Shown in pieces: positions 1 through 64,000 of a DNA stretch of 64,000 nucleotides. Each line of letters begins with the position of its first letter. The first letter of the stretch is position 1. The position numbers and the translations under genes were made by a program. This DNA comes from Marinobacter szutsaonensis. Lineage in GTDB: Bacteria; Pseudomonadota; Gammaproteobacteria; Pseudomonadales; Oleiphilaceae. The stretch covers positions 62,001-126,000 of the forward strand of contig NZ_BAAAFC010000003.1 of NCBI RefSeq assembly GCF_039523335.1, written 5' to 3'. Below the pieces are notes generated by a model. That model saw nothing but the letters and a program-made list of their open reading frames with translations. It made no database searches and was not told the DNA's origin.

Positions 1-241
1 TCTGCCAGTCCTTGAATTTTTCGCCGTCCGGAAGCACGACAGTATCGACCTGCTTGCCCGGAAAGCTGTTGCGGATCGTGTCCAGGTAAAGGGGAGCCAC
101 GGTATCGTTGGTTACGATCATGACCTGGGAGCCGGCAACGTAAGGGGAAAGGTCGGTGCTACCCAAGAGCCCTGAACCGATGATGATTGGATAGCTTCGC
201 TCACCCAGATCAACGGTGAGCTCCCGGAATATCTCAGACAT
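1..241 (-). CDS. aroB: 3-dehydroquinate synthase, N-terminal part (cut by window edge)
   Basis: Only the first 80 codons are present; the gene runs off the left edge. Translating the minus strand from the ATG at 241 gives a start [20 protein letters not shown] followed by IGSGLL and a [13 protein letters not shown] stretch, which matches the N-terminal NAD-binding half of AroB. The enzyme converts DAHP to 3-dehydroquinate, the second step of the cytoplasmic shikimate pathway. Its start codon lies inside the last codons of aroK (8-base overlap), so the two are very likely translationally coupled, as is usual for aroK-aroB. The zinc-binding and catalytic residues lie outside the window. Confidence 0.93.
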
Positions 242-800
242 GGTTGCGACCTTCCTTACGCACCTGGCGCCGATGCCGTGGCGTTCTCGGGTTAATACGA
301 TTGATCAGTTGCCGGACCACCAGGCGAGGGCTTTTCCGGTCCGTATACATAACAACGTCTGCCAGCTGCCGGTAGATCGGATCCCGGAGCTCGAACAACC
401 GGCGCAGGACCGCCTCGGGATCATCATTCTGCAACAGCGGGCGATTCCTGTCCTTGCGGGTTCGCTCAACCTGTTGATCGATCGAGGTCTTGAGGTAGAC
501 CACGATTGAATCCCTTTTCAACAAAGGATAATTCTCAGGACGCATTACCGCACCCCCGCCCGTGGCAAGGACGGTTTGCGGCTCAGCGGACAACTCCTCA
601 AGCATGGCAGTTTCCCGCTGCCGGAAACCATCTTCGCCTTCAACATCAAAAATCCACGGGATATTGGCACCGCACCGCTCTTCGATGATCCGGTCGGTAT
701 CGAGAAAACGGTAACCCAGCTCACGGGCCAGCATGCGACCAATGGTACTTTTGCCGGCGCCCATCGGGCCAACCAGAACAATGCGTTTGGGCAAAGACAT
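234..800 (-). CDS. aroK: Shikimate kinase
   Basis: The protein has 188 residues, somewhat longer than the usual 170-175. It phosphorylates shikimate at the 3-OH with ATP. Visible motifs are the P-loop GPMGAGKST at residues 11-19, the shikimate-binding DTD near 35, the glycine-rich ATGGGAV near 80 and the lid arginine segment RNRPLL near 120. The C-terminus is rich in Arg and overlaps the aroB start. A terminator separates it from pilQ upstream, so aroKB may have its own promoter in the 801-889 gap or receive read-through from the pil operon. Confidence 0.96.
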
Positions 801-838
801 AACTTCCGCTCAAAAGGTTTCAGGCGGGTGAGAATATC

Positions 839-872
839 ACAAAAAAAGCCGCCGGTTTTACGCGGCGGCTTC
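839..872 (-). terminator. Intrinsic terminator of the pilMNOPQ operon
   Basis: On the minus strand an AGCCGCC/GGCGGCT stem with a 10-nt loop is followed by a run of T (read as AAAAAAA at 841-847 on the plus strand). It sits about 20 bases beyond the pilQ stop codon and before aroK. Confidence 0.85.
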
Positions 873-889
873 TGGCTTCGGCAGGACGA

Positions 890-3010
890 TTAGCGGAGCA
901 AATCGTTCTTGATGATTTTCGGCGTGATGAAAATCAACAGTTCGCTACGCTCGTCGATGTGCTCGGTCCGCTTGAACAGGCGACCCAGGTAGGGAATGTC
1001 GCCAAGGAACGGCGTCTTGGTCACCTGAGTGGCCACCTCGGACTGGAAGATACCACCGAGAACCACGGTTTCACCGTTACCGACGAGCACCTGCGTGGTG
1101 ACCTCATTGGTGTTGATGGACGGGATACCGGCAGTCACCTCGCCGCGGGAATCCTGGTTCACCACCAGATCCATGATGATCTTGTCATCCGGCGTGATCT
1201 GCGGAGTCACTTCCAGGGACAGCACCGCTTCCTTGAAGGATACGGAGGTGGCACCGCTGGAAGAGGCCTCCTGGTAAGGAATTTCCTCACCGGACTTGAT
1301 GGAGGCAGTCTGGCGATCGGCGGTCACGACACGCGGCTGGGAAACAACCTCAGCCTGACCATCACTTTCCAGGGCCGACAGTTCCAGGTCCACCAGGAAG
1401 TCGTCGCTGCCCCAGCCGATGGCGAAGGAAGAGGCGCCTTCACCGCTGACACCGAGATCCACAGCCAGCGCACCCGGGAAGGTAATGGTGCTGTCGGTGC
1501 CGGAAGCCGCGTCACGGGCCTCCTGCAGGGTACCCTGGGAGCCACCGACGGTGAACACGTTGTCGCCGCTCACATCGTAAGCCGCGCCACCCCAGCGAAT
1601 ACCCAGGTTCTCGGCAACGTTGGTCTGGGCACGAACGATCCGCGCTTCAATGGATACCTGGCGTACCGGTACGTCCCAGGTAGACACCAGGCGGCGGATT
1701 TCCTCGAGCTTCTGGGAGGTCTCACGCACGCTGATGGTGTTAGTACGCACGTCTGAAGACACGAAACCACGATCCGAAATGAGCTCTTCGTCCGCTTTGA
1801 TCAGCTCGACGACATCGGCGGCCTTGGCGTAGTTGACCTGGATGATATCGAGGCGAACCGGCGCCAGTTCGGCAATTTGCTTGGTGGTTTCAAGCTCCAG
1901 CTTCTCGCGGGCTGCGATTTCATCCGCTGGCGCAACCAGCAGGACGTTACCGATCTGGCGCTTGTCCAGGCCCTTGGTCTTGAGAATCAGGTCCAGAGCC
2001 TGATCCCAGGGCACGTTCTGCAGACGCAGAGTGATGCTGCCACTCACGGTGTCACTGGCCACCAGGTTGAGGCCGGTGAAATCCGCGATCAGCTGCAGCA
2101 CCGAACGCACTTCGATGTCCTGGAAGTTCAGGGACAGCTTATCCCCTGTGTACGGGAACTTCTCTTCGCGACGGGCTTCGGCTTCCTGTTCGGTCAGCTT
2201 TTCCACACTCACGGTGAACTCGCTGCCGGACTGGTAAGCGATGTAGTCGTAGTTGCCTTCGGGACGGATCTCGACGACAGCATTGCCATCTTCGGTGTAG
2301 GTGTCGATACGGGTTACCGGGGTCGCGAAATCGGTAACATCCAGGCGACGGCGCAGGTTCTCCGGAACTGACAGCTCAGGCATGGTCAGGCGGATCCGGC
2401 CACCGAGCTCGGACAGATCGACCGGCGTGCTGCCGGAACCAAGATCGATGATGACACGTCCCTCGCCATCCTTGCCGCGGCGGAAATCCACACCCGCCAG
2501 GGTATTGGGAGCGGTGCGAGTGGACGTAGTGGCCGGAGCCGCGGATCCACTGGTGCCGGCAGATGCCTGGGCAGAGCCTTCACCGCCAATGGTCATTACC
2601 AATGAATTGTCGCGGCGAACTGTGTCGTAAGGCACCAGTTCCACCAGATTGAAAATCAGGCGAGTGCGATCGGGCGTTTCCACTACCGTCATGCTCTGGG
2701 CATTGCCACCGCCCAGGGGGATGCTCCGGCTGTCCAGACCGCTGGTGGTATCACGCAGATCCACTGCGATACGAGCCGGGCGCTCAATAGTGTAGCCGGA
2801 GGGCTCGGGCGGTTGCCCGTCAAACTGGAGGGTTACCTCCAGGCGTTCTCCCGGCAGCGAGGAAAACGACACGTCTTCCAGCGTGACCGCACTGGCCAGG
2901 CCGGAGAACAACCCCAAAGCAATCACGCCGACGTATACATTGAGTTTTTTGAACATCGCTAGCCTCGACCCCAAACCTTTTTGTTCGTGCATGTTTCTTT
3001 CAAATTTCAT
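890..3010 (-). CDS. pilQ: Type IV pilus secretin PilQ
   Basis: The protein has 706 residues from the ATG at 3010. This start has an AAGGAG Shine-Dalgarno 7 bases upstream; the longer reading frame to 3070 overlaps pilP and lacks one. A hydrophobic signal segment ends in GLASA before VTLEDVSF. Two AMIN-type peptidoglycan-binding regions follow (about 45-130 and 170-260), then the STN/N0 domain (LNFQDIEVRSVLQLIADFTG), an N1 domain and the secretin core with VVSQPRVVT and VLGGIFQ. The C-terminus is LLIFITPKIIKNDLLR. It forms the outer-membrane pore through which the pilus passes and is the last gene of pilMNOPQ. Confidence 0.97.
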   Translation of the reverse strand: MKFERNMHEQKGLGSRLAMFKKLNVYVGVIALGLFSGLASAVTLEDVSFSSLPGERLEVTLQFDGQPPEPSGYTIERPARIAVDLRDTTSGLDSRSIPLGGGNAQSMTVVETPDRTRLIFNLVELVPYDTVRRDNSLVMTIGGEGSAQASAGTSGSAAPATTSTRTAPNTLAGVDFRRGKDGEGRVIIDLGSGSTPVDLSELGGRIRLTMPELSVPENLRRRLDVTDFATPVTRIDTYTEDGNAVVEIRPEGNYDYIAYQSGSEFTVSVEKLTEQEAEARREEKFPYTGDKLSLNFQDIEVRSVLQLIADFTGLNLVASDTVSGSITLRLQNVPWDQALDLILKTKGLDKRQIGNVLLVAPADEIAAREKLELETTKQIAELAPVRLDIIQVNYAKAADVVELIKADEELISDRGFVSSDVRTNTISVRETSQKLEEIRRLVSTWDVPVRQVSIEARIVRAQTNVAENLGIRWGGAAYDVSGDNVFTVGGSQGTLQEARDAASGTDSTITFPGALAVDLGVSGEGASSFAIGWGSDDFLVDLELSALESDGQAEVVSQPRVVTADRQTASIKSGEEIPYQEASSSGATSVSFKEAVLSLEVTPQITPDDKIIMDLVVNQDSRGEVTAGIPSINTNEVTTQVLVGNGETVVLGGIFQSEVATQVTKTPFLGDIPYLGRLFKRTEHIDERSELLIFITPKIIKNDLLR

Positions 3011-3021
3011 TGTGCCGCTCC

Positions 3022-3576
3022 TTAGCCTTGTTCCTCGTCCAGAGACAGGGAACGAGGACGCTCGACCCATCCGCCCGAGCCATTCGGAACGATTTCAATC
3101 AGTTCGATGCGGGTTTCGCTGACACCGACAATCCGGCCATAGTTCTGACCCATGTAATTGCCGGCACGAACGCGGTGAATACCACCTGAGTTATCGCGAA
3201 TAAGTGCGAACAGATTGCCTGTCGGCCCCTGAAGCGTGCCCACCATGCTGAGCTCTTTCAGATCAAAATTCTCGAGAACCTCACGGGGCCGATCCAGATC
3301 CGGCTCGACATCGCTGACAGGCTGGTCATCGACCATGGTCAGCTGAACATCCACCGGTGGCTCGAATGGCGCACGCCGGTCCGCTGCCGAATAGGTAAAT
3401 GCCTCATACGCCTTGAATTCCGGCAATGGCTCTACGTGCCCCCGGGGCTTGGCCCGGGTTTCCGCCATGAACTGGTCCAGATCCGAAAAACCGCTTTCCT
3501 GGGTACAGGCCGTCAGCAAGGACACCAGACACACTCCCAGCCAGGCCTTACCTGCATGCTTTGCTGCCATGCTCAC
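3022..3576 (-). CDS. pilP: Type IV pilus inner-membrane lipoprotein PilP
   Basis: The protein has 184 residues with a lipoprotein signal peptide; the lipobox LLTAC places the acylated Cys near residue 24. The C-terminal part, from about 105 (ELSMVGTLQGPTGNLFALIR) to GNYMGQNYGRIVGV, is the compact beta domain that in known PilP proteins binds the N0 region of PilQ and links the PilMNO platform to the secretin. Its start overlaps the pilO stop by 4 bases and its stop is 11 bases from the pilQ start. Confidence 0.95.
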   Translation of the reverse strand: MSMAAKHAGKAWLGVCLVSLLTACTQESGFSDLDQFMAETRAKPRGHVEPLPEFKAYEAFTYSAADRRAPFEPPVDVQLTMVDDQPVSDVEPDLDRPREVLENFDLKELSMVGTLQGPTGNLFALIRDNSGGIHRVRAGNYMGQNYGRIVGVSETRIELIEIVPNGSGGWVERPRSLSLDEEQG

Positions 3577-4184
3577 TCTCCAGCCCGGTAGCGGTAAGTA
3601 CGAGCGACAACCTGCATATCAAGCTGCTCTCCATCTCCGCCTGTTGGTTTGATGGTTAAATCGTGCAGTGTCACGATCCGCGGAAGACTTGCAACACTGC
3701 TCACAAATGACGCCAGCTCGTGGTAGGTGCCGGAAACCCGGATATTGATGGGCAACTCGGCATAGAAATCACGCTGCTGCTCCGGTTGCAGTTTGATTTC
3801 CTGCAACGACAGCCCGCTGCCAAGAGCGGTGTTGGTGATATCCTCAAGCAATCCGGGCACCTCGGTTTCACTGGGCAACTGACGCACCAGCGCGCCAAAG
3901 GTTTCCTCCATTTCGGCCATTTGTGCCTTGAACACATCCAGGTTGGCTACCTGATAGGCCTTCTCTTCGTATTTCTTGCGCAGTTCCTGTTCGGTTTTCT
4001 GCACCCGTTCGAGCTGGGCATACTGATCCTTGACGAAAAACCAGTAACCGCCGCCGACGATCAGTCCGAACACGATCAGGGCAACAATGATCTTGACCGG
4101 TGCTGGCCAGATGCCGGCGTTGTTGAGGTCCAGATCATTGACGTCGAATTCATTCAGGCTTTTGAGAGAGTCCGCGAGGCTCAT
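3573..4184 (-). CDS. pilO: Type IV pilus inner-membrane alignment protein PilO
   Basis: The protein has 203 residues: a short cytoplasmic N-terminus, one membrane segment at about 30-51 (VKIIVALIVFGLIVGGGYWFF), a coiled coil (residues 55-100, LERVQKTEQELRKKYEEKAYQ) and a periplasmic ferredoxin-like domain. It heterodimerises with PilN and connects PilM in the cytoplasm to PilP/PilQ. It overlaps pilP by 4 bases and shares its first base with the pilN stop, which suggests translational coupling. Confidence 0.95.
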   Translation of the reverse strand: MSLADSLKSLNEFDVNDLDLNNAGIWPAPVKIIVALIVFGLIVGGGYWFFVKDQYAQLERVQKTEQELRKKYEEKAYQVANLDVFKAQMAEMEETFGALVRQLPSETEVPGLLEDITNTALGSGLSLQEIKLQPEQQRDFYAELPINIRVSGTYHELASFVSSVASLPRIVTLHDLTIKPTGGDGEQLDMQVVARTYRYRAGE

Positions 4185-4746
4185 TACTTATCCTCCCCTT
4201 CGGGCTCGGGGGTTTTCTGTTTCACAGACAGGTTGAACTGGCTGTATCCGGCGCGGCGCTGGTCGGCAGCGGCAACATTGGAGAGGTTTGGATCGGCGAA
4301 CCAGTCTGACTTCTCGAAATCGCGCATGAGGGTGGAAATCCGGCTGTTGGACTCGGCCATTCCGACAATCTGGATGCTGTCGCCGGTTTTCTTCAGGTCC
4401 GTGTAGAAAAGACCGTCCGGGAGGGTTTTAACCAGTTCATCAAACACCCGGACAATCACCGGACGCTTGCCCTGGAGATCCTGGATAACCTGCATCCGCG
4501 CCAGCAGCTCGTCGCGCTTGCGCTTGAGGTTCTCGATTTCCTTGATCTGGGCATCCAGTTTCTTGGACGCTGTTTCTATGTAGGCGTTACGGGATTGCTG
4601 GTAGGCAATCCGGTTGTCCATGTCAGTTTTCCAGAGGAACACACTACCAGCGCCAATAATCGCTGCAGCCAGGATCATGACCACGAACTGCTTCTGCTTC
4701 TCGGCGCGCAGCTCTTCCCGCCAGGGTCTGAGGTTAATCTTTGCCA

Positions 4747-4747
<1 letters not shown>
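4184..4747 (-). CDS. pilN: Type IV pilus inner-membrane protein PilN
   Basis: The protein has 187 residues from the ATG at 4747 (MAKINLRPWREELRAEKQKQF). The N-terminal INLRPWR is the conserved PilN segment that docks into PilM. One membrane helix follows (about 22-42), then a coiled coil (IETASKKLDAQIKEIENLKRK, about 55-90) and the periplasmic domain. The longer frame to 4777 would run into pilM and was rejected. The start overlaps the pilM stop (TGATG). Confidence 0.95.
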
Positions 4748-6007
<1,260 letters not shown>

Positions 6008-8533
6008 ATGTCTCATTTGTTGCGTACATCTCGTCTTTTCGCCTGGCTGTTTCTAACCGGACTGAGTGTCGCCGTTATTACAGCGTCAGGCTTCTATCTT
6101 TACCTTCGCCCCGGGCTGCCCCCCGTCGAGCAATTGCTGGACATCAAACTCCAGACGCCGCTGAGGGTCTACTCGAAGGACCACAGATTAATAGCAGAAT
6201 TCGGGGAAAAGAGAAGGGCACCAATCACAATCGAACAGATCCCTACAATTCAGTTACAAGCCTTCATGGCGGCTGAAGACGCCCGGTTCTACGAACATTT
6301 CGGAGTCGATATCAAAGGCCTGATGCGGGCTGCAGTGCAATTGATCTCCACCGGTGAAATCCAGTCCGGCGGCAGCACCATCACAATGCAGGTTGCAAAA
6401 AATTACTTTTTGTCACGGGATCGGACCTTTATACGAAAGTTCAATGAGATACTTCTGGCTCTTCAGATAGAGCGTGAGCTGGACAAGAATCGCATTTTCG
6501 AGCTGTACCTGAACAAGATCTACCTGGGCAACCGAGCCTATGGTATTGCCGCGGCGGCACAGGTGTACTACGACAAACCTGTCAACGAGCTGACACTGGC
6601 TCAGATGGCCATGCTGGCAGGCCTTCCCAAGGCTCCCTCGGCCTATAACCCACTGGCCAACCCGGAGCGCGCGTTAATCCGCCGGAACTGGATCCTTGGG
6701 CGCATGCAGGAACTGGACTACATCACCGCTGATGCCTATGACCTGGCAGTAAACGCCCCGCTGACCGCCAGCTATAACGCGACCGAAGCGGAAGTGGATG
6801 CGGACTATGTTGCGGAAATGGCGCGGGCCGAGATGGTGCGCCGATTTGGCGAGGACGCCTATACCGACGGCTACTCCGTCACCCTGACGGTGGAAGGTGA
6901 CAAGCAACAGACGGCGACAGAAGCCCTGCGTGCCGGACTGGAAGCCTATGACCAGCGACATGGCTACCGGGGGCCGATCGGCCAGCTCGAACCTTCAGAG
7001 CTGCAGGAACGCGACGTGGCGGAACTGGCCAGCAATTACCCGCGGGTCGAGTCTCTTCTGCCCGCCATCGTCACCTCAGTCAGCGATGAGGAACAGCAGG
7101 CCCTCGTCCATGCCAGAGGTATCGGACAAGCTGTCATGCCCTTCGAAACCATGACCTGGGCCAAACGCTACAAAACCGAGGATCTGGCCGGCCCCGAGCC
7201 CAAGAAACCTTCCGATGTGGTTGCAGTCGGTGACGTGATCTACGTGAAGCTGCAGAACCCGGCCATGATCGACCCGGAAGACGAAGGCTCTGAAGAGCCT
7301 CGAATCACCCCGGTCAAGGTGGCCCTGAGCCAGGTACCGAGAGTTGAAGGCGCACTGATCTCCCTCAAAGCAGACACCGGTGCCATCGAGGCGCTCGCCG
7401 GTGGCTATAGTTTCAATCAGAGCAAATACAACCGGGCAACCCAGGCTGATCGTCAGCCCGGCTCCACCTTCAAGCCATTCCTGTACCTGACGGCACTCGA
7501 GAACGGCATGACCCCGGCAACCATCTACAATGATGCGCCGATCGTATTCGAGGACTCGGAACTGGAAACCGCCTGGCGCCCGGAGAACTCCTCAGGTCGC
7601 TTTGGCGGCCCAACCCGGCTGCGCGAAGGGTTGTACCGCTCGAAGAACCTCGTATCCGTCCGACTGTTGCGCGATATCGGCATCCGTACCACGCTCGAAA
7701 ACCTTGAGAAGCTCCGCATCCCTGTGGACAACATGCCTGATAACCTGTCCCTGGCCCTCGGCAGCGGCCTGATTACCCCAATGCAACTGGCACGTGGCCA
7801 GGCCGTGATCGCCAATGGCGGCTTCGACGTGGAACCCTACCTCATCGAGGAAATCCGGGACATGAACGGTGAGGCAATCTACGAGGCGCCGAAAACTATT
7901 CTGTGCGACGACAACTGCGATGAACTGATCGCCGAAGAAGAGCTCGACGAAGCGCCTGATTCGCTGACAGACAACAATCCGAAAGATCTGACCAGCGAGG
8001 GATTGACAGACACCCGTGACGACAAATCGGTTCGCATCATGAGGCGACTGGCGGATGAACGCTCTGTCTACATTCTGCACTCTATGATGCAGGACGTGAT
8101 CCGCCGCGGCACCGGCCGCCGGGCACAGGCCCTCGGTCGCAGCGACATCGCCGGTAAGACCGGAACCACGAACGAGCAGCGGGATACCTGGTTCGCCGGC
8201 TTCAACCACAAGGTTGCTACAACCGTATGGGTAGGCTTCGACCAGCCGGCGCCTCTGGGCCGTGGCGAGTACGGCGCCAGCACCGCCCTGCCGATCTGGG
8301 TCGATTACATGAAGGTCGCCCTCAAGGACGCGCCACCGGCCGTGATGCCCCGCCCGAACGGCATTGTGAACGTGCGCATCAATCCGGAGACCGGCGAACG
8401 GGCGCGCCCCGGAGAGGAAGGCATATTCGAACTGTTCAAGGAAGAGGAAGCACCGCCAGCGCTGACAGCCGAGGACAGCAGCAGCGGCGGCAGTGACAAC
8501 GGCGGCAGCGATCTCTCCCGCCAGCTATTCTGA
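6008..8533 (+). CDS. mrcA: Penicillin-binding protein 1A, bifunctional glycosyltransferase/transpeptidase
   Basis: The protein has 841 residues and polymerises and cross-links peptidoglycan in the periplasm. A single N-terminal membrane anchor (about 9-32) is followed by the GT51 domain with the catalytic EDARFYEHFG (about 82-91) and GGSTITMQ motifs. The transpeptidase has the nucleophile motif STFK in QPGSTFKPF, SKN in YRSKNLVSVR, and KTGT in AGKTGTTNEQRDTW. An OB-like insert lies between the two domains. The Asp/Ser/Gly-rich C-terminal tail looks disordered. It is divergent from pilM, and a bidirectional terminator follows. The ponA name is also used in Pseudomonas. Confidence 0.96.
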   Translation: MSHLLRTSRLFAWLFLTGLSVAVITASGFYLYLRPGLPPVEQLLDIKLQTPLRVYSKDHRLIAEFGEKRRAPITIEQIPTIQLQAFMAAEDARFYEHFGVDIKGLMRAAVQLISTGEIQSGGSTITMQVAKNYFLSRDRTFIRKFNEILLALQIERELDKNRIFELYLNKIYLGNRAYGIAAAAQVYYDKPVNELTLAQMAMLAGLPKAPSAYNPLANPERALIRRNWILGRMQELDYITADAYDLAVNAPLTASYNATEAEVDADYVAEMARAEMVRRFGEDAYTDGYSVTLTVEGDKQQTATEALRAGLEAYDQRHGYRGPIGQLEPSELQERDVAELASNYPRVESLLPAIVTSVSDEEQQALVHARGIGQAVMPFETMTWAKRYKTEDLAGPEPKKPSDVVAVGDVIYVKLQNPAMIDPEDEGSEEPRITPVKVALSQVPRVEGALISLKADTGAIEALAGGYSFNQSKYNRATQADRQPGSTFKPFLYLTALENGMTPATIYNDAPIVFEDSELETAWRPENSSGRFGGPTRLREGLYRSKNLVSVRLLRDIGIRTTLENLEKLRIPVDNMPDNLSLALGSGLITPMQLARGQAVIANGGFDVEPYLIEEIRDMNGEAIYEAPKTILCDDNCDELIAEEELDEAPDSLTDNNPKDLTSEGLTDTRDDKSVRIMRRLADERSVYILHSMMQDVIRRGTGRRAQALGRSDIAGKTGTTNEQRDTWFAGFNHKVATTVWVGFDQPAPLGRGEYGASTALPIWVDYMKVALKDAPPAVMPRPNGIVNVRINPETGERARPGEEGIFELFKEEEAPPALTAEDSSSGGSDNGGSDLSRQLF

Positions 8534-8548
8534 CCCCTTTCCTTCAGG

Positions 8549-8585
8549 CATAAAAAAACCGGCGGGATCACCGCCGGTTTTTTTA
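8549..8585. terminator. Bidirectional terminator between mrcA and the malic enzyme gene
   Basis: A perfect stem AAACCGGCGG / CCGCCGGTTT with an A-run on one side and a T-run on the other lies between two convergent genes, so it can stop transcription from both directions. Confidence 0.9.
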
Positions 8586-8599
8586 TATCCCGAGAACGA

Positions 8600-9865
8600 T
8601 CAGATGATGTCGTCCATGGACTTGAGCGGGTAGTGGGCGGGATACGGGTTGCGGGCAACACCGGAATCCACGGCTGCACGGGCAACCGCCGCCGGAACCA
8701 CTTCCAGAAGACGTACATCCATCGGCTTCGGAATGATGTATTCCTTGCCGAACTCGAACTTGTCTACGCCGTAGGCTTCGCAGATTTCCTGCGGTACCGG
8801 CTCCTTCGCCAGTTCACGGATCGCGTTGACGGCAGCCACCTTCATTTCCTCGTTGATCGCGGTGGCACGAACGTCCAGCGCTCCACGGAAAATGAACGGG
8901 AAGCCCAGCACGTTGTTGACCTGGTTCGGGTAGTCGGAGCGACCGGTCGCCATGATCAGATCATCGCGGGTGGCCAGGGCAACTTCCGGGCTGATCTCCG
9001 GATCCGGGTTGGAACAAGCAAATACGATGGGATTCGGAGCCATCTTCTTGAGCTGATCGGCGGTCAGCAGATCCGGACCGGACAGGCCCAGGAACACGTC
9101 CGCGCCATCGATGGCATCATCCAGAGTACGCTTGTCTGTATCGTTGGCGAACATTGCCTTGTACTGGTTCAGATCGTCACGACCAGAGTGGATCACACCC
9201 TTGCGGTCGAGCATGAAGATGTTTTCAGAGCGAATACCGCAGCTGATCAGCAGCTTCATGCAGGCGATAGCGGCCGCGCCGGCACCCAGGCAAACCACTT
9301 TCGCTTCCTCAATTTTTTTGCCCTGCAGCTCAAGGGCATTGATCATGCCGGCTGCAGTTACAATCGCAGTGCCATGCTGGTCATCGTGGAAGACGGGCAC
9401 GTTACACTTCTCGATCAGCGCACGCTCGACTTCGAAGCACTCCGGTGCCTTGATGTCTTCGAGGTTGATACCACCAAAGGTATCAGCAATACGCTCAACC
9501 GTTTCAATAAACGCCTGCGGGCTTTCGGAATTGACCTCGATATCAAAGACATCAATTCCGGCAAAGCGCTTGAACAGTACGCCCTTGCCTTCCATAACCG
9601 GCTTGCTTGCCAGCGGACCCAGGTTACCCAGACCAAGAATCGCGGAACCATCGGAGATAACAGCCACCAGGTTGCCCTTGGCGGTGTACTTGTATGCGTT
9701 CTCCGGGTCCTTTGCGATCTCGCGGACCGGTTCGGCAACCCCGGGGCTATACGCCAGGGAAAGGTCGCGGGAGGTCTGGGTGGGCTTGGTGATTTCAACA
9801 CTCAGCTTACCAGGCCGCGGCTTGGCGTGATATTCAAGGGCTGCTTCTTTCAGATCTTGAGACAT
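8600..9865 (-). CDS. maeB: Malic enzyme (NADP-type MaeB catalytic part, no PTA domain)
   Basis: The protein has 421 residues from the ATG at 9865 (MSQDLKEAALEYHAKPRPGK). It decarboxylates malate to pyruvate and CO2, making NAD(P)H. Seen are the malic-enzyme N-terminal domain (SLAYSPGVAEP), the metal/substrate segment HDDQHGTAIV near 160 and the Rossmann motif VCLGAGAAAIACMKLL near 190. Enterobacterial MaeB is about 760 residues with a C-terminal phosphotransacetylase-like domain; that domain is absent here. The length matches the short malic enzyme found at this locus in Pseudomonas. An upstream frame extension to 9967 is not family-like and was not used. Confidence 0.93.
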   Translation of the reverse strand: MSQDLKEAALEYHAKPRPGKLSVEITKPTQTSRDLSLAYSPGVAEPVREIAKDPENAYKYTAKGNLVAVISDGSAILGLGNLGPLASKPVMEGKGVLFKRFAGIDVFDIEVNSESPQAFIETVERIADTFGGINLEDIKAPECFEVERALIEKCNVPVFHDDQHGTAIVTAAGMINALELQGKKIEEAKVVCLGAGAAAIACMKLLISCGIRSENIFMLDRKGVIHSGRDDLNQYKAMFANDTDKRTLDDAIDGADVFLGLSGPDLLTADQLKKMAPNPIVFACSNPDPEISPEVALATRDDLIMATGRSDYPNQVNNVLGFPFIFRGALDVRATAINEEMKVAAVNAIRELAKEPVPQEICEAYGVDKFEFGKEYIIPKPMDVRLLEVVPAAVARAAVDSGVARNPYPAHYPLKSMDDII

Positions 9866-10040
9866 TGCCACTGTTCCGTTTGTCACGTTTAAAGGTAATG
9901 AACCGCCGGAGCTTGCCCAGCGGAGCGCGCCATTATGGCCCGCCCGCCCACAAACGACAAGTGGCAACAGCGCAATTTGTGATCAGTCAATAGGGCTAAT
10001 TGCGTATATCGTGGAAGGCTACACACCCAAAAACGACCAT

Positions 10041-10068
10041 AAAAAAAGCGCCCGGAGGCGCTTTTTCG
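10041..10068 (-). terminator. Intrinsic terminator of rpmE
   Basis: The stem AAAAGCGCC / GGCGCTTTTT with a 4-nt loop has an A-run on the plus strand (T-run for minus-strand transcription). It lies 15 bases beyond the rpmE stop codon. Confidence 0.88.
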
Positions 10069-10082
10069 TGCAACAGCCAATA

Positions 10083-10304
10083 TCAGGCCTTGTTGCCACC
10101 GATACGACCGCCGAAACGCTTGTTGAAACGCTCGATACGACCGCCGGTATCCATAACCTTCTGCTTGCCGGTATAGAACGGGTGACACTGGGAACAAACA
10201 TCCAGCTGCAGATCGTGGCCAACGGTGGAACGGGTCTTGATGACGTTACCGCAAGAACAGGTGGCGGTAACCTCTTCGTACTTCGGGTGAATACCTTCTT
10301 TCAT
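10083..10304 (-). CDS. rpmE: Ribosomal protein bL31, zinc-binding form
   Basis: The protein has 73 residues ([20 protein letters not shown]). Cys16, Cys18, Cys37 and Cys40 form the CxC...CxxC zinc site, so this is the C+ (zinc-containing) paralogue, not the zinc-independent YkgM/RpmE2 type. It is part of the 50S subunit at the intersubunit bridge. The start has a GAGG Shine-Dalgarno. It is transcribed divergently from priA, and its own terminator follows. Confidence 0.97.
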
Positions 10305-10526
10305 GGCGAACCTCTTTCGGTCATGCCGCTACCCGGTCACGGGGAATCAATCCCTGGCGCCTGGCACCGCATGTTTGAATCAAAGTGAAAGGCGAGGCAC
10401 AATCATGCCCTGCCGAAAACAGACCGCGAATAATACTTGCAATCCCTGTGACAGGCAAGCCTTACGGGCGCTTCATTCCCTGCCTCGTGGCCACAATACC
10501 ACCAGGCTGCCGGGTTAGATCCCTAA

Positions 10527-12731
10527 GTGAAAACCACGACATCACCTGAAATGGAGTCCCGAGTGCCCCGAACCGCACGAATCGCCCTCAACCGGCCATT
10601 ACGGAGACTGTTTGATTACCTCATCCCGGAGGGCATGCAGGTTACGCGGGGGCAAAGGGTGCAGATTCCGTTCGGCCGGCAACAGTTGACCGGCCTGGTG
10701 GTGGAAACGGATGTGGAGCCACCCGAAGGCATCACCCTGAAAACCATCAGCCATGTGTTCGAGGACTGGCAGGCGCTACCACCGGAAACCTTTGAACAGC
10801 TGAGCTGGGCCAGCACCTATTACCAGCACCCTCTCGGAGAATGCCTGTTCACCGCGTTACCGCCCGCTCTCCGCCGGGGGCGGCCCGCCCGGGAAAAAGA
10901 GGAAGATAGCTGGACCGCAAAAAGTTCGGGCAGCGAATTGCCAGCCAACGCGCACCGCCAGAAAGCTTTGTTGCAATGGCTGAGCCAGCAACCGGGCCCT
11001 GCCAGTACCAGCGCCATCATCAAGGCCGGGTTTACCCGCGCCCAGGTTACCGGCCTGGCCGGGAAGGAACTTATCGAGAAAGCACAGCAAGACAACAATC
11101 CGGCAGCCGCACCGTTATCCCCGGAGCTTCGACCGACCCTGACACCAGCCCAGCAGCAAGCGGCAAGCCAGCTTCCTGCGGGCAAGGAAGGCTTTGATGC
11201 CACCCTGCTATACGGAATCACCGGCAGCGGTAAAACCGAGATCTACCTTCATTACCTCAAGGAACACCTGACCGATACGGGGCAGGCGTTAGTGCTGGTG
11301 CCGGAGATCAACCTCACCCCGCAGACTGTTGCCCGTTTCCGACATTATTTCGGAGACCGCATCGTGGTGTGGCACTCGGCGCTGAATGACGGCGAACGGC
11401 TGAACACCTGGCTCAAGGTCCGCCGCGGCCAACCGGTCATCCTGATCGGCACCCGCTCCGCCGTGCTGCTGCCCTTTACCGGCCTTGAAACCATCATCGT
11501 CGACGAAGAGCACGACAGCTCCTACAAGCAGGGCGAGGGCTTCCGCTATTCAGGGCGGGACCTGGCGGTATACCGGGCCCACCTGAACAAGTGCCCGATC
11601 ATACTGGGCTCCGCCACTCCGTCCCTGGAGTCCTACCACAATGCGCGCCAGGGCAAGTACCGGCTGGTGAGACTCGAGGAACGGGCGAAAAAGGCAGTAC
11701 CGCCCACCCTGAGCCTGCTCGATATCCGCAGCCGCCCACTGGAGGGCGGGCTTTCCCGCCCTGCCCTGAACGCCATCCGGGACACCCTCGATCGGGGTGA
11801 GCAGGCTCTGGTGTTCGTAAACCGCCGAGGCTATGCCCCGGTTATGATGTGTTTTGATTGTGGCCACATGGTCGAATGCCCCCGCTGCGACACCCGGCTG
11901 ACCTACCATCGCCGGGACCGTGCCATGCGCTGCCACCACTGCGACTACCAGGCAGCTGCTACCAGCCATTGCCCGAAATGCCAGAGCGAGGCGTTCAAGC
12001 CGGTTGGCCAGGGCACCGAACGGACCGAAGACACGCTGGCCGAAGCTTTCCCGGCCGTGCCGGTGGTTCGGGTTGACCGGGACAGCACCCAGAGAAAAGG
12101 CAGCATCCAGGCTATCCTGGACAAAGTGAACTCGGGCGCCCCCTGCGTGCTGGTGGGAACCCAGATGCTCGCCAAAGGCCACGACTTCCCGAATGTAACT
12201 CTCGTGGTGGTAGTGAATGCCGACGGCGGACTATTCAGCGTGGATTTCCGCGCACCCGAGCAGCTCATCCAGACCCTGCTTCAGGTCAGTGGCCGGGCCG
12301 GCCGTGGCACCAAGGCCGGCAAGGTGCTGATCCAGACCTGCCACAGCGACCATCCGCTGCTCAAATCACTGTGCACGGAAAACTACCTGAGCATTGCCGA
12401 CCAACTGATGGCGGAACGGGAGCAGGGCCAGTTCCCGCCCTTCCGGCACATGGCCATCTTCCGCGCCGAAGCCAACACCATGCAGAACAGCCTGGAACTG
12501 CTGGATGCCATCAAACCCTCTGCATCCGGCCCCGGCATCGAAACCTGGGGACCCCTGCCCGCCCTGATCGCCCGCCGCGCCGACCGCCATCGCGCCCAGC
12601 TGATTCTACTCAGCAGTCAGAGGGGCCGGCTTAACGCCGTTCTCGCCGGCATCTGCCAGCATCTGGATCAGCAGAAGCTGCCGCCAAAGGTGAAATGGAT
12701 GGTGGATGTGGATCCGCTGGAGATTGGTTAA
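10527..12731 (+). CDS. priA: Primosomal replication-restart helicase PriA
   Basis: PriA reloads the replisome at stalled forks. The reading from the GTG at 10527 gives 734 residues. An ATG at 10551 and a GTG at 10563 (with GGAG 6 bases upstream) are alternative starts, and 10563 has the best ribosome-binding site. Present are the 3'-DNA-binding domain (LNRPLRRLFDYLIPEG), Walker A GITGSGKTEIYL near 232, the DEEH box near 330, GSATPSLES, and the zinc-binding insert with paired cysteines (CFDCGHMVECPRCDTRL ... CHHCDY ... CPKC) near 445-490. Helicase motif V/VI (GTQMLAKGHDFPNVTLV, QVSGRAGRG) follows. The gene is followed by a lipoprotein gene not found at this position in Pseudomonas. Confidence 0.95.
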   Translation: MKTTTSPEMESRVPRTARIALNRPLRRLFDYLIPEGMQVTRGQRVQIPFGRQQLTGLVVETDVEPPEGITLKTISHVFEDWQALPPETFEQLSWASTYYQHPLGECLFTALPPALRRGRPAREKEEDSWTAKSSGSELPANAHRQKALLQWLSQQPGPASTSAIIKAGFTRAQVTGLAGKELIEKAQQDNNPAAAPLSPELRPTLTPAQQQAASQLPAGKEGFDATLLYGITGSGKTEIYLHYLKEHLTDTGQALVLVPEINLTPQTVARFRHYFGDRIVVWHSALNDGERLNTWLKVRRGQPVILIGTRSAVLLPFTGLETIIVDEEHDSSYKQGEGFRYSGRDLAVYRAHLNKCPIILGSATPSLESYHNARQGKYRLVRLEERAKKAVPPTLSLLDIRSRPLEGGLSRPALNAIRDTLDRGEQALVFVNRRGYAPVMMCFDCGHMVECPRCDTRLTYHRRDRAMRCHHCDYQAAATSHCPKCQSEAFKPVGQGTERTEDTLAEAFPAVPVVRVDRDSTQRKGSIQAILDKVNSGAPCVLVGTQMLAKGHDFPNVTLVVVVNADGGLFSVDFRAPEQLIQTLLQVSGRAGRGTKAGKVLIQTCHSDHPLLKSLCTENYLSIADQLMAEREQGQFPPFRHMAIFRAEANTMQNSLELLDAIKPSASGPGIETWGPLPALIARRADRHRAQLILLSSQRGRLNAVLAGICQHLDQQKLPPKVKWMVDVDPLEIG

Positions 12732-12924
12732 TGAGTTCACATACCAACTTATTTATGCCGGGGATCCTTCGATTTTTTGTGGCGAGAATGGAAATCGTCA
12801 GGCTCGATGCTAATATCAGGAACGAATATTAACATTCATTTATTTGCATTAATCACATAAAGGTCCTTTGAAAGGCCTCAAGTCAAGCATTATAAAAAGC
12901 GACATAAAATTCAGGGAGATTGGC
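12732..12924. other. Intergenic region priA - lipoprotein gene
   Basis: This A+T-rich gap of 193 bases contains AATATTAACATTCATTTATT-like sequence that could hold a promoter for the downstream lipoprotein gene. No terminator with a T-run was seen after priA. Confidence 0.4.
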
Positions 12925-13770
12925 ATGCCAAGGAGACTTCCCCTACTGGGTTTAGCATTATCGACGACTTTCTTTTTGTCTGCGTGTGGCGGCGAAGAGT
13001 ACTCCCAACCTCTGGCTCCTCAGGGCAACCCACCTTCCCCCCTGTTTGAGCCGTGGACCCCGCCAACCAACACCCAAACGGAAACAGGCGATTCCGAACC
13101 AGCAGTTTCACTGCCCATCAGCCCTGGCTATTACGAGACAACTGTAAGCGTTGAAGGCGGCAGCACCTACTCAGGGGCTGCGACCATTCTCGATCCAGAC
13201 GGGAATTTCGTTACGTTCATATCACCGAATGACGCGACGTTTGGAGTATTGGTGGGAGCGGGGGAAAACCAGATTATTGGCGCTGGCACCAATATTTTCT
13301 ATTCGGATACATGGAGCCAAGTCGATGGCTCTGTAAGCGGACAAGCAACAGATTTAGAATCCGCCACACTAGATGTCGAAGCGCCAGACACTGGTTACCG
13401 ATCGGAGGTTGAACTCTCCAGAAACAACTCCATCAGCGATACGCCCATTTCTCTTGCAGAGCTATCCGGCTCATATCTGATGCAGGATACGGGCCTCGTC
13501 ACAACCCAAATAACCATCGATTCGGACGGCATTGTCACCGGCACTGACCAGCGCGGCTGCATCTTTAATGGCTCGGCAAACATTCCTGACGGATCCATTA
13601 ACGTTTTCCAGGTACGCTTCAGTGCAGAAAACTGTGGTAGCTCTGGAGGCTCAAACGCAGAACAGCGAAATGGAAATTACGCCGCATTGGGAATTTTCGG
13701 GGGCGACCAGGTACTCGTCGTTGGAACAAACGGTGTGGTGATCGCTTACTTCCGGGGACTCAAAAACTGA
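12925..13770 (+). CDS. Lipoprotein of unknown function
   Basis: The protein has 281 residues from the ATG at 12925 (MPRRLPLLGLALSTTFF), which has a GGGAG Shine-Dalgarno; a longer frame from 12868 lacks one. The lipobox LSAC predicts acylation at Cys near residue 20. A Pro/Thr-rich linker (about 30-60) is followed by two Gly/Ser/Asp-rich regions that look beta-structured. The first begins ISPGYYETTVSVEGGSTYSG; the second begins LSGSYLMQDTGLVTTQITID and has two cysteines (GCIFNG, ENCGSS) that could form a disulfide. I recognise no family. A bidirectional terminator follows. The gene interrupts an otherwise conserved priA-argS neighbourhood and its codon use looks more A+T-rich than its neighbours, so it may be a lineage-specific insertion. 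Confidence 0.85.
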   Translation: MPRRLPLLGLALSTTFFLSACGGEEYSQPLAPQGNPPSPLFEPWTPPTNTQTETGDSEPAVSLPISPGYYETTVSVEGGSTYSGAATILDPDGNFVTFISPNDATFGVLVGAGENQIIGAGTNIFYSDTWSQVDGSVSGQATDLESATLDVEAPDTGYRSEVELSRNNSISDTPISLAELSGSYLMQDTGLVTTQITIDSDGIVTGTDQRGCIFNGSANIPDGSINVFQVRFSAENCGSSGGSNAEQRNGNYAALGIFGGDQVLVVGTNGVVIAYFRGLKN

Positions 13771-13773
13771 ATT

Positions 13774-13809
13774 GGCAAAAAGCCCGGCCCCAGCGCCGGG
13801 CTTTTTGCT
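13774..13809. terminator. Terminator after the lipoprotein gene
   Basis: A perfect GCAAAAAGCCCGGC / GCCGGGCTTTTTGC inverted repeat with a 6-nt loop and T-run lies 4 bases after the stop codon. Confidence 0.92.
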
Positions 13810-13904
13810 TACATCCAAACTTTCCGCGATAATACCCGCCTTCTGTTTCCATCGGGCTCCCTGCCCTGACACCCATTCTCCTGAAAACCGAGTCATCTGA
13901 CAGC

Positions 13905-15590
13905 ATGAAAGAGACCGTTTCCGAGCTGCTCCAGTCTGCGCTGGCGGCGCTGCAATCTGAAGGCACCCTGCCCGCGGACCAGACCTTTACCCCGCAAGTA
14001 GGCAACACCAAGGACAAGGCCCACGGCGATTACGCCTGCAACATTGCCCTGGTTGCCTCAAAGGCCGCAGGCTGCCCACCACGCCAACTCGCAGAGGCTC
14101 TGGTGGACCGTTTGCCGGAAAGCAAGGCGGTATCCAAGGTGGAAATTGCCGGGCCCGGTTTTATCAACTTTTTCATGAGCACGGCCAGTGCCTTCGAAAT
14201 CGTGGAAACCGTCCTGAACGAGAGGGACCGGTTCGGCCGCAATGACAGTGGCAAAGGCGAGAAGGTGCAGGTGGAATTTGTCTCCGCCAACCCCACCGGC
14301 CCCCTGCACGTGGGCCATGGTCGAGGCGCAGCAATTGGTGACAGCCTGTGCCGGCTGATGGAAGCCAATGGTTACAACGTTACCCGTGAGTTCTACTACA
14401 ACGACGCCGGCGCCCAGATCAACAACCTGGCGCTGTCTGTCCAGTCCCGCGCCAAGGGCCTGACCCCTGACGATGACAGCTGGCCGGCGGACGGATACCG
14501 CGGTGACTACATTATTGACGTTGCCAAGTCCTACCTGGCAGGTGAGACCGTGACTGCCGACGACCGTGAAGTGACCGGCAAGGGCGACCCGGAAGATATG
14601 GATGCTATCCGGGAGTTTGCAGTGGCCTATCTGCGCCGGGAACAGGACCTGGATCTGAAGGCCTTCGGCGTGCACTTTGACGTCTATTTCCTGGAATCTT
14701 CCCTGTACGAGGACGGTAAGGTAGAAGCCACCGTCAAGCGCCTCCAGGAGAACGGCTATACCTATGAACAGGATGGCGCCATGTGGCTGCGCACCACTGA
14801 GTTCGGTGATGACAAGGACCGGGTCATGCGCAAGAAGGATGGCGGCTACACCTATTTCCTGCCGGATGTGGCCTATCACCTCGACAAATGGCAGCGGGGT
14901 TTCACCACGGTCATCAACGAACAGGGCGCGGACCACCACTCCACCGTCACCCGGGTGCGGGCCGGCCTTCAGGCACTCAAGGCCAATATCCCCCAGGGCT
15001 GGCCCGATTACGTGCTGCACCAGATGGTCATGGTGACTCGCTCAGGCCAGGAAGTGAAGATTTCCAAGCGTGCAGGCAGCTATGTCACGGTCCGTGACCT
15101 GATCGACGAAGTGGGCCGGGACGCCACCCGGTTCTTTCTGGCGGCGCGCCGGGTAGACTCCCAGTTGACCTTCGATATCGACCTGGCCCGCTCCCAGACC
15201 AATGAAAACCCGGTCTATTACATCCAGTATGCCCATGCCCGAATTTGCAGCGTACTGCGCAAACTGGCAGACGAAGGCGTTCACCGCGACCGGCACGAAT
15301 GCGTGAGCGACCTGTCCATTCTGACCCTGGACGAGGAAAAGGAACTGGCCAACCAGTTGGCGAAATACCCGGAACTGGTTGCCAACGCCGCAGCGCAGCG
15401 CGAACCGCACCACGTCGCCCATTACCTGCGCGAACTGGCCGGGCTGTTCCACACCTACTACAACGCCCACAAGGTGTTGATTGAAGACACCGCTCTGCGG
15501 GATGCCCGCGTCAGCCTGTACCTGGCGGTGCGCCAGGTGATTGAAAACGGCCTGAACCTGCTGGGCGTGAGCGCACCGGAAGAGATGTAA
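13905..15590 (+). CDS. argS: Arginyl-tRNA synthetase
   Basis: The protein has 561 residues and charges tRNA-Arg. The N-terminal Add-1 domain (about 1-110) precedes the class I catalytic core with the HIGH-type motif in [17 protein letters not shown] (about 130-146). The KMSKS-type loop reads [16 protein letters not shown] near 385. The C-terminal DALR anticodon-binding domain covers about 445-561 and ends [15 protein letters not shown]. The 7-base gap before the SPOR-domain gene suggests cotranscription through ftsN and perhaps hslVU, the order known from Pseudomonas. Confidence 0.97.
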
Positions 15591-15599
15591 GACAAAACA

Positions 15600-16229
15600 A
15601 TGGCCCGAGACTACGCTCGCAAAGACCGGCCCAGCCGGTCTTCCGCCACGCCAAAGAAGGCGCCTGCAAATCCTGCACGCTCGAAACAGCGTGCCCGGCC
15701 TGCAGCACCAGCGCACCGCCAGCACGGCAGCCTGTCACTGAAGTGGATCCTGTCCCTCGCGGCGGTGGGCGGCTTTATCGGGTTTATTGTGTACCTCAAC
15801 TCCCTGCCTGCCACCAGCCAGCAGGCCAAAGCGCCAGCCCAGGCTCAGTCACCGGCACAGAAGGCTCCTGAGACCGCCACCAAGGAAGAAAAGAAGCAGA
15901 ATTTTCGCTTCTACGAAATGCTGCCAGAATCCGAGGTGGTGCCGCCGAAGGTAGAGGAGTACAGCCCCTCCCCGAGCAAACAGAACTTCGATTATCTGGT
16001 CCAGTCCGGCTCCTTCCGCAGCCGTGAAGACGCCGAACGCCAACGGGCCCAGATTGCCTTTCAGGGACTACGGGCCAGCGTCCAGCGGATCGACCTGGAC
16101 AACGGCTCGGTCTGGTTCCGGGTAAATGTCGGGCCGTTCACCTCCCGGAGCCAGATGAACTCGGCCGTCGACAAGCTGGTTTCACTGAACATCCAGCCTT
16201 TGATTCGTAAGATTCCCAAAGAGGGCTGA
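15600..16229 (+). CDS. ftsN: SPOR-domain cell-division protein (FtsN-like)
   Basis: The protein has 209 residues: a basic, Pro/Ala-rich cytoplasmic N-terminus (1-46), one membrane segment (about 48-66, LKWILSLAAVGGFIGFIVYL), an Ala/Gln/Pro linker and a C-terminal SPOR domain (about 133-205, FDYLVQSGSFRSREDAERQRA ... VNVGPFTSRSQ). SPOR domains bind denuded glycan at the septum. The topology and the argS-hslV context match the FtsN-like protein of pseudomonads. Sequence similarity of FtsN is low outside SPOR, so the name is by architecture and position. Two unusual hairpins lie immediately downstream. Confidence 0.85.
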   Translation: MARDYARKDRPSRSSATPKKAPANPARSKQRARPAAPAHRQHGSLSLKWILSLAAVGGFIGFIVYLNSLPATSQQAKAPAQAQSPAQKAPETATKEEKKQNFRFYEMLPESEVVPPKVEEYSPSPSKQNFDYLVQSGSFRSREDAERQRAQIAFQGLRASVQRIDLDNGSVWFRVNVGPFTSRSQMNSAVDKLVSLNIQPLIRKIPKEG

Positions 16230-16250
16230 CCTCTTCTGTTGGTGGAAGCA

Positions 16251-16353
16251 CCTTTCGGGGATGTGATTCCGAAACACGCTGTGGATACGTCCATGTACGC
16301 TCCGCTCCGCCATCCATGGCTCCGCAGGGTTTCGGAATCACATCCCCGAAAGG
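16251..16353 (-). repeat. Variable-arm conserved-loop hairpin, copy A
   Basis: Arms at 16251-16275 and 16329-16353 are perfect 25-bp inverse complements (left arm begins CCTTTCGGGGATG and ends CCGAAAC). The 53-nt loop, read on the minus strand, carries the family core TGCGGAGCCA-T-GGATGGCGGAGC and ends AGCGT just before GTTTC. The rest of the loop differs from copies B-E (GTACATGGACGTATCCAC). There is no T-run. Confidence 0.9.
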
Positions 16354-16406
16354 CGCCCATACTTCTGCTGCTCGTCGAAATCACCGCGGCCTACTCATCA
16401 GCTTGG

Positions 16407-16524
16407 GGCCGGGTTCGGTATGCAGCCCTCCAAAACTGTGCGGAGCCAAGGATGGCGGAGCTCAAGCGCCACATGGACGTGCCGCAAGGAGCGTGTTTTG
16501 GAGGGCTGCATACCGAACCCGGCC
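16407..16524 (+). repeat. Variable-arm conserved-loop hairpin, copy B
   Basis: Arms at 16407-16436 and 16495-16524 are perfect 30-bp inverse complements (left arm begins GGCCGGGTTCGG and ends CTCCAAAAC). The 58-nt loop differs from that of copy D, 15 kb away, at only 2 positions, although the arms of the two copies are different sequences. Confidence 0.93.
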
Positions 16525-16610
16525 TTGCACCGAAACTCAGACTCTTGAATTCTCCGCCATTGCCTCCATTACTTCGGAATACCAATTTCAAACAGGCAAT
16601 TGGAGCCCCA

Positions 16611-17141
16611 ATGACTACCATTCTTTCTGTCCGGCGAGACGACGAAGTCGCCATGGGAGGCGACGGCCAGGTTTCCCTCGGCAACACCGTGATGAAAGGC
16701 AACGCCCGCAAGGTACGCCGTCTCTACAACGGCCAGGTAATTGCCGGCTTTGCCGGAGGAACCGCGGATGCGTTCACCCTGTTCGAACGGTTCGAGGCCC
16801 AACTGGAAAAGCACCAGGGCAACCTGACCCGGGCCGCGGTCGAGCTGGCAAAAGACTGGCGAACGGATCGGGCTCTCAGAAAACTCGAAGCCCTGCTGGC
16901 CGTGGCGGACAAGACCGCCTCGCTGATCATTACCGGTAACGGTGACGTCATTGAGCCCGAGCAGGGCCTGATCGCCATCGGTTCCGGCGGCCCATTTGCC
17001 CAGGCATCCGCCCGTGCCTTGCTGGAGAATACCGATCTGTCCGCCCATGAGATTGTGGAAAAAGGCCTGGATATCGCGGCCGACATCTGTATCTACACCA
17101 ACCACAATCGCACCGTCGAAGTGCTACCCACCAAAGATTGA
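16611..17141 (+). CDS. hslV: HslV (ClpQ) ATP-dependent protease peptidase subunit
   Basis: The protein has 176 residues from the ATG at 16611, which has GGAG 6 bases upstream. Removing Met exposes Thr2 of [20 protein letters not shown], the N-terminal nucleophile threonine of this proteasome-like peptidase. The conserved [15 protein letters not shown] and [17 protein letters not shown] follow. It forms two stacked hexamers capped by HslU. Starting upstream would bury the catalytic Thr, which is strong evidence for this start. The hslU start lies 12 bases downstream. Confidence 0.98.
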
Positions 17142-17153
17142 TCCGGAGCGACC

Positions 17154-18485
17154 ATGTCTGCAATGACTCCCCGAGAGATTGTCCACGAGCTCAACAAACA
17201 CATCGTGGGCCAGGAAGAAGCCAAACGCGCAGTGGCCATCGCGCTGCGTAACCGCTGGCGCCGGATGCAGCTGGACAGCAGCCTGCGGGACGAGATTACC
17301 CCCAAAAACATCCTGATGATCGGCCCCACCGGTGTCGGCAAGACTGAAATTGCCCGTCGCTTGGCCAAGCTGGCCGATGCGCCGTTCCTGAAGGTGGAAG
17401 CCACCAAGTTCACCGAAGTGGGCTATGTGGGACGGGATGTTGAGTCAATCGTCCGCGATCTGGCGGACATGGCGGTGAAGATGTTGCGCGAGAAAGAAAT
17501 GAAGCGCCACGAAAGCCGTGCCCTGGATGCAGCCGAGGAACGGATTCTGGACGCCCTGCTGCCGCCGGCCCGGGATTTCAACGAAGAAAGCCAGCGGGCC
17601 AGCAATGACTCCTCTACCCGCCAGCTGTTCCGCAAGAAGCTACGGGAAGGTGAACTCGATGACAAGGAAATCGAGATCGATCTGCGCAGCGCTGGTGCCG
17701 GCGTGGAGATCATGGCGCCTCCGGGCATGGAGGAGATGACGAACCAGCTGCAGAGCATGTTCTCCAACCTGTCTTCCGACAAGCGCAAGACCCGCAAGAT
17801 GAGGGTGGCCGACGCCCTGAAACAGGCCAAGGACGAGGAAGCCGCCAAGCTGGTCAACGAGGAAGAGATCAAGCAGAAGGCCATTCAGGCGGTGGAGCAG
17901 AATGGCATCGTGTTTCTGGATGAGATCGACAAGGTGGCCAAGCGCTCGGAAAACACCTCCTCCGACGTTTCCCGGGAAGGCGTGCAGCGGGACCTGCTGC
18001 CGCTGATCGAAGGCAGCACGGTGAGCACCAAGTATGGCTCCGTGCGCACCGATCACATCCTGTTCATTGCCTCCGGCGCGTTCCACCTGTCCAAGCCGTC
18101 CGACCTGATTCCGGAATTGCAGGGGCGTCTGCCGATCCGGGTTGAGCTGCAGGCCCTGACGCCGGATGACTTCAAGCGCATCCTGACCGAGCCAGATGCG
18201 TCACTGGTCCAGCAGTATGAAGCGCTGATGGCGACGGAGGGGGTCAAACTGACCTTCGGCGAGGATGCCATTGCCCGGATTGCGGAGGTGGCCTGGAAGG
18301 TCAACGAAACTACCGAGAATATCGGTGCCCGACGTCTTCACACGGTGCTTGAGCGGTTGCTGGAGAGCCTGTCTTACGATGCGGGTGATCAGGTGACCGA
18401 GAGCTTCGAGGTGACTGCAGAGTATGTGGATGAGAAGCTTGGTGAGTTGTCCGAGGATGAGGACCTGAGCCGGTATATTCTCTGA
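17154..18485 (+). CDS. hslU: HslU (ClpY) ATPase subunit
   Basis: The protein has 443 residues and is the AAA+ unfoldase that feeds substrates to HslV. Walker A is [20 protein letters not shown] near 60; the pore-loop segment is [17 protein letters not shown] near 90. The intermediate (I) domain spans about 110-235, followed by Walker [14 protein letters not shown] near 250, a sensor region and the C-terminal [13 protein letters not shown] segment. The C-terminus LSRYIL is the conserved tail that inserts into HslV. The Shine-Dalgarno CCGGAG supports the first ATG; an ATG three codons later is possible. Confidence 0.98.
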
Positions 18486-18494
18486 CTGGAACAT

Positions 18495-18631
18495 GGGTCA
18501 GAAGAAGATTTTCATCAGACCCCGGCCTGAAGTTGGGGTCAGAAGAAAGCTTTCTTCTGACCCCGATTTGGACTTCAACTCCGAGGCCGAGCAGTGAAGA
18601 TGGGGTCAGATGAACGCTTTCATCTGACCCC
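18495..18631. repeat. Palindrome cluster 1 (three copies) between hslU and the patatin-like gene
   Basis: Three copies of the GGGGTCAGA...TCTGACCCC family. 18495-18523 is degenerate. 18535-18564 is a perfect 30-bp palindrome of half-site GGGGTCAGAAGAAAG. 18602-18631 has half-site GGGGTCAGATGAA. They lie between convergent genes; the last is followed by a T-run and could end hslU transcripts. Confidence 0.9.
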
Positions 18632-18644
18632 TTTTTTCATTCTG

Positions 18645-19886
18645 TCACTCGGCCCTGGAAAACAGATGCGTGACGTTCTCCAGGCTCGCGGCGATCTTTC
18701 CCTTCTCCGCCTGCTTTTTCCTGCCCTTCGCCACATACAACGGCAACATCTCACCGTACAGGCTGGTGCTTATGGTCCTCTGCTCGTCCTCGAGACGGTC
18801 CCGGCGCAGCTTGATTCCATACCGGGCCAGTTTCGGCTCCAGTTCGTCCGCCCGATTGAGCAGATCCCGGCGGGTCATCTGGTAGGCGTGCTCGCACACC
18901 ATCCGGCGGCTCTGGAAGCTGAATACATTGGAGAAAAACAGTTTGGCATCATCGCGGGTTGGCTCGAACAGGAGAATTTCCTTGTCCGGATAATCTCTCG
19001 CGTACTGGGCGATGCCGGACTGCATGCGAGAATAAACCATGGTCCGGAAGGTCTGGGACAGCAGGTTGGGCATACCTGAGCGAGTGAGCTCGCCCGGCTT
19101 CATGGTACCGGCCCGCACGGCGGCACTGGCGTCGATGGGTACCTGGGGATTCACGGCAAACACCACATCGGCACCATCCTCGAAGGCAACCGAGGCATGC
19201 AGACCTTTGCGCAGGGTGCCGTCAACATAGTACCGACCGTCGATTTCCACAGGCACATAGAGCCCCGGCGATGCGGTGCTGGCCTGGATGGCCTTGGATA
19301 TCGGCACATGGTCAAAGCCCGGCGCCCCGAAACACACGGCTTCAGTGCTTTCCACATCGGCAGCCACCACATACAGGCTGCGCTTCAGCTCCCGGAAATC
19401 GTTGGTGCGCCCGAGCATGGTGAAGGCACGCTTGAGGTAGTCGTGCAGCCCTTCATTATCGAACAGGCCGGCCGGGGCGGCCTGGGCCAGGATCGTCAAT
19501 GCCTCCAGAAAACTCTGATCGTAGGGGTTATTGATGAACCGGCTGACGGCGGTAGACATCAGGCCCGGTACCGCCAGCAAACGGCTGCCGATTTCCCGGA
19601 ACGCCGGACGATAGAATACTTCCGGATGAAACGGATGCACCTCCGCCTCATTTCGCACAAAAATCCGGCACAGCTGGGCCGTGGTCATCTGGTTTGCCAG
19701 ATTGGCAGCGGCGAAGGAACCGGCATTAACGCCCACATAGACATCCAGATTGTTGAAATCCAGGCCATCCAGCGCCTCGTCGAGCGCCCTGAGTGCACCG
19801 ATCTCGTAAATGCCGCCCAGCGGCCCACCGCCACCAAGGGCGAGGCCGATTCTGGGTTTCGGTTTGAGGTCTGTTGAGGCACTCAT
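18645..19886 (-). CDS. Patatin-like phospholipase-family protein, nucleophile Ser replaced by Asn
   Basis: The protein has 413 residues. The N-terminal region has the patatin oxyanion motif (GLALGGGGPLGG, about 14-25) and the nucleophile-elbow position, but the elbow reads G52-V-N-A-G56 followed by S57, not GxSxG. The Asp motif YYVDGTLRKG (about 221-230) is kept. Known patatins use a Ser-Asp dyad, so this protein is either not a hydrolase or has moved its nucleophile. The C-terminal 120 residues are basic, helical and without a recognised domain. No signal peptide was seen. It is convergent with hslU, with palindromes between. Confidence 0.85.
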   Translation of the reverse strand: MSASTDLKPKPRIGLALGGGGPLGGIYEIGALRALDEALDGLDFNNLDVYVGVNAGSFAAANLANQMTTAQLCRIFVRNEAEVHPFHPEVFYRPAFREIGSRLLAVPGLMSTAVSRFINNPYDQSFLEALTILAQAAPAGLFDNEGLHDYLKRAFTMLGRTNDFRELKRSLYVVAADVESTEAVCFGAPGFDHVPISKAIQASTASPGLYVPVEIDGRYYVDGTLRKGLHASVAFEDGADVVFAVNPQVPIDASAAVRAGTMKPGELTRSGMPNLLSQTFRTMVYSRMQSGIAQYARDYPDKEILLFEPTRDDAKLFFSNVFSFQSRRMVCEHAYQMTRRDLLNRADELEPKLARYGIKLRRDRLEDEQRTISTSLYGEMLPLYVAKGRKKQAEKGKIAASLENVTHLFSRAE

Positions 19887-19989
19887 AGTCAGTCAATCTC
19901 CGGACCGTAACGTTATCGGTATCCCTTGGCCACAACATAACAGTCGAATTTAGAAAACACACCCTATATTCCCCGGGTGGGGCCGGGGG

Positions 19990-22296
19990 TCAGGAAACGG
20001 CCTGTTCGGAGAAGGCCATTGAAGAGCTACGACCGGGGCGCAGGTAACGGCCAAAGCCGGCGTTCCGAAGTGCCAGATCCACGCAACTCTTGATGACATG
20101 GGGAGAATCGAGCAGCAGGACGTCTTCCAGAAGCTGAATCGCCCACTCACGGCTGATGCTCCGGATCACCGACTTTACCTTGGGCAGGCTGGCTGCGTTC
20201 ATGGACAGGGAATCGTAGCCCATGGCCATCAGCAGCAACGCCCCGCCGGGATCACCCGCCAGCTCGCCACAGATGCCCACCGGTTTGCCGACCGCATGAG
20301 CGTCCTGGGCAATCCGAACCAGGGCCTGAAGCACCGCGGGATGGTAGGAATGGTACAACTGCGCGACCCTGGGGTTGTTGCGATCCACCGCCAGCAGGTA
20401 CTGGGTCAGGTCGTTGGAACCTACGGACAGGAAATCCACCCGGTCCGCCAGTTCACGGATCTGGTAGACGGCCGCAGGAATCTCCACCATGACGCCGACC
20501 TTCGGCATGTGGATGTCATAGCCCTCTTCCCTCACCTCGTGATACACGCGGTAGATCAGGTGCAGGGATTCCTCGACTTCCGAGATATTGCTGATCATGG
20601 GCAACATGATCTGCAGATTATTCAGCCCTTCACTGGCCTTGAGCATGGCCCGGACCTGTACCAGGAAGATTTCCGGGTGGTCCAGGGTGACCCGGATGCC
20701 ACGCCAGCCCAGGAACGGGTTTTCCTCATTGATCGGGAAGTATGTCAGCGCCTTGTCACCACCGATGTCCAGGGTGCGCATGGTGACCGGATTGGGGGCG
20801 AAGGCTTCCAACTGCTCCCGATAATACTCCCGCTGCTCCTGCTCGGAGGGGAAGCGGTCCTTGATCATGAACGGCACTTCCGTGCGGTACAGGCCGATAC
20901 CCTCGGCACCATGGGAAAGGGACCGCACCACATCGGTCATCAGACCGGTGTTCACCAGGAGCGATACCCGGTGGCCATCGGTGGTCTCGCAGGGCTTGTC
21001 ACGAAGCGCCTCAAGCCCCCGGATCAACTCATCCTCTTCGTCACAGATAGCCTGGTAGAAGGCACGGAGATCCTGTGACGGCGAGGCGAAGATCTGGCCC
21101 TCGAAGCCATCAACAATCAATTCCTTGCCATCAAGCTGGTTGACCGGGATATCCACCAGGCCCATCACCGTGGGCACGCCCATGGCCCGGGCCAGGATCG
21201 CCACATGGGAGTTACTGGAGCCCTTGACCGAAACCAGGCCCACCAGTTGTCCTTTGGGCACCTCCCCGAGCATGGCAGGCGTCAGCTCCTCGCTGACCAA
21301 CACCGTTCTCTCCGGGTAGACCAGGTGCTTCTGTTCACCTTCCTGCAAATGGGACAGCAGGCGCCGGCCAAGATCCCGGATATCCACCGCCCGCTCCTGC
21401 AGGTAGTGGTCATCCATCATCTCGAAGTGGCGGACATACTGCTGGACCACCTGCTTGAGCGCGCCCTGGGCCCAGGTGCCGTCAGCAATCTTGTTGGCCA
21501 CTTCGCCGGGCAAAGCCTCGTCTCCCAGCATGCGGAGGTAGACATCGAACAACGCCTGTTCTTCGGGCCGCAACTGGCTGGCCAGTCGCTTGGCCACGCG
21601 TTCAATATCTTCCCGTACCGCCTTGACCGCAGCCTTGAACAGCTTCAGCTCACCCTCGATATCTTCCGTGGGCTTTTCCGGGACCACATCCAGGTCCGCC
21701 GCCGGATACACCACCACACCGGTGCCGATGGCGACACCGGGTGCACCGGGCACACCGTTGAAACTGACATCCCTGGCTTCCTCGCCGGTCAGGGACAGTC
21801 CACTGATGGCACCGGTGGCTTCACTGTGGGCGATAACCCCGGCCAACTGGGCAGAGACCGTCACCAGAAAAGCTTCTTCACCCTCGTCAAAACACCGAGA
21901 GCTTTCCCGCTGCTGAACCACCAGCACACCGAGTACCCGGCGATGGTGAATGATGGGAACCCCCAGGAAGGAGCGGAAGCGCTCTTCACCGGTCTCGGGG
22001 AAATAACGATAGCGGGGATGAGAGGGGGCATCCTCGAGGTTGATGGGCTCCTCGCGGGAGCCCACCAAGCCGACCAGACCTTCCGAATAACCCAGGCTCA
22101 CCTGACCCACCGCCTTGCGGTAGAGGCCCTCGGTGGCCATCAGGATATAGCGGTTGGTGGCGGGGTCGAGCAGGTAGACGGAGCAGACCTCGGTATTCAT
22201 GGCCTTTTGCACCCGCGATACAATGATATCCAGCGCCTCCTGCAGATCGCGGGCGCTGTTTACCTCTTGTACAAGACTTCGCAGTATGCTCAGCAT
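19990..22296 (-). CDS. ptsP: PtsP, GAF-domain phosphoenolpyruvate-protein phosphotransferase (EI-Ntr)
   Basis: The protein has 768 residues. The GAF sensor domain is at about 1-160. The PEP-utilising N-terminal domain follows, with helices around 220-330. The phospho-His swivelling domain has GSSNSHVAILARAMGVPTVMG (active His near 366). The C-terminal TIM barrel has RTEVPFM, GWRGIRVTLDHPE, GVMVEIPAAV, DFLSVGSNDLTQYLLAVDRNN and the catalytic-Cys segment GICGELAGDP. It starts the nitrogen phosphotransferase relay that regulates nitrogen and carbon metabolism. The 15-base gap to rppH upstream indicates an rppH-ptsP operon, as in many gammaproteobacteria. Confidence 0.96.
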   Translation of the reverse strand: MLSILRSLVQEVNSARDLQEALDIIVSRVQKAMNTEVCSVYLLDPATNRYILMATEGLYRKAVGQVSLGYSEGLVGLVGSREEPINLEDAPSHPRYRYFPETGEERFRSFLGVPIIHHRRVLGVLVVQQRESSRCFDEGEEAFLVTVSAQLAGVIAHSEATGAISGLSLTGEEARDVSFNGVPGAPGVAIGTGVVVYPAADLDVVPEKPTEDIEGELKLFKAAVKAVREDIERVAKRLASQLRPEEQALFDVYLRMLGDEALPGEVANKIADGTWAQGALKQVVQQYVRHFEMMDDHYLQERAVDIRDLGRRLLSHLQEGEQKHLVYPERTVLVSEELTPAMLGEVPKGQLVGLVSVKGSSNSHVAILARAMGVPTVMGLVDIPVNQLDGKELIVDGFEGQIFASPSQDLRAFYQAICDEEDELIRGLEALRDKPCETTDGHRVSLLVNTGLMTDVVRSLSHGAEGIGLYRTEVPFMIKDRFPSEQEQREYYREQLEAFAPNPVTMRTLDIGGDKALTYFPINEENPFLGWRGIRVTLDHPEIFLVQVRAMLKASEGLNNLQIMLPMISNISEVEESLHLIYRVYHEVREEGYDIHMPKVGVMVEIPAAVYQIRELADRVDFLSVGSNDLTQYLLAVDRNNPRVAQLYHSYHPAVLQALVRIAQDAHAVGKPVGICGELAGDPGGALLLMAMGYDSLSMNAASLPKVKSVIRSISREWAIQLLEDVLLLDSPHVIKSCVDLALRNAGFGRYLRPGRSSSMAFSEQAVS

Positions 22297-22311
22297 GGCA
22301 GGGTCAGTCCG

Positions 22312-22842
22312 TCATCTTGAGTGATCCTTCAGGCGCCGGTTCTGTTCGGCTTTCCGCCACTGTTCCATGTTGTAGAACAGTCGTGGAGCCAGCTCCCGCA
22401 GCGCACGTCTGTATACTTCTCGTTTGAATGAAACCACCTGGCCTAGCGGGTACCAGTAGCTAACCCACTGCCACCCGTCGAATTCCGGTGAATCCGTGCC
22501 GTCCACACGCACTTGCGCGTCCGGCGATAACATCCTCAGCAGGAACCATTTCTGTTTTTGGCCCACACACACAGGGTGTGAGTGATGGCGCACCATCCTC
22601 CTGGGAAGACGGTACCTCAGCCAGCCCCGAGTACAGCTGATGATTTCCACATCACTGGCTGTGAGGCCGATTTCCTCTCCAAGCTCCCGGTAAAGCGCAT
22701 CCTCCGGTGATTCGTTGTGCTTGATTCCACCTTGGGGAAACTGCCAGGAGTCCTGACCTATTCGCCTTGCCCAGAGAACTTCGCCCCTGTGGTTGGCCAG
22801 AATGATTCCGACATTGGGTCTGAAACCGTCTGAATCGATCAC
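22312..22842 (-). CDS. rppH: RNA pyrophosphohydrolase RppH
   Basis: The protein has 176 residues, a Nudix hydrolase that removes pyrophosphate from 5'-triphosphorylated mRNA and so triggers RNase E decay. The N-terminus [20 protein letters not shown] and WQFPQGGI are typical of RppH. The Nudix box [20 protein letters not shown] followed by IGL covers about 37-59. It is upstream of and probably cotranscribed with ptsP, and divergent from the HAD hydrolase gene. Confidence 0.96.
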
Positions 22843-23013
22843 GGCACAGTCCTCGCAAAAGTCGGCCGCCGGTCAATTTCTGACCGGCGAAAATTGTCCA
22901 AGTTGCTCTCATTCTTACAGAATCCCAAGGGTTCGGCAAACGGAGCCGATGCCGACAGGTCATGGTAGACTGTGAGCCTTCCTGAAAGCCCTTGTAACAG
23001 CGGAGGACACCCT

Positions 23014-23670
23014 TTGACGCTCGCACTTTTTGATCTGGACAACACCCTGCTGGCTGGCGACAGCGACCACGCCTGGGGCGAATTTCTGGTGGAAGAAGGT
23101 CTGGTCGATGCCGAGGAATACCGCAAAGCCAACGACCGGTTCTACGAGGAATACCTGAACGGCGAGCTGGACATCTTCCACTACCTCCGCTTCGCCCTGC
23201 AGCCGCTGGCCCGGCATGACATAGACGAACTGCTGGCGTGGCGCGAAGCCTTTCTTGAGAAAAAAGTACGCCCAATGATGCAGGAAAAGGCCCGGGAACT
23301 GCTGGACCGGCATCGCCAGCAGGGCCACACCCTGATGATCATCACCGCCACCAACCGGTTTGTGACCGAGCCGATTGCGGAGTTGTTAGAGGTTGAGCAC
23401 CTGATCGCCACCGAGCCGGAACTGGTGAATGGCCGGTATACCGGGGAGGTCGCCGGCGTCCCCAGCTTCCAGGACGGCAAGGTGACCAGGCTGAACGACT
23501 GGCTTGACCATCACAAACGCACGCTGGAGGGGGCCTGGTTCTACAGCGACTCCCATAACGATGTGCCACTTTTGAAGCAGGTGGAAAACCCGGTGGCGGT
23601 GGATCCGGACCCGAGGCTGGAAGCGCTGGCGAAGGAATCGGGGTGGCCGGTGATTTCTTTGCGGGGGTGA
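23014..23670 (+). CDS. SerB-like HAD-IB family hydrolase, TTG start
   Basis: The protein has 218 residues from a TTG at 23014 preceded by GGAGG 7 bases upstream. This start puts the catalytic DxD motif (LALFDLDNTLLAGDS) right at the N-terminus, as in relatives; a GTG at 22972 would add 14 unrelated residues. HAD motif II is in MIITATNRF, and motifs III/IV are in the Lys-containing DGKVTRLNDWL and the acidic YSDSHNDVPLL. It is probably a phosphatase for a small phospho-metabolite; the substrate is unknown. It sits next to rppH-ptsP as in Pseudomonas. Paired palindromes follow its stop. Confidence 0.9.
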   Translation: MTLALFDLDNTLLAGDSDHAWGEFLVEEGLVDAEEYRKANDRFYEEYLNGELDIFHYLRFALQPLARHDIDELLAWREAFLEKKVRPMMQEKARELLDRHRQQGHTLMIITATNRFVTEPIAELLEVEHLIATEPELVNGRYTGEVAGVPSFQDGKVTRLNDWLDHHKRTLEGAWFYSDSHNDVPLLKQVENPVAVDPDPRLEALAKESGWPVISLRG

Positions 23671-23685
23671 GTTCGGGGTGAACGA

Positions 23686-23771
23686 GGGGTCAGATGAAGG
23701 CTTTCATCAGACCCCGGGAATCAGGCCCCGGGATTAGAATTGGGGTCTGAAGAAAGCCTTCTTCTGACCCC
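23686..23771. repeat. Palindrome cluster 2 (two copies) between convergent genes
   Basis: Copies at 23686-23715 (GGGGTCAGATGAA half-site) and 23742-23771 (GGGGTCTGAAGAA half-site). In each, one arm reads TCAGA and the other TCTGA, giving a single mismatch in the stem. Gene ends converge on both sides. Confidence 0.92.
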
Positions 23772-23783
23772 GTTTTCAGCCTC

Positions 23784-24983
23784 TCACATAAACCCGGTCA
23801 GCGAGCGCACGAAACACGACTTGATGTAATCCGTCTCCGGAATCCCCGGAATCACCGGATGATCCGGCGCCTGGTGGCCCTGCTCCAGCAGCTGCACGAA
23901 CCGGTCAATCTTGCGGCCGCTGCTGCGGATGATGTCGATCAGCTTTTCCTGGGACAGATGCATGGAACAGGACGCCGACACCAGCAACCCGTCCCGCTCA
24001 AGCAGCCGAAGCCCCAACTGGTTCAGACGGGCATAGGCCTGTTCACCGGCTTTCTGATCCCGGCGCCGCGGAATCAGCGCCGGCGGATCCAGGACCACGA
24101 TGTCATATTTCTCTTTCTCGTCCGCCAGCGCCTTCAGCGCTTCGAAGGCATCGCCCTCGATGGTTTCGATATTGTCGAGCCCGTTGATCTTCGCATTATG
24201 GTGTACCGCATCGATCGCCGTTGCCGAGGCGTCGACACAAGTCACCTGGGTAGCACCGGCACAGGCGGCCTGCAGCCCCCAGCCACCGACATAACTGAAC
24301 ACATCCAGCACCCGCTTACCGGGCGCGTAAGCCTGCAACCGCTGACGATTCATCCGGTGGTCATAGAACCACCCGGTTTTCTGGCCGCCGGCCAGCGGCA
24401 CCTCAAAGCGAACGCCATTCTCATCGACCTGCAGCAGATCCGCCTCCGGCCCGTGTGCCTGTTCCACATAGGTATCCAGACCCTCAACCTTCCGCATCTT
24501 GCCGTCGTTCTTCAGGATAATCGCCTTGGCATGCACCAGACGCTGAACAGCGCGAACAATCGCCTCCTTCATGAGCTCCATGCCCGCCGTGGAAATCTGC
24601 ACCACCACGGTGTCCCCGAAACGATCAACCACCAGCCCGGATAGCCCGTCGCTGTCACCAAACACCCAGCGGTAGAACGGCTTGTCGAACAGCCGCTCCC
24701 GCACCGCCAGCGCAAGCTCCATCCGTTCCGTCAGCCGCTGCGGCGTCATTCCCTGGGACGGATTCCGGCTGATCAAGCGGCCACAGATCAGCGCATGGGG
24801 GTTCACAAACACCGTTCCCAACGGCTTGTCATTGGACGCCCGCAGCTCGGCCTGATCACCGGGCTGGAACTCCGTCAGCGGCGTACGGCGGGTATCCACC
24901 TCATTGCTGTATACCCACAAATGGCCGGCACGGAGGCGGCGCTCGGCGCCCTTGCGCAGGTAAAGAACCGGAAAATCCATCAA
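23784..24983 (-). CDS. rlmI: Class I rRNA (cytosine-5-)-methyltransferase, RlmI family
   Basis: The protein has 399 residues. An N-terminal PUA domain (about 4-80, LYLRKGAERRLRAGHLWVYS) is followed by the EEHEE-like middle domain and a Rossmann SAM-binding domain with VLDVFSYVGGWGLQAA near 225. The motif IVVLDPPALIP near 300 and the Cys in VSASCSMHLS near 340 correspond to the catalytic region of 23S rRNA m5C methyltransferases. E. coli RlmI modifies C1962; the same target is inferred here. Start at 24983 or the adjacent ATG at 24980. It lies downstream of gcvH, separated by hairpin copy C. Confidence 0.85.
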   Translation of the reverse strand: MMDFPVLYLRKGAERRLRAGHLWVYSNEVDTRRTPLTEFQPGDQAELRASNDKPLGTVFVNPHALICGRLISRNPSQGMTPQRLTERMELALAVRERLFDKPFYRWVFGDSDGLSGLVVDRFGDTVVVQISTAGMELMKEAIVRAVQRLVHAKAIILKNDGKMRKVEGLDTYVEQAHGPEADLLQVDENGVRFEVPLAGGQKTGWFYDHRMNRQRLQAYAPGKRVLDVFSYVGGWGLQAACAGATQVTCVDASATAIDAVHHNAKINGLDNIETIEGDAFEALKALADEKEKYDIVVLDPPALIPRRRDQKAGEQAYARLNQLGLRLLERDGLLVSASCSMHLSQEKLIDIIRSSGRKIDRFVQLLEQGHQAPDHPVIPGIPETDYIKSCFVRSLTGFM

Positions 24984-25048
24984 ATATCACCTGAGGAAAA
25001 TTGGAAAGTTAAGAGCTAACGCCGGCATCGGCCAGCACTGTTGTCCGG

Positions 25049-25158
25049 GCGTGTTTCAGGGTGGGCCTTCCGAAACTGTGCGGAGCCAGGGATGGCGGAG
25101 CCCAAGCGCCCCAGGGATGGGTTTGAGCGTGTTTCGGAAGGCCCGCCCTGAAACACGC
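25049..25158 (+). repeat. Variable-arm conserved-loop hairpin, copy C
   Basis: Arms at 25049-25076 and 25131-25158 (28 bp) pair with a single G-T wobble (left GGGTGGGCC, right GGCCCGCCC). The 54-nt loop has the core TGCGGAGCCA-G-GGATGGCGGAGC and the CCCAAGCGCCCCAGGGATGG segment shared with copy E. It begins 15 bases beyond the gcvH stop. Confidence 0.92.
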
Positions 25159-25173
25159 ATGCTCCGAAGCTAC

Positions 25174-25566
25174 TTACTCCTCGGCAGCCACATGCTCTGC
25201 GTAAGCAGCGGCATCCATCAGCCCGTCCAGCTCACCGGCATCCTCCAGCTTCACCTTGAACATCCAGCCATCACCATACGGATCCTCATTGACCAGCTCC
25301 GGCTCGTCCTCAAGGTTCTCATTGACCGCAATCACCTCACCGGTCACCGGGCTGAACACATCCGAAGCCGACTTCACCGACTCGGCTACACCGGCTTCCT
25401 GGCCACCGTTAACCGTCACACCAACATCCGGCACACCGATGTACACCACATCGCCGAGCTGTTCCTGGGCAAAATCGGTAATACCTACGGTAGCGGTGCC
25501 ATCGTCAGCAACCCGCACCCACTGGTGGGTCTCAATGTATTTCAGGTCTGAGGGAATATCACTCAT
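25174..25566 (-). CDS. gcvH: Glycine cleavage system H protein
   Basis: The protein has 130 residues. The lipoyl-attachment lysine lies in [17 protein letters not shown] (Lys near 64), and the surrounding hammerhead fold sequence ([21 protein letters not shown]) is typical. It carries the aminomethyl intermediate between the P, T and L proteins. No gcvT or gcvP is adjacent; they must be elsewhere. Hairpin copy C follows and metR precedes it on the same strand. Confidence 0.97.
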
Positions 25567-25611
25567 GATTGTGCTTCCTGTTAAATTTTTCGCGCAGTTT
25601 AACGCAAGAGC

Positions 25612-26502
25612 CTAGCCCCAGCGAACCTCCCGAGCCAGGTTCATGAACGAATTCAGATAATCTACCTCACAATCCCGTTCACGAAGGCCCAGAAAGATCT
25701 GCTTCGGCAGCCCTTCCTCTCCCAGACGCACCGGAACCACCGGGAGCTTCTCAGCATACTCCGCCACCAGCCATTTCGGCAGCGCAGACACACCCCGCCC
25801 GGCGGCGACCATCTGCAACATGATGTCCGTCGTCTCGATGGTCTTGTGCCGCGCAGGGCTGGCATGAGCCGGCAGGAAGAAGCGGGTATAGATATCCAGC
25901 CGCTCCACCTCCACCGGATAGGTGATCAGGGTTTCCCGCTCCAGGTCCCCGGGCACGACAAACTCCCTGTTCGCCAACGGATGATCCCGGGAGACCACCA
26001 GAACCTGCTCGTAATCGAACACCGGCTCAAATACCAATCCGGGCCGATGCAGCGGGTCCGGGGTCACCAGCATATCGATGTCATGACCGAACAAGGCGCC
26101 GATCCCACCAAACTGGAATTTCTGTTTCACATCCACATCCACATCCGGCCAGCGCTCAAGATAAGGCCCAACCACCTTCAGCAACCACTGGTAACAGGGA
26201 TGGCATTCCATGCCGATCCGGAGCGTCCCGCGCCTCCCACTGGCAAATTGACCGATAACTTCTTCCGCGTGTTCAAGCTGGGGAAGAAGGCGATTCGCCA
26301 GCGACAGCAGATACTCACCCGCTTGGGTCAGCCGTAACTGACGACCATCCCGCAGCCACAGAGGTGTGCCCAGATAACGCTCCAGCTTGCGAATGGCATG
26401 GCTGAGTGCCGACTGCGTGAGGTGCAGGGACTCTGCCGCCGCCGTCAGGGAGCCGTCGCGATCAACGGCACGGAGAATCTCGAGATGGTGTCGATCAATC
26501 AT
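25612..26502 (-). CDS. metR: LysR-type methionine regulator MetR
   Basis: The protein has 296 residues. The winged helix-turn-helix is at 1-60 (LEILRAVDRDGSLTAAAESL, HLTQSALSHAIRKLE), followed by a LysR effector-binding domain that begins LRIGMECHPCYQWLLKVVGPY. The CHPCYQWL pattern is typical of MetR, which responds to homocysteine. It is divergent from metE with a MetR-type box between, the classic autoregulated metR-metE arrangement. Confidence 0.95.
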   Translation of the reverse strand: MIDRHHLEILRAVDRDGSLTAAAESLHLTQSALSHAIRKLERYLGTPLWLRDGRQLRLTQAGEYLLSLANRLLPQLEHAEEVIGQFASGRRGTLRIGMECHPCYQWLLKVVGPYLERWPDVDVDVKQKFQFGGIGALFGHDIDMLVTPDPLHRPGLVFEPVFDYEQVLVVSRDHPLANREFVVPGDLERETLITYPVEVERLDIYTRFFLPAHASPARHKTIETTDIMLQMVAAGRGVSALPKWLVAEYAEKLPVVPVRLGEEGLPKQIFLGLRERDCEVDYLNSFMNLAREVRWG

Positions 26503-26521
26503 GGGCCAACACGCTATTTAG

Positions 26522-26534
26522 TGAATTTATTTCA
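26522..26534. promoter_or_regulatory. MetR binding box
   Basis: TGAATTTATTTCA matches the MetR consensus TGAA-N5-TTCA and lies in the metR/metE divergent intergenic region, 20 bases upstream of the metR start codon and 100 bases upstream of metE. Confidence 0.8.
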
Positions 26535-26633
26535 TGGAATGCTGAAATAATACCATTTTCATTCATGCCACAGCCCACCTAACCTGACTGACTCTTATCC
26601 AAAGCAAAAAAAATCAGACGTCAGGAGTACAAG

Positions 26634-28946
26634 ATGGTTACCACTCACTCACTGGGCTACCCCCGTATTGGCGCCCAACGGGAGCTTAAATTCGCTCTGG
26701 AAGCCTACTGGCAAGGCCGGCTGACCGAGGAGGAGCTGGAGATTACCGCCAGTGACCTGCGACGCCGCCACTGGCAAGACCAACAGGCGCTGGATCTTGT
26801 GCCGGCAGGAGACTTTTCCCTGTACGACCAGGTACTGGACATGAGCGAAACCCTCGGACACCTCCCTGAACGGGCAGGCAAGCCGGGCGGTCACAGACTC
26901 GACCGGTATTTCCGGGCCGCACGGGGCCGCGGTGCCAATGACGATGGCTGCTGCGGCACCCAGGCCGGCGAAATGACCAAGTGGTTCGACACCAACTATC
27001 ACTACATTGTCCCGGAGTTTCACCGGACCACGGAATTCAAGCTCGACAGCACCCGGATTCTGGCCCAGCTCGACGAGGCGCAGCAACAGGGTTTCCGAGC
27101 CAAACCGGTCATCATCGGCCCGGTCACCTATCTCTGTCTGGGCAAAGCCAAGGACGGAAGCGATCCCCTGGCACTACTCGAGCGACTCCTGCCCGTTTAC
27201 GGTGAGTTGCTCGATCAACTCGCCGAGGCCGGTGCGGAATGGGTCCAGGTGGATGAGCCTGCCCTGGTCACCGAACTGGACGATCGCTGGCGCCACGCCT
27301 TCAGCCTTGCCTACCATCACCTCAAGGGCGCCCGCCCGAAACTCCTGCTGACCACCTATTTCGGCCAGCTGCGGGAGAACCTCCAGCTCGCCTGCGAATT
27401 GCCGGTGGCCGGGATGCATCTGGATGCCGTGGCGGCCCGACCTGAAGCGGACCGGCTGGCCGACTGGCTGGCGCCACACAAAGTGCTGTCGCTCGGGGTC
27501 ATCAACGGCCGGAACATCTGGAAAACCGACCTCAATGCGACGCTGGACTGGCTGGAACCCCTGCATGCGCGACTCGGCAGCCGGCTCTGGCTGGCCCCGT
27601 CCTGCTCACTGCTGCATGTTCCTGTCGATCTGGAACGTGAAGACAAGCTCGATCCGGAAATTCGTCAGTGGCTTTGCTTTGCCCGCCAGAAACTCCGGGA
27701 GCTCGCCACCCTGGCCAAAGCCTTGAACCATGGCCGGGCCAGTGTCGCCCGGGAGCTCGAGGACAACCACATCGCCGTTCACTCTCGCAGGCGGTCGCCG
27801 CGAACCCACAACCCGGCAGTTCGCGAGGCGATTTCCCGAATTACGCCACAGCTTGGCCAGAGAAACAGCACTTTCGAGGCTCGCCACAAGCTCCAGAGCA
27901 GGGCCCTGCCTCTCCCCCGGTTTCCGACCACCACCATCGGCTCTTTCCCGCAAACCGGAGACATCCGGCAAGCCCGCCAACAATACCGGGCCGGGAAACT
28001 GGGCAAAGGAGATTACCTGACCCGGATCAAGCAGGAGATTGCCCACTGCATCCGTGAACAGGAGGTTCTGGGCCTGGACGTCCTGGTCCATGGTGAAGCC
28101 GAGCGGAACGACATGGTGGAGTATTTCGGGGAGCAACTGGATGGTTATTCCTTCAGCCGGTTTGGCTGGGTCCAGTCCTATGGCTCACGCTGCGTCAAAC
28201 CACCCATCCTGTTCGGTGATATCACCCGACCAAAAGCCATGACCATAAACTGGCTCCGGTACGCCCAGTCGCTGACCGATAAGCCAGTGAAGGGCATGCT
28301 CACCGGACCGGTCACCATGCTCAACTGGTCTTTTGTCCGGGACGACCAGCCCCGGGCCGAGACCTGCTGGCAGCTGGCCCTGGCCATCCGCGAAGAGGTG
28401 CAGGACCTGGAGCGCGCCGGCACCCGGATCATCCAGATTGACGAAGCGGCGCTACGAGAAGGTCTGCCCCTGCGAAAATCCGACTGGCAGGACTATCTGG
28501 ACTGGGCCATCGACGCCTTCCGGATTGCCGCCAACGGGGTCGATGACACAACCCAGATCCACACCCACATGTGCTATTCGGAGTTCAATGACATCATCCA
28601 GGCGATTGCCCGGATGGACGCCGATGTCATTACCATCGAGACTTCCCGTTCCGACATGGAGCTCCTCGATGCCTTCCAGGATTTCGAGTATCCCAACGAT
28701 ATCGGCCCCGGTGTCTACGACATTCATTCTCCCAACGTGCCGGAACAGGCGGAGATCATTGCCCTGATGGAGAAGGCAGCGGAGAGGATTCCAGCCGAAC
28801 GGCTGTGGATAAACCCGGACTGCGGCCTGAAAACCCGGCAATGGCAGGAGGTGAGCCCGGCCTTACGGGCGATGGTCGCGGCAGCTAGGGAACTCAGACA
28901 GCGACTGGCGCAACCGGCCGAGAACGGCGAACTGGTAACTCAGTAG
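26634..28946 (+). CDS. metE: Cobalamin-independent methionine synthase MetE
   Basis: The protein has 770 residues. It transfers methyl from 5-methyltetrahydropteroyl-triglutamate to homocysteine. The N-terminal half starts [21 protein letters not shown]. The C-terminal catalytic barrel carries the zinc ligands in [13 protein letters not shown] (His and Cys near 645-647), a Glu further on and the Cys of [11 protein letters not shown] near 730. [10 protein letters not shown] marks the start of the second half. The AGGAG Shine-Dalgarno is good. The last 7 bases overlap the convergent cpdA gene. Confidence 0.97.
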
Positions 28947-29746
28947 CCCGAGCTCTTCTGATCCAGCTCGAACTCGAAGGCCCTGGCGCGATGAACTTCG
29001 GTGCTGAAGTGACCGCCCGGCTCGAGCTCGAACCAACGGTAACCCGGCGCCAGCGGCTCCACGGAAAAGTCCCTGGCGCCGGAGGTGAACTGGATACAGG
29101 TGGAGGGTGTGGCAAGCAGCTGCACCCCGTTCCGGATTTCTGCGTGCTCCTGATGGACATGCCCCCAGAGCACGACCCGTACCTGGGGATGGCGGTCGAT
29201 CACCGCCCAGAAGGCGTCACGATTGCGAAGTCCAATTTGCTCCATCCAGTCCGCCCCGATGTCCACCGGATGATGGTGCAGTGTGACCAGTGTCGGCACA
29301 TCGGGATATTCGGAAAGCGCGCGTTCGAGAAACGCCAGCTCACTGTCCGCCAGCTCGCCATAAACCTTGCCATGGACGGAGGAATCCAGCAGCACGAAAT
29401 GCCAGCCGCCCTGCAGGATTTGGCGGCGATCGGCCTGATACTCCGCCGCAACACGGCTGAGAACTCCGGAGTCATCGTGATTACCGGCCAGCCAGGCGGA
29501 GCCGCAGTGGAAGGAGGAAAGACTGTCACCGAAAACACGATACGCCTGTTCCGAGGCGTCCTGGGCCAGATCTCCGGTGGCCAGGATCAGGTCCGGCTGA
29601 CCATGGGCCTGCAATACCTCATCGACCACGGCCGCGAGACTGTCCCGCGTATTTACGCCCAGCAATGCACCGTCCTCACGGGCCATCAGATGGGGGTCTG
29701 TTATCTGGAGCACCCGCAAGGGGCGGGCCTCGTCCGGTCTGGTCAT
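28940..29746 (-). CDS. cpdA: 3',5'-cyclic-AMP phosphodiesterase CpdA
   Basis: The protein has 268 residues and is a calcineurin-like metallophosphoesterase. The metal-binding motifs appear in order: QITDPHL (D, H), [26 protein letters not shown] and LWGHVHQEH. It hydrolyses cAMP, lowering CRP activity. Gene order nudF-yqiB-cpdA is the same as in E. coli (nudF-yqiB-icc), which strengthens the assignment. No parE or yqiA follows here; metE converges instead. Confidence 0.93.
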
Positions 29747-29907
29747 GGCGAACCTGTTAAGACTGATGCAACCACTTGAAACAGGGACAAGTGTACGACG
29801 AACGCGTCAGAATGGGTCAACGGCAATTGCAACCGGAGTCACATTCCCGCCAGGCGCCGTCAACATATTGCTATTTTTGACAACTATGACACATCCACCG
29901 CGGGCCA
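29747..29907. other. Gap between yqiB and cpdA
   Basis: These 161 bases between two minus-strand genes could carry a cpdA promoter. I see no clear promoter, CRP site or terminator. Confidence 0.3.
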
Positions 29908-30393
29908 TCAGTCCACACCCTCGCCGGCTGGCCAGGCAGCGTACTCCATGGGCAAATGGCCAAAGCGCAGACAATAATCCAGCCAGTCAGCCAGGAAGCC
30001 ATTCACCTGAACCTTCTCGTCAGGGTGATGCATGAAGCGGTTGGGATAATCATTGACCGGCGCAATCTGTCGGTCCCGGTAACAGCTGATCACCTCGGCC
30101 ATGGCAGCGTCGTGATAGACGCGCACGGTCATCTGGGGATTGTTCAGCCAGCGACCGGAATTGTGGACCTGTTCCAGCAACAGGGTTTCGGTAAATCGGG
30201 CCGTCTGCAGAACCTTGATCCGGACCCGCCCCAGGTACTGGTTCTCCCGGTGCAACTCGAACTCGCACACCGGCTTGCCATCGGCTTCCAACTGACGCAA
30301 CTTGCTCAGGCGCTGGTAATTGCCGTCGCACAGGGCGCCGAGCTGCCGGAGATCCGGCACGTAGCGCTTGGGTTTCATGGTCCACTCGGTCAT
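29908..30393 (-). CDS. yqiB: DUF1249 protein, YqiB family
   Basis: The protein has 161 residues from the ATG at 30393, which overlaps the nudF stop (TGATG); a GTG one codon earlier is possible. The conserved stretches are MTVRVYHDAAMAEVISCY, DYPNRFMHHPDEKVQVNGFL and ADWLDYCLRFGH, which align with E. coli YqiB. The function is unknown. It is always found between nudF and cpdA, two genes that hydrolyse nucleotides. No membrane segment or signal peptide. Confidence 0.93.
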   Translation of the reverse strand: MTEWTMKPKRYVPDLRQLGALCDGNYQRLSKLRQLEADGKPVCEFELHRENQYLGRVRIKVLQTARFTETLLLEQVHNSGRWLNNPQMTVRVYHDAAMAEVISCYRDRQIAPVNDYPNRFMHHPDEKVQVNGFLADWLDYCLRFGHLPMEYAAWPAGEGVD

Positions 30394-31010
30394 CACTGCT
30401 TTCCTTCACGGAGTCTTGAACGGTTCAGTTCAAGCCATTGAAGCGCGATGATAGCGGCAGCGTTGTTGATCCGGCCATCGTGGATCATGGCTATGGCTTC
30501 GTCCGCAGACACCACGTGGGCCCGGATATCTTCGTGCTCGTGTTCCACGCCGTACAGGCCGCCAGCATCTTCGGTGCTGATATGGCCACAGTACAGGTGA
30601 ATCATTTCAGTGCTGCCGCCCGGAGACACCAGGTAATCGCAGATCTTGTCGAGCCGGCTGAAGGTGAGCCCGGCCTCTTCCTGGCCTTCCCGCTGGGCCA
30701 CTTCTTCGGGGGTTTCACCGTCTTCGTTCATTCCGGCCACGAGCTCGAGCAGCCATGGGGACTGGCTGCGCCCGAGGGCACCGAGGCGGAACTGTTCGAG
30801 CAGGACGACTTCGTCCCGGTCGCAGTCGTAGGGCAGCACGCAGGTGGCGTCACCCCTTATGAAGAGTTCCCGGGTAAAGACCGGCATGTCACGGCCGTCA
30901 AAACGCGGGTGGGTCAGCCAGAGCTTGTCCATGCGGAAGAAGCCCTGGAAGACGGTTTCGCGTTTTTCGACTTTGACGTCGCTGTCTTTGAACTGGAACG
31001 GTTCGGTCAT
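30393..31010 (-). CDS. nudF: ADP-ribose pyrophosphatase NudF
   Basis: The protein has 205 residues. The Nudix box GMNEDGETPEEVAQREGQEE, followed by AGL, is at about 93-115, preceded by the beta-rich N-terminal dimerisation region (VFTRELFIRGDATCVLPYD) typical of ADP-ribose hydrolases. It splits ADP-ribose to AMP and ribose-5-phosphate. It is the first gene of nudF-yqiB-cpdA. A pair of large hairpins (copies D and E) lies upstream between it and thiC. Confidence 0.94.
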   Translation of the reverse strand: MTEPFQFKDSDVKVEKRETVFQGFFRMDKLWLTHPRFDGRDMPVFTRELFIRGDATCVLPYDCDRDEVVLLEQFRLGALGRSQSPWLLELVAGMNEDGETPEEVAQREGQEEAGLTFSRLDKICDYLVSPGGSTEMIHLYCGHISTEDAGGLYGVEHEHEDIRAHVVSADEAIAMIHDGRINNAAAIIALQWLELNRSRLREGKQ

Positions 31011-31120
31011 CGTTCACCCCGGTTGGTAATCGACTTTGAACGATAGCCGGTTGTTGGGGCTTCCTGCAAGCTCACGATCTGGCCTTTCGGCTCCTGACCT
31101 AGCCTGATAGTTGCGGGGCT

Positions 31121-31234
31121 GGGTGAATCGGGAAGGGCCTCCCAAAACACGCTCCTTGCGGCACGTCCATGTGACGCTTGAGCTCCGCCATCCATGGCTC
31201 CGCACAGTTTTGGGAGGCCCTTCCCGATTCACCC
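31121..31234 (-). repeat. Variable-arm conserved-loop hairpin, copy D
   Basis: Arms at 31121-31148 and 31207-31234 are perfect 28-bp inverse complements (GGGTGAATCGGGAAGG ... CCCAAAAC). The 58-nt loop, read on the minus strand, matches the copy B loop at all but 2 positions. Confidence 0.93.
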
Positions 31235-31341
31235 GATCTGACACCCTGCAAATCGCAAGTCGAGTACCTGCCACTTAGATAACATGGACATATCGCTTCT
31301 GATTTCCCGGTTTCTTCTAGCGAATTCCCTGAAACCTGATA

Positions 31342-31455
31342 GAGCTCGGTGGGTGGCCCGGTTCAGGACTGTGCGGAGCCAGGGATGGCGGAGCCCAAGC
31401 GCCCCAGGGATGGGCCGTCAGGAGCGTGTCCTGAACCGGGCCACCCACCGGGCTC
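31342..31455 (+). repeat. Variable-arm conserved-loop hairpin, copy E
   Basis: Arms at 31342-31369 and 31428-31455 pair over 28 bp with one G-T wobble; the inner 23 bp are perfect. Inner arm ends are GGAC/GTCC, not AAAC/GTTT as in the other copies: a paired change of two positions. The loop is 58 nt, of the copy C type in its first 45 nt. It ends 42 bases beyond the thiC stop. Confidence 0.93.
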
Positions 31456-31497
31456 CACCCTCGAAGTCACAGTCCTGCGAACCAGAGCACCACGCTA

Positions 31498-33766
<2,269 letters not shown>

Positions 33767-35125
33767 ATGAAAAAACGACTGCTTTCCGGACTGATTGGCG
33801 TGATGGCCGCCCAACCGGCCCTTGCCCTTGACCTGATCGAGACCTACGAACAAGCCCTCTCCTACGACTCCGGCATCGCCGCCGCCCAGGCCAGTTTCGA
33901 GGCCCAGCAGGCCGCGAGTGACGTCAGCAAGAGTGCACTGTTGCCGCGAATCGGCGCCTTTGGTGAGGCCAACCATACAGACCTTGACGGTGAGATTCAG
34001 GACGAAAGCTACAAGTCCACCAGCTACGGCGTCCAGCTGACCCAGCCACTGTTCCGGGCCGACTCCTGGTTCCAGTATGACGCCAGCCAGTTCCAGACCG
34101 AATCCGCCCGGGCCCAGTACAATCTGGCCCAGCAGCAGCTGATCCTGAATGTCGCCACTGCCTATTTCAATGTGCTCCGGGCCCAGGACACCGTGACTAC
34201 TGCTTTGGCCACCGAAGCCGCGATCCAGCGTCAGTACGAGCAGGCCCAGGAGCGCTTTGATGTTGGCCTGATTGCGATTACCGAGGTGTATGAGGCCCGC
34301 GCCAGCTATGACGATGCCAAGAGTCAGCGGATTGCCGCAGAAAACCAGCTCAATGTTGCCAAGGAACAACTGGCCCGGCTGACCGGGGAATACCCGGAGG
34401 ATCTGGAGAACCTGCGCCGGAACTTCCCGCTTGGCCGTCCAGAACCGATGGATCCCTCGGCCTGGGAAACCACGGCCCTGGAACAGAACTGGTCGATTCA
34501 GTCCGCGCTCTACGATCTCAACGCCAGCGAGGCCAACCTGAAGGTCGCCAAATCGGGCCACTACCCGACACTGGATCTGACTGCATCCTACGGTGACAAC
34601 GAGATTGACGGCGGCAGCCCCAACCAGTTTGAGGGTACTCAGGGCGTCATCGGCCTGGAACTGAACGTCCCCCTGTACACCGGCGGCGGTACCCAGGCCG
34701 GTGTTCGCCAACAGCGTTCACTGGTGACGGTATCCGAGCAGCAACTCAACACCGTTCGCAGGGATGTCCGGGTAAACACCCGCAGCCTGTTCCTGACCGT
34801 GAACAATAATGTTGAGACCGCTTCGGCACTCGCACAGACCATTATTTCCCGCCGCAGCGCACTGGATGCGACCCGTGCCGGTTATGAAGTGGGTACCCGT
34901 AATATCGTGGAAGTGCTGGATGCGGAACGGGCCTATTACGTGGCACTGCGTGACTACGCCAATGCCCGGTATGACTACGTGATCAACACGCTTCAGCTGA
35001 AACAGGCCGCCGGCACTTTGAGCCCACAGGATCTGGTGGACCTGAACAACTGGCTGAGCGAGACGGCGCCGGGCATCGAAGCCCTGGCCAACGAGGAACA
35101 AACCCTGGACGATCCGACCCGTTAA
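33767..35125 (+). CDS. tolC: TolC-family outer-membrane efflux channel
   Basis: The protein has 452 residues from the ATG at 33767, which follows AGGAG. Signal peptide MKKRLLSGLIGVMAAQPALA is followed by DLIETYEQALSYDSGIAAAQ. Two OEP repeats follow, each with long helical regions (FNVLRAQDTVTTALATEAAI, RYDYVINTLQLKQAAGTLS) and beta segments that build the outer-membrane barrel. TolC is the shared exit duct for RND pumps and type I secretion. It lies downstream of a shared divergent region with thiC and is convergent with waaA, as in Pseudomonas. Confidence 0.95.
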   Translation: MKKRLLSGLIGVMAAQPALALDLIETYEQALSYDSGIAAAQASFEAQQAASDVSKSALLPRIGAFGEANHTDLDGEIQDESYKSTSYGVQLTQPLFRADSWFQYDASQFQTESARAQYNLAQQQLILNVATAYFNVLRAQDTVTTALATEAAIQRQYEQAQERFDVGLIAITEVYEARASYDDAKSQRIAAENQLNVAKEQLARLTGEYPEDLENLRRNFPLGRPEPMDPSAWETTALEQNWSIQSALYDLNASEANLKVAKSGHYPTLDLTASYGDNEIDGGSPNQFEGTQGVIGLELNVPLYTGGGTQAGVRQQRSLVTVSEQQLNTVRRDVRVNTRSLFLTVNNNVETASALAQTIISRRSALDATRAGYEVGTRNIVEVLDAERAYYVALRDYANARYDYVINTLQLKQAAGTLSPQDLVDLNNWLSETAPGIEALANEEQTLDDPTR

Positions 35126-35141
35126 AGGGCCGTCCCGTGCT

Positions 35142-35164
35142 GGCGGGCAGCAAAGCTGCCCGCC
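35142..35164. terminator. Possible terminator hairpin between tolC and waaA
   Basis: A GGCGGGCAGC / GCTGCCCGCC stem with a 3-nt loop lies between convergent genes. It lacks a T-run, so termination is uncertain. Confidence 0.45.
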
Positions 35165-35171
35165 CCTCTCC

Positions 35172-36425
35172 TCAGACCCGCTCGATAATCCCCTCGACCA
35201 CTTTCTCCAGCGCCCCCCGGTTCTTGTTCACCACGGACAATGCGCGGCGGCCGATCGCCTCCCGCTCTGCTGGGTGACTGAACAGGGAAATCAGGAAGGT
35301 CGCCAGCTCTTCGGCGTTGGCCACGATCTTTACGCCGGTATCATCCAGCAGGCGCTGATAGATGGTTTCGAAATTGAAAACGTGGGGGCCGGAAAACACC
35401 GGGATTCCCCAACCCGCAGGCTCCAGGGGATTGTGCCCCCCGCGCTCGATCAGCGAACCACCGACAAAGGCGATGTCGCTGGCGCCATAGAGCATCATCA
35501 GCTCACCCATGGTGTCACCGAGGTAAACCTGGGCATCAGCCGGATCCTCGCCGAGGGAACGCCTGGCAACGGTCAGTCCCCTGGACATGACCTTGTTAGC
35601 CACCGAATCGAATCGTTCCGGGTGCCTTGGCACCAGGATCAGGAGCGCATCGGGATGGGCGGCCAACAATTCCTGGTGGGCGGTCAGTAGCTGGGCGTCC
35701 TCGCCACCGTGGGTACTGCCGGCAATCCACACTGGTCGCCCCGCCAGCCGCGTACGCAGATCCCGGGCGGCCTGTCGGACGTCCGGTGGTATATCCACGT
35801 CAAACTTGACGCTTCCGGTGACTTCCACCTTGTCCGGGACTACCCCGATACGCCGGAAACGCTCGGCATCTTTCTCGGCCTGCGCTGCCACCCAGCTGAT
35901 ACTCTGCATGATCGGTAGCGCCAGACTCCGGATCCGTTCGTAGCCGCGGGCAGAACGTTCCGATAACCGGGCATTGATCAGGAAGACCGGCACCCCACGG
36001 GCCCGGCTCTGGCGTATCATGTTCGGCCAGATCTCGGTTTCCATGATGACCAGAATCCGGGGACGGGTGCGATTTAGAAAACGGCGGATGGAACCAGGCG
36101 TATCGTAGGGTGCATAGGCATAACGAACCCGGTTACCGAACATTTTGCGGGCCTGAGCCAGGCCGGTATCGGTCATGGCGGTCATCAGGATGGTGATCTG
36201 CGGGTCCCGCGCCAGCAGGCGCCGCACCATGGGGGCCGCCGCAATGGTTTCGCCGACTGACACGGCATGGACCCAGACCACCGGCCCCGGAAGCCGGGGA
36301 GCCAGCCCGACGCGATGGCCAATATCCAGGCGCAGGGCGGGAGCCTTTCGGCCTTGCCACCACAGCCTCAGCAGGATGAACGGCAGAATCAGACGGATGA
36401 GCTGGGAATAGAGAAATTGGAACAC
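35172..36425 (-). CDS. waaA: 3-deoxy-D-manno-octulosonic acid (Kdo) transferase WaaA
   Basis: The protein has 417 residues from a GTG at 36425 with GGGAG 5 bases upstream; this start aligns with E. coli KdtA, while the frame extends to 36464. The N-terminal membrane anchor (about 5-22) is followed by the GT30 segment VVWVHAVSVGETIAAAPMVR (His and the catalytic Glu near 60-68). Further motifs are ETEIWPNMIRQ and FVGGSLIERGGHNPLEPAGWG. It transfers Kdo from CMP-Kdo to lipid IVA at the cytoplasmic face of the inner membrane. It is divergent from an LpxL-type gene. Confidence 0.96.
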   Translation of the reverse strand: MFQFLYSQLIRLILPFILLRLWWQGRKAPALRLDIGHRVGLAPRLPGPVVWVHAVSVGETIAAAPMVRRLLARDPQITILMTAMTDTGLAQARKMFGNRVRYAYAPYDTPGSIRRFLNRTRPRILVIMETEIWPNMIRQSRARGVPVFLINARLSERSARGYERIRSLALPIMQSISWVAAQAEKDAERFRRIGVVPDKVEVTGSVKFDVDIPPDVRQAARDLRTRLAGRPVWIAGSTHGGEDAQLLTAHQELLAAHPDALLILVPRHPERFDSVANKVMSRGLTVARRSLGEDPADAQVYLGDTMGELMMLYGASDIAFVGGSLIERGGHNPLEPAGWGIPVFSGPHVFNFETIYQRLLDDTGVKIVANAEELATFLISLFSHPAEREAIGRRALSVVNKNRGALEKVVEGIIERV

Positions 36426-36482
36426 GCAGGACTCCCGGCAAAACAGTGCGTTATCATAGCGCAAAAATCGTGAAGGGGCCGC

Positions 36483-37481
36483 ATGGTGCCCCCGGATTCA
36501 CTCATTGTCGATGCAAGGTTCCCTGTTTTGAAGAAGAAGTACCGCAAATTGCCGCGCAACACGGACTACTCGGCCTACCGGCATCCACGCTGGTGGCCGA
36601 CCTGGCTGGGTATCGGCTTCATGTGGCTGGTGGCCCAACTGCCGATTCGTCTGCAGTGGGGGCTGGGCAAGCTGGCCGGACTGCTGGCGTGGAAACTGGC
36701 GCGCAGCCGCCGTCACATCACCGAAGTGAATATCCGGCTATGCTTTCCCGAACTGACCGAACAGCAGCAGGCGGCGCTGGTGCGAAAAGCCTTCATCGCC
36801 AACGGCATCGGGCTGCTGGAGCTGGGCATTGCCTGGTTCCGGGACCCGGCAAAGCTCACCGGAATCACCCGCATCCACGGCATCGAGCATTTCGAAAAGG
36901 CCCTGGAGGCCGGTCACGGTGTATTGCTGCTGGGCGGTCATTACAGCACCCTGGACCTGGGAGGCAGCCTGGTGACTGAATACATCGAAGCCGATGTCAT
37001 GCAGCGGGATCACAACAATCCGCTGATGAATGCGGTCATGACCCGCGCCCGGGGCCGGCGTTACGGTAACGTCCTTGGGGCCAAGGACCTTCGCGGCCTG
37101 TTCCGCAGCCTGAAGAAAAACCGCGCGGTATGGTACGCCACCGATCAGGATTACGGGCGCAAGGATATCGTGTTCGCGCCGTTTTTCGGCATTCCCGCCG
37201 GCACCATTACCGCCACCTCACGGATTGCCGAGCGCAGCCAATGCAAGATCGTGCCGTTCAGTCACTTCCGGCGGGATGACAAACCGGGCTATGACATTTA
37301 CTTCCATCCGGCACTGGAGGACTTTCCCAGTGGGGACGACCTTGAGGATGCCACCCGCATCAACCGGATCATCGAACAGGAGATCCGCAAAGCCCCAGAC
37401 CAGTACCTCTGGATGCACCGGCGCTTCAAGACCAGGCCGAAACCCGACGACCCTGGTTTTTACCGGCGCAAGAAAAAGTAG
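36483..37481 (+). CDS. LpxL/HtrB-family lipid A late acyltransferase (copy 1)
   Basis: The protein has 332 residues. One membrane anchor (about 42-60, WLGIGFMWLVAQLPIRLQW) is followed by the acyltransferase domain with the HX4D motif in LLGGHYSTLDLGG near 160. RDHNNPLMNAVMTRARGRRYG and WYATDQDYGRKDIVFAPFFG are LpxL-family blocks. It adds a secondary acyl chain to Kdo2-lipid A; position and chain length cannot be told. The first ATG has AAGGGG upstream; a TTG at 36528 is an alternative. It is 57 bases from divergent waaA and 9 bases before the next gene. Confidence 0.93.
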   Translation: MVPPDSLIVDARFPVLKKKYRKLPRNTDYSAYRHPRWWPTWLGIGFMWLVAQLPIRLQWGLGKLAGLLAWKLARSRRHITEVNIRLCFPELTEQQQAALVRKAFIANGIGLLELGIAWFRDPAKLTGITRIHGIEHFEKALEAGHGVLLLGGHYSTLDLGGSLVTEYIEADVMQRDHNNPLMNAVMTRARGRRYGNVLGAKDLRGLFRSLKKNRAVWYATDQDYGRKDIVFAPFFGIPAGTITATSRIAERSQCKIVPFSHFRRDDKPGYDIYFHPALEDFPSGDDLEDATRINRIIEQEIRKAPDQYLWMHRRFKTRPKPDDPGFYRRKKK

Positions 37482-37490
37482 GAGCTGCCC

Positions 37491-38459
37491 TTGAGCCTGG
37501 AGCCAGAGAAGGATGCGCCAGTGATCTGGCTGGTGACCGACGGCAAACCCGGCCACCGGAACCAGTTGAGAGGCCTGGGTAACCGCCTGCGCGCCCATAC
37601 GGGGGCAAGCTTGTATTGGCTGGATGCAACCGACTACCAGGTGTCATTGTGGCGCGCCCTGCTAGGAGCGGCACCGACCCTGCCAACCGACCTGCCCCAC
37701 CCCGATCTGATCGTGGCCGCCGGCACCGGCACCCACCGGTTGTTGCTCTCACTCCGACGCCTTGGCAAAGCCCGAACCCTGGTGGTCATGAAGCCGGCCT
37801 TCCCGCTGTCCTGGGTGGACGGCGCCATCATTCCCGCCCATGACGAGGTAAAAGCCTCCGCCAATGTTTTCGTCACCGAAGGCGTAATGAACACCATCAC
37901 TCCGCTGGCAAAGCTGACCGACAACCGCCAGGCTCTGGTTCTGGTCGGTGGTCCCTCCCCCCACTTTGACTGGGACGACGATGCCGTTCTCGCCCAGATC
38001 AATGACCTGGTGGCCCGCTACCCGGACTGGCGCTGGACCATCAGCGATTCGCGGCGCACGCCGCAGGCAATGCGAGAGCGCCTCTCGAATCTTGCCGGCC
38101 CCCGGATCACCGTGGTGAGCTGGGAAGCCACCCACGAGAACTGGCTCAGACATCAGCTTTCAGCTTCCAAGGCGACCTGGACAACGCCGGACAGCATGTC
38201 GATGGTGTGCGAGGCCGCCACTTCCGGTGTGCCTACAGGCCTGCTGGACCTGCCCGCCAGACCGGGCAGCCGGGTGGCAAATGGCGTCAACCGCCTGGCC
38301 GAGGCCGGAATCGTCGCCCACTGGAGCGATCACCGCAGCGTCATGGCCCGGCAAACGGTAGCCAGCAGGCAACTCTGGGAGGCCGACCGCGTGGCCAAAT
38401 GGGTTCTAGAACGGTTCCTCCAGAGCAAACGAACATCGAAACAAGGAAACACAATGTGA
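37491..38459 (+). CDS. ELM1/GtrOC1-family putative nucleoside-diphosphate-sugar epimerase-like protein
   Basis: The protein has 322 residues with a TTG start preceded by AGGAG. The N-terminus IWLVTDGKPGHRNQLRGLGN and VVSWEATHENWLRHQL fit the ELM1 family (PF06258, named after plant mitochondrial fission protein ELM1). In bacteria this family occurs beside lipopolysaccharide glycosyltransferase genes and has a GT-B-like look; its activity is not established. No signal peptide or membrane segment. Its last codon overlaps the GTG start of the next glycosyltransferase gene, so the two are coupled. Confidence 0.85.
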   Translation: MSLEPEKDAPVIWLVTDGKPGHRNQLRGLGNRLRAHTGASLYWLDATDYQVSLWRALLGAAPTLPTDLPHPDLIVAAGTGTHRLLLSLRRLGKARTLVVMKPAFPLSWVDGAIIPAHDEVKASANVFVTEGVMNTITPLAKLTDNRQALVLVGGPSPHFDWDDDAVLAQINDLVARYPDWRWTISDSRRTPQAMRERLSNLAGPRITVVSWEATHENWLRHQLSASKATWTTPDSMSMVCEAATSGVPTGLLDLPARPGSRVANGVNRLAEAGIVAHWSDHRSVMARQTVASRQLWEADRVAKWVLERFLQSKRTSKQGNTM

Positions 38460-39568
38460 GGATTCTTCAGGCACTGCCAGCCCTGTACAGCGGCGGCGTG
38501 GAACGAGGCACCGTAGATCTCGCCGCCGAACTGGTTCGCCGCGGGCACGAATCCTACGTGGTTTCCAACGGCGGCCCCATGGCGGAACAGGTGCGGGGGC
38601 ACGGCTCCACCCATATCCACATGCCAATCCATCGCAAATCCCTGGCTTCCTTCGGACAGATCCTGCCCATGCGCAAGCTGATACAGGACCTGAAGCCGGA
38701 CATCATCCACGTGCGCTCCCGTATGCCCGCCTGGATCATCCACCTGGCCCTGAAAAGCCTGCCGGCAGAAGATCGACCTGCGGTCGTCTCCACTTTCCAT
38801 GGCATGTACTCGGTGAACCCCTACAGCGCCATCATGACCAGGGCCGATCACGTGATCGCCGTGTCGAACTGTGTGCGGGATTACGTGCTGAAGAATTTCA
38901 ACGTCCCGAAAGAGAAACTCACCGTCATCCAGCGTGGCGTAAACGTGGAGGCCTTCCACAACCGGGCCCTCAGCCAGCAATGGCTGGATCACTTTTTATC
39001 CCGCTACCCCCAGCTGGCCGGCAAGAAAATCATCATGATGCCCGGCCGAATTTCCCGCTGGAAAGGCCAGCTGGACTTCCTCGCCATGATGAACCAGCTG
39101 ATCCGCCTGCGCCCGGACTGCCATGGCATCATTGCCGGCGGTGCGGAACCGGGCAAGGAGCGCTTCCTCGAGGAACTCGAACGGGAACGCAGTCGCCTGA
39201 GCCTGACCGACAAGGTAACCTTCCTGGGCCAGCGCAACGACATGAACAGCCTGTATCTGTTCGCCGATGTGGTCTGCCACATGTCCACCAAGCCTGAACC
39301 CTTCGGCCGGACGGTTACCGAAGCCTTGGCGTCGGGCACCCCCGTCGTTGCCTACAATCGCGGTGGCGCGGCAGAGACTCTCCAGGCCTGTTTCCGGGAG
39401 GGGCTGGCACCTCCGGACGACACAGGGGCCTTTGCTGGGACCGTTCAGAAAATTCTTGATGAGCCGGAGCATGAGATCGTGATTCCGGACCGGTTCCGAT
39501 TAGAAGCGCAGACGGAGGCGACTCTCGAGGTCTATCGCAACGTTCTGGAACAGCGCCATCGGCCATGA
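38456..39568 (+). CDS. Glycosyltransferase, family 4 type
   Basis: The protein has 370 residues from a GTG at 38456 with AAGGAA upstream, overlapping the ELM1-family gene by 4 bases. The GT-B fold is clear: N-terminal RILQALPALYSGGVERGTVD, acceptor-side DLKPDIIHVRSRMPAWI, and the nucleotide-sugar domain with MMPGRISRWKGQLDFL and the EX7E motif in KPEPFGRTVTEALASGTPVVA. It probably adds a core-oligosaccharide sugar at the inner membrane face. Donor and acceptor are unknown. It overlaps the next gene by 4 bases. Confidence 0.92.
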   Translation: MRILQALPALYSGGVERGTVDLAAELVRRGHESYVVSNGGPMAEQVRGHGSTHIHMPIHRKSLASFGQILPMRKLIQDLKPDIIHVRSRMPAWIIHLALKSLPAEDRPAVVSTFHGMYSVNPYSAIMTRADHVIAVSNCVRDYVLKNFNVPKEKLTVIQRGVNVEAFHNRALSQQWLDHFLSRYPQLAGKKIIMMPGRISRWKGQLDFLAMMNQLIRLRPDCHGIIAGGAEPGKERFLEELERERSRLSLTDKVTFLGQRNDMNSLYLFADVVCHMSTKPEPFGRTVTEALASGTPVVAYNRGGAAETLQACFREGLAPPDDTGAFAGTVQKILDEPEHEIVIPDRFRLEAQTEATLEVYRNVLEQRHRP

Positions 39569-40599
39569 TTATTGCCATGATACTGGGCACCCCGGGAACC
39601 GGATGGGGTGGTATGGAAAAGCATACCGCCGATCTCGCTGGCGCCCTTGCGATGCTTGGCCACGAAGTGCACGTTCTCGCCCATCCATCCTATCGGCAGC
39701 AATTTGGCGAACGGATCCTGTTTCATCCCTGTCCGATGCAACTGGGCAGGCGGAATCCCTGGCTCAGTTTCCGGATGCGACGGATAGTCAGCGCCCTGCA
39801 TCCGGATGTGGTCCACGCCCAGGGAAGCAAGGCGGCCACTATCGTGAGTCGTTTGCGACTGCCGCCCGGATGCCGGAAAATTGGAACAGTTCATGGCAGC
39901 AAGTCGACCGAGAGGCCTTTCCTGCAATTGGACAAGGTGATCGCGGTGAGCACACCGGTGTATGACAGCCTTACCCACCCCCGAAAATTCCGGATTTTCA
40001 ACGGTATCGATGTGCAGCAAAGCGACAAAACCGTGTTGCGGGCAGATGAATACCCCCTGTCCTCCGCCGTTAATGTAATAGCTGCCGGCCGGCTCGAGCC
40101 GGTCAAGGGCTTCCGGCAGCTCATCTCGGCTTGGCCCGGAGTGCTGGCACAGTTTCCGTCAGCGCATCTGACCATCTTTGGTGATGGCAGCGAGAAAGCC
40201 GGGCTGCTGGAGCAGGCGAAGCAACTGGGTTGCAGCGAATCCATTACCCTGGCTGGCTATCTGAACAACCTGATGCCGGTTCTGGAGCGGGCAGATCTCC
40301 TGGTGATCAGCTCCGAGCGGGAGGGATTCCCCTACATCCTTGTCGAAGCCCTGATGGCGCAATGCCCCGTTGTATCAACCCCTGTGGCTGGTTGTGTTGA
40401 AATCCTCCCCAACGACGCCATCGCCCGGGACCACTCCGTCACCGCGTTGTCGTCCCTGATCACCGCAGCCTTGGCCGCTCCGGGGGATCTCAGAAGCCTG
40501 GAGCAACCAGCTTTTGACTACGCCCGGGCGCACCTGACCCTGGAAGCCATGGCCAACGCCACACTGGAGGTCTACGCCGATCAGACCTCCGACGACTGA
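39565..40599 (+). CDS. Glycosyltransferase, family 4 type
   Basis: The protein has 344 residues, starting inside the previous gene's stop region. N-terminal MIIAMILGTPGTGWGGMEKH and HPDVVHAQGSKAATIVSRL belong to the acceptor domain; VIAAGRLEPVKGFRQLISAW and the EX7E-type SEREGFPYILVEALMAQCPVV belong to the donor domain. It is the last gene of the four-gene plus-strand lipooligosaccharide operon (36483-40599). Its end overlaps the convergent GT2 gene by 19 bases. The substrate is not predictable. Confidence 0.92.
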   Translation: MIIAMILGTPGTGWGGMEKHTADLAGALAMLGHEVHVLAHPSYRQQFGERILFHPCPMQLGRRNPWLSFRMRRIVSALHPDVVHAQGSKAATIVSRLRLPPGCRKIGTVHGSKSTERPFLQLDKVIAVSTPVYDSLTHPRKFRIFNGIDVQQSDKTVLRADEYPLSSAVNVIAAGRLEPVKGFRQLISAWPGVLAQFPSAHLTIFGDGSEKAGLLEQAKQLGCSESITLAGYLNNLMPVLERADLLVISSEREGFPYILVEALMAQCPVVSTPVAGCVEILPNDAIARDHSVTALSSLITAALAAPGDLRSLEQPAFDYARAHLTLEAMANATLEVYADQTSDD

Positions 40600-41396
40600 G
40601 CATCGGATTTGCCCACCGCTTCCAGCTCCTCAAGCATCTGTATCTCCTTCGCTTTCGCCAGGCGCATGAAATTGCGGTTGGCAGCGGTAATTGACACGCT
40701 GAGACCAAACCAGCCGTTGAGAACCTGGCGATGGATCAAGTAATACTTGAGGAACTTGAGGGGAAACTCCACGAACAATCGACCTGAAGAAATCTTTCGG
40801 CCCCTGGCGGCCATATGCCTGGCCTGCTCGGAAGACAGCTGGCAGTACTTGCGCTCCATCTGTTCCAGGGAAATGAGAGTACGGTGGAGGACATCGCCTT
40901 TCAGGTCGATCACTTTGCCCGACAACACTCTCGGACGGTCGTCATTGCTATCCTTTTCCGCGTGTATTGCTGCCCTGGAACGGTTGTAGAGGCGCAGTAT
41001 CTTCTTGGTCTTGTCATGACGAAACGGGTGCCCAGGGTAGGGTTGGGACAGCACCCAGCGCATCCGATAACCTGCGACATCCTCAGGCAACGGGGCGGAA
41101 AACAAAGCCTTGATATTGGCTACCAGTTGCCCGGAGAGCACCTCGTCCGCATCAAGGTCCAGCACCCATTCATTTCGGCATAAACTGGCCGCGTAGGCCT
41201 TCTGGCTCGCAAAGCCTTCCCAGGGCCGATGCACAACCCTCGCGCCAAACGACCGGGCAATAGCTACCGTGTTATCAGTGCTTCCCGAATCCACCACAAT
41301 GACCTCATCGGCCCAATCATGAACCCGCTCGAGGGACTCCGGTAGCCTTTTCTCCTCGTTTTGGGTGATGTAGTAGACAGATAACGGTAATTTCAT
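40581..41396 (-). CDS. Glycosyltransferase family 2, WaaE/LgtF-like
   Basis: The protein has 271 residues. The GT2 nucleotide-binding segment is SVYYITQNEEKRLPESLERV with EVIVVDSGSTDNTVAIARS; the DXD-type motif lies in WVLDLDADEVLSGQL near 82. The C-terminal half (RKYCQLSSEQARHMAARGRK, YYLIHRQVLNGWFGL) is an amphipathic membrane-associating region typical of WaaE/LgtF beta-1,4-glucosyltransferases that add glucose to heptose I. The same family domain occurs fused to the ligase at 43886-45916. Confidence 0.9.
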   Translation of the reverse strand: MKLPLSVYYITQNEEKRLPESLERVHDWADEVIVVDSGSTDNTVAIARSFGARVVHRPWEGFASQKAYAASLCRNEWVLDLDADEVLSGQLVANIKALFSAPLPEDVAGYRMRWVLSQPYPGHPFRHDKTKKILRLYNRSRAAIHAEKDSNDDRPRVLSGKVIDLKGDVLHRTLISLEQMERKYCQLSSEQARHMAARGRKISSGRLFVEFPLKFLKYYLIHRQVLNGWFGLSVSITAANRNFMRLAKAKEIQMLEELEAVGKSDAQSSEV

Positions 41397-41522
41397 AGCT
41401 TAAACCGCCTAAACCTTAACAGTAGAATGTTCGCTGGCCTGCCGAAACAAAGCGCCTGTGATAGAATCCGTGGCCACAAATTCTGAGTGATGCTGGACCA
41501 ACCCAATCCCCGGAGCAAATCC

Positions 41523-42944
41523 ATGATACACCCCGTCATTATGGCCGGCGGCACCGGCTCCCGTCTCTGGCCGCTGTCAAGACAGCTGAACCCGAAGCAG
41601 TTCCTGAAACTGACGGACGAGCGGCTATCCATGCTGCAAATGACGGTCGCCAGACTAGACGGAATGGCCGCAGCGGACCCCCTGTTGATCTGTAACGAAG
41701 AACATCGGTTTCTCGCCGCAGAACAGATGCGTCAGTCCGGTTTTGACGATGCGCGCATCATTCTGGAACCCTGCGGCCGAAACACCGCACCCGCCATTGC
41801 TCTGGCGGCTCTCCAGATGGTCAACGAGCTCGGTGATGATGACGAAGACCCTCTGATGCTGGTTTTGGCGGCAGACCACCTGATTCAGGATGTGGCCGCG
41901 TTCCAGGCAGGCATTTCCCGGGCCATTCCCCTGGCGCAACAGGGCAGCCTGGTGACCTTCGGGATTGTACCGGGGCACCCGGAGACCGGATACGGCTACA
42001 TCCACCGCGGTTCGGAACTGGCTCCGGGATGCTTCGCGGTAGACAGCTTCGTGGAAAAGCCCGACCTGGATACCGCCCGGACATACCTCGCTTCCGGAGA
42101 CTATCTCTGGAACAGCGGAATGTTCCTGTTTGGTGCCCGACGCTATCTCAAGGAGCTGGAGAAACACCGGCCGGACATCCTCGCAATTTGCCGGGCGGCC
42201 GTTGACGATGCAAGTCAGGACCTCCATTTCACCCGCATCAATGCCAGTGTATTCGCCGACTGTCCCGAAGAGTCCATTGACTATGCCGTGATGGAAAAGA
42301 CCAGCGATGCGGCCGTAGTATCCCTCGATGCCGGCTGGAGTGATATCGGCTCATGGTCAGCCCTGTGGGAAGTCAGCGAGAAGGACGAGCGTGGCAACAG
42401 CTTCAGTGGTGATGTGATCGCCCATGAGACCAGCAACACCCTGGTGCGGGCAGACAGTCGCCTGGTCGCCACGGTTGGCGTGGAAGACCTGGTGATCATT
42501 GAAACCAAGGACGCGTTGCTGGTTGCCCACAAGGACAAGGTTCAGGACGTGAAAAAGGTTGTGGAGACCATCCGCAACGACGGTCGCCACGAACATATGA
42601 ATCACCGGGAAGTGTATCGTCCCTGGGGGGTTTACGATTCTATCGACAGTGGCAAGCGCTACCAGGTGAAGCGGATCACCGTAAAGCCCGGAGCCAAGCT
42701 GTCGGTCCAGATGCATCATCACCGCGCCGAGCACTGGATTGTCGTCAGTGGGACTGCCCAGGTCACCAACGGCGAGAAAACCTACCTGGTCACCGAAAAC
42801 CAGTCCACCTACATTCCAGTCGGCCAGGTACACTCCCTGGAGAACCCGGGCGTGATCGATCTTGAATTGATCGAGGTTCAGTCCGGTTCTTACCTGGGTG
42901 AGGACGACATTGTCCGGTTCGAGGACCTGTACGGCAGAACATGA
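41523..42944 (+). CDS. manC: Mannose-1-phosphate guanylyltransferase / mannose-6-phosphate isomerase
   Basis: The protein has 473 residues from the ATG at 41523 with GGAG 8 bases upstream; the frame extends 12 codons further with no support. The N-terminal nucleotidyltransferase domain has the signature [20 protein letters not shown]. The sugar-phosphate site is [10 protein letters not shown], with [10 protein letters not shown] next. A C-terminal cupin isomerase domain (about 340-473) includes [19 protein letters not shown]. It makes GDP-mannose, so mannose or a GDP-mannose-derived sugar is likely part of the surface glycan. It overlaps the next gene by 4 bases. Confidence 0.95.
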
Positions 42945-43846
42945 GCAAGCTGAAGTATTTTCTCATTGCCGGCCTGCTTCGCATCGCGGGCTCAATGCCA
43001 TTGGGGCTTGCCCAATGGCTCGGAAAGCTCATTGGCCTGATTGCCTGGGCCCTCCCGACCAAATCCCGGAAGGTGACTGACACCAACATCGCCATTTGCC
43101 TGCCCGAACTCCCAGCCGACGAACAACATCGGCTCTCGAGGGATTCGATGGCGCATACGGGCATGACGTTGATGGAAATCCCGCTGATGTGGGAATGGCC
43201 GGTGGAGAAGTGCCTGGGCCTGATCAAGGAAACCCGCGGACTCGAACTCGTGGACGAGGCCCTGGCTTCCGGGAAGGGCCTGATATTGCTTGCCCCACAC
43301 CTGGGGAACTGGGAACTGGCCGGGCTGTTCTTCTCCTCACGCTACAAGATGGCAGCTCTTTACAGCCCCCCTCACCTGCCGGAATTCGAAGATTACATGA
43401 TCCGGGTACGGGGTAGACTGGGCTCGGAACTGGTGCGCGGTGATCGGCGCGGCCTGACCCGACTGATGGCCATTCTCAAACAGGGTGGCGTGGCCGGCAT
43501 CCTCCCGGATCAATCGCCCAGAGGTAAAACCAACGCCTTTGCCCCGTTTTTCGGCATGGAGGTGAAAACCATGACCCTGGTGAGCAAACTGATCCAGAAA
43601 ACCGGCGCACAGGCGCTTGTGACCTACGCCGAACGGTTGCCGGACGGGAAGGGCTTCCGCATTCTGGTGACCGAAGCCGAGTCCGGCATGGGCGATGCCG
43701 ACGCCGTTTTGGCGGCAACCGCACTGAATCAATCGGTTGAAAAAGTGGTGCGGATGTCTCCAGAGCAATACCAATGGGAATACAAACGACTGCGGCATCG
43801 CCCCCCCGGTGAAACGAATCCCTACAACCCGGACCGGGTTTGCTGA
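42941..43846 (+). CDS. LpxL/HtrB-family lipid A late acyltransferase (copy 2)
   Basis: The protein has 301 residues. The N-terminal membrane segment is about 5-38. The HX4E motif in [13 protein letters not shown] (near 123-128) and the IMRVRGRLG-like and [20 protein letters not shown] blocks are those of LpxL/LpxM enzymes. It is clearly a paralogue of the acyltransferase at 36483 but not close to it. It is translationally coupled to manC by an ATGA overlap, which is an unusual partner for a lipid A acyltransferase. Confidence 0.93.
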
Positions 43847-43885
43847 GCCACACTCCTGCAAGCTCACCAGATGTAACAAGGACTG

Positions 43886-45916
43886 ATGGAAGCCCAGATG
43901 ACACGTCTACCCCAATTCCTCCTGCCCGCATTACTCATGACAGGTCTGGGCGGTGCCCTCGTTTCCTCCAGCATCCTGGCCGGCGCCACGGCACTGCTGG
44001 CCATTGCCGGGATCACTCTGACGATCCGGAAATCCCTGCACCGGTCCGGCTGGGAGGTCCCAAAGGAGTTGAGGCTGCTCCATTTCGCCTTCTGGTTTTT
44101 TGTATTGGTAAGTTTCTGTTCCTGGACGCTCGAAGGCTTCAGCTACGAGGGCGGGAAAAACCTCGGCACCCATGCCCGCCTTATCCTTTTCTGGCCATTG
44201 GTCGTGGCACTCACCTTTGTCGGGATCAAGGCGAGGGGCACCTTTGTGGCGCTGTCCCTGGTATCCATCTCGGTGATCGCCATGTTCCTCCTTGCCCTGG
44301 CGGACCGCAATGGCGCCATTGAAAAACTGTTGAGCATCCGTTTCGGCGCGGGCATCAATCCGATCAGCTTCGGCAATCTTGCGTTGCTGGGCGGCATGCT
44401 TACCCTGACGGGTGGCTTCTTCTTCGCCCGCAGCAAGCGCCTTGTGCCGGCCACCCTGCTCTTTGTGCTGGGCCTGAGCGCCGTGGTCATCTCGATGCTT
44501 TCGGAAACGCGCAGCAACCTGGTCGCCCTGCCCTTCCTCTCGCTACTACTGCTGCCGCTGGTCGGCAAAAAGTGGCGCATTGGCGGCGCTGTGATTATTG
44601 CAGTGCTGGTAGTCGCTACGGCGGTCAGCAGTGACAGGCTATCCCGCTCTTTTGATCAACTTTTGGGCGGAGGGAAACTGGATAATTCTATGGAGATCCG
44701 GTTCGAGGTCTGGGAACTGGCCTGGAACATGTTCCTGGAAGAGCCCTTCACCGGCGCCGGCATGGGAGGCTACACCCAGGGAGCGGAAGCTGCCGTGGCA
44801 GCGGGCGAGGCGAGTCACAGAGTCGGCGCATGTTGCACCGGCCACGCGCACAATGACTTGCTGAACAATGCCGCCATGAGTGGAATACCGGGGGTACTGA
44901 GCTGGGCATTCCTGATTTTCATCCCGCTGGCAATCTTTGCCCGCAACCTGTTCAGCAAACACGCTCCCACAGCGCACATTGCCGTTGCAGGTACCATGGT
45001 ACCGACCGGCTACCTGATGTTCGGGCTCACGGAAGCCACGTTTGACCGGAGCCTGTTCCTGACCTTCTACCTGCTGGCAACAGCCGGCCTGGCTTCAGCT
45101 CTGTTCACTGAGCTTCGCGCTTCCTATCACCGTGAACGTCGCGTCAAGGTCTCTGCCACCGTCATCACGATGAACGAGGAAGACCACATTGCCGACTGCC
45201 TGCAGTCGGCCCGCCTGGTGGCTGATGAGATCATTGTTCTTGACAGTGGCAGCAGTGACCGGACAGCGGAAATTGCCAGACAGTACGCCGATATTGTCGA
45301 AGTTACCGACTGGCCCGGTTTCGGAATCCAGAAGCAGCGGGCACTGGAGAAGGCAACCGGAGACTGGGTACTTTCCCTGGATGCGGACGAGCGGATCACG
45401 CCCGAGCTTGCCCGGGAGATCAACCATCATCTCGCCGATCCCGATGCGGACGCCTACAAACTGCCCTGGGCCGTAACCATCTATGGCAAACGCCTGGATT
45501 TCGGGCGCAGCGGGCGAGCACCTTTGCGCCTGTTTCGTCGCGAGGGAGTGCGTTTCTCCGATGCCCTCGTTCACGAACGAATCCTGATTCCGGAAGGTCG
45601 TAAAATCAAAACACTGAGAGGACGGTTGACCCATTACACCCACCGGGACTTTGGCCACTCTCTGGAGAAAAGCGCGAAATACGCCTGGCTCGGTTCACTG
45701 GAAAAGCATCGAAGAGGAAAGAAAACGCGGACCATGATCTATCCCACCTTGCGTGGGCTTATGACATTTATCCAGGTCTATTTCATCCGGTTCGGCTTTC
45801 TGGATGGTGCTGTCGGCTACCTGACGGCGGTCACCTATGCCCAGGTGACCTTCAACAAATATGCAGGGTTGTGGACATTAGGTCGCCCGGCGCAAGACAA
45901 CCGGAACACCGAATAG
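43886..45916 (+). CDS. O-antigen ligase (WaaL-like) fused to a GT2 glycosyltransferase
   Basis: The protein has 676 residues; an ATG at 43898 is an alternative start. Residues 1 to about 405 have some 10-11 hydrophobic segments and the Wzy_C/ligase region: ETRSNLVALPFLS near 210 and a large periplasmic loop with GAGMGGYTQGAEA and GHAHNDLLNNAAMSGIPG (His near 319-321), the catalytic HN-L pattern of ligases. From about 416 a complete WaaE/LgtF-like GT2 domain follows (VSATVITMNEEDHIADCLQS, EIIVLDSGSSDRTAEIARQY, LSLDADERITPEL). The linker is under 15 residues. Ligases act in the periplasm and GT2 enzymes in the cytoplasm, so the two halves must lie on opposite sides of the membrane. Confidence 0.92.
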   Translation: MEAQMTRLPQFLLPALLMTGLGGALVSSSILAGATALLAIAGITLTIRKSLHRSGWEVPKELRLLHFAFWFFVLVSFCSWTLEGFSYEGGKNLGTHARLILFWPLVVALTFVGIKARGTFVALSLVSISVIAMFLLALADRNGAIEKLLSIRFGAGINPISFGNLALLGGMLTLTGGFFFARSKRLVPATLLFVLGLSAVVISMLSETRSNLVALPFLSLLLLPLVGKKWRIGGAVIIAVLVVATAVSSDRLSRSFDQLLGGGKLDNSMEIRFEVWELAWNMFLEEPFTGAGMGGYTQGAEAAVAAGEASHRVGACCTGHAHNDLLNNAAMSGIPGVLSWAFLIFIPLAIFARNLFSKHAPTAHIAVAGTMVPTGYLMFGLTEATFDRSLFLTFYLLATAGLASALFTELRASYHRERRVKVSATVITMNEEDHIADCLQSARLVADEIIVLDSGSSDRTAEIARQYADIVEVTDWPGFGIQKQRALEKATGDWVLSLDADERITPELAREINHHLADPDADAYKLPWAVTIYGKRLDFGRSGRAPLRLFRREGVRFSDALVHERILIPEGRKIKTLRGRLTHYTHRDFGHSLEKSAKYAWLGSLEKHRRGKKTRTMIYPTLRGLMTFIQVYFIRFGFLDGAVGYLTAVTYAQVTFNKYAGLWTLGRPAQDNRNTE

Positions 45917-45927
45917 CGACTGCGAAA

Positions 45928-45953
45928 ACCAACCCCGGCATCAGAGCCGGGTT
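45928..45953. terminator. Hairpin between convergent glycan genes
   Basis: An AACCCCGGC ... GCCGGGTT stem with a short loop lies between the fusion gene and the convergent gene, overlapping the latter's last codons. An A-run precedes it on the plus strand, giving a T-rich end for minus transcripts. Confidence 0.6.
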
Positions 45954-46930
45954 GTCTCTACCCCTATGCCCCGAAACATGCTCTGGATCTCACTGTAAAA
46001 CGGGAGTTTTGCCGCAAGAACCGCATCATCGATCTGATAGACGGAGAGCTCCGGAAAAATCTTCTTTAGCGTAAACAGGGCTGTCGAAGTGAAACTGTAG
46101 AAGGCTATGTATGGCTCCCGGGACAGCGACACCTCAACTTCAATGGGCCAACGAGGAGAAGATCTCAGCTCAACAGGAAATTCCGCCAAAGTTTGTTCCA
46201 GCTCCCGGCGCCGCTCTTTACGGTGCATAAAATAGACAATCCGCGCATCCGGGTGCCGTTCGACCACATGAGCCAGCTGAGATCGCATTTGCTTTAAACG
46301 GTCTTGCCCCCCGAACGGCTGACCAATAAATCCCACGAGAGGAATTCCCTCCTTTCCCTCCGTTCGCGGCGGAAAGATTTGACGAAATACCGGGAAATCG
46401 TGAGTCTCAACATCCACTTTAGTGGAGCTCTCCAGAGGAAAACAGGTGAAGAAACTTACCCTGTCAGGAATAATGCCCTGCAGATCAACTCCAAGCCTTG
46501 CCAGTAGCCTCCGCTTGCCCTCGGTGATCCTAGAGGCGAGCCCCTCACTATGAATTGCATGGTAGTACCTGACCGTTGCAAGGCCATCGTCAACGAAGAT
46601 CAGTTGCTTCCAGGCCAACCCCAGGTAAAAAGCTTCGTGAATCCAGCTGGACTTATTCCCGATGAACAGTCGATCGATCCGGTGGCCTGACAGTCTCCGG
46701 AAAGCAGATCTCAGGCGCAGATAAAAAGTACTTTTCTTCAGATAGATTGTCTGGATATCGCTGAGGCGCAACCTGTCCAGCAGGAACGCCATCTGGTTTT
46801 CGGTGACCTTGTTGTCAGGCCTGGCGATAATCAACAGGCAGGATGAGGCCTCACATTCATATCGGGCACGGGCTTCAGCACAACTGATAAGCTGCAACGG
46901 TGTGCTGGCAACGAAAACGTTCAGATTCAT
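45941..46930 (-). CDS. Sialyltransferase-like protein (GT52 / polysialyltransferase-like)
   Basis: The protein has 329 residues. The N-terminus MNLNVFVASTPLQLISCAEA resembles the TPLQL-type start of bacterial GT52 and polysialyltransferase-like proteins. ARIVYFMHRKERRRELEQTL (HR near 238) and EPYIAFYSFTSTALFTLKKI (the late Ser/Thr-rich motif) match the same group. No membrane segment. No sialic acid biosynthesis genes are in the window, so a different activated sugar or phosphate donor is possible. It is the last gene of a four-gene minus-strand operon; its ATG overlaps the previous gene by 4 bases. Family assignment is from motif memory only. Confidence 0.55.
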   Translation of the reverse strand: MNLNVFVASTPLQLISCAEARARYECEASSCLLIIARPDNKVTENQMAFLLDRLRLSDIQTIYLKKSTFYLRLRSAFRRLSGHRIDRLFIGNKSSWIHEAFYLGLAWKQLIFVDDGLATVRYYHAIHSEGLASRITEGKRRLLARLGVDLQGIIPDRVSFFTCFPLESSTKVDVETHDFPVFRQIFPPRTEGKEGIPLVGFIGQPFGGQDRLKQMRSQLAHVVERHPDARIVYFMHRKERRRELEQTLAEFPVELRSSPRWPIEVEVSLSREPYIAFYSFTSTALFTLKKIFPELSVYQIDDAVLAAKLPFYSEIQSMFRGIGVETTRL

Positions 46931-48000
46931 TCACTCCTTCGCATTTTTTTCAATTCCTTCGTCAACCGTCGCCTGACCTTGAGCTTTCGAACCAGATTCA
47001 TCGGCTTTCGTTCCAACCCTGACTGCTGGTGCACGAGGAAATCCTCGACCGCATCCAATACACGAGAACTGGACCTGCCATCCCGGTAACTGTGCAGTTC
47101 CTCACAGAGCGAGCGAGTTGCCGCCATCAGATCTTCCGGATACGTCAGCGCCTTTTCCAGTGCCGTTTCAACATCGTCTACCCGGTCCACGTCGATCAGG
47201 TAGGGGCCAGGCATTTTGGTCCTGAACGTCACTACGGGGCGGTCGAGGAACATGAATTCGAACATGATGGAAGACGTATCACAAAGCATGACATCCGCCT
47301 CTGGCAGTATCGGCAGCAGATCTTCATCACTTTCAACAAATCTCAGGTTTTCCCCTGCCAGCTGCCGATACCGCTCCACAACGTCCGGATCCATTTTCGG
47401 GTGCAGGGTCACGATAAACTTCCAACGCCCACTGCGCGAAAGCTCACCGATTTTTTCAACCAGATCCGGTGCTGATGTCACGGAACGGCTGAATGTTGAG
47501 GCGTAAAAAACAACCGGGAGGTCATCAGGTTGCCGCTCCCGCGGGCCTTCAACCGACCTGGACAACAGCGGGTCCAGTTTGGGCCAACCGGTATGGGCTA
47601 CTGCAAAGTGCCGATACTTATCTGCGAGCTCCCGGAATTTGGCGGTATCCTTTTCTGCGTGGGTACAGTAAAGGTCAAACCAGCCACGAATCCGGTAATG
47701 ATCGCTCTCGTCCTCACTGCTGTGTCCCCGTTTGTTCCTGGCCATACCATGGAAGACCTCGACCTTGATTCCGGGGAAAAAGTACGGCACCCAGTCGCCG
47801 GGCACGAAGGTGGCATCCGCCTTGTATTCCATCACCTCCTGCACGGTTTTCAGATGTCGTTCATCAGGCCCGAGAGGATCGGTAGTACACCCGGCAACAA
47901 ACCAGGCAGACTCATGGCCACGACGCCTTATCTCGTCCTGTAGTGGCCGAAGAATAGAGTAGGAATAGGGTTGATTCACGAAAAATAGAAAACGACGCAT
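46927..48000 (-). CDS. CDP-glycerol glycerophosphotransferase-like protein
   Basis: The protein has 357 residues. Its GT-B-like arrangement has VEVFHGMARNKRGHS near 80 (the HG-x4-K type motif), VVFYASTFSRSVTS, FIVTLHPKMDPDVVERY near 195 and the C-terminal signature DVMLCDTSSIMFEFMFLDRP near 240. These match the Glyphos_transf (TagB/TagF, PF04464) family, which transfers polyol phosphates from CDP-activated donors. The C-terminus is strongly basic (VRKLKVRRRLTKELKKMRR), suited to membrane binding. In a Gram-negative this could add glycerol-phosphate or a related group to the core. It overlaps the next gene by 4 bases and abuts the previous one. Confidence 0.82.
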   Translation of the reverse strand: MRRFLFFVNQPYSYSILRPLQDEIRRRGHESAWFVAGCTTDPLGPDERHLKTVQEVMEYKADATFVPGDWVPYFFPGIKVEVFHGMARNKRGHSSEDESDHYRIRGWFDLYCTHAEKDTAKFRELADKYRHFAVAHTGWPKLDPLLSRSVEGPRERQPDDLPVVFYASTFSRSVTSAPDLVEKIGELSRSGRWKFIVTLHPKMDPDVVERYRQLAGENLRFVESDEDLLPILPEADVMLCDTSSIMFEFMFLDRPVVTFRTKMPGPYLIDVDRVDDVETALEKALTYPEDLMAATRSLCEELHSYRDGRSSSRVLDAVEDFLVHQQSGLERKPMNLVRKLKVRRRLTKELKKMRRSE

Positions 48001-49122
48001 TCAGTCTCTGCCGGTCAAGGATTTATAAAGTTCACCGGTCTCGCGAACGGTTTGCGAGGTGTGGAAGCGCGTCGCGATCCGCTCTTTTGCAGCCGCCCCC
48101 ATCCGGCCGAGAAGATCACGGTCCCGATAAAGCTGCGCAATGGCCTCCGACAATGCAGAGGCGTCTTTTTGCGGCACAACCAGCCCACTCACTCCGTTTT
48201 CGACCAGTTCGGGCATTCCGCCTACCCGGGTGACTACCGGAGCCACGCCATATGCCATGGCTTCTATGACGGCCCTGGGGAGCCCTTCTCGTTCGATGGA
48301 AGGCAGTACAAAGACATCACTGGCCGCGGCGATGCCCGGAGCATCCTGTCGATAACCGGTGAAATGGATCCGTTCGGGGTGCTTCGTGCCGGCTACCTGG
48401 GACTTTAGCTCCTCATTGTTGATCACATCACCCACCAGAAGCAGGTGTGCCTCAACATCCTCAGGCAGCTCATCAATTGCTTTGACAAGAACATCAAAGC
48501 CTTTTCGGGGTCGGTCCCGGCCGGTGCAGCAAACCACGAAGGCACCTTCTGGCACTCCGAACTGGCCCAGGTCCGAGGGAGGGTCCTGATACCAATCAAG
48601 ATCATGCCCCTTGTAGATTCGCTGAAGTTTCTTCGACGGGATACGCATCCAGAGAAAACGGACGTCCTCCGCCAAATGCTCTTTGATGGCATCTGCCACG
48701 CACACGATCTTGCTGACCCTGGGATGCAGGAAGGTTATCCAGGACTCGGGATTGAGGAAACTGATATTCCCGATCACCCCACGATAGGCCACCACACGGA
48801 TATCAGTACCTTTTGAGGCCCGTAGTCCGCAGGCAAGGGCCCTGGGATTAAAGGCATGAATGATGTCGTATTGCTTGCGGGCCAACTGCTCCCGGATGGC
48901 AGCGGTACCCTCTTTGTCAAAGCGGCTTTTCAACGCCATGGGCTGGGCAACGAGACCTTCATCCACCAATCGCTGATAGTTTCGCCCCTTGGGATTGCAC
49001 ATGACATCCACACCAAACCCGGCGCTTCTCAAACCGATGAACAGCTCGGTTTCAGGGCGGTCACAGGCATCCGTCAGACACAGAATGGCTGGCAGTGCAC
49101 GGTTTTGCTGCTGATCGCTCAA
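48001..49122 (-). CDS. Glycosyltransferase, family 4 type
   Basis: The protein has 373 residues. The N-terminal domain begins AILCLTDACDRPETELFIGL and has QYDIIHAFNPRALACGLRAS. The donor domain has VVCCTGRDRPRKGFDVLVKA near 185, FTGYRQDAPGIAAASDVFVL and the EX7E motif EREGLPRAVIEAMAYGVAPVV near 285. It is probably a core or surface-glycan transferase. It starts 4 bases inside the end of the Kdo kinase gene and ends immediately before the CDP-glycerol-transferase-like gene, so the four genes form one tightly packed unit. Confidence 0.92.
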   Translation of the reverse strand: MSDQQQNRALPAILCLTDACDRPETELFIGLRSAGFGVDVMCNPKGRNYQRLVDEGLVAQPMALKSRFDKEGTAAIREQLARKQYDIIHAFNPRALACGLRASKGTDIRVVAYRGVIGNISFLNPESWITFLHPRVSKIVCVADAIKEHLAEDVRFLWMRIPSKKLQRIYKGHDLDWYQDPPSDLGQFGVPEGAFVVCCTGRDRPRKGFDVLVKAIDELPEDVEAHLLLVGDVINNEELKSQVAGTKHPERIHFTGYRQDAPGIAAASDVFVLPSIEREGLPRAVIEAMAYGVAPVVTRVGGMPELVENGVSGLVVPQKDASALSEAIAQLYRDRDLLGRMGAAAKERIATRFHTSQTVRETGELYKSLTGRD

Positions 49123-49841
49123 GAGGTTTGGCTCCCGTTATATCCGTTCATGAATGAATCCCACACCCTATCCAGGGCTGAATTGCCCGCCACCTTCCGG
49201 ATCGAACGGGCGAAACGCTCAAGGTTACCGGCTTTCCACTTTTCTGCCGCTTGGTCCGGCATGATACGCCCCTTGTCAAAATCAATCAGGAAGTAGGTAC
49301 CGTCTCTCACCAGAACATTGAAACAGTTCAGGTCGGCGTGGTGCACACCGGCATCATGAAAGCGGCGAATTGTTGCCCCAAGGACTTCCCAGTCAGCGAC
49401 GTCAAGCCGGGGTATCAGATCGGCCAGGGGAGTTGTACCTTCCAGGCGCTCAATGATAATTGCGGCCTGGTACAGGAACGCCGAGACCTTCCGGTACCAT
49501 GCCGCAACCGGCCTCGGAACCGGCAGCCCCATGACGACCAGGCGATCAAGCAGACGAAACTCGGCAAAAGAACGGACATCCTGCTCGCGGGCGAACACAT
49601 AACTCTGCTCGGAAATCCGTGCTACAAGACCACCACGGCGGTACTCGCGCAGTACCACCTGCCCCGTGCCGGTATCGATAAACCAGGCTCCACCGCGACC
49701 TCCACTGCTTACCGGTTGCGCCTTTGCCCCCCAGAACTCGGGACGGAACCAGTCAAAGGTTACCCGGCCCTCATAGTCGGGATGGACCAACAGCACGGAG
49801 CCCTCTTCCCGCAAACAGATTTCGGATTCAGCCATGGTCAT
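49119..49841 (-). CDS. kdkA: Kdo kinase (3-deoxy-D-manno-octulosonic acid kinase)
   Basis: The protein has 240 residues from the ATG at 49841; an ATG two codons later (49835) is possible, and the frame to 49946 is too long for the family. The kinase fold shows the Gly-rich GGRGGAWFIDT near 46, Lys/Arg in VVLREYRRGG, the catalytic loop FHDAGVHHADLNCFNVLV near 165 and metal-binding FLIDFDKGRIM near 187. KdkA phosphorylates Kdo when a single Kdo is present, as in Haemophilus. It is the first gene of a four-gene minus operon and divergent from the heptosyltransferase gene. Confidence 0.9.
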   Translation of the reverse strand: MTMAESEICLREEGSVLLVHPDYEGRVTFDWFRPEFWGAKAQPVSSGGRGGAWFIDTGTGQVVLREYRRGGLVARISEQSYVFAREQDVRSFAEFRLLDRLVVMGLPVPRPVAAWYRKVSAFLYQAAIIIERLEGTTPLADLIPRLDVADWEVLGATIRRFHDAGVHHADLNCFNVLVRDGTYFLIDFDKGRIMPDQAAEKWKAGNLERFARSIRKVAGNSALDRVWDSFMNGYNGSQTS

Positions 49842-49991
49842 CCGGACACCAGAACAGACACGACAACACTCGGCCCGGGCGCCCTTCGGGACCTTCGCCG
49901 GCGAGTACGATAGAATGGCGGCCAGTTTACCAATGATTACCGGCAAAGCTCCACAAACCCGCTGCCTGAACCCTTAACGGATTGTTATCTG

Positions 49992-51071
49992 ATGAAGTCT
50001 ATCTGCATTCTCCGATTGTCTGCTATTGGCGATGTCACCCATGTGATTCCGGTGGTACTCAGCCTCCAGGAACAACTGCCGGACGTAAAAATCACCTGGG
50101 TGATTGGAAAGATCGAAGCCAAACTGATCGGCGACCTGCCAGGAGTCGAGTTCATCATATTTGACAAGAAAGCGGGGCGGGCAGGCTACGCGGATCTGCG
50201 CAGACAAATGAAAGGGCGCAGGTTCGATGCCTTGCTGCACATGCAAGTGGCATTCCGCGCCAACCTGGCATCCGCCTGTATCCCTGCAAAAACCCGGGTC
50301 GGTTACGACAAGGCCCGGAGCAAGGATCTCCACAGTCTTTTCATCAACCGGCGTATAGCGCCCGCGGCACAGCAACACGTCCGTGACTGCCTTGCCAGCT
50401 TCCTGCCGCCCCTGGGACTCCAGGCAGCACCTCCCCGCTGGACAATTCCCCTGAGCGAATCAGACCGGGAGTTTGCCAGAGCGCATCTGGCCACGGATCG
50501 GCGGAACCTGGTGATCAGTCCGTGTGCCAGCCATCGACTCAGGAACTGGCCCACCGAACGTTACGCGCAGATTGCGGACCATGCGATCAGACAGCACGGA
50601 ATGAAGGTAATCCTGGTGGGTAGCCCAGCTCCGTTCGAACTCGAATATTGCGCCGCGATCGAGTCGGCCATGAAAGAGAAAGCCCATAATATCTGCGGCA
50701 AGGACACCCTGAAGCAACTGACGGCCCTTATGACCGAGGCCGATCTGGTAATCGCACCGGACACCGGCCCCGCTCATATCGCCAGCGCCGTCGATACCGA
50801 TGTCATCGGGCTGTTCGCAGCCAGCAACCCCAACCGCTCAGGGCCCTACAATTCCCTGCAGTGGTGTGTAAACCGGTATCCGGACGCGCTGAAAAAGTTT
50901 ACCGGCAAGACGGTAGAAGAAGCCCGTTGGGGGGCCAAGGCGGAATTCGAGGGGGCAATGGAACTGGTGACTGTCGAGGATGTGGCCGAAACGCTGGATC
51001 GGTGGGTCAGCGTGAACAGGGGATTAAACAAGGGGTCAGATGAAAGCGTTCATCTGACCCCGTCTTCCTGA
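49992..51071 (+). CDS. Lipopolysaccharide heptosyltransferase, GT9 family
   Basis: The protein has 359 residues. N-terminal ICILRLSAIGDVTHVIPVVL is the GT9 acceptor-domain signature. The donor ADP-heptose domain has LVISPCASHRLRNWPTERYA near 180 and LVIAPDTGPAHIASAVDTDV near 250. It is close to WaaC/WaaF; which heptose it adds cannot be told. The last dozen residues (NKGSDESVHLTPSS) are encoded by a copy of the 30-bp palindrome, which also sits next to the stop codon. The real functional C-terminus is probably LDRWVSVNRG. Confidence 0.94.
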   Translation: MKSICILRLSAIGDVTHVIPVVLSLQEQLPDVKITWVIGKIEAKLIGDLPGVEFIIFDKKAGRAGYADLRRQMKGRRFDALLHMQVAFRANLASACIPAKTRVGYDKARSKDLHSLFINRRIAPAAQQHVRDCLASFLPPLGLQAAPPRWTIPLSESDREFARAHLATDRRNLVISPCASHRLRNWPTERYAQIADHAIRQHGMKVILVGSPAPFELEYCAAIESAMKEKAHNICGKDTLKQLTALMTEADLVIAPDTGPAHIASAVDTDVIGLFAASNPNRSGPYNSLQWCVNRYPDALKKFTGKTVEEARWGAKAEFEGAMELVTVEDVAETLDRWVSVNRGLNKGSDESVHLTPSS

Positions 51072-51121
51072 GACCGGATCGGCCCAAGGGAAGGGCCAGA
51101 AGAAGGCTTTCTTCTGGCCCC
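51032..51121. repeat. Palindrome cluster 3 (two copies)
   Basis: 51032-51061 is GGGGTCAGATGAA-type and lies inside the heptosyltransferase reading frame. 51093-51121 is AGAAG-type with half-site GGGCCAGAAGAA and matching TTCTTCTGGCCC. In the latter, T-to-C in one arm is matched by A-to-G in the other, so pairing is kept. The cluster lies between convergent genes. Confidence 0.93.
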
Positions 51122-51145
51122 GACGTCCCTTCCCCGGAATTTACG

Positions 51146-51550
51146 TTACTTACGAGCGGTATAGTCCTGGTAGGACTTCTCTTCCACGAAACGGGAACCC
51201 AGCGCCAGGTTGACCTCTTTCTTGATCGCCGCGCGCTTGTCGTTGGTTACGTAGACGGCGCGGGCCAGCTCGATAAAGCGGGGGCCGAAGTCCTGCGCGG
51301 CTTCCTGATCCCGGATGTCATCCTCAATCACCCAGAGCTCTTCGTTCACAGCTTTGAGCTGCTTGCGAAGATCTTCGATAGCACTTTGATCTTTCACTGC
51401 CTCGTTCCAGGTTTCGGTCAGCTCGTCGAGCTCGAGACGCACATTTTTCAGCTTCGCGTCATCCTTGATCCGCTCGGACTTGATTTCGAGGATGGTGATT
51501 TTGTCGAGTACCTCACCAAAGGATACGGGTACCTTGATTACATCTGCCAT
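51146..51550 (-). CDS. DUF6165 family protein
   Basis: The protein has 134 residues. It starts MADVIKVPVSFGEVLDKITI and LEIKSERIKDD, then a long charged helical region likely to form a coiled coil (about 25-90), ending VNLALGSRFVEEKSYQDYTA. This matches the DUF6165 family as I remember it; function unknown. No signal peptide, membrane segment or catalytic motif. It sits between ilvE (upstream on the same strand, separated by a terminator) and the heptosyltransferase gene, a location next to lipopolysaccharide genes that may be informative. Confidence 0.8.
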   Translation of the reverse strand: MADVIKVPVSFGEVLDKITILEIKSERIKDDAKLKNVRLELDELTETWNEAVKDQSAIEDLRKQLKAVNEELWVIEDDIRDQEAAQDFGPRFIELARAVYVTNDKRAAIKKEVNLALGSRFVEEKSYQDYTARK

Positions 51551-51586
51551 TTGCTCGTCCTGAAAGAAAGTATTTCTGAATATACA

Positions 51587-51622
51587 AGAAAGCCGCCGGC
51601 TGATTCACAGATCCGGCGGCTA
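51587..51622 (-). terminator. Terminator after ilvE
   Basis: An AGCCGCCGG / CCGGCGGCT stem with a 13-nt loop lies 20 bases past the ilvE stop on the minus strand. The following minus-strand sequence TTTCTTG is T-rich. Confidence 0.75.
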
Positions 51623-51639
51623 TCAGTTTTTCTGATAAA

Positions 51640-52566
51640 TCAGCCTTTGACCAGCGTCAGCCAGTCACTGTGCTCGGGCAGCTTACCCTTGACGGCATCA
51701 AAGTAACGTGACTGCAGCTTCTCGGTCACCGGACCGCGCTTGCCTTCACCGATGATGCGGCCATCCAGTTCACGGATGGGCAATACCTCGGCTGCAGTGC
51801 CTGTGAAGAACGCCTCCTCGGCTACATACACCTCGTCCCGGGTAATGCGGCGCTCCTTCACCTGCAGCCCCATGTCCCGGGCAAAGTCGATGATGGTGGC
51901 GCGGGTAATACCCTCGAGGCAGGAGGTCAGCTCCGGAGTGTGCAGCACGCCATCACGGACGATGAAGATGTTCTCCCCGGAGCCTTCGGCCACATAGCCC
52001 TCATTGTCCAACAGCAAGGCTTCTTCGGCACCGCCGGAAATGGCCTCGTTCAGCGCCAGCATGGAGTTGATGTAGTTACCGTTCGCCTTAGCCTTACACA
52101 TGGTGATGTTGACGTGGTGACGGGTGTAGGAGGAGGTACGGACCTTGATGCCGATCTCCTTGGCTTCGGGGGACATGTAGGACGGCCAGCTCCAGGCGGC
52201 AACCATGATATGGACCTTCAGGTTGTCGGCGCGCAGCCCCATACCCTCGGAACCCAGGAACACCATGGGGCGCAGGTAGGCTTCGTCCAGATTGTTCTCA
52301 CGCACCGCCGCGCGCTGGGCTTCGTTGACCTCATCCTTGGTGAACGGCATTTTCATGTTCAGGATGTGGGCGGAGCGGAACAGGCGGTCGGTATGCTCTT
52401 TCAGGCGGAAAATAGCCGGGCCGTTCGCGGTATTGTAGGCTCGCACACCTTCAAAACAGCCAAGGCCATAATGCAAGGTGTGAGTCAGGACGTGGGTTTT
52501 GGCTTCCCGCCAGGGAACCATTTCACCGTCAAGCCAGATAAGGCCATCGCGATCAGCCATCGACAT
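51640..52566 (-). CDS. ilvE: Branched-chain-amino-acid aminotransferase
   Basis: The protein has 308 residues, a class IV PLP transaminase for Val, Leu and Ile. Conserved features: MVPWREAKTHVLTHTLHYGLG near 17-37, the PLP lysine in CKAKANGNYINSMLALNEAI near 160, YVAEGSGENIFIVRDGVLHT near 195 and FFTGTAAEVLPIRELDGR near 255. The ilvE-glnE adjacency is the Pseudomonas order (waaF-ilvE-glnE). It is on the same strand as glnE with a 79-base gap, and a terminator follows. Confidence 0.97.
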   Translation of the reverse strand: MSMADRDGLIWLDGEMVPWREAKTHVLTHTLHYGLGCFEGVRAYNTANGPAIFRLKEHTDRLFRSAHILNMKMPFTKDEVNEAQRAAVRENNLDEAYLRPMVFLGSEGMGLRADNLKVHIMVAAWSWPSYMSPEAKEIGIKVRTSSYTRHHVNITMCKAKANGNYINSMLALNEAISGGAEEALLLDNEGYVAEGSGENIFIVRDGVLHTPELTSCLEGITRATIIDFARDMGLQVKERRITRDEVYVAEEAFFTGTAAEVLPIRELDGRIIGEGKRGPVTEKLQSRYFDAVKGKLPEHSDWLTLVKG

Positions 52567-52645
52567 TGTTTTCTGCTCCTAAAAAAGCGGTTTTCGGGGA
52601 GTCGGCATTCTAGCAGGAAAACTCAGGGAAAATAAATTTAGCTTA

Positions 52646-55549
52646 CTAATCAAGCATCACTTTTTTCCACATACTCTGGATGTAGTCGCGCTCTTCCGGG
52701 AACGCATCCCCCTCCACCTGGCTGTTCAGGTTCTGCAACGCGCGGCGATGGATGGTCGAGCGCAGGGTTATGAAGGTCTCCCGCAGCTTTTCGGTGTCCT
52801 CCACCGGTAACACCCCGGCTCGCCCCAGCTCTTCCATCTGGCGGATATTATCAGACCACTGGGTCAATTCAGGATGGTCGGAACACCACGCCAGCATCAG
52901 GTACTGCACCATGAACTCGATATCGACAATACCACCGGGGTCGTGCTTGATATGAAACACCTCGGAGCGCCTGCTCTCCGGTGTTCCCAGGCTTGACCGC
53001 ATTTTCTCCCGCATCTCCACCACTTCTTCCCGAAGTTTTGAGCGGTCACGCTGCTGGCAGAGGATGTCATGGCGGATAGCCTCGAAAGCCTCCAGCGTCT
53101 CGGTGCAACCGGCCACACCACGGGCCCGGGCCAGGGCCTGGTGCTCCCAGGTCCAGGCATCGTTGCGCTGGTATTTCTCGAAGGCGCTCAGGGTTGTCAC
53201 CAGCAGTCCGGAATTGCCGGAGGGGCGGAGCCGCATATCCACCTCGTAGAGCTGCCCAGAGGGGGTCTGGGTACTGAGGATATGCACGATTCTCTGGCCA
53301 AGACGGGTGAAGAACACCGCGTTATCGATGGGCTTGTCGCCATCGGTGGACAACTCCGGATCGGCCTTATGCACGAACACCAGATCCAGGTCCGAAGTAT
53401 ACCCCAGCTCGATGCCACCCAGCTTGCCGTAGCCGATGATGGCAAAATCGGTCTCGCAGGCGGATCCATCGGACCGCCGGGGATGCCCATGGCGGCTGAC
53501 CAGGTTGGCGAAAGCGACATCCACCACGTGATCCAGAACCACTTCGGCGATCCAGGTCAGGTAATCGCTCACCTTCATCAGCGGCAGGGTGCCCTTGAGC
53601 TCTGAGGCCGCCACCCGGAGGATGTGCGCCTTCTTGAAATGGCGCAGGGACTCCATCTGCTCTTCCAGATCCTCAAACGGAATCCGCAGCATCTGCTGGC
53701 GCAGGTCGTCCTGGAGCTCTTCCTTGGCCGGCGGGGTATACAGACTCTCTGCATTCAGCAGTTCATCCAGCAGCAACGGTGTCTCCGCCAGCTGTTGCGC
53801 CACCCAGGGACTTTCGCTGCACAGGCGCACCAGCTGGATACGCGCGCCCGGATTTTCCAGCAGCAGGACCATGTAGGCGGTACGCCTCAGGATCGCGCTG
53901 ACCAACTGCAACACCCGGGACAGGGTCTGCGAGGGATTCTCCACTTCGGTCAGGGCATCCAGCAGCACCGGCATGAACTGGTTAAGGCGTTTTCTGCCCT
54001 GGGTCTGGAGGGTCTCCACGGTCCGGCTATCCCGAAGCTCTGTCAGCTCACGGCAGCTCTCCTCGGGGTTTTCATAGCCCTGCTCTTTTAGCCAGTCCCG
54101 CGCACTCTCGTCGTCCATCTCCGCCAGCCATATTTCCTGCCATTCCTCGGCCAGTTCGGACTCCCCGTCCTCTTCTTCCTCATCGGTGGCGATAATGTTG
54201 GCAAAGTGGGTGGCAACCCGCTCACGGTGCTCGTCCAGTACTTTCTGGCATTCGGCCCAGGAATCAAAGCCCATGATCAAGGCAATGCGGGCACGGTTCA
54301 GGTCGTCCTCGGGCAGGGTTTGGGTCTGCTTGTCCTCGATACCCTGCAGGGCATGCTCCAGGTTCCTTAGGAATACGTAGGCCTCCCGCAACTCACTGAC
54401 GACCCCGGGAGGCAGAAGCTCAAGGGCTTCCAGCTCTTTCAGGATGGTCAGCAGCTCCCGCTGCTGCAGCTCCCGGTCCCGGCCACCCCGGATCAGCTGG
54501 AAGGCCTGGACCACGAACTCGATTTCCCGGATGCCACCACTGCCCAGCTTGATGTTGTTTTCCAGGCCCTTGCGACGCACCTCCCGGCTGATCATGGCCT
54601 TCATGCTGCGCAGGGATTCGAAGGCGCTGAAGTCAATGTACTTGCGATAGACGAACGGGCGTAAGCTGTCCATCAACACCTGTCCCGCCTCCTGGTCGCC
54701 GGCAACCACCCGGGACTTGACCATGGCGTAGCGTTCCCAATCCCGTCCCTGGTCTTGATAGTAGGTTTCCAGCGCGGCAAAGCTGAGCGCCAGGGCACCG
54801 CTCTGCCCATAAGGACGTAACCGCATATCCACCCGGAAGACAAAGCCGTCTGCGGTGATCTGGTCCAGAGCCTGGATCAGACGCTGCCCCAGGCGAATGA
54901 AGAACTGCTGGTTATCCAGGGAGCGCCGCCCGCCGCGGGTCTCACCCTTACCGGGAAAGGCAAAGATCAGGTCGATGTCAGAAGAGACATTGAGCTCCCG
55001 GCCACCAAGCTTGCCCATGCCGATCACAACCAGAGGCTGGGGCGCCTCCTCACCGGTGACCGGGTCCAGACCATAGGGGGTGCCAAACTGTTCACAGGAG
55101 TCCTCATACAACCAATTCAGGGCGCCATCGATACAGGTATCCGCAAACGCACTGGCCGCGGCCATGGTTTCCGCCAGATCGGCCCACCGAAGCAGATCAC
55201 GCCAGATGATCCGGAACTGAATTTCCCGACGGAAACGGCGAAGGGACGCATGGAGGGCCGGTTCGCCATCGACCTGTTCAAGGTACTCCTGCCAGCGTTT
55301 TGCCAGGTATTCCGGGGTTGTCGGCTCGGAGAGTGGTCTTGAGTCCACCGCTTGCCTGACTTGATCGGCATGCCGCTCCAGGGTCTGACGCAGAAACAGG
55401 CTACGGCCCACCGCATCGGCAACCACGGACTCCGGGACCGCCTCATCCTTAACCAACCAGGCGGGCACCCCATCCCTGAAAACCGATTGCCAGCATTCGG
55501 CGACATCCTCGGCGATGGCTGACGGCAAGGCACTCCATGGCGCGGACAT
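52646..55549 (-). CDS. glnE: Bifunctional glutamine synthetase adenylyltransferase/deadenylase
   Basis: The protein has 967 residues from the ATG at 55549 (MSAPWSALPSAIAEDVAECW); the frame to 55639 would overlap the divergent channel gene. The N-terminal half has the deadenylase nucleotidyltransferase motif GGRELNVSSDIDLIFAFPGK near 205. The C-terminal half has the adenylyltransferase motif GGIELGYTSDLDLVFVHKAD near 745. A helical linker follows each. The C-terminus is RDYIQSMWKKVMLD. It controls glutamine synthetase by reversible adenylylation in response to PII. The Shine-Dalgarno is weak (AGGGG about 9 bases upstream). Confidence 0.97.
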   Translation of the reverse strand: MSAPWSALPSAIAEDVAECWQSVFRDGVPAWLVKDEAVPESVVADAVGRSLFLRQTLERHADQVRQAVDSRPLSEPTTPEYLAKRWQEYLEQVDGEPALHASLRRFRREIQFRIIWRDLLRWADLAETMAAASAFADTCIDGALNWLYEDSCEQFGTPYGLDPVTGEEAPQPLVVIGMGKLGGRELNVSSDIDLIFAFPGKGETRGGRRSLDNQQFFIRLGQRLIQALDQITADGFVFRVDMRLRPYGQSGALALSFAALETYYQDQGRDWERYAMVKSRVVAGDQEAGQVLMDSLRPFVYRKYIDFSAFESLRSMKAMISREVRRKGLENNIKLGSGGIREIEFVVQAFQLIRGGRDRELQQRELLTILKELEALELLPPGVVSELREAYVFLRNLEHALQGIEDKQTQTLPEDDLNRARIALIMGFDSWAECQKVLDEHRERVATHFANIIATDEEEEDGESELAEEWQEIWLAEMDDESARDWLKEQGYENPEESCRELTELRDSRTVETLQTQGRKRLNQFMPVLLDALTEVENPSQTLSRVLQLVSAILRRTAYMVLLLENPGARIQLVRLCSESPWVAQQLAETPLLLDELLNAESLYTPPAKEELQDDLRQQMLRIPFEDLEEQMESLRHFKKAHILRVAASELKGTLPLMKVSDYLTWIAEVVLDHVVDVAFANLVSRHGHPRRSDGSACETDFAIIGYGKLGGIELGYTSDLDLVFVHKADPELSTDGDKPIDNAVFFTRLGQRIVHILSTQTPSGQLYEVDMRLRPSGNSGLLVTTLSAFEKYQRNDAWTWEHQALARARGVAGCTETLEAFEAIRHDILCQQRDRSKLREEVVEMREKMRSSLGTPESRRSEVFHIKHDPGGIVDIEFMVQYLMLAWCSDHPELTQWSDNIRQMEELGRAGVLPVEDTEKLRETFITLRSTIHRRALQNLNSQVEGDAFPEERDYIQSMWKKVMLD

Positions 55550-55629
55550 AATGCAAACCCCTGTCTCTCTGTTATATTTTCGGTACTGTATACCGTACTC
55601 ACCCACGACTGAACAGGCCCGTCCACCGA

Positions 55630-56793
55630 ATGCTGCCACTCAGACGCTCCCTCAATCCGGAGCATGCCGAGACTCACTTGCCCATGGGGCGCATTATCCG
55701 GTCGCGGATGAAACGGCTATTCCTGATTCTGATCGCCATGATCACACTGCAGATTCTGATCATCTGGGCGGCAGAAGATCTGGACCTGTTCGAATCCATC
55801 TGGCTTACCCTCACCACGGCAACAACCGTCGGCTATGGCGACTTCTCCCCGAAGACGCCTGTGGGACGGATAAGCACCATGCTGATCATGTTCGTGGGCG
55901 TGATCACCATGCTCACCATTATTATCAGTGATTTCATCGAATACCGTTTCTATCGGCGGGAACGAATCATACAAGGGCGTTGGGTTTACAAAATGAAAGA
56001 GCACATTGTCATCATCAACACTCCCCAAACCGGGGGCGCGCAGTATTTCATGCGCTTTGCGTCCCAGGTACGCGCTATCCCGGGGTATGAAACCATTCCG
56101 ATCATGCTGGTAACCCGCCAGTTTCCCTCCGGACTGCCATCCGAGCTGTCCGACTGCGGCGTAGTGCATTACCACGGCTCCGGCAGTGATCCAGAAGCAC
56201 TGAAGGCCGCTCATGCCGGCAGCGCCAGACACATCATCGTACTGGCGGCCGATGAGGCGGATCCGACCTCCGACAGCCTCACCTTCGACATCGCCCATCG
56301 CCTGTCAGAATCGAACCTCGGCGGGCGGACAACGGTGGAATGCGTCAGCGACCGCAACCGGGAACGATTCAAGGCTCTCGGCATCCGCACCATTATCCGA
56401 CCGGTGCGGACTTATCCGGAGATCATGGTGCGGGCCGTGGTCGCTCCTGGCTCCGAAAAGGTGCTGGAGGATCTGTTCAACTACGAACGGGACCACCCTC
56501 ACCGTTATGACCTCGAGCTGGACGATCTCACCTGGGCAGACATTGTCAGTGCATTGGTTCGCCACGGCATTGGCACTGCCCTGGCCTACATTGACCACGA
56601 CGATGAAGTGATCTGCCACCCACCAACCAATGAGGAAGTCGAAGGCAAGGGACTGATCGTGTTGGTGAAGTCTACTGACACGCCCAGTGTCGAGGTGGTG
56701 GAAGAGGCGCTTAGCCGTTACCGCGAATTCCTCAAGCAGTGGCGGGGCACGCATAACAACGACAAGCCCGATACCGCAGAGCACAGCAGCTGA
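55630..56793 (+). CDS. Two-helix potassium channel with RCK (TrkA-N) domain
   Basis: The protein has 387 residues. One membrane helix (about 28-47), a pore loop with the K+ selectivity filter TTATTVGYGDFSP (about 62-74) and a second helix (about 83-102) are followed by a cytoplasmic RCK domain (HIVIINTPQTGGAQYF near 123, onward to about 260). A C-terminal RCK_C-like domain with ADIVSALVRHGIGTALAYID follows. The nucleotide-binding segment IINTPQTGG departs from the usual GxGxxG, so ligand use is uncertain. The gene overlaps mgtE by one base (TGATG), indicating translational coupling to the magnesium transporter. Confidence 0.93.
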   Translation: MLPLRRSLNPEHAETHLPMGRIIRSRMKRLFLILIAMITLQILIIWAAEDLDLFESIWLTLTTATTVGYGDFSPKTPVGRISTMLIMFVGVITMLTIIISDFIEYRFYRRERIIQGRWVYKMKEHIVIINTPQTGGAQYFMRFASQVRAIPGYETIPIMLVTRQFPSGLPSELSDCGVVHYHGSGSDPEALKAAHAGSARHIIVLAADEADPTSDSLTFDIAHRLSESNLGGRTTVECVSDRNRERFKALGIRTIIRPVRTYPEIMVRAVVAPGSEKVLEDLFNYERDHPHRYDLELDDLTWADIVSALVRHGIGTALAYIDHDDEVICHPPTNEEVEGKGLIVLVKSTDTPSVEVVEEALSRYREFLKQWRGTHNNDKPDTAEHSS

Positions 56794-58148
56794 TGCCTCA
56801 TCTGGAGCCCGAATTCTATCAACCGCTGTTTGAAGCGATCACAAGCGACGATGAAGCTCAGATTCGGGCCGCCGCTGCCACCTTCAACGCAGCCGACCTC
56901 GCTGAATTTGCTGAAGAGAACCCCGGCCACGATGAAGGGGTTCGACTACTCAGAGCCCTGCCCAGAGAGCAGAGCGCCAAGGTGTTCGGGTACATAGGTC
57001 CGACTATCCAGGCGGTGATTGCGGATCAGCTCCCTACCCGGGATCTGGCGGAACTGGTCACGGCCATGTCTTCCGACGAACGGGCCGATTTCTTCAATAT
57101 TCTGACCGAGGACCGCCAGCATACCCTCCTCCAGTCACTGGCCAGCAAGGAACGGGAAGATCTTCGGCGGCTGGCAAGTTTTGAAGAGGGCACCGCCGGT
57201 GCCCTGATGAGCTCCGAATATGCTGTCATCCATACCGGCATGTCTGCCAGCGAAGCCATCAACCTGCTCAGGAATACCGCGCCGGACAAGGAGACCATCT
57301 ACCACGCCTACGTCATCGACAGCGACCAGAAGCTGGTGGGTGCGGTTTCCCTGAGGAACCTGATTACCGCCATGCCCGGCACCCCGGTAGACAGCCTGAT
57401 CGCCACGGGCCTGGTAACCGCCAGAACAGACACCCCACAGGAAGAGGTCGCCAGGCTGATTGCCAGGTACGACCTGCTGGCCCTGCCCATCCTGGATCAG
57501 GACGAACGCCTTGTGGGCATTGTTACCTACGACGATGCCATGGACGTCGCCGAAGCGGAGGCAACCGAAGATATCCACAAGGGGGCAACCGTCGGCAAGC
57601 TGGATACCAAACTGAAAAATGCCACAGCCTTTTCCCTGTATCGCTCCAGGGTACACTGGCTGGTGATCCTGGTGTTCGCCAATATCTTTACCGGCGCCGG
57701 CATTGCCTATTTCGAGGAAACCATCTCCCAGCACATCGCCCTGCTCTTCTTCATGCCGCTACTGGTGGCCAGTGCGGGTAACGCGGGGGCCCAATCCGCC
57801 ACGCTGATGGTTCGGGGCATGGCTACGGGCGATGTGTCCGTTGCGGACTGGGGCCGCCTTCTGGGCAAGGAAACCCTGGTGGCGAGCGCTCTTGGCGTTA
57901 CCATGGCCGTGGCTGTGATGGTGGTGGGGTTTCTGCGGGCAGGTCCTGAAATTGCCGCGGTGGTCGCCATTACCATGATTACAGTAGTCATGATCGGAAG
58001 CCTGATCGGCATGCTCCTGCCCTTCCTGCTGGACAAACTCAAGATTGACCCCGCCACGGCGAGCATGCCACTGATTACCACCATTGCCGACGTCAGCGGC
58101 GTGCTCATCTACTTCAGTGTTGCTACTGCCCTGCTGGGGCTCAGCTGA
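56793..58148 (+). CDS. mgtE: Magnesium transporter MgtE
   Basis: The protein has 451 residues. The N-terminal domain (about 20-120, superhelical, with EENPGHDEGVRLLRALPREQ) is followed by two CBS domains (about 130-255). Five membrane helices (about 285-450) include the pore segment PLLVASAGNAGAQSATLMVR. It is a Mg2+-gated channel in the inner membrane. Its end overlaps the convergent CYTH gene by 8 bases. Confidence 0.96.
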   Translation: MPHLEPEFYQPLFEAITSDDEAQIRAAAATFNAADLAEFAEENPGHDEGVRLLRALPREQSAKVFGYIGPTIQAVIADQLPTRDLAELVTAMSSDERADFFNILTEDRQHTLLQSLASKEREDLRRLASFEEGTAGALMSSEYAVIHTGMSASEAINLLRNTAPDKETIYHAYVIDSDQKLVGAVSLRNLITAMPGTPVDSLIATGLVTARTDTPQEEVARLIARYDLLALPILDQDERLVGIVTYDDAMDVAEAEATEDIHKGATVGKLDTKLKNATAFSLYRSRVHWLVILVFANIFTGAGIAYFEETISQHIALLFFMPLLVASAGNAGAQSATLMVRGMATGDVSVADWGRLLGKETLVASALGVTMAVAVMVVGFLRAGPEIAAVVAITMITVVMIGSLIGMLLPFLLDKLKIDPATASMPLITTIADVSGVLIYFSVATALLGLS

Positions 58149-59001
58149 CAGAGGCCAGAGCAAGCTGTAGCTCACCCAGTCGCGGGAGGCGCCGGACAAG
58201 CTCCGGCACCGGTGTACCTGAAGCCATTTCCTGCCGCAGCTCTTGCCAGAGCCCTTCAACCCTCGCCTCTCCCGCAGCACGCTGCACCTGTGACAAAGCC
58301 GATTCCGAGAACCCGACGGGAGCCCCCAGAAGCCAACCCAAACTCAGCTGATGGAGGAATTCTGTGACCGAAAGTTCCTGATCACCCAGCACAAGTTCCG
58401 GCTGGTAGAGTCCCGCCAAAAAATACCCCTGCTCGGCCTTGCTGACCAGGTTGAGAAACACCGGCACCTGCCCTGCCAACTCTCTGGCAAGCGACATCAG
58501 GGCTTCTGCATTACCACCCTTGAGCTCGAACTCCACTTCATTCAGGGGCACCGATTGATCGCCGCTCGCTACCCTTCCCGAGTCCAGGACCACTTCCACT
58601 TCGGCCCCGTTTCGCCGGATCATCCAGATACGGCGCTGGAAATTGGTTTCAAACACGACCTCAAGTTCTGCCAGATTGACCCGATCAGCCAATGGCGTAT
58701 CCGCCAGCAAACCCAGGCTCAGATCCGGCCCCGGCAACGGCCACTCCCACTCCTGCCTGCGGTGGGCCCCATTCACGAACTCCCCGCGAGTCTTGAGGGT
58801 CTGGATGTACTTGTCGCCGGCCTTGCGGACCCTCAGGGCGGCTTTCTGACGATTCAGGTCGACCGCTGGCGTATCGAAATAGCGGTTGATCAGTGATTTT
58901 TCACCAACATATTCAGCGGTCGCGTTATTGGACAGCCAGGCCTCAACCTTTTGCTGGTCCGCCCCTGTAACCGTCAACTTGATCTCGAGTTCTTCTGCCA
59001 T
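58141..59001 (-). CDS. CYTH domain protein, inorganic triphosphatase-like
   Basis: The protein has 286 residues from the ATG at 59001. The defining ExExK motif is at residues 4-8 (MAEELEIKLTV). Further motifs are YFDTPAVDLNRQKAALRVRK and the conserved Lys/Arg/Glu residues of the tunnel fold, with IQTLKTRG near 80. It resembles the N-terminal half of E. coli YgiF (inorganic triphosphatase), which in E. coli also lies beside glnE. No C-terminal CHAD His-rich domain is present; the tail (about 200-286) is helical. Confidence 0.85.
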   Translation of the reverse strand: MAEELEIKLTVTGADQQKVEAWLSNNATAEYVGEKSLINRYFDTPAVDLNRQKAALRVRKAGDKYIQTLKTRGEFVNGAHRRQEWEWPLPGPDLSLGLLADTPLADRVNLAELEVVFETNFQRRIWMIRRNGAEVEVVLDSGRVASGDQSVPLNEVEFELKGGNAEALMSLARELAGQVPVFLNLVSKAEQGYFLAGLYQPELVLGDQELSVTEFLHQLSLGWLLGAPVGFSESALSQVQRAAGEARVEGLWQELRQEMASGTPVPELVRRLPRLGELQLALASVS

Positions 59002-59033
59002 TTCCAGTTTCCTGTCAGGTTTTGCCTGAGCAT

Positions 59034-59072
59034 ACATAAAAAAACCGGTGACCCGAAGGTCACCGGTTTTTG
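59034..59072. terminator. Terminator of the porin gene
   Basis: A perfect AAAAACCGGTGAC / GTCACCGGTTTTT stem with a 6-nt loop lies 26 bases after the porin stop and 32 bases before the CYTH start. T-runs on both strands. Confidence 0.92.
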
Positions 59073-59097
59073 ACTACTTGATTAGCTGGTTAGCTGA

Positions 59098-60105
59098 TCA
59101 GAAGTAGTATACACCACCGATTGCAGCGATGGACTGCTCGTCGCCAGCGCCGGCACCGTCTTCAAGATCGAACTCGTTGTTGTCAGAGCCGTACAGGTAG
59201 CCTTCGAAGTAGACGTACATGTTGTCAGAGACGTTGTGCAGGGCCTGCAGGGCAACGACGTCTTTCTGATCACCGTTGGTTACACCAGGAGCATCAGACT
59301 CAACCAGCTGATAAGACAGGGAGAACTGGTTGGCACCCATGGTGTAAACACCGATCACACCGTACTCGTCACCAACGTCCTTGCGGGTCTGGTATTCACC
59401 AGTCAGGCTGAGATCGCCCATGGCGTAGGTAGCACGTACACCGTAGGTGTTCTCATTGTTTACAGACGCTGTATTCTTAGAGTAAGCAGTGTTGCCATCG
59501 TTGGAGTCCATGGCAACAGCCAGCTCGAGCGCATCAATGCTGTACATAGCGGCCAACTGATACGGGTAGGACTTATCATCACCGTTATTTGCATCGCCGT
59601 CGCCGTTAACCTGAACAGCTGCACCCAGCTTCAGGCCGCCAAAGGACGGAGTCAGGTACTGAATCAGGTCACCTTCACCAGTGTCGTAGCTACCGCCAAT
59701 ACCAGTACCCACTTCGTGGAAGTTCACGATCTTGTCGATGGCACTTTCGTACATGGAGTCGTCAGAACCAACCCAGACCTGACCGAAGCTGTCACCCTTA
59801 ACACCGATGTAAGCCTCGTCCAGCTTGTCGATACCGCTGCTGGCAGCTTTGTCGTCAGCGTTGATGCCTTCCAGTTCCATTTTCAGGAAGCCGGTGATGC
59901 CCGGAGCGATCTCGTGGTCGTGCTTAACACCCAGAGTGGTACCGTTGTCGAAATGATCTACGGCAGAACCACCGCCATCAACGTTGGTGTGGGTGATAGC
60001 GTACTGAATGTTACCGTAAACGGTCGGCAGGTTGCTTTCCTGGGCTGCAACAGCGCCAGAGAAAGTAGCTGCTGCGATAGCAGATGCGATGAGCGTCTTT
60101 TTCAT
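59098..60105 (-). CDS. Gram-negative porin
   Basis: The protein has 335 residues. Signal peptide MKKTLIASAIAAATFSGAVA with cleavage after AVAA; mature protein starts QESNLPTVYGNIQYAITH. The rest alternates beta strands with acidic loops rich in Asp and Gly (GDGDANNGDDKSYPYQ). The final residue is Phe in GGVYYF, the BAM-recognition signal. It probably forms a 16-strand trimeric general-diffusion pore. The acidic loops fit the low pI typical of marine outer-membrane proteins. It lies alone between its own terminator and a 508-base promoter region. Confidence 0.94.
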   Translation of the reverse strand: MKKTLIASAIAAATFSGAVAAQESNLPTVYGNIQYAITHTNVDGGGSAVDHFDNGTTLGVKHDHEIAPGITGFLKMELEGINADDKAASSGIDKLDEAYIGVKGDSFGQVWVGSDDSMYESAIDKIVNFHEVGTGIGGSYDTGEGDLIQYLTPSFGGLKLGAAVQVNGDGDANNGDDKSYPYQLAAMYSIDALELAVAMDSNDGNTAYSKNTASVNNENTYGVRATYAMGDLSLTGEYQTRKDVGDEYGVIGVYTMGANQFSLSYQLVESDAPGVTNGDQKDVVALQALHNVSDNMYVYFEGYLYGSDNNEFDLEDGAGAGDEQSIAAIGGVYYF

Positions 60106-60613
60106 GTTGCGTCTTCCTTTTTGAGTTAACTCAGGTTTTAGCTACGGGTATTAATCCCGATTTATTAAGTTGTTCAGGCATCACCAGTCAGGCTGGATGA
60201 GCCGGATTCTCCATTATCTCCATGTCAGTTTTATGACATCCAGATAACTTTTCTTCTTCTTTTGAAAACCTGCAGAACTGCAGATCTTTGTAGCTCAGTT
60301 ACTTACAGCACTTTCTTAAAGCGCTGAGTAATGAATCTGTTTTAATACAAAGAACCTGCATTTGCAAATTTTAAACAGCGCATTTTTAGCTTGTTTGGCA
60401 CCAGAAAGGCAACCCTTTATAGCCATGAGCTCTGTTCGGTTTTGTGACCAGTGCTTTACAAATACGAGGCCAACCACCATTTTTTTCTTTCAATTCAGCG
60501 GACTAACACCAAAAAATTTCTGTCTTAGGCCAAATATCAGACTATTCGGGTTATCGTGCGCACCATCCACAAACATGCAGGCGACCGCCGCCCAATCATG
60601 GTGCAAAACCGAT
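60106..60613. promoter_or_regulatory. Porin upstream region
   Basis: These 508 A+T-rich bases lie between the porin start and the dtd stop. They hold the porin promoter and a long leader, as is common for porins controlled by response regulators or small RNAs. A 10-bp palindrome GAGTTAACTC is at 60123-60132, near the ribosome-binding site. A plus-strand open frame (60362-60619) has no Shine-Dalgarno and no family resemblance and is not called. A small RNA in this gap is possible but not shown. Confidence 0.45.
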
Positions 60614-61069
60614 TCATGACAAACCCGTAACCTCCAGCATGAAAGTCACCGGCCCATCATTGATCAACTGCACCTTCATATCCGCCCCGAAACGCCCTTC
60701 CGAGACACGCTCACCCCCCAGGCAGTCCTTCGCCTCAAGAACGAACTGGCGATACAGGTCATTGGCCACATCCGGCTTCGCGGCCAAGGAAAAGCCCGGG
60801 CGGGTTCCCGAACGGGTATCGGCTGCGAGGGTAAACTGGGGCACAACGAGCAAGCCGCCACCGATGTCCTGAAGACTGCGATTCATGCGGCCCTGCTGGT
60901 CAGGGAAGATACGATAGGAAAGAATTTTTCGGCACAGCTCCTTTGCCTCTGCAGCCCCGTCATCCCGCTCAACTCCGAGCAGAAGTAAAACACCACGGCC
61001 AATCGTGCCAACTGACTGGCCATCAACCGTGACACTGGCTTCCGAAACTCTCTGGATAAGCCCTTTCAT
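60614..61069 (-). CDS. dtd: D-aminoacyl-tRNA deacylase
   Basis: The protein has 151 residues. It hydrolyses D-aminoacyl-tRNAs. MKGLIQRVSEASVTVDGQSV and RIFPDQQGRMNRSLQDIGGG are family blocks. The cross-subunit motifs read PQFTLAADT (canonical SQFTL; the proline variant is common) and NDGPVTFML (the NxGPxT motif). It is next to pip as in Pseudomonas. Confidence 0.97.
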   Translation of the reverse strand: MKGLIQRVSEASVTVDGQSVGTIGRGVLLLLGVERDDGAAEAKELCRKILSYRIFPDQQGRMNRSLQDIGGGLLVVPQFTLAADTRSGTRPGFSLAAKPDVANDLYRQFVLEAKDCLGGERVSEGRFGADMKVQLINDGPVTFMLEVTGLS

Positions 61070-61152
61070 TCGCTTCCTGACTGACGGGGAAATTACGAAT
61101 CGGCAAGAGTGTATCCCCGCTCCCGGAAGACCGCAACCCGACCAAAGCCTTT

Positions 61153-62115
61153 TTATCCGACCGGTTTCTCGCTTTTAGCAACCACTTCCTCCACGCCTCT
61201 AATCAGGGCATCGATAATGGCTGGCTCGGACGCGGAATGACCCGCATCCCGAATGATCCTGAGGTCGGCCTCCGGCCAGGCATTGCTGAGCGCCAGGGCG
61301 TTATCCAGGGGACAGACCATGTCATAGCGGCCATGAACAATGATCCCCGGAATGTCGGCCAGCTTGTGGGCGTCCCTGACAATTTGATCGGGCTCGAGGA
61401 AAGCGTTGTTCATGAAGTAATGGCATTCAATGCGCGCCAGGGCAATGGCCACATGAGGGTGTGCGAAATGCTCGACCACCCGGGGGTTGGGATTCAGGGT
61501 GGCGCATCGCCCCTCCCAGATCGACCACGCCTTGGCAGCCTGAATCTGTTCCAGCTCGTTGGTGCTGGTCAGTCGCCGGTAGTAGGCCGAAACCATATCG
61601 CCTCGCTCGGCCACGGGGATCTGCGCCTCAAAATCTTCCCAGTAGTCCGGGAACACCCGGCTGGCGCCTTCCTGGTAGAACCAGTGAATGTCCCGCGGCC
61701 GGCAAAGGAAAATGCCCCGCAGCACCAACCCCAAGACACGCTCCGGGTGAGCTTGTGCATACACCAGGCTCAAGGTTGAGCCCCAGCTGCCACCGAACAG
61801 GAGCCAGCGGTCAATGCCCAGGAACTGGCGAACGGTTTCCATATCCTCGACGAGCTTGTCGGTGCTGTTACCTTCCAACTCTGCCAGTGGCGTGGACCGG
61901 CCGGAACCGCGCTGGTCCATGAGGATGATGCGGAAACGCTCGGCATCGAAAAAGCGGCGGTGGTAGTCCTCGCAGCCACCACCGGGGCCGCCATGGACCA
62001 CCAGAACGGGGATGCCGTCGGGGTTACCGCTTTCCTCTATATAGAGTTCGTGGGGAGGATCGACGGCCAGGCGGTGCTGTGCGTTGGGGTGGATTTCGGG
62101 GTAGAGGGTCAGCAT
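61153..62115 (-). CDS. pip: Proline iminopeptidase
   Basis: The protein has 320 residues, an alpha/beta-hydrolase (S33) that removes N-terminal proline. The oxyanion loop is VLVVHGGPGGGCEDYHRRFF; the nucleophile Ser is in LLFGGSWGSTLSLVYAQAHP near 112. The catalytic Asp is in IIVHGRYDMVCPLDNAL and the His in IIRDAGHSASEP near 297. No signal peptide. A palindrome cluster lies between this gene and typA upstream. Confidence 0.96.
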   Translation of the reverse strand: MLTLYPEIHPNAQHRLAVDPPHELYIEESGNPDGIPVLVVHGGPGGGCEDYHRRFFDAERFRIILMDQRGSGRSTPLAELEGNSTDKLVEDMETVRQFLGIDRWLLFGGSWGSTLSLVYAQAHPERVLGLVLRGIFLCRPRDIHWFYQEGASRVFPDYWEDFEAQIPVAERGDMVSAYYRRLTSTNELEQIQAAKAWSIWEGRCATLNPNPRVVEHFAHPHVAIALARIECHYFMNNAFLEPDQIVRDAHKLADIPGIIVHGRYDMVCPLDNALALSNAWPEADLRIIRDAGHSASEPAIIDALIRGVEEVVAKSEKPVG

Positions 62116-62162
62116 GGGCGAAACTCCGGTGCAAAGGCTTTTATGGGAGTTTGGTTGAAGAT

Positions 62163-62348
62163 GGGGTCAGAAGAAAGTTTTCTTCAGACCCCCGGGGATG
62201 AAGATGGGTTCAGAAGAACGGGTTCTTCAGACCCCTGGGGGGCGGGACATAAAAAAGGGGTCAGATGAAAGCCTTCATCTGACCCCGGATTTTGTGTCGA
62301 GCTTGGGGGTATAACGCCGGGGTCTGAAGAACTCGTTCTTCTGACCCC
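62163..62348. repeat. Palindrome cluster 4 (four copies) between typA and pip
   Basis: Copies at 62163-62192, 62206-62235, 62257-62286 and 62319-62348. Types are AGAAG, AGAAG, GATGA and AGAAG. In three of them one arm has TCAGA and the other TCTGA. This cluster is between codirectional genes, unlike the other three. The copy at 62319 lies just past the typA stop and may act as its terminator. Confidence 0.92.
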
Positions 62349-62369
62349 TTTTTCAGATCATACCCGCAC

Positions 62370-64000
62370 TTACTTCTTGCCGGCGCGCTTGCGCTCGTTT
62401 TCGGTGAGCAGCTTTTTGCGCAAGCGGATGGACTTGGGTGTTACTTCCACCAGCTCGTCGTCGTCGATGAACTCCAGCGCCTGTTCCAGGGTGTGCTTGA
62501 TGGGCGGCACGAGACCGATCACTTCGTCCTTGCCGGAAGCGCGCATGTTATCGAGCTTCTTGGCCTTGGTGGGGTTGATCACGATGTCGTTATCACGGCT
62601 GTGAATACCACACAGCTGGCCCTCGTAGATCTCGTCACCCGGCGCCAGGAACAGCTTGCCACGACTTTGCAGGGTTTCCAGGGAGTAGGTCATCGCTGTG
62701 CCTTTCGCCATGGAGATCAGCACACCGTTCTGGCGGCCGCCCATGGCACCTTCCTTGATCGGGCCGTAGTGACTGAAGGTGGAGGTCAGGATACCGGTAC
62801 CGGAAGTCATGGTCAGGAAGGCGTTACGGAAGCCGATCAGACCACGGGCCGGGATGATGTATTCCACACGCATGCGGCCTTTGCCATCCGGGATCATGTT
62901 AGTCATCTCGCCCTTGCGCAGGCCGAGCTGCTCCATCACGGCGCCCTGGTGCTGCTCTTCGATATCCACGATCACGTTCTCGTACGGCTCCTGCTTGACG
63001 CCGTCGATCTCGCGAATAACCACTTCCGGGCGGCCCACGGCCAGCTCGAAGTTCTCCCGACGCATGTTCTCGATGAGAACCGACAGGTGCAGCTCACCTC
63101 GGCCAGACACCTTGAACTTGTCGGCAGAGTCACCCTCTTCCACACGCAGAGCCACGTTATGCAGCAGCTCTTTTTCCAGACGCTCCTTGATGTTGCGGCT
63201 GGTGACGTACTTGCCTTCCTGACCGGCAAACGGGGAATCGTTTACCTGGAAGGTCATGGAAACGGTGGGCTCGTCCACGGTCAGTGCCGGCAGCGCCTCA
63301 ACGTTGTTCGGATCACACAGGGTGTCAGAGATATAAAGCGGATCCAGACCGCTGACGCACACGATGTCGCCAGCCTGGGCTTCATCAACTTCCACACGCT
63401 GCAGGCCGGAGTGGCCCATGATCTTGAGAATTCGACCATTACGCTTCTTGCCATCGGTACCAAGAGCTACTACCGGGGTATTGGTCTTGACCGAGCCGCG
63501 CATGATGCGGCCGATGCCGATGACACCCAGGAAGCTGTTGTAGTCCAGCTGGGAGATCTGCATCTGGAACGGGCCATCCCGATCGACGGCAGGCGCGGGC
63601 ACGTGGTCGACAATCGCCTGGAATACGGCGTCCATGTTGTCATCCAGGTCTTCGTGCTCCATACCGGCAATGCCGTTCAGCGCGCTGGCGTACACAATCG
63701 GGAAGTCCAGCTGCTCGTCGGTGGCACCCAGGTTATCGAACAGGTCAAAAACCTGATCCACAACCCAGTCCGGACGGGCGCCAGGCCGGTCAATCTTGTT
63801 CACTACCACAATCGGGCGCAGGCCCGCTGCAAAAGCTTTCTGGGTAACAAAACGGGTTTGCGGCATGGGGCCGTCGATGGAATCCACCACCAGCAGCACA
63901 CTGTCCACCATGCTCATGACCCGCTCAACTTCGCCGCCGAAGTCAGCGTGCCCCGGAGTATCCACGATGTTGATATCGTAGTCTTTCCATTTCAGCGCGG
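62370..64000 (-). CDS. typA: Translational GTPase TypA/BipA (N-terminus beyond window)
   Basis: The visible 542 codons lack roughly the first 65 residues, including the P-loop. The frame enters at the right edge with [20 protein letters not shown] (G3 motif DTPGH). The G4 motif [15 protein letters not shown] and the G5 motif [11 protein letters not shown] follow. Domains II and III come next, and then the BipA-specific C-terminal domain ([20 protein letters not shown]). It is a ribosome-associated GTPase involved in 50S assembly and stress and cold adaptation. The C-terminus is basic ([10 protein letters not shown]). Four palindromes follow its stop. Confidence 0.97.

Follow-up and report, generated by a model that had tools for sequence, protein, structure and literature searches.

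CsrB-type RNAs and the TwoAYGGAY family

CsrB/RsmB, RsmY and RsmZ are single sRNA genes that carry many sites each, and REPs, a kind of intergenic palindrome, have fixed sequence. The RNA preference of CsrA has been summarized by the SELEX consensus RUACARGGAUGU, and two sites can be bridged at a distance of 10-63 nt, with an optimum above 18 nt (PMC7652899). The motif TwoAYGGAY was listed in 2010 by Weinberg et al., whose table grades it as probably not cis-regulatory (PMC2864571). It was a family of unknown function as of 2014, when Gardner et al. proposed CsrA as its binding partner (PMC4333381). Our literature search found no account of TwoAYGGAY in Marinobacter, nor of its copy number. 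In Rfam, the family (RF01731) carries the type Cis-reg and shares clan CL00106 with the CsrB model.

Five hairpins in the window

The window, a stretch of 64,000 nt from Marinobacter szutsaonensis (contig NZ_BAAAFC010000003.1, positions 62,001 to 126,000), contains five long hairpins with a common loop. Copy 1 (16251..16353, minus strand; core 16304-16326, sense on the minus strand) occupies the gap between an ftsN-like gene and hslV, and copy 2 (16407..16524, plus strand; core 16439-16461) stands upstream of hslV (16611..17141, plus strand; NCBIfam NF003964). Copy 3 (25049..25158, plus strand; core 25079-25101) lies 15 nt past the stop of gcvH (25174..25566, minus strand; NCBIfam TIGR00527) and is antisense to it. 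Copy 4 (31121..31234, minus strand; core 31182-31204) is followed by copy 5 (31342..31455, plus strand; core 31372-31394), which lies 42 nt past the stop of thiC (31498..33447, minus strand; NCBIfam NF006763), again antisense to the gene. The genes hslV, gcvH and thiC were the neighbours used to locate orthologous loci. Copies 1 and 2 form a 5'-to-5' pair, as do copies 4 and 5. The coordinates given for the five hairpins in a first-pass annotation were correct, and its remark that every loop ends in AGCGTGT is true of the five window copies. The common loop core that it described is equally real: the exact core TGCGGAGCCANGGATGGCGGAGC occurs five times in the window (strands -, +, +, -, +) and 0 times in 100 dinucleotide shuffles. 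The loops measure 53, 58, 54, 58 and 58 nt, and the stems, when extended here, reach 28-33 bp, Watson-Crick nearly throughout.

From their sequence and predicted fold, the five hairpins can be assigned to the structured RNA family TwoAYGGAY (Rfam RF01731). The first-pass annotation had known of no named family and had proposed an Rfam search; that search, run here, supplied the name. Copies 2, 4, 1 and 5 score 41.6 bits (E 2.1e-5), 34.5 bits (E 0.013), 29.8 bits (E 0.011) and 27.3 bits (E 0.52), and copy 3 went unmatched by RF01731 at E<=1, so that all window copies fall below the covariance-score cut-off of 43 bits; copy 3 was assigned through its core, its stem and its orthologous copies. 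Across the genus, RF01731 is found above the cut-off in 5 of 25 Marinobacter genomes and at E<=0.01 in 23 of 25, spanning the full model among the matches listed, and it matched none of 14 control genomes. MicroRNA matches in Rfam were dismissed, as such models match long hairpins of whatever kind. The family and its structure are directly supported by the presence of the closing outer stem, whose column pairs covary, and of both AYGGAY-type hairpin loops. Hairpin 1 reads ANGGA in 211/211 short-loop copies, where the search pattern itself demands it, and hairpin 2, which lies outside the search pattern, in 208/211; a strict Y at the N of ANGGA is found in 155/211 and 96/211, respectively. The Marinobacter copies differ from the Rfam family in their stem, which is about 28 bp long and has a sequence of its own in each copy, and in being dispersed without orientation to genes.

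Stem pairing and its evolution

The first-pass annotation had stated that stem pairing is kept while stem sequence is free. This was borne out by a covariation test on 218 arm pairs, in which 29 of 30 stem column pairs exceed all 870 off-diagonal control pairs. Its description of the outer arms as unrelated holds insofar as the arms are copy-specific, but a loose G-rich pattern is common to 219 copies, with G-C at pairs 17, 18 and 19 in 73, 87 and 73%; the inner arm end follows a firmer pattern, CTTTCCAAAAC/GTTTTGGAAAG, in the same copies. Within the M. szutsaonensis genome, the nearest paralogous arms differ at at least 5 of 28 positions, with a mean of 8.4 versus 9.3 after column shuffling (38 copies). 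The hairpins resemble REP/REPIN and other intergenic palindromes in being multi-copy and intergenic and in having close copies as inverted pairs, yet they differ in that the stem sequence is free and the pairing covaries, in place of a fixed short palindrome.

Mismatches in the stems are strand-asymmetric. Over stem pairs 2-28 of 219 copies, G-U outnumbers A-C by 152 to 20 (summed from the position table); the outer stem accounts for 123 versus 7 and inner pairs 2-19 for 29 and 13, few of each. Beyond the end of most stems, at positions 29-34, the counts are 177 versus 164. Sorted by gene context (213/219 copies), G-U:A-C is 20:1 between divergent genes, 38:1 between convergent genes, 42:9 in sense and 44:9 in antisense, beside 110 mismatches of other kinds. 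Since the G-U excess is seen in all four contexts, it is the GGA strand that is selected, and this would be the working strand. A DNA-level hairpin or cruciform bound by protein, an option raised in the first-pass annotation, would fit the long inverted repeats, and the near absence of G-U and A-C at inner pairs 2-19 is what would be expected if both strands must pair; plain RNA pairing gives no account of this G-U scarcity. The asymmetry of outer-stem mismatches in every gene context and the known RNA-protein motif in the loops nevertheless make such an element highly improbable, except that single-stranded DNA of the GGA strand is compatible with these data. A structured RNA, another option of that annotation, is strongly supported by the covariation, the preponderance of G-U over A-C on one strand and the stepwise compensation between orthologues.

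Orthologous arms change by stepwise compensation, not arm copying. Among the closest orthologues, which differ at one or two pairs, 16 of 22 stem changes are single-sided (9 G-U, 3 A-C and 4 others), and the rest comprise 5 double Watson-Crick changes and 1 other double. Doubles take over as orthologue distance grows: 89 orthologue pairs show 405 double Watson-Crick changes versus single changes of 76 G-U, 41 other and 11 A-C. As pairing is kept through heavy divergence of old orthologous copies, selection acts in place. The earlier suggestion of an element that duplicates adjacent DNA in inverse orientation lacks support, given the single-sided changes, more than half of them G-U, and the near-identical arms found at separate loci in another genus; together with template-switch repair of the palindrome, it was rejected as the main process on the single-sided changes and the strand-asymmetric mismatches. 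Insertion of loops into pre-existing terminators is likewise unlikely in view of the uniform stem length and common inner arm. The stems also form an extensive natural archive of how compensatory changes arise at orthologous sites.

Copy number and spread in Marinobacter

In many Marinobacter, TwoAYGGAY has multiplied until dozens of copies lie between genes. At no more than one core mismatch, at least one copy is present in 25/25 genomes of the genus versus 0/13 from other genera, with 1 to 58 copies per Marinobacter genome and 45 in that of M. szutsaonensis; among all 219 copies compared, 205 match the core exactly. The pattern GGATGGCGGAGC has 44 matches in the M. szutsaonensis genome, of which 39 have stems of 26 bp or longer, and the remainder are 3 long-loop forms, 1 with a 12-bp stem and 1 (L022) that is unrelated. 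Two genus members (G011 and G012) carry a single core copy each without an RF01731 match, so TwoAYGGAY is dispensable.

Counting cores with up to six mismatches and leaving out shortened or decayed copies, we found copies in 7/30 fetched ftsN-hslV loci, in 17/30 gcvH loci (330 nt read) and clear copies in 13/28 thiC loci (520 nt read, where some contigs end). At ftsN-hslV, the copies occupy the same spot with different arms and in either orientation. Three loci of one genome (G189) share near-identical elements together with about 80 bp of 5' flank and about 160 bp of 3' flank, and a fourth matches them over the element plus 80 bp on its 3' side; these common flanks imply that larger units spread in some lineages. 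In another genus, near-identical arms occur at separate loci, which shows that an element can carry its arms along as it spreads and diverge later. The range of copy numbers, the ftsN-hslV variation and the shared flanks would all suit a selfish or repeat element spreading among intergenic sites, for which CsrA docking or the hairpin serves propagation and any host benefit is secondary. We nonetheless regard this as unlikely: old orthologous copies retain pairing in the 89 orthologue pairs, near-identical arms are absent among the 38 M. szutsaonensis copies, inspection of the ftsN-hslV, gcvH and thiC loci by eye revealed no clean target duplication, the exact core is absent from IMG/VR contigs, and a 63-base query had no plasmid match.

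Gene context

A stem of 28 bp would make a fitting RNase III substrate, and copies lie near gene ends, the median distance to a gene 3' end being 31 nt from the 3' side of the element (51 loci) and 43.5 nt from its 5' side (52 loci); convergent gene pairs (30) also exceed divergent ones (13). These features favour a cis element of the adjoining gene, whether a 3'-UTR stabilizer, an RNase III site or a terminator. Such a role is quite improbable, however, as all four gene orientations are seen, with 22 sense and 21 antisense copies between codirectional genes and hence no orientation preference, the ground on which a 3'-UTR role was rejected. In addition, G-U still exceeds A-C where the copy is antisense to both genes. 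The lack of a T-run, from which the first-pass annotation had concluded that these are not ordinary terminators, extends to all 219 copies, with T at no more than 30% at any of 45 post-stem positions. Selection on the GGA strand whatever the neighbouring genes do thus sits poorly with the Rfam label and agrees with the 2010 table, where the motif is graded probably not cis-regulatory (PMC2864571).

CsrA-binding geometry and proposed function

The two ANGGA motifs are 23-25 nt apart in 207/208 copies, and this arrangement of loops constitutes a CsrA-binding geometry because it falls within the reported bridging range (PMC7652899). The SELEX consensus is matched at 10 or more of 12 positions in 108/211 copies versus 0/211 shuffled. 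The minimum-energy fold conceals at least one ANGGA in 4/5 window copies; unmasking both NGGA has a median cost of 1.3 kcal/mol (208 copies). CsrA was found in 38/38 genomes, with one match in the M. szutsaonensis genome. This protein is a canonical CsrA: among solved structures its best matches are carbon storage regulators, and it carries L4 and R44, the RNA-binding residues of CsrA (PMC7652899).

We propose that the TwoAYGGAY copies, each docking one CsrA dimer, probably act together as a dispersed CsrA sink, or sponge. The long stem, about 28 bp of near-free sequence with pairing kept, would carry a junction from which two small hairpins extend, and their ANGGA loops would let one CsrA dimer grip both. 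The hairpins would be transcribed, would bind CsrA and would act in trans, jointly forming a sink that replaces a single CsrB-like RNA or works alongside it. The likeness to CsrB/RsmB, RsmY and RsmZ lies in GGA within hairpin loops and in the clan that CsrB shares with TwoAYGGAY; the difference is that Marinobacter has two sites per copy, many copies and no clear promoter signal. The hairpins are not members of those families, whose models exceed their cut-offs in 0/38 genomes, a result to be read with the fact that RsmY and RsmZ have no positive control among the 14 control genomes. RsmY matches below the cut-off in 28/38 genomes were judged noise, as 6/14 control genomes match too.

More tentatively, and with considerable doubt, Marinobacter might have swapped a single CsrB-type sponge for a distributed one, in which dozens of RNA units would each dock CsrA autonomously, many of them arranged 5'-to-5' about a divergent transcription start common to both partners, so that CsrA activity would be set by copy number and by the active genome regions. 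Close pairs of copies stand 5'-to-5' in 14/14 cases. Sigma-70-like scoring of the 5' flank gave no clear signal of an own promoter (mean 6.52 versus 6.39 shuffled); high scores occur there at 9/86 loci versus 3 shuffled, and on the 3' flank strands at 9/86 and 12/86. Copy numbers that reach dozens per genome, and the one CsrA match of the M. szutsaonensis genome, make Marinobacter a natural test bed for the predicted CsrA titration. A long form of the element also exists, in which an insert, without an Rfam match over it at E<=1 in the three copies searched (L017, L018 and L218), replaces the tip of hairpin 2 in 8/219 copies.

Assignment to a known RNA family

The five hairpins of the window lie at 16251–16353 (minus strand, copy 1) and 16407–16524 (plus, copy 2) near hslV, at 25049–25158 (plus, copy 3) near gcvH, and at 31121–31234 (minus, copy 4) and 31342–31455 (plus, copy 5) near thiC. 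These coordinates proved correct on re-reading of the window sequence, and the hairpin family described in the first-pass annotation is real. Its statement that no named family has these properties is corrected here by relaxed-threshold Rfam matches, which place the hairpins in RF01731 (TwoAYGGAY); they constitute a new occurrence, with strong expansion, of an RNA family already on record, for which a CsrA hypothesis has been published. At the default Rfam threshold no copy in the window was matched. Under relaxed thresholds, RF01731 (cut-off 43) matched copies 1 (29.8 bits, E 0.011), 2 (41.6 bits, E 2.1e-5), 4 (34.5 bits, E 0.013) and 5 (27.3 bits, E 0.52), and copy 3 had no match even then. 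Scoring was limited to 54 candidates in each genome; on this basis 23 of 25 Marinobacter genomes matched at E ≤ 0.01, five of them above cut-off, and 0 of 14 control genomes gave a match. Across the class, at least 23 of 369 genomes and 21 of 272 genera matched at E ≤ 0.001, with at least 15 over cut-off; these counts are lower bounds, because scoring covered no more than seven candidates in any genome and missed the M. szutsaonensis genome itself.

Exact matches to the 23-base loop core used as search pattern numbered five in the window, and 100 shuffles gave none. Within one mismatch, 45 copies were found in the M. szutsaonensis genome (3.96 Mb), 1 to 58 in each of 25 same-genus genomes, and none in 13 genomes from other genera of the order. 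A scan of named genomes returned at least 119 stretches, and among the matches listed all were in Marinobacter records.

Stem pairing and strand asymmetry

Stems were analyzed in 219 distinct Marinobacter copies, which are not independent, since 173 fall into 42 orthologue clusters beside 46 single copies; the core is unaltered in 205, because it served to retrieve most of them. Watson–Crick pairing drops from 79% at pair 28 to 27% at pair 30, placing the stem end at about 28 bp, and 29 of 30 stem column pairs exceed all 870 off-diagonal pairs in covariation. Within pairs 2–28, G-U outnumbers A-C by 152 to 20, which is not expected of a double-stranded-DNA constraint, as this would treat both alike; at positions 29–34, mostly beyond the stem end, the counts are 177 and 164, uneven by position. 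A one-strand mutational bias may lie behind the G-U excess, but it would need to track the element rather than transcription: the asymmetry is equal whether neighboring genes run with or against the element (sense 42:9, antisense 44:9, convergent 38:1, divergent 20:1; 213 copies, with 110 other mismatches). The inner pairs 2–19 are nearly devoid of G-U (29), and the outer nine (20–28) hold 123.

Evolution of the arms

At hslV, gcvH and thiC, the arms of orthologous copies often differ considerably in sequence and still pair. Among 68 orthologue pairs, each copy entering once, those with one or two changed stem positions showed single changes giving 9 G-U, 3 A-C and 4 other combinations, and double changes giving 5 Watson–Crick and 1 other; with 8–11 changes, doubles were 158 Watson–Crick and 19 other, and singles 22 G-U, 6 A-C and 8 other. 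This pattern is one of ordinary stepwise compensation under selection. In G189, a genome of another genus, almost identical arms recur at separate loci inside a longer shared repeat, so the free arm sequence in Marinobacter more likely reflects the age of the copies; no two copies in the M. szutsaonensis genome have close arms. The TwoAYGGAY copies within this dispersed G189 repeat are at loci L264, L286, L287 and L288; three loci have about 80 bp on the 5' side and 160 bp on the 3' side in common, and a GTACTTTCTATTG...CAATAGAAAGTAC hairpin lies downstream of the copy. At the gcvH locus L183 (genome G042), the loop is absent and the arms are retained, leaving a short palindrome.

Loop architecture and CsrA

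The terminal motif of hairpin 2, which lies outside the search pattern, is ANGGA in 208 of 211 short-loop copies, and that of hairpin 1 is ANGGA in all 211, as the pattern demanded. The two motifs are spaced 23–25 nt apart in 207 of 208 copies. Across 170 distinct aligned loops, the closing pairs of hairpin 1 show compensatory variation at its base (U-A 126, C-G 44), and its tip is nearly invariant. Single-sequence folding gave both ANGGA hairpins in just one of the five window copies; keeping both NGGA unpaired had a median predicted cost of 1.3 kcal/mol (208 copies). In other genera, stems differ and ANGGA-like loops persist, hairpin 2 frequently carrying AGGA or CACGA. A long form, with about 80 nt and extra hairpins replacing the hairpin 2 tip, accounts for 8 of 219 copies (L017, L018 at 7215, L078, L089, L090, L117, L134, L218); the inserts of L017, L018 and L218 had no Rfam match, and L018 at 5861 is long-form-like with an imperfect stem.

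The CsrA SELEX consensus is RUACARGGAUGU, and CsrA bridges sites 10–63 nt apart, with an optimum above 18 (PMC7652899). At least 10 of the 12 consensus positions were matched in 108 of 211 copies and in no shuffled sequence. CsrA is present in all 38 genomes, and the csrA gene of M. szutsaonensis encodes a canonical CsrA. Rfam models of CsrB, RsmY and RsmZ exceeded cut-off in 0 of 38 genomes; the E. coli positive control covered CsrB alone, so this is no proof against some other sponge.

Paired copies and genomic context

Neighboring copies less than 300 bp apart were arranged minus then plus (5'-to-5') in 14 of 14 cases, counted in six genomes with known copy positions (G003 in part; seven distinct loci in G024), as at 16251–16524 and 31121–31455. 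At 300–1000 bp, two were minus–plus and one plus–plus. All 25 fetched Marinobacter pairs within 400 bp were 5'-to-5' (two counted twice; five locus clusters), as were eight further close pairs, some probably orthologous, from three genomes that belong to a single other genus; two more genera each supplied a likely example (L261, L262). The spacer between paired copies, compared in the close genomes G000 and G002, shows poor conservation at hslV and better conservation at thiC. In the thiC intergenic region of other species (L223, L225, L227, L229, L231), the plus copy has a distinct palindromic repeat upstream of it, GTAGGTCGGATTA...TAATCCGACCTAC or a near variant.

Among 87 non-redundant loci annotated with a simple in-house gene caller, one copy lay within a gene; the others were convergent (30), sense (22), antisense (21) or divergent (13), with no clear promoter signal at the loci. 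Elsewhere in the window, Rfam placed an L31-Gammaproteobacteria ribosomal leader at 10310–10373 (minus), marginally above cut-off, and a TPP riboswitch upstream of thiC at 33466–33581 (minus), above cut-off.
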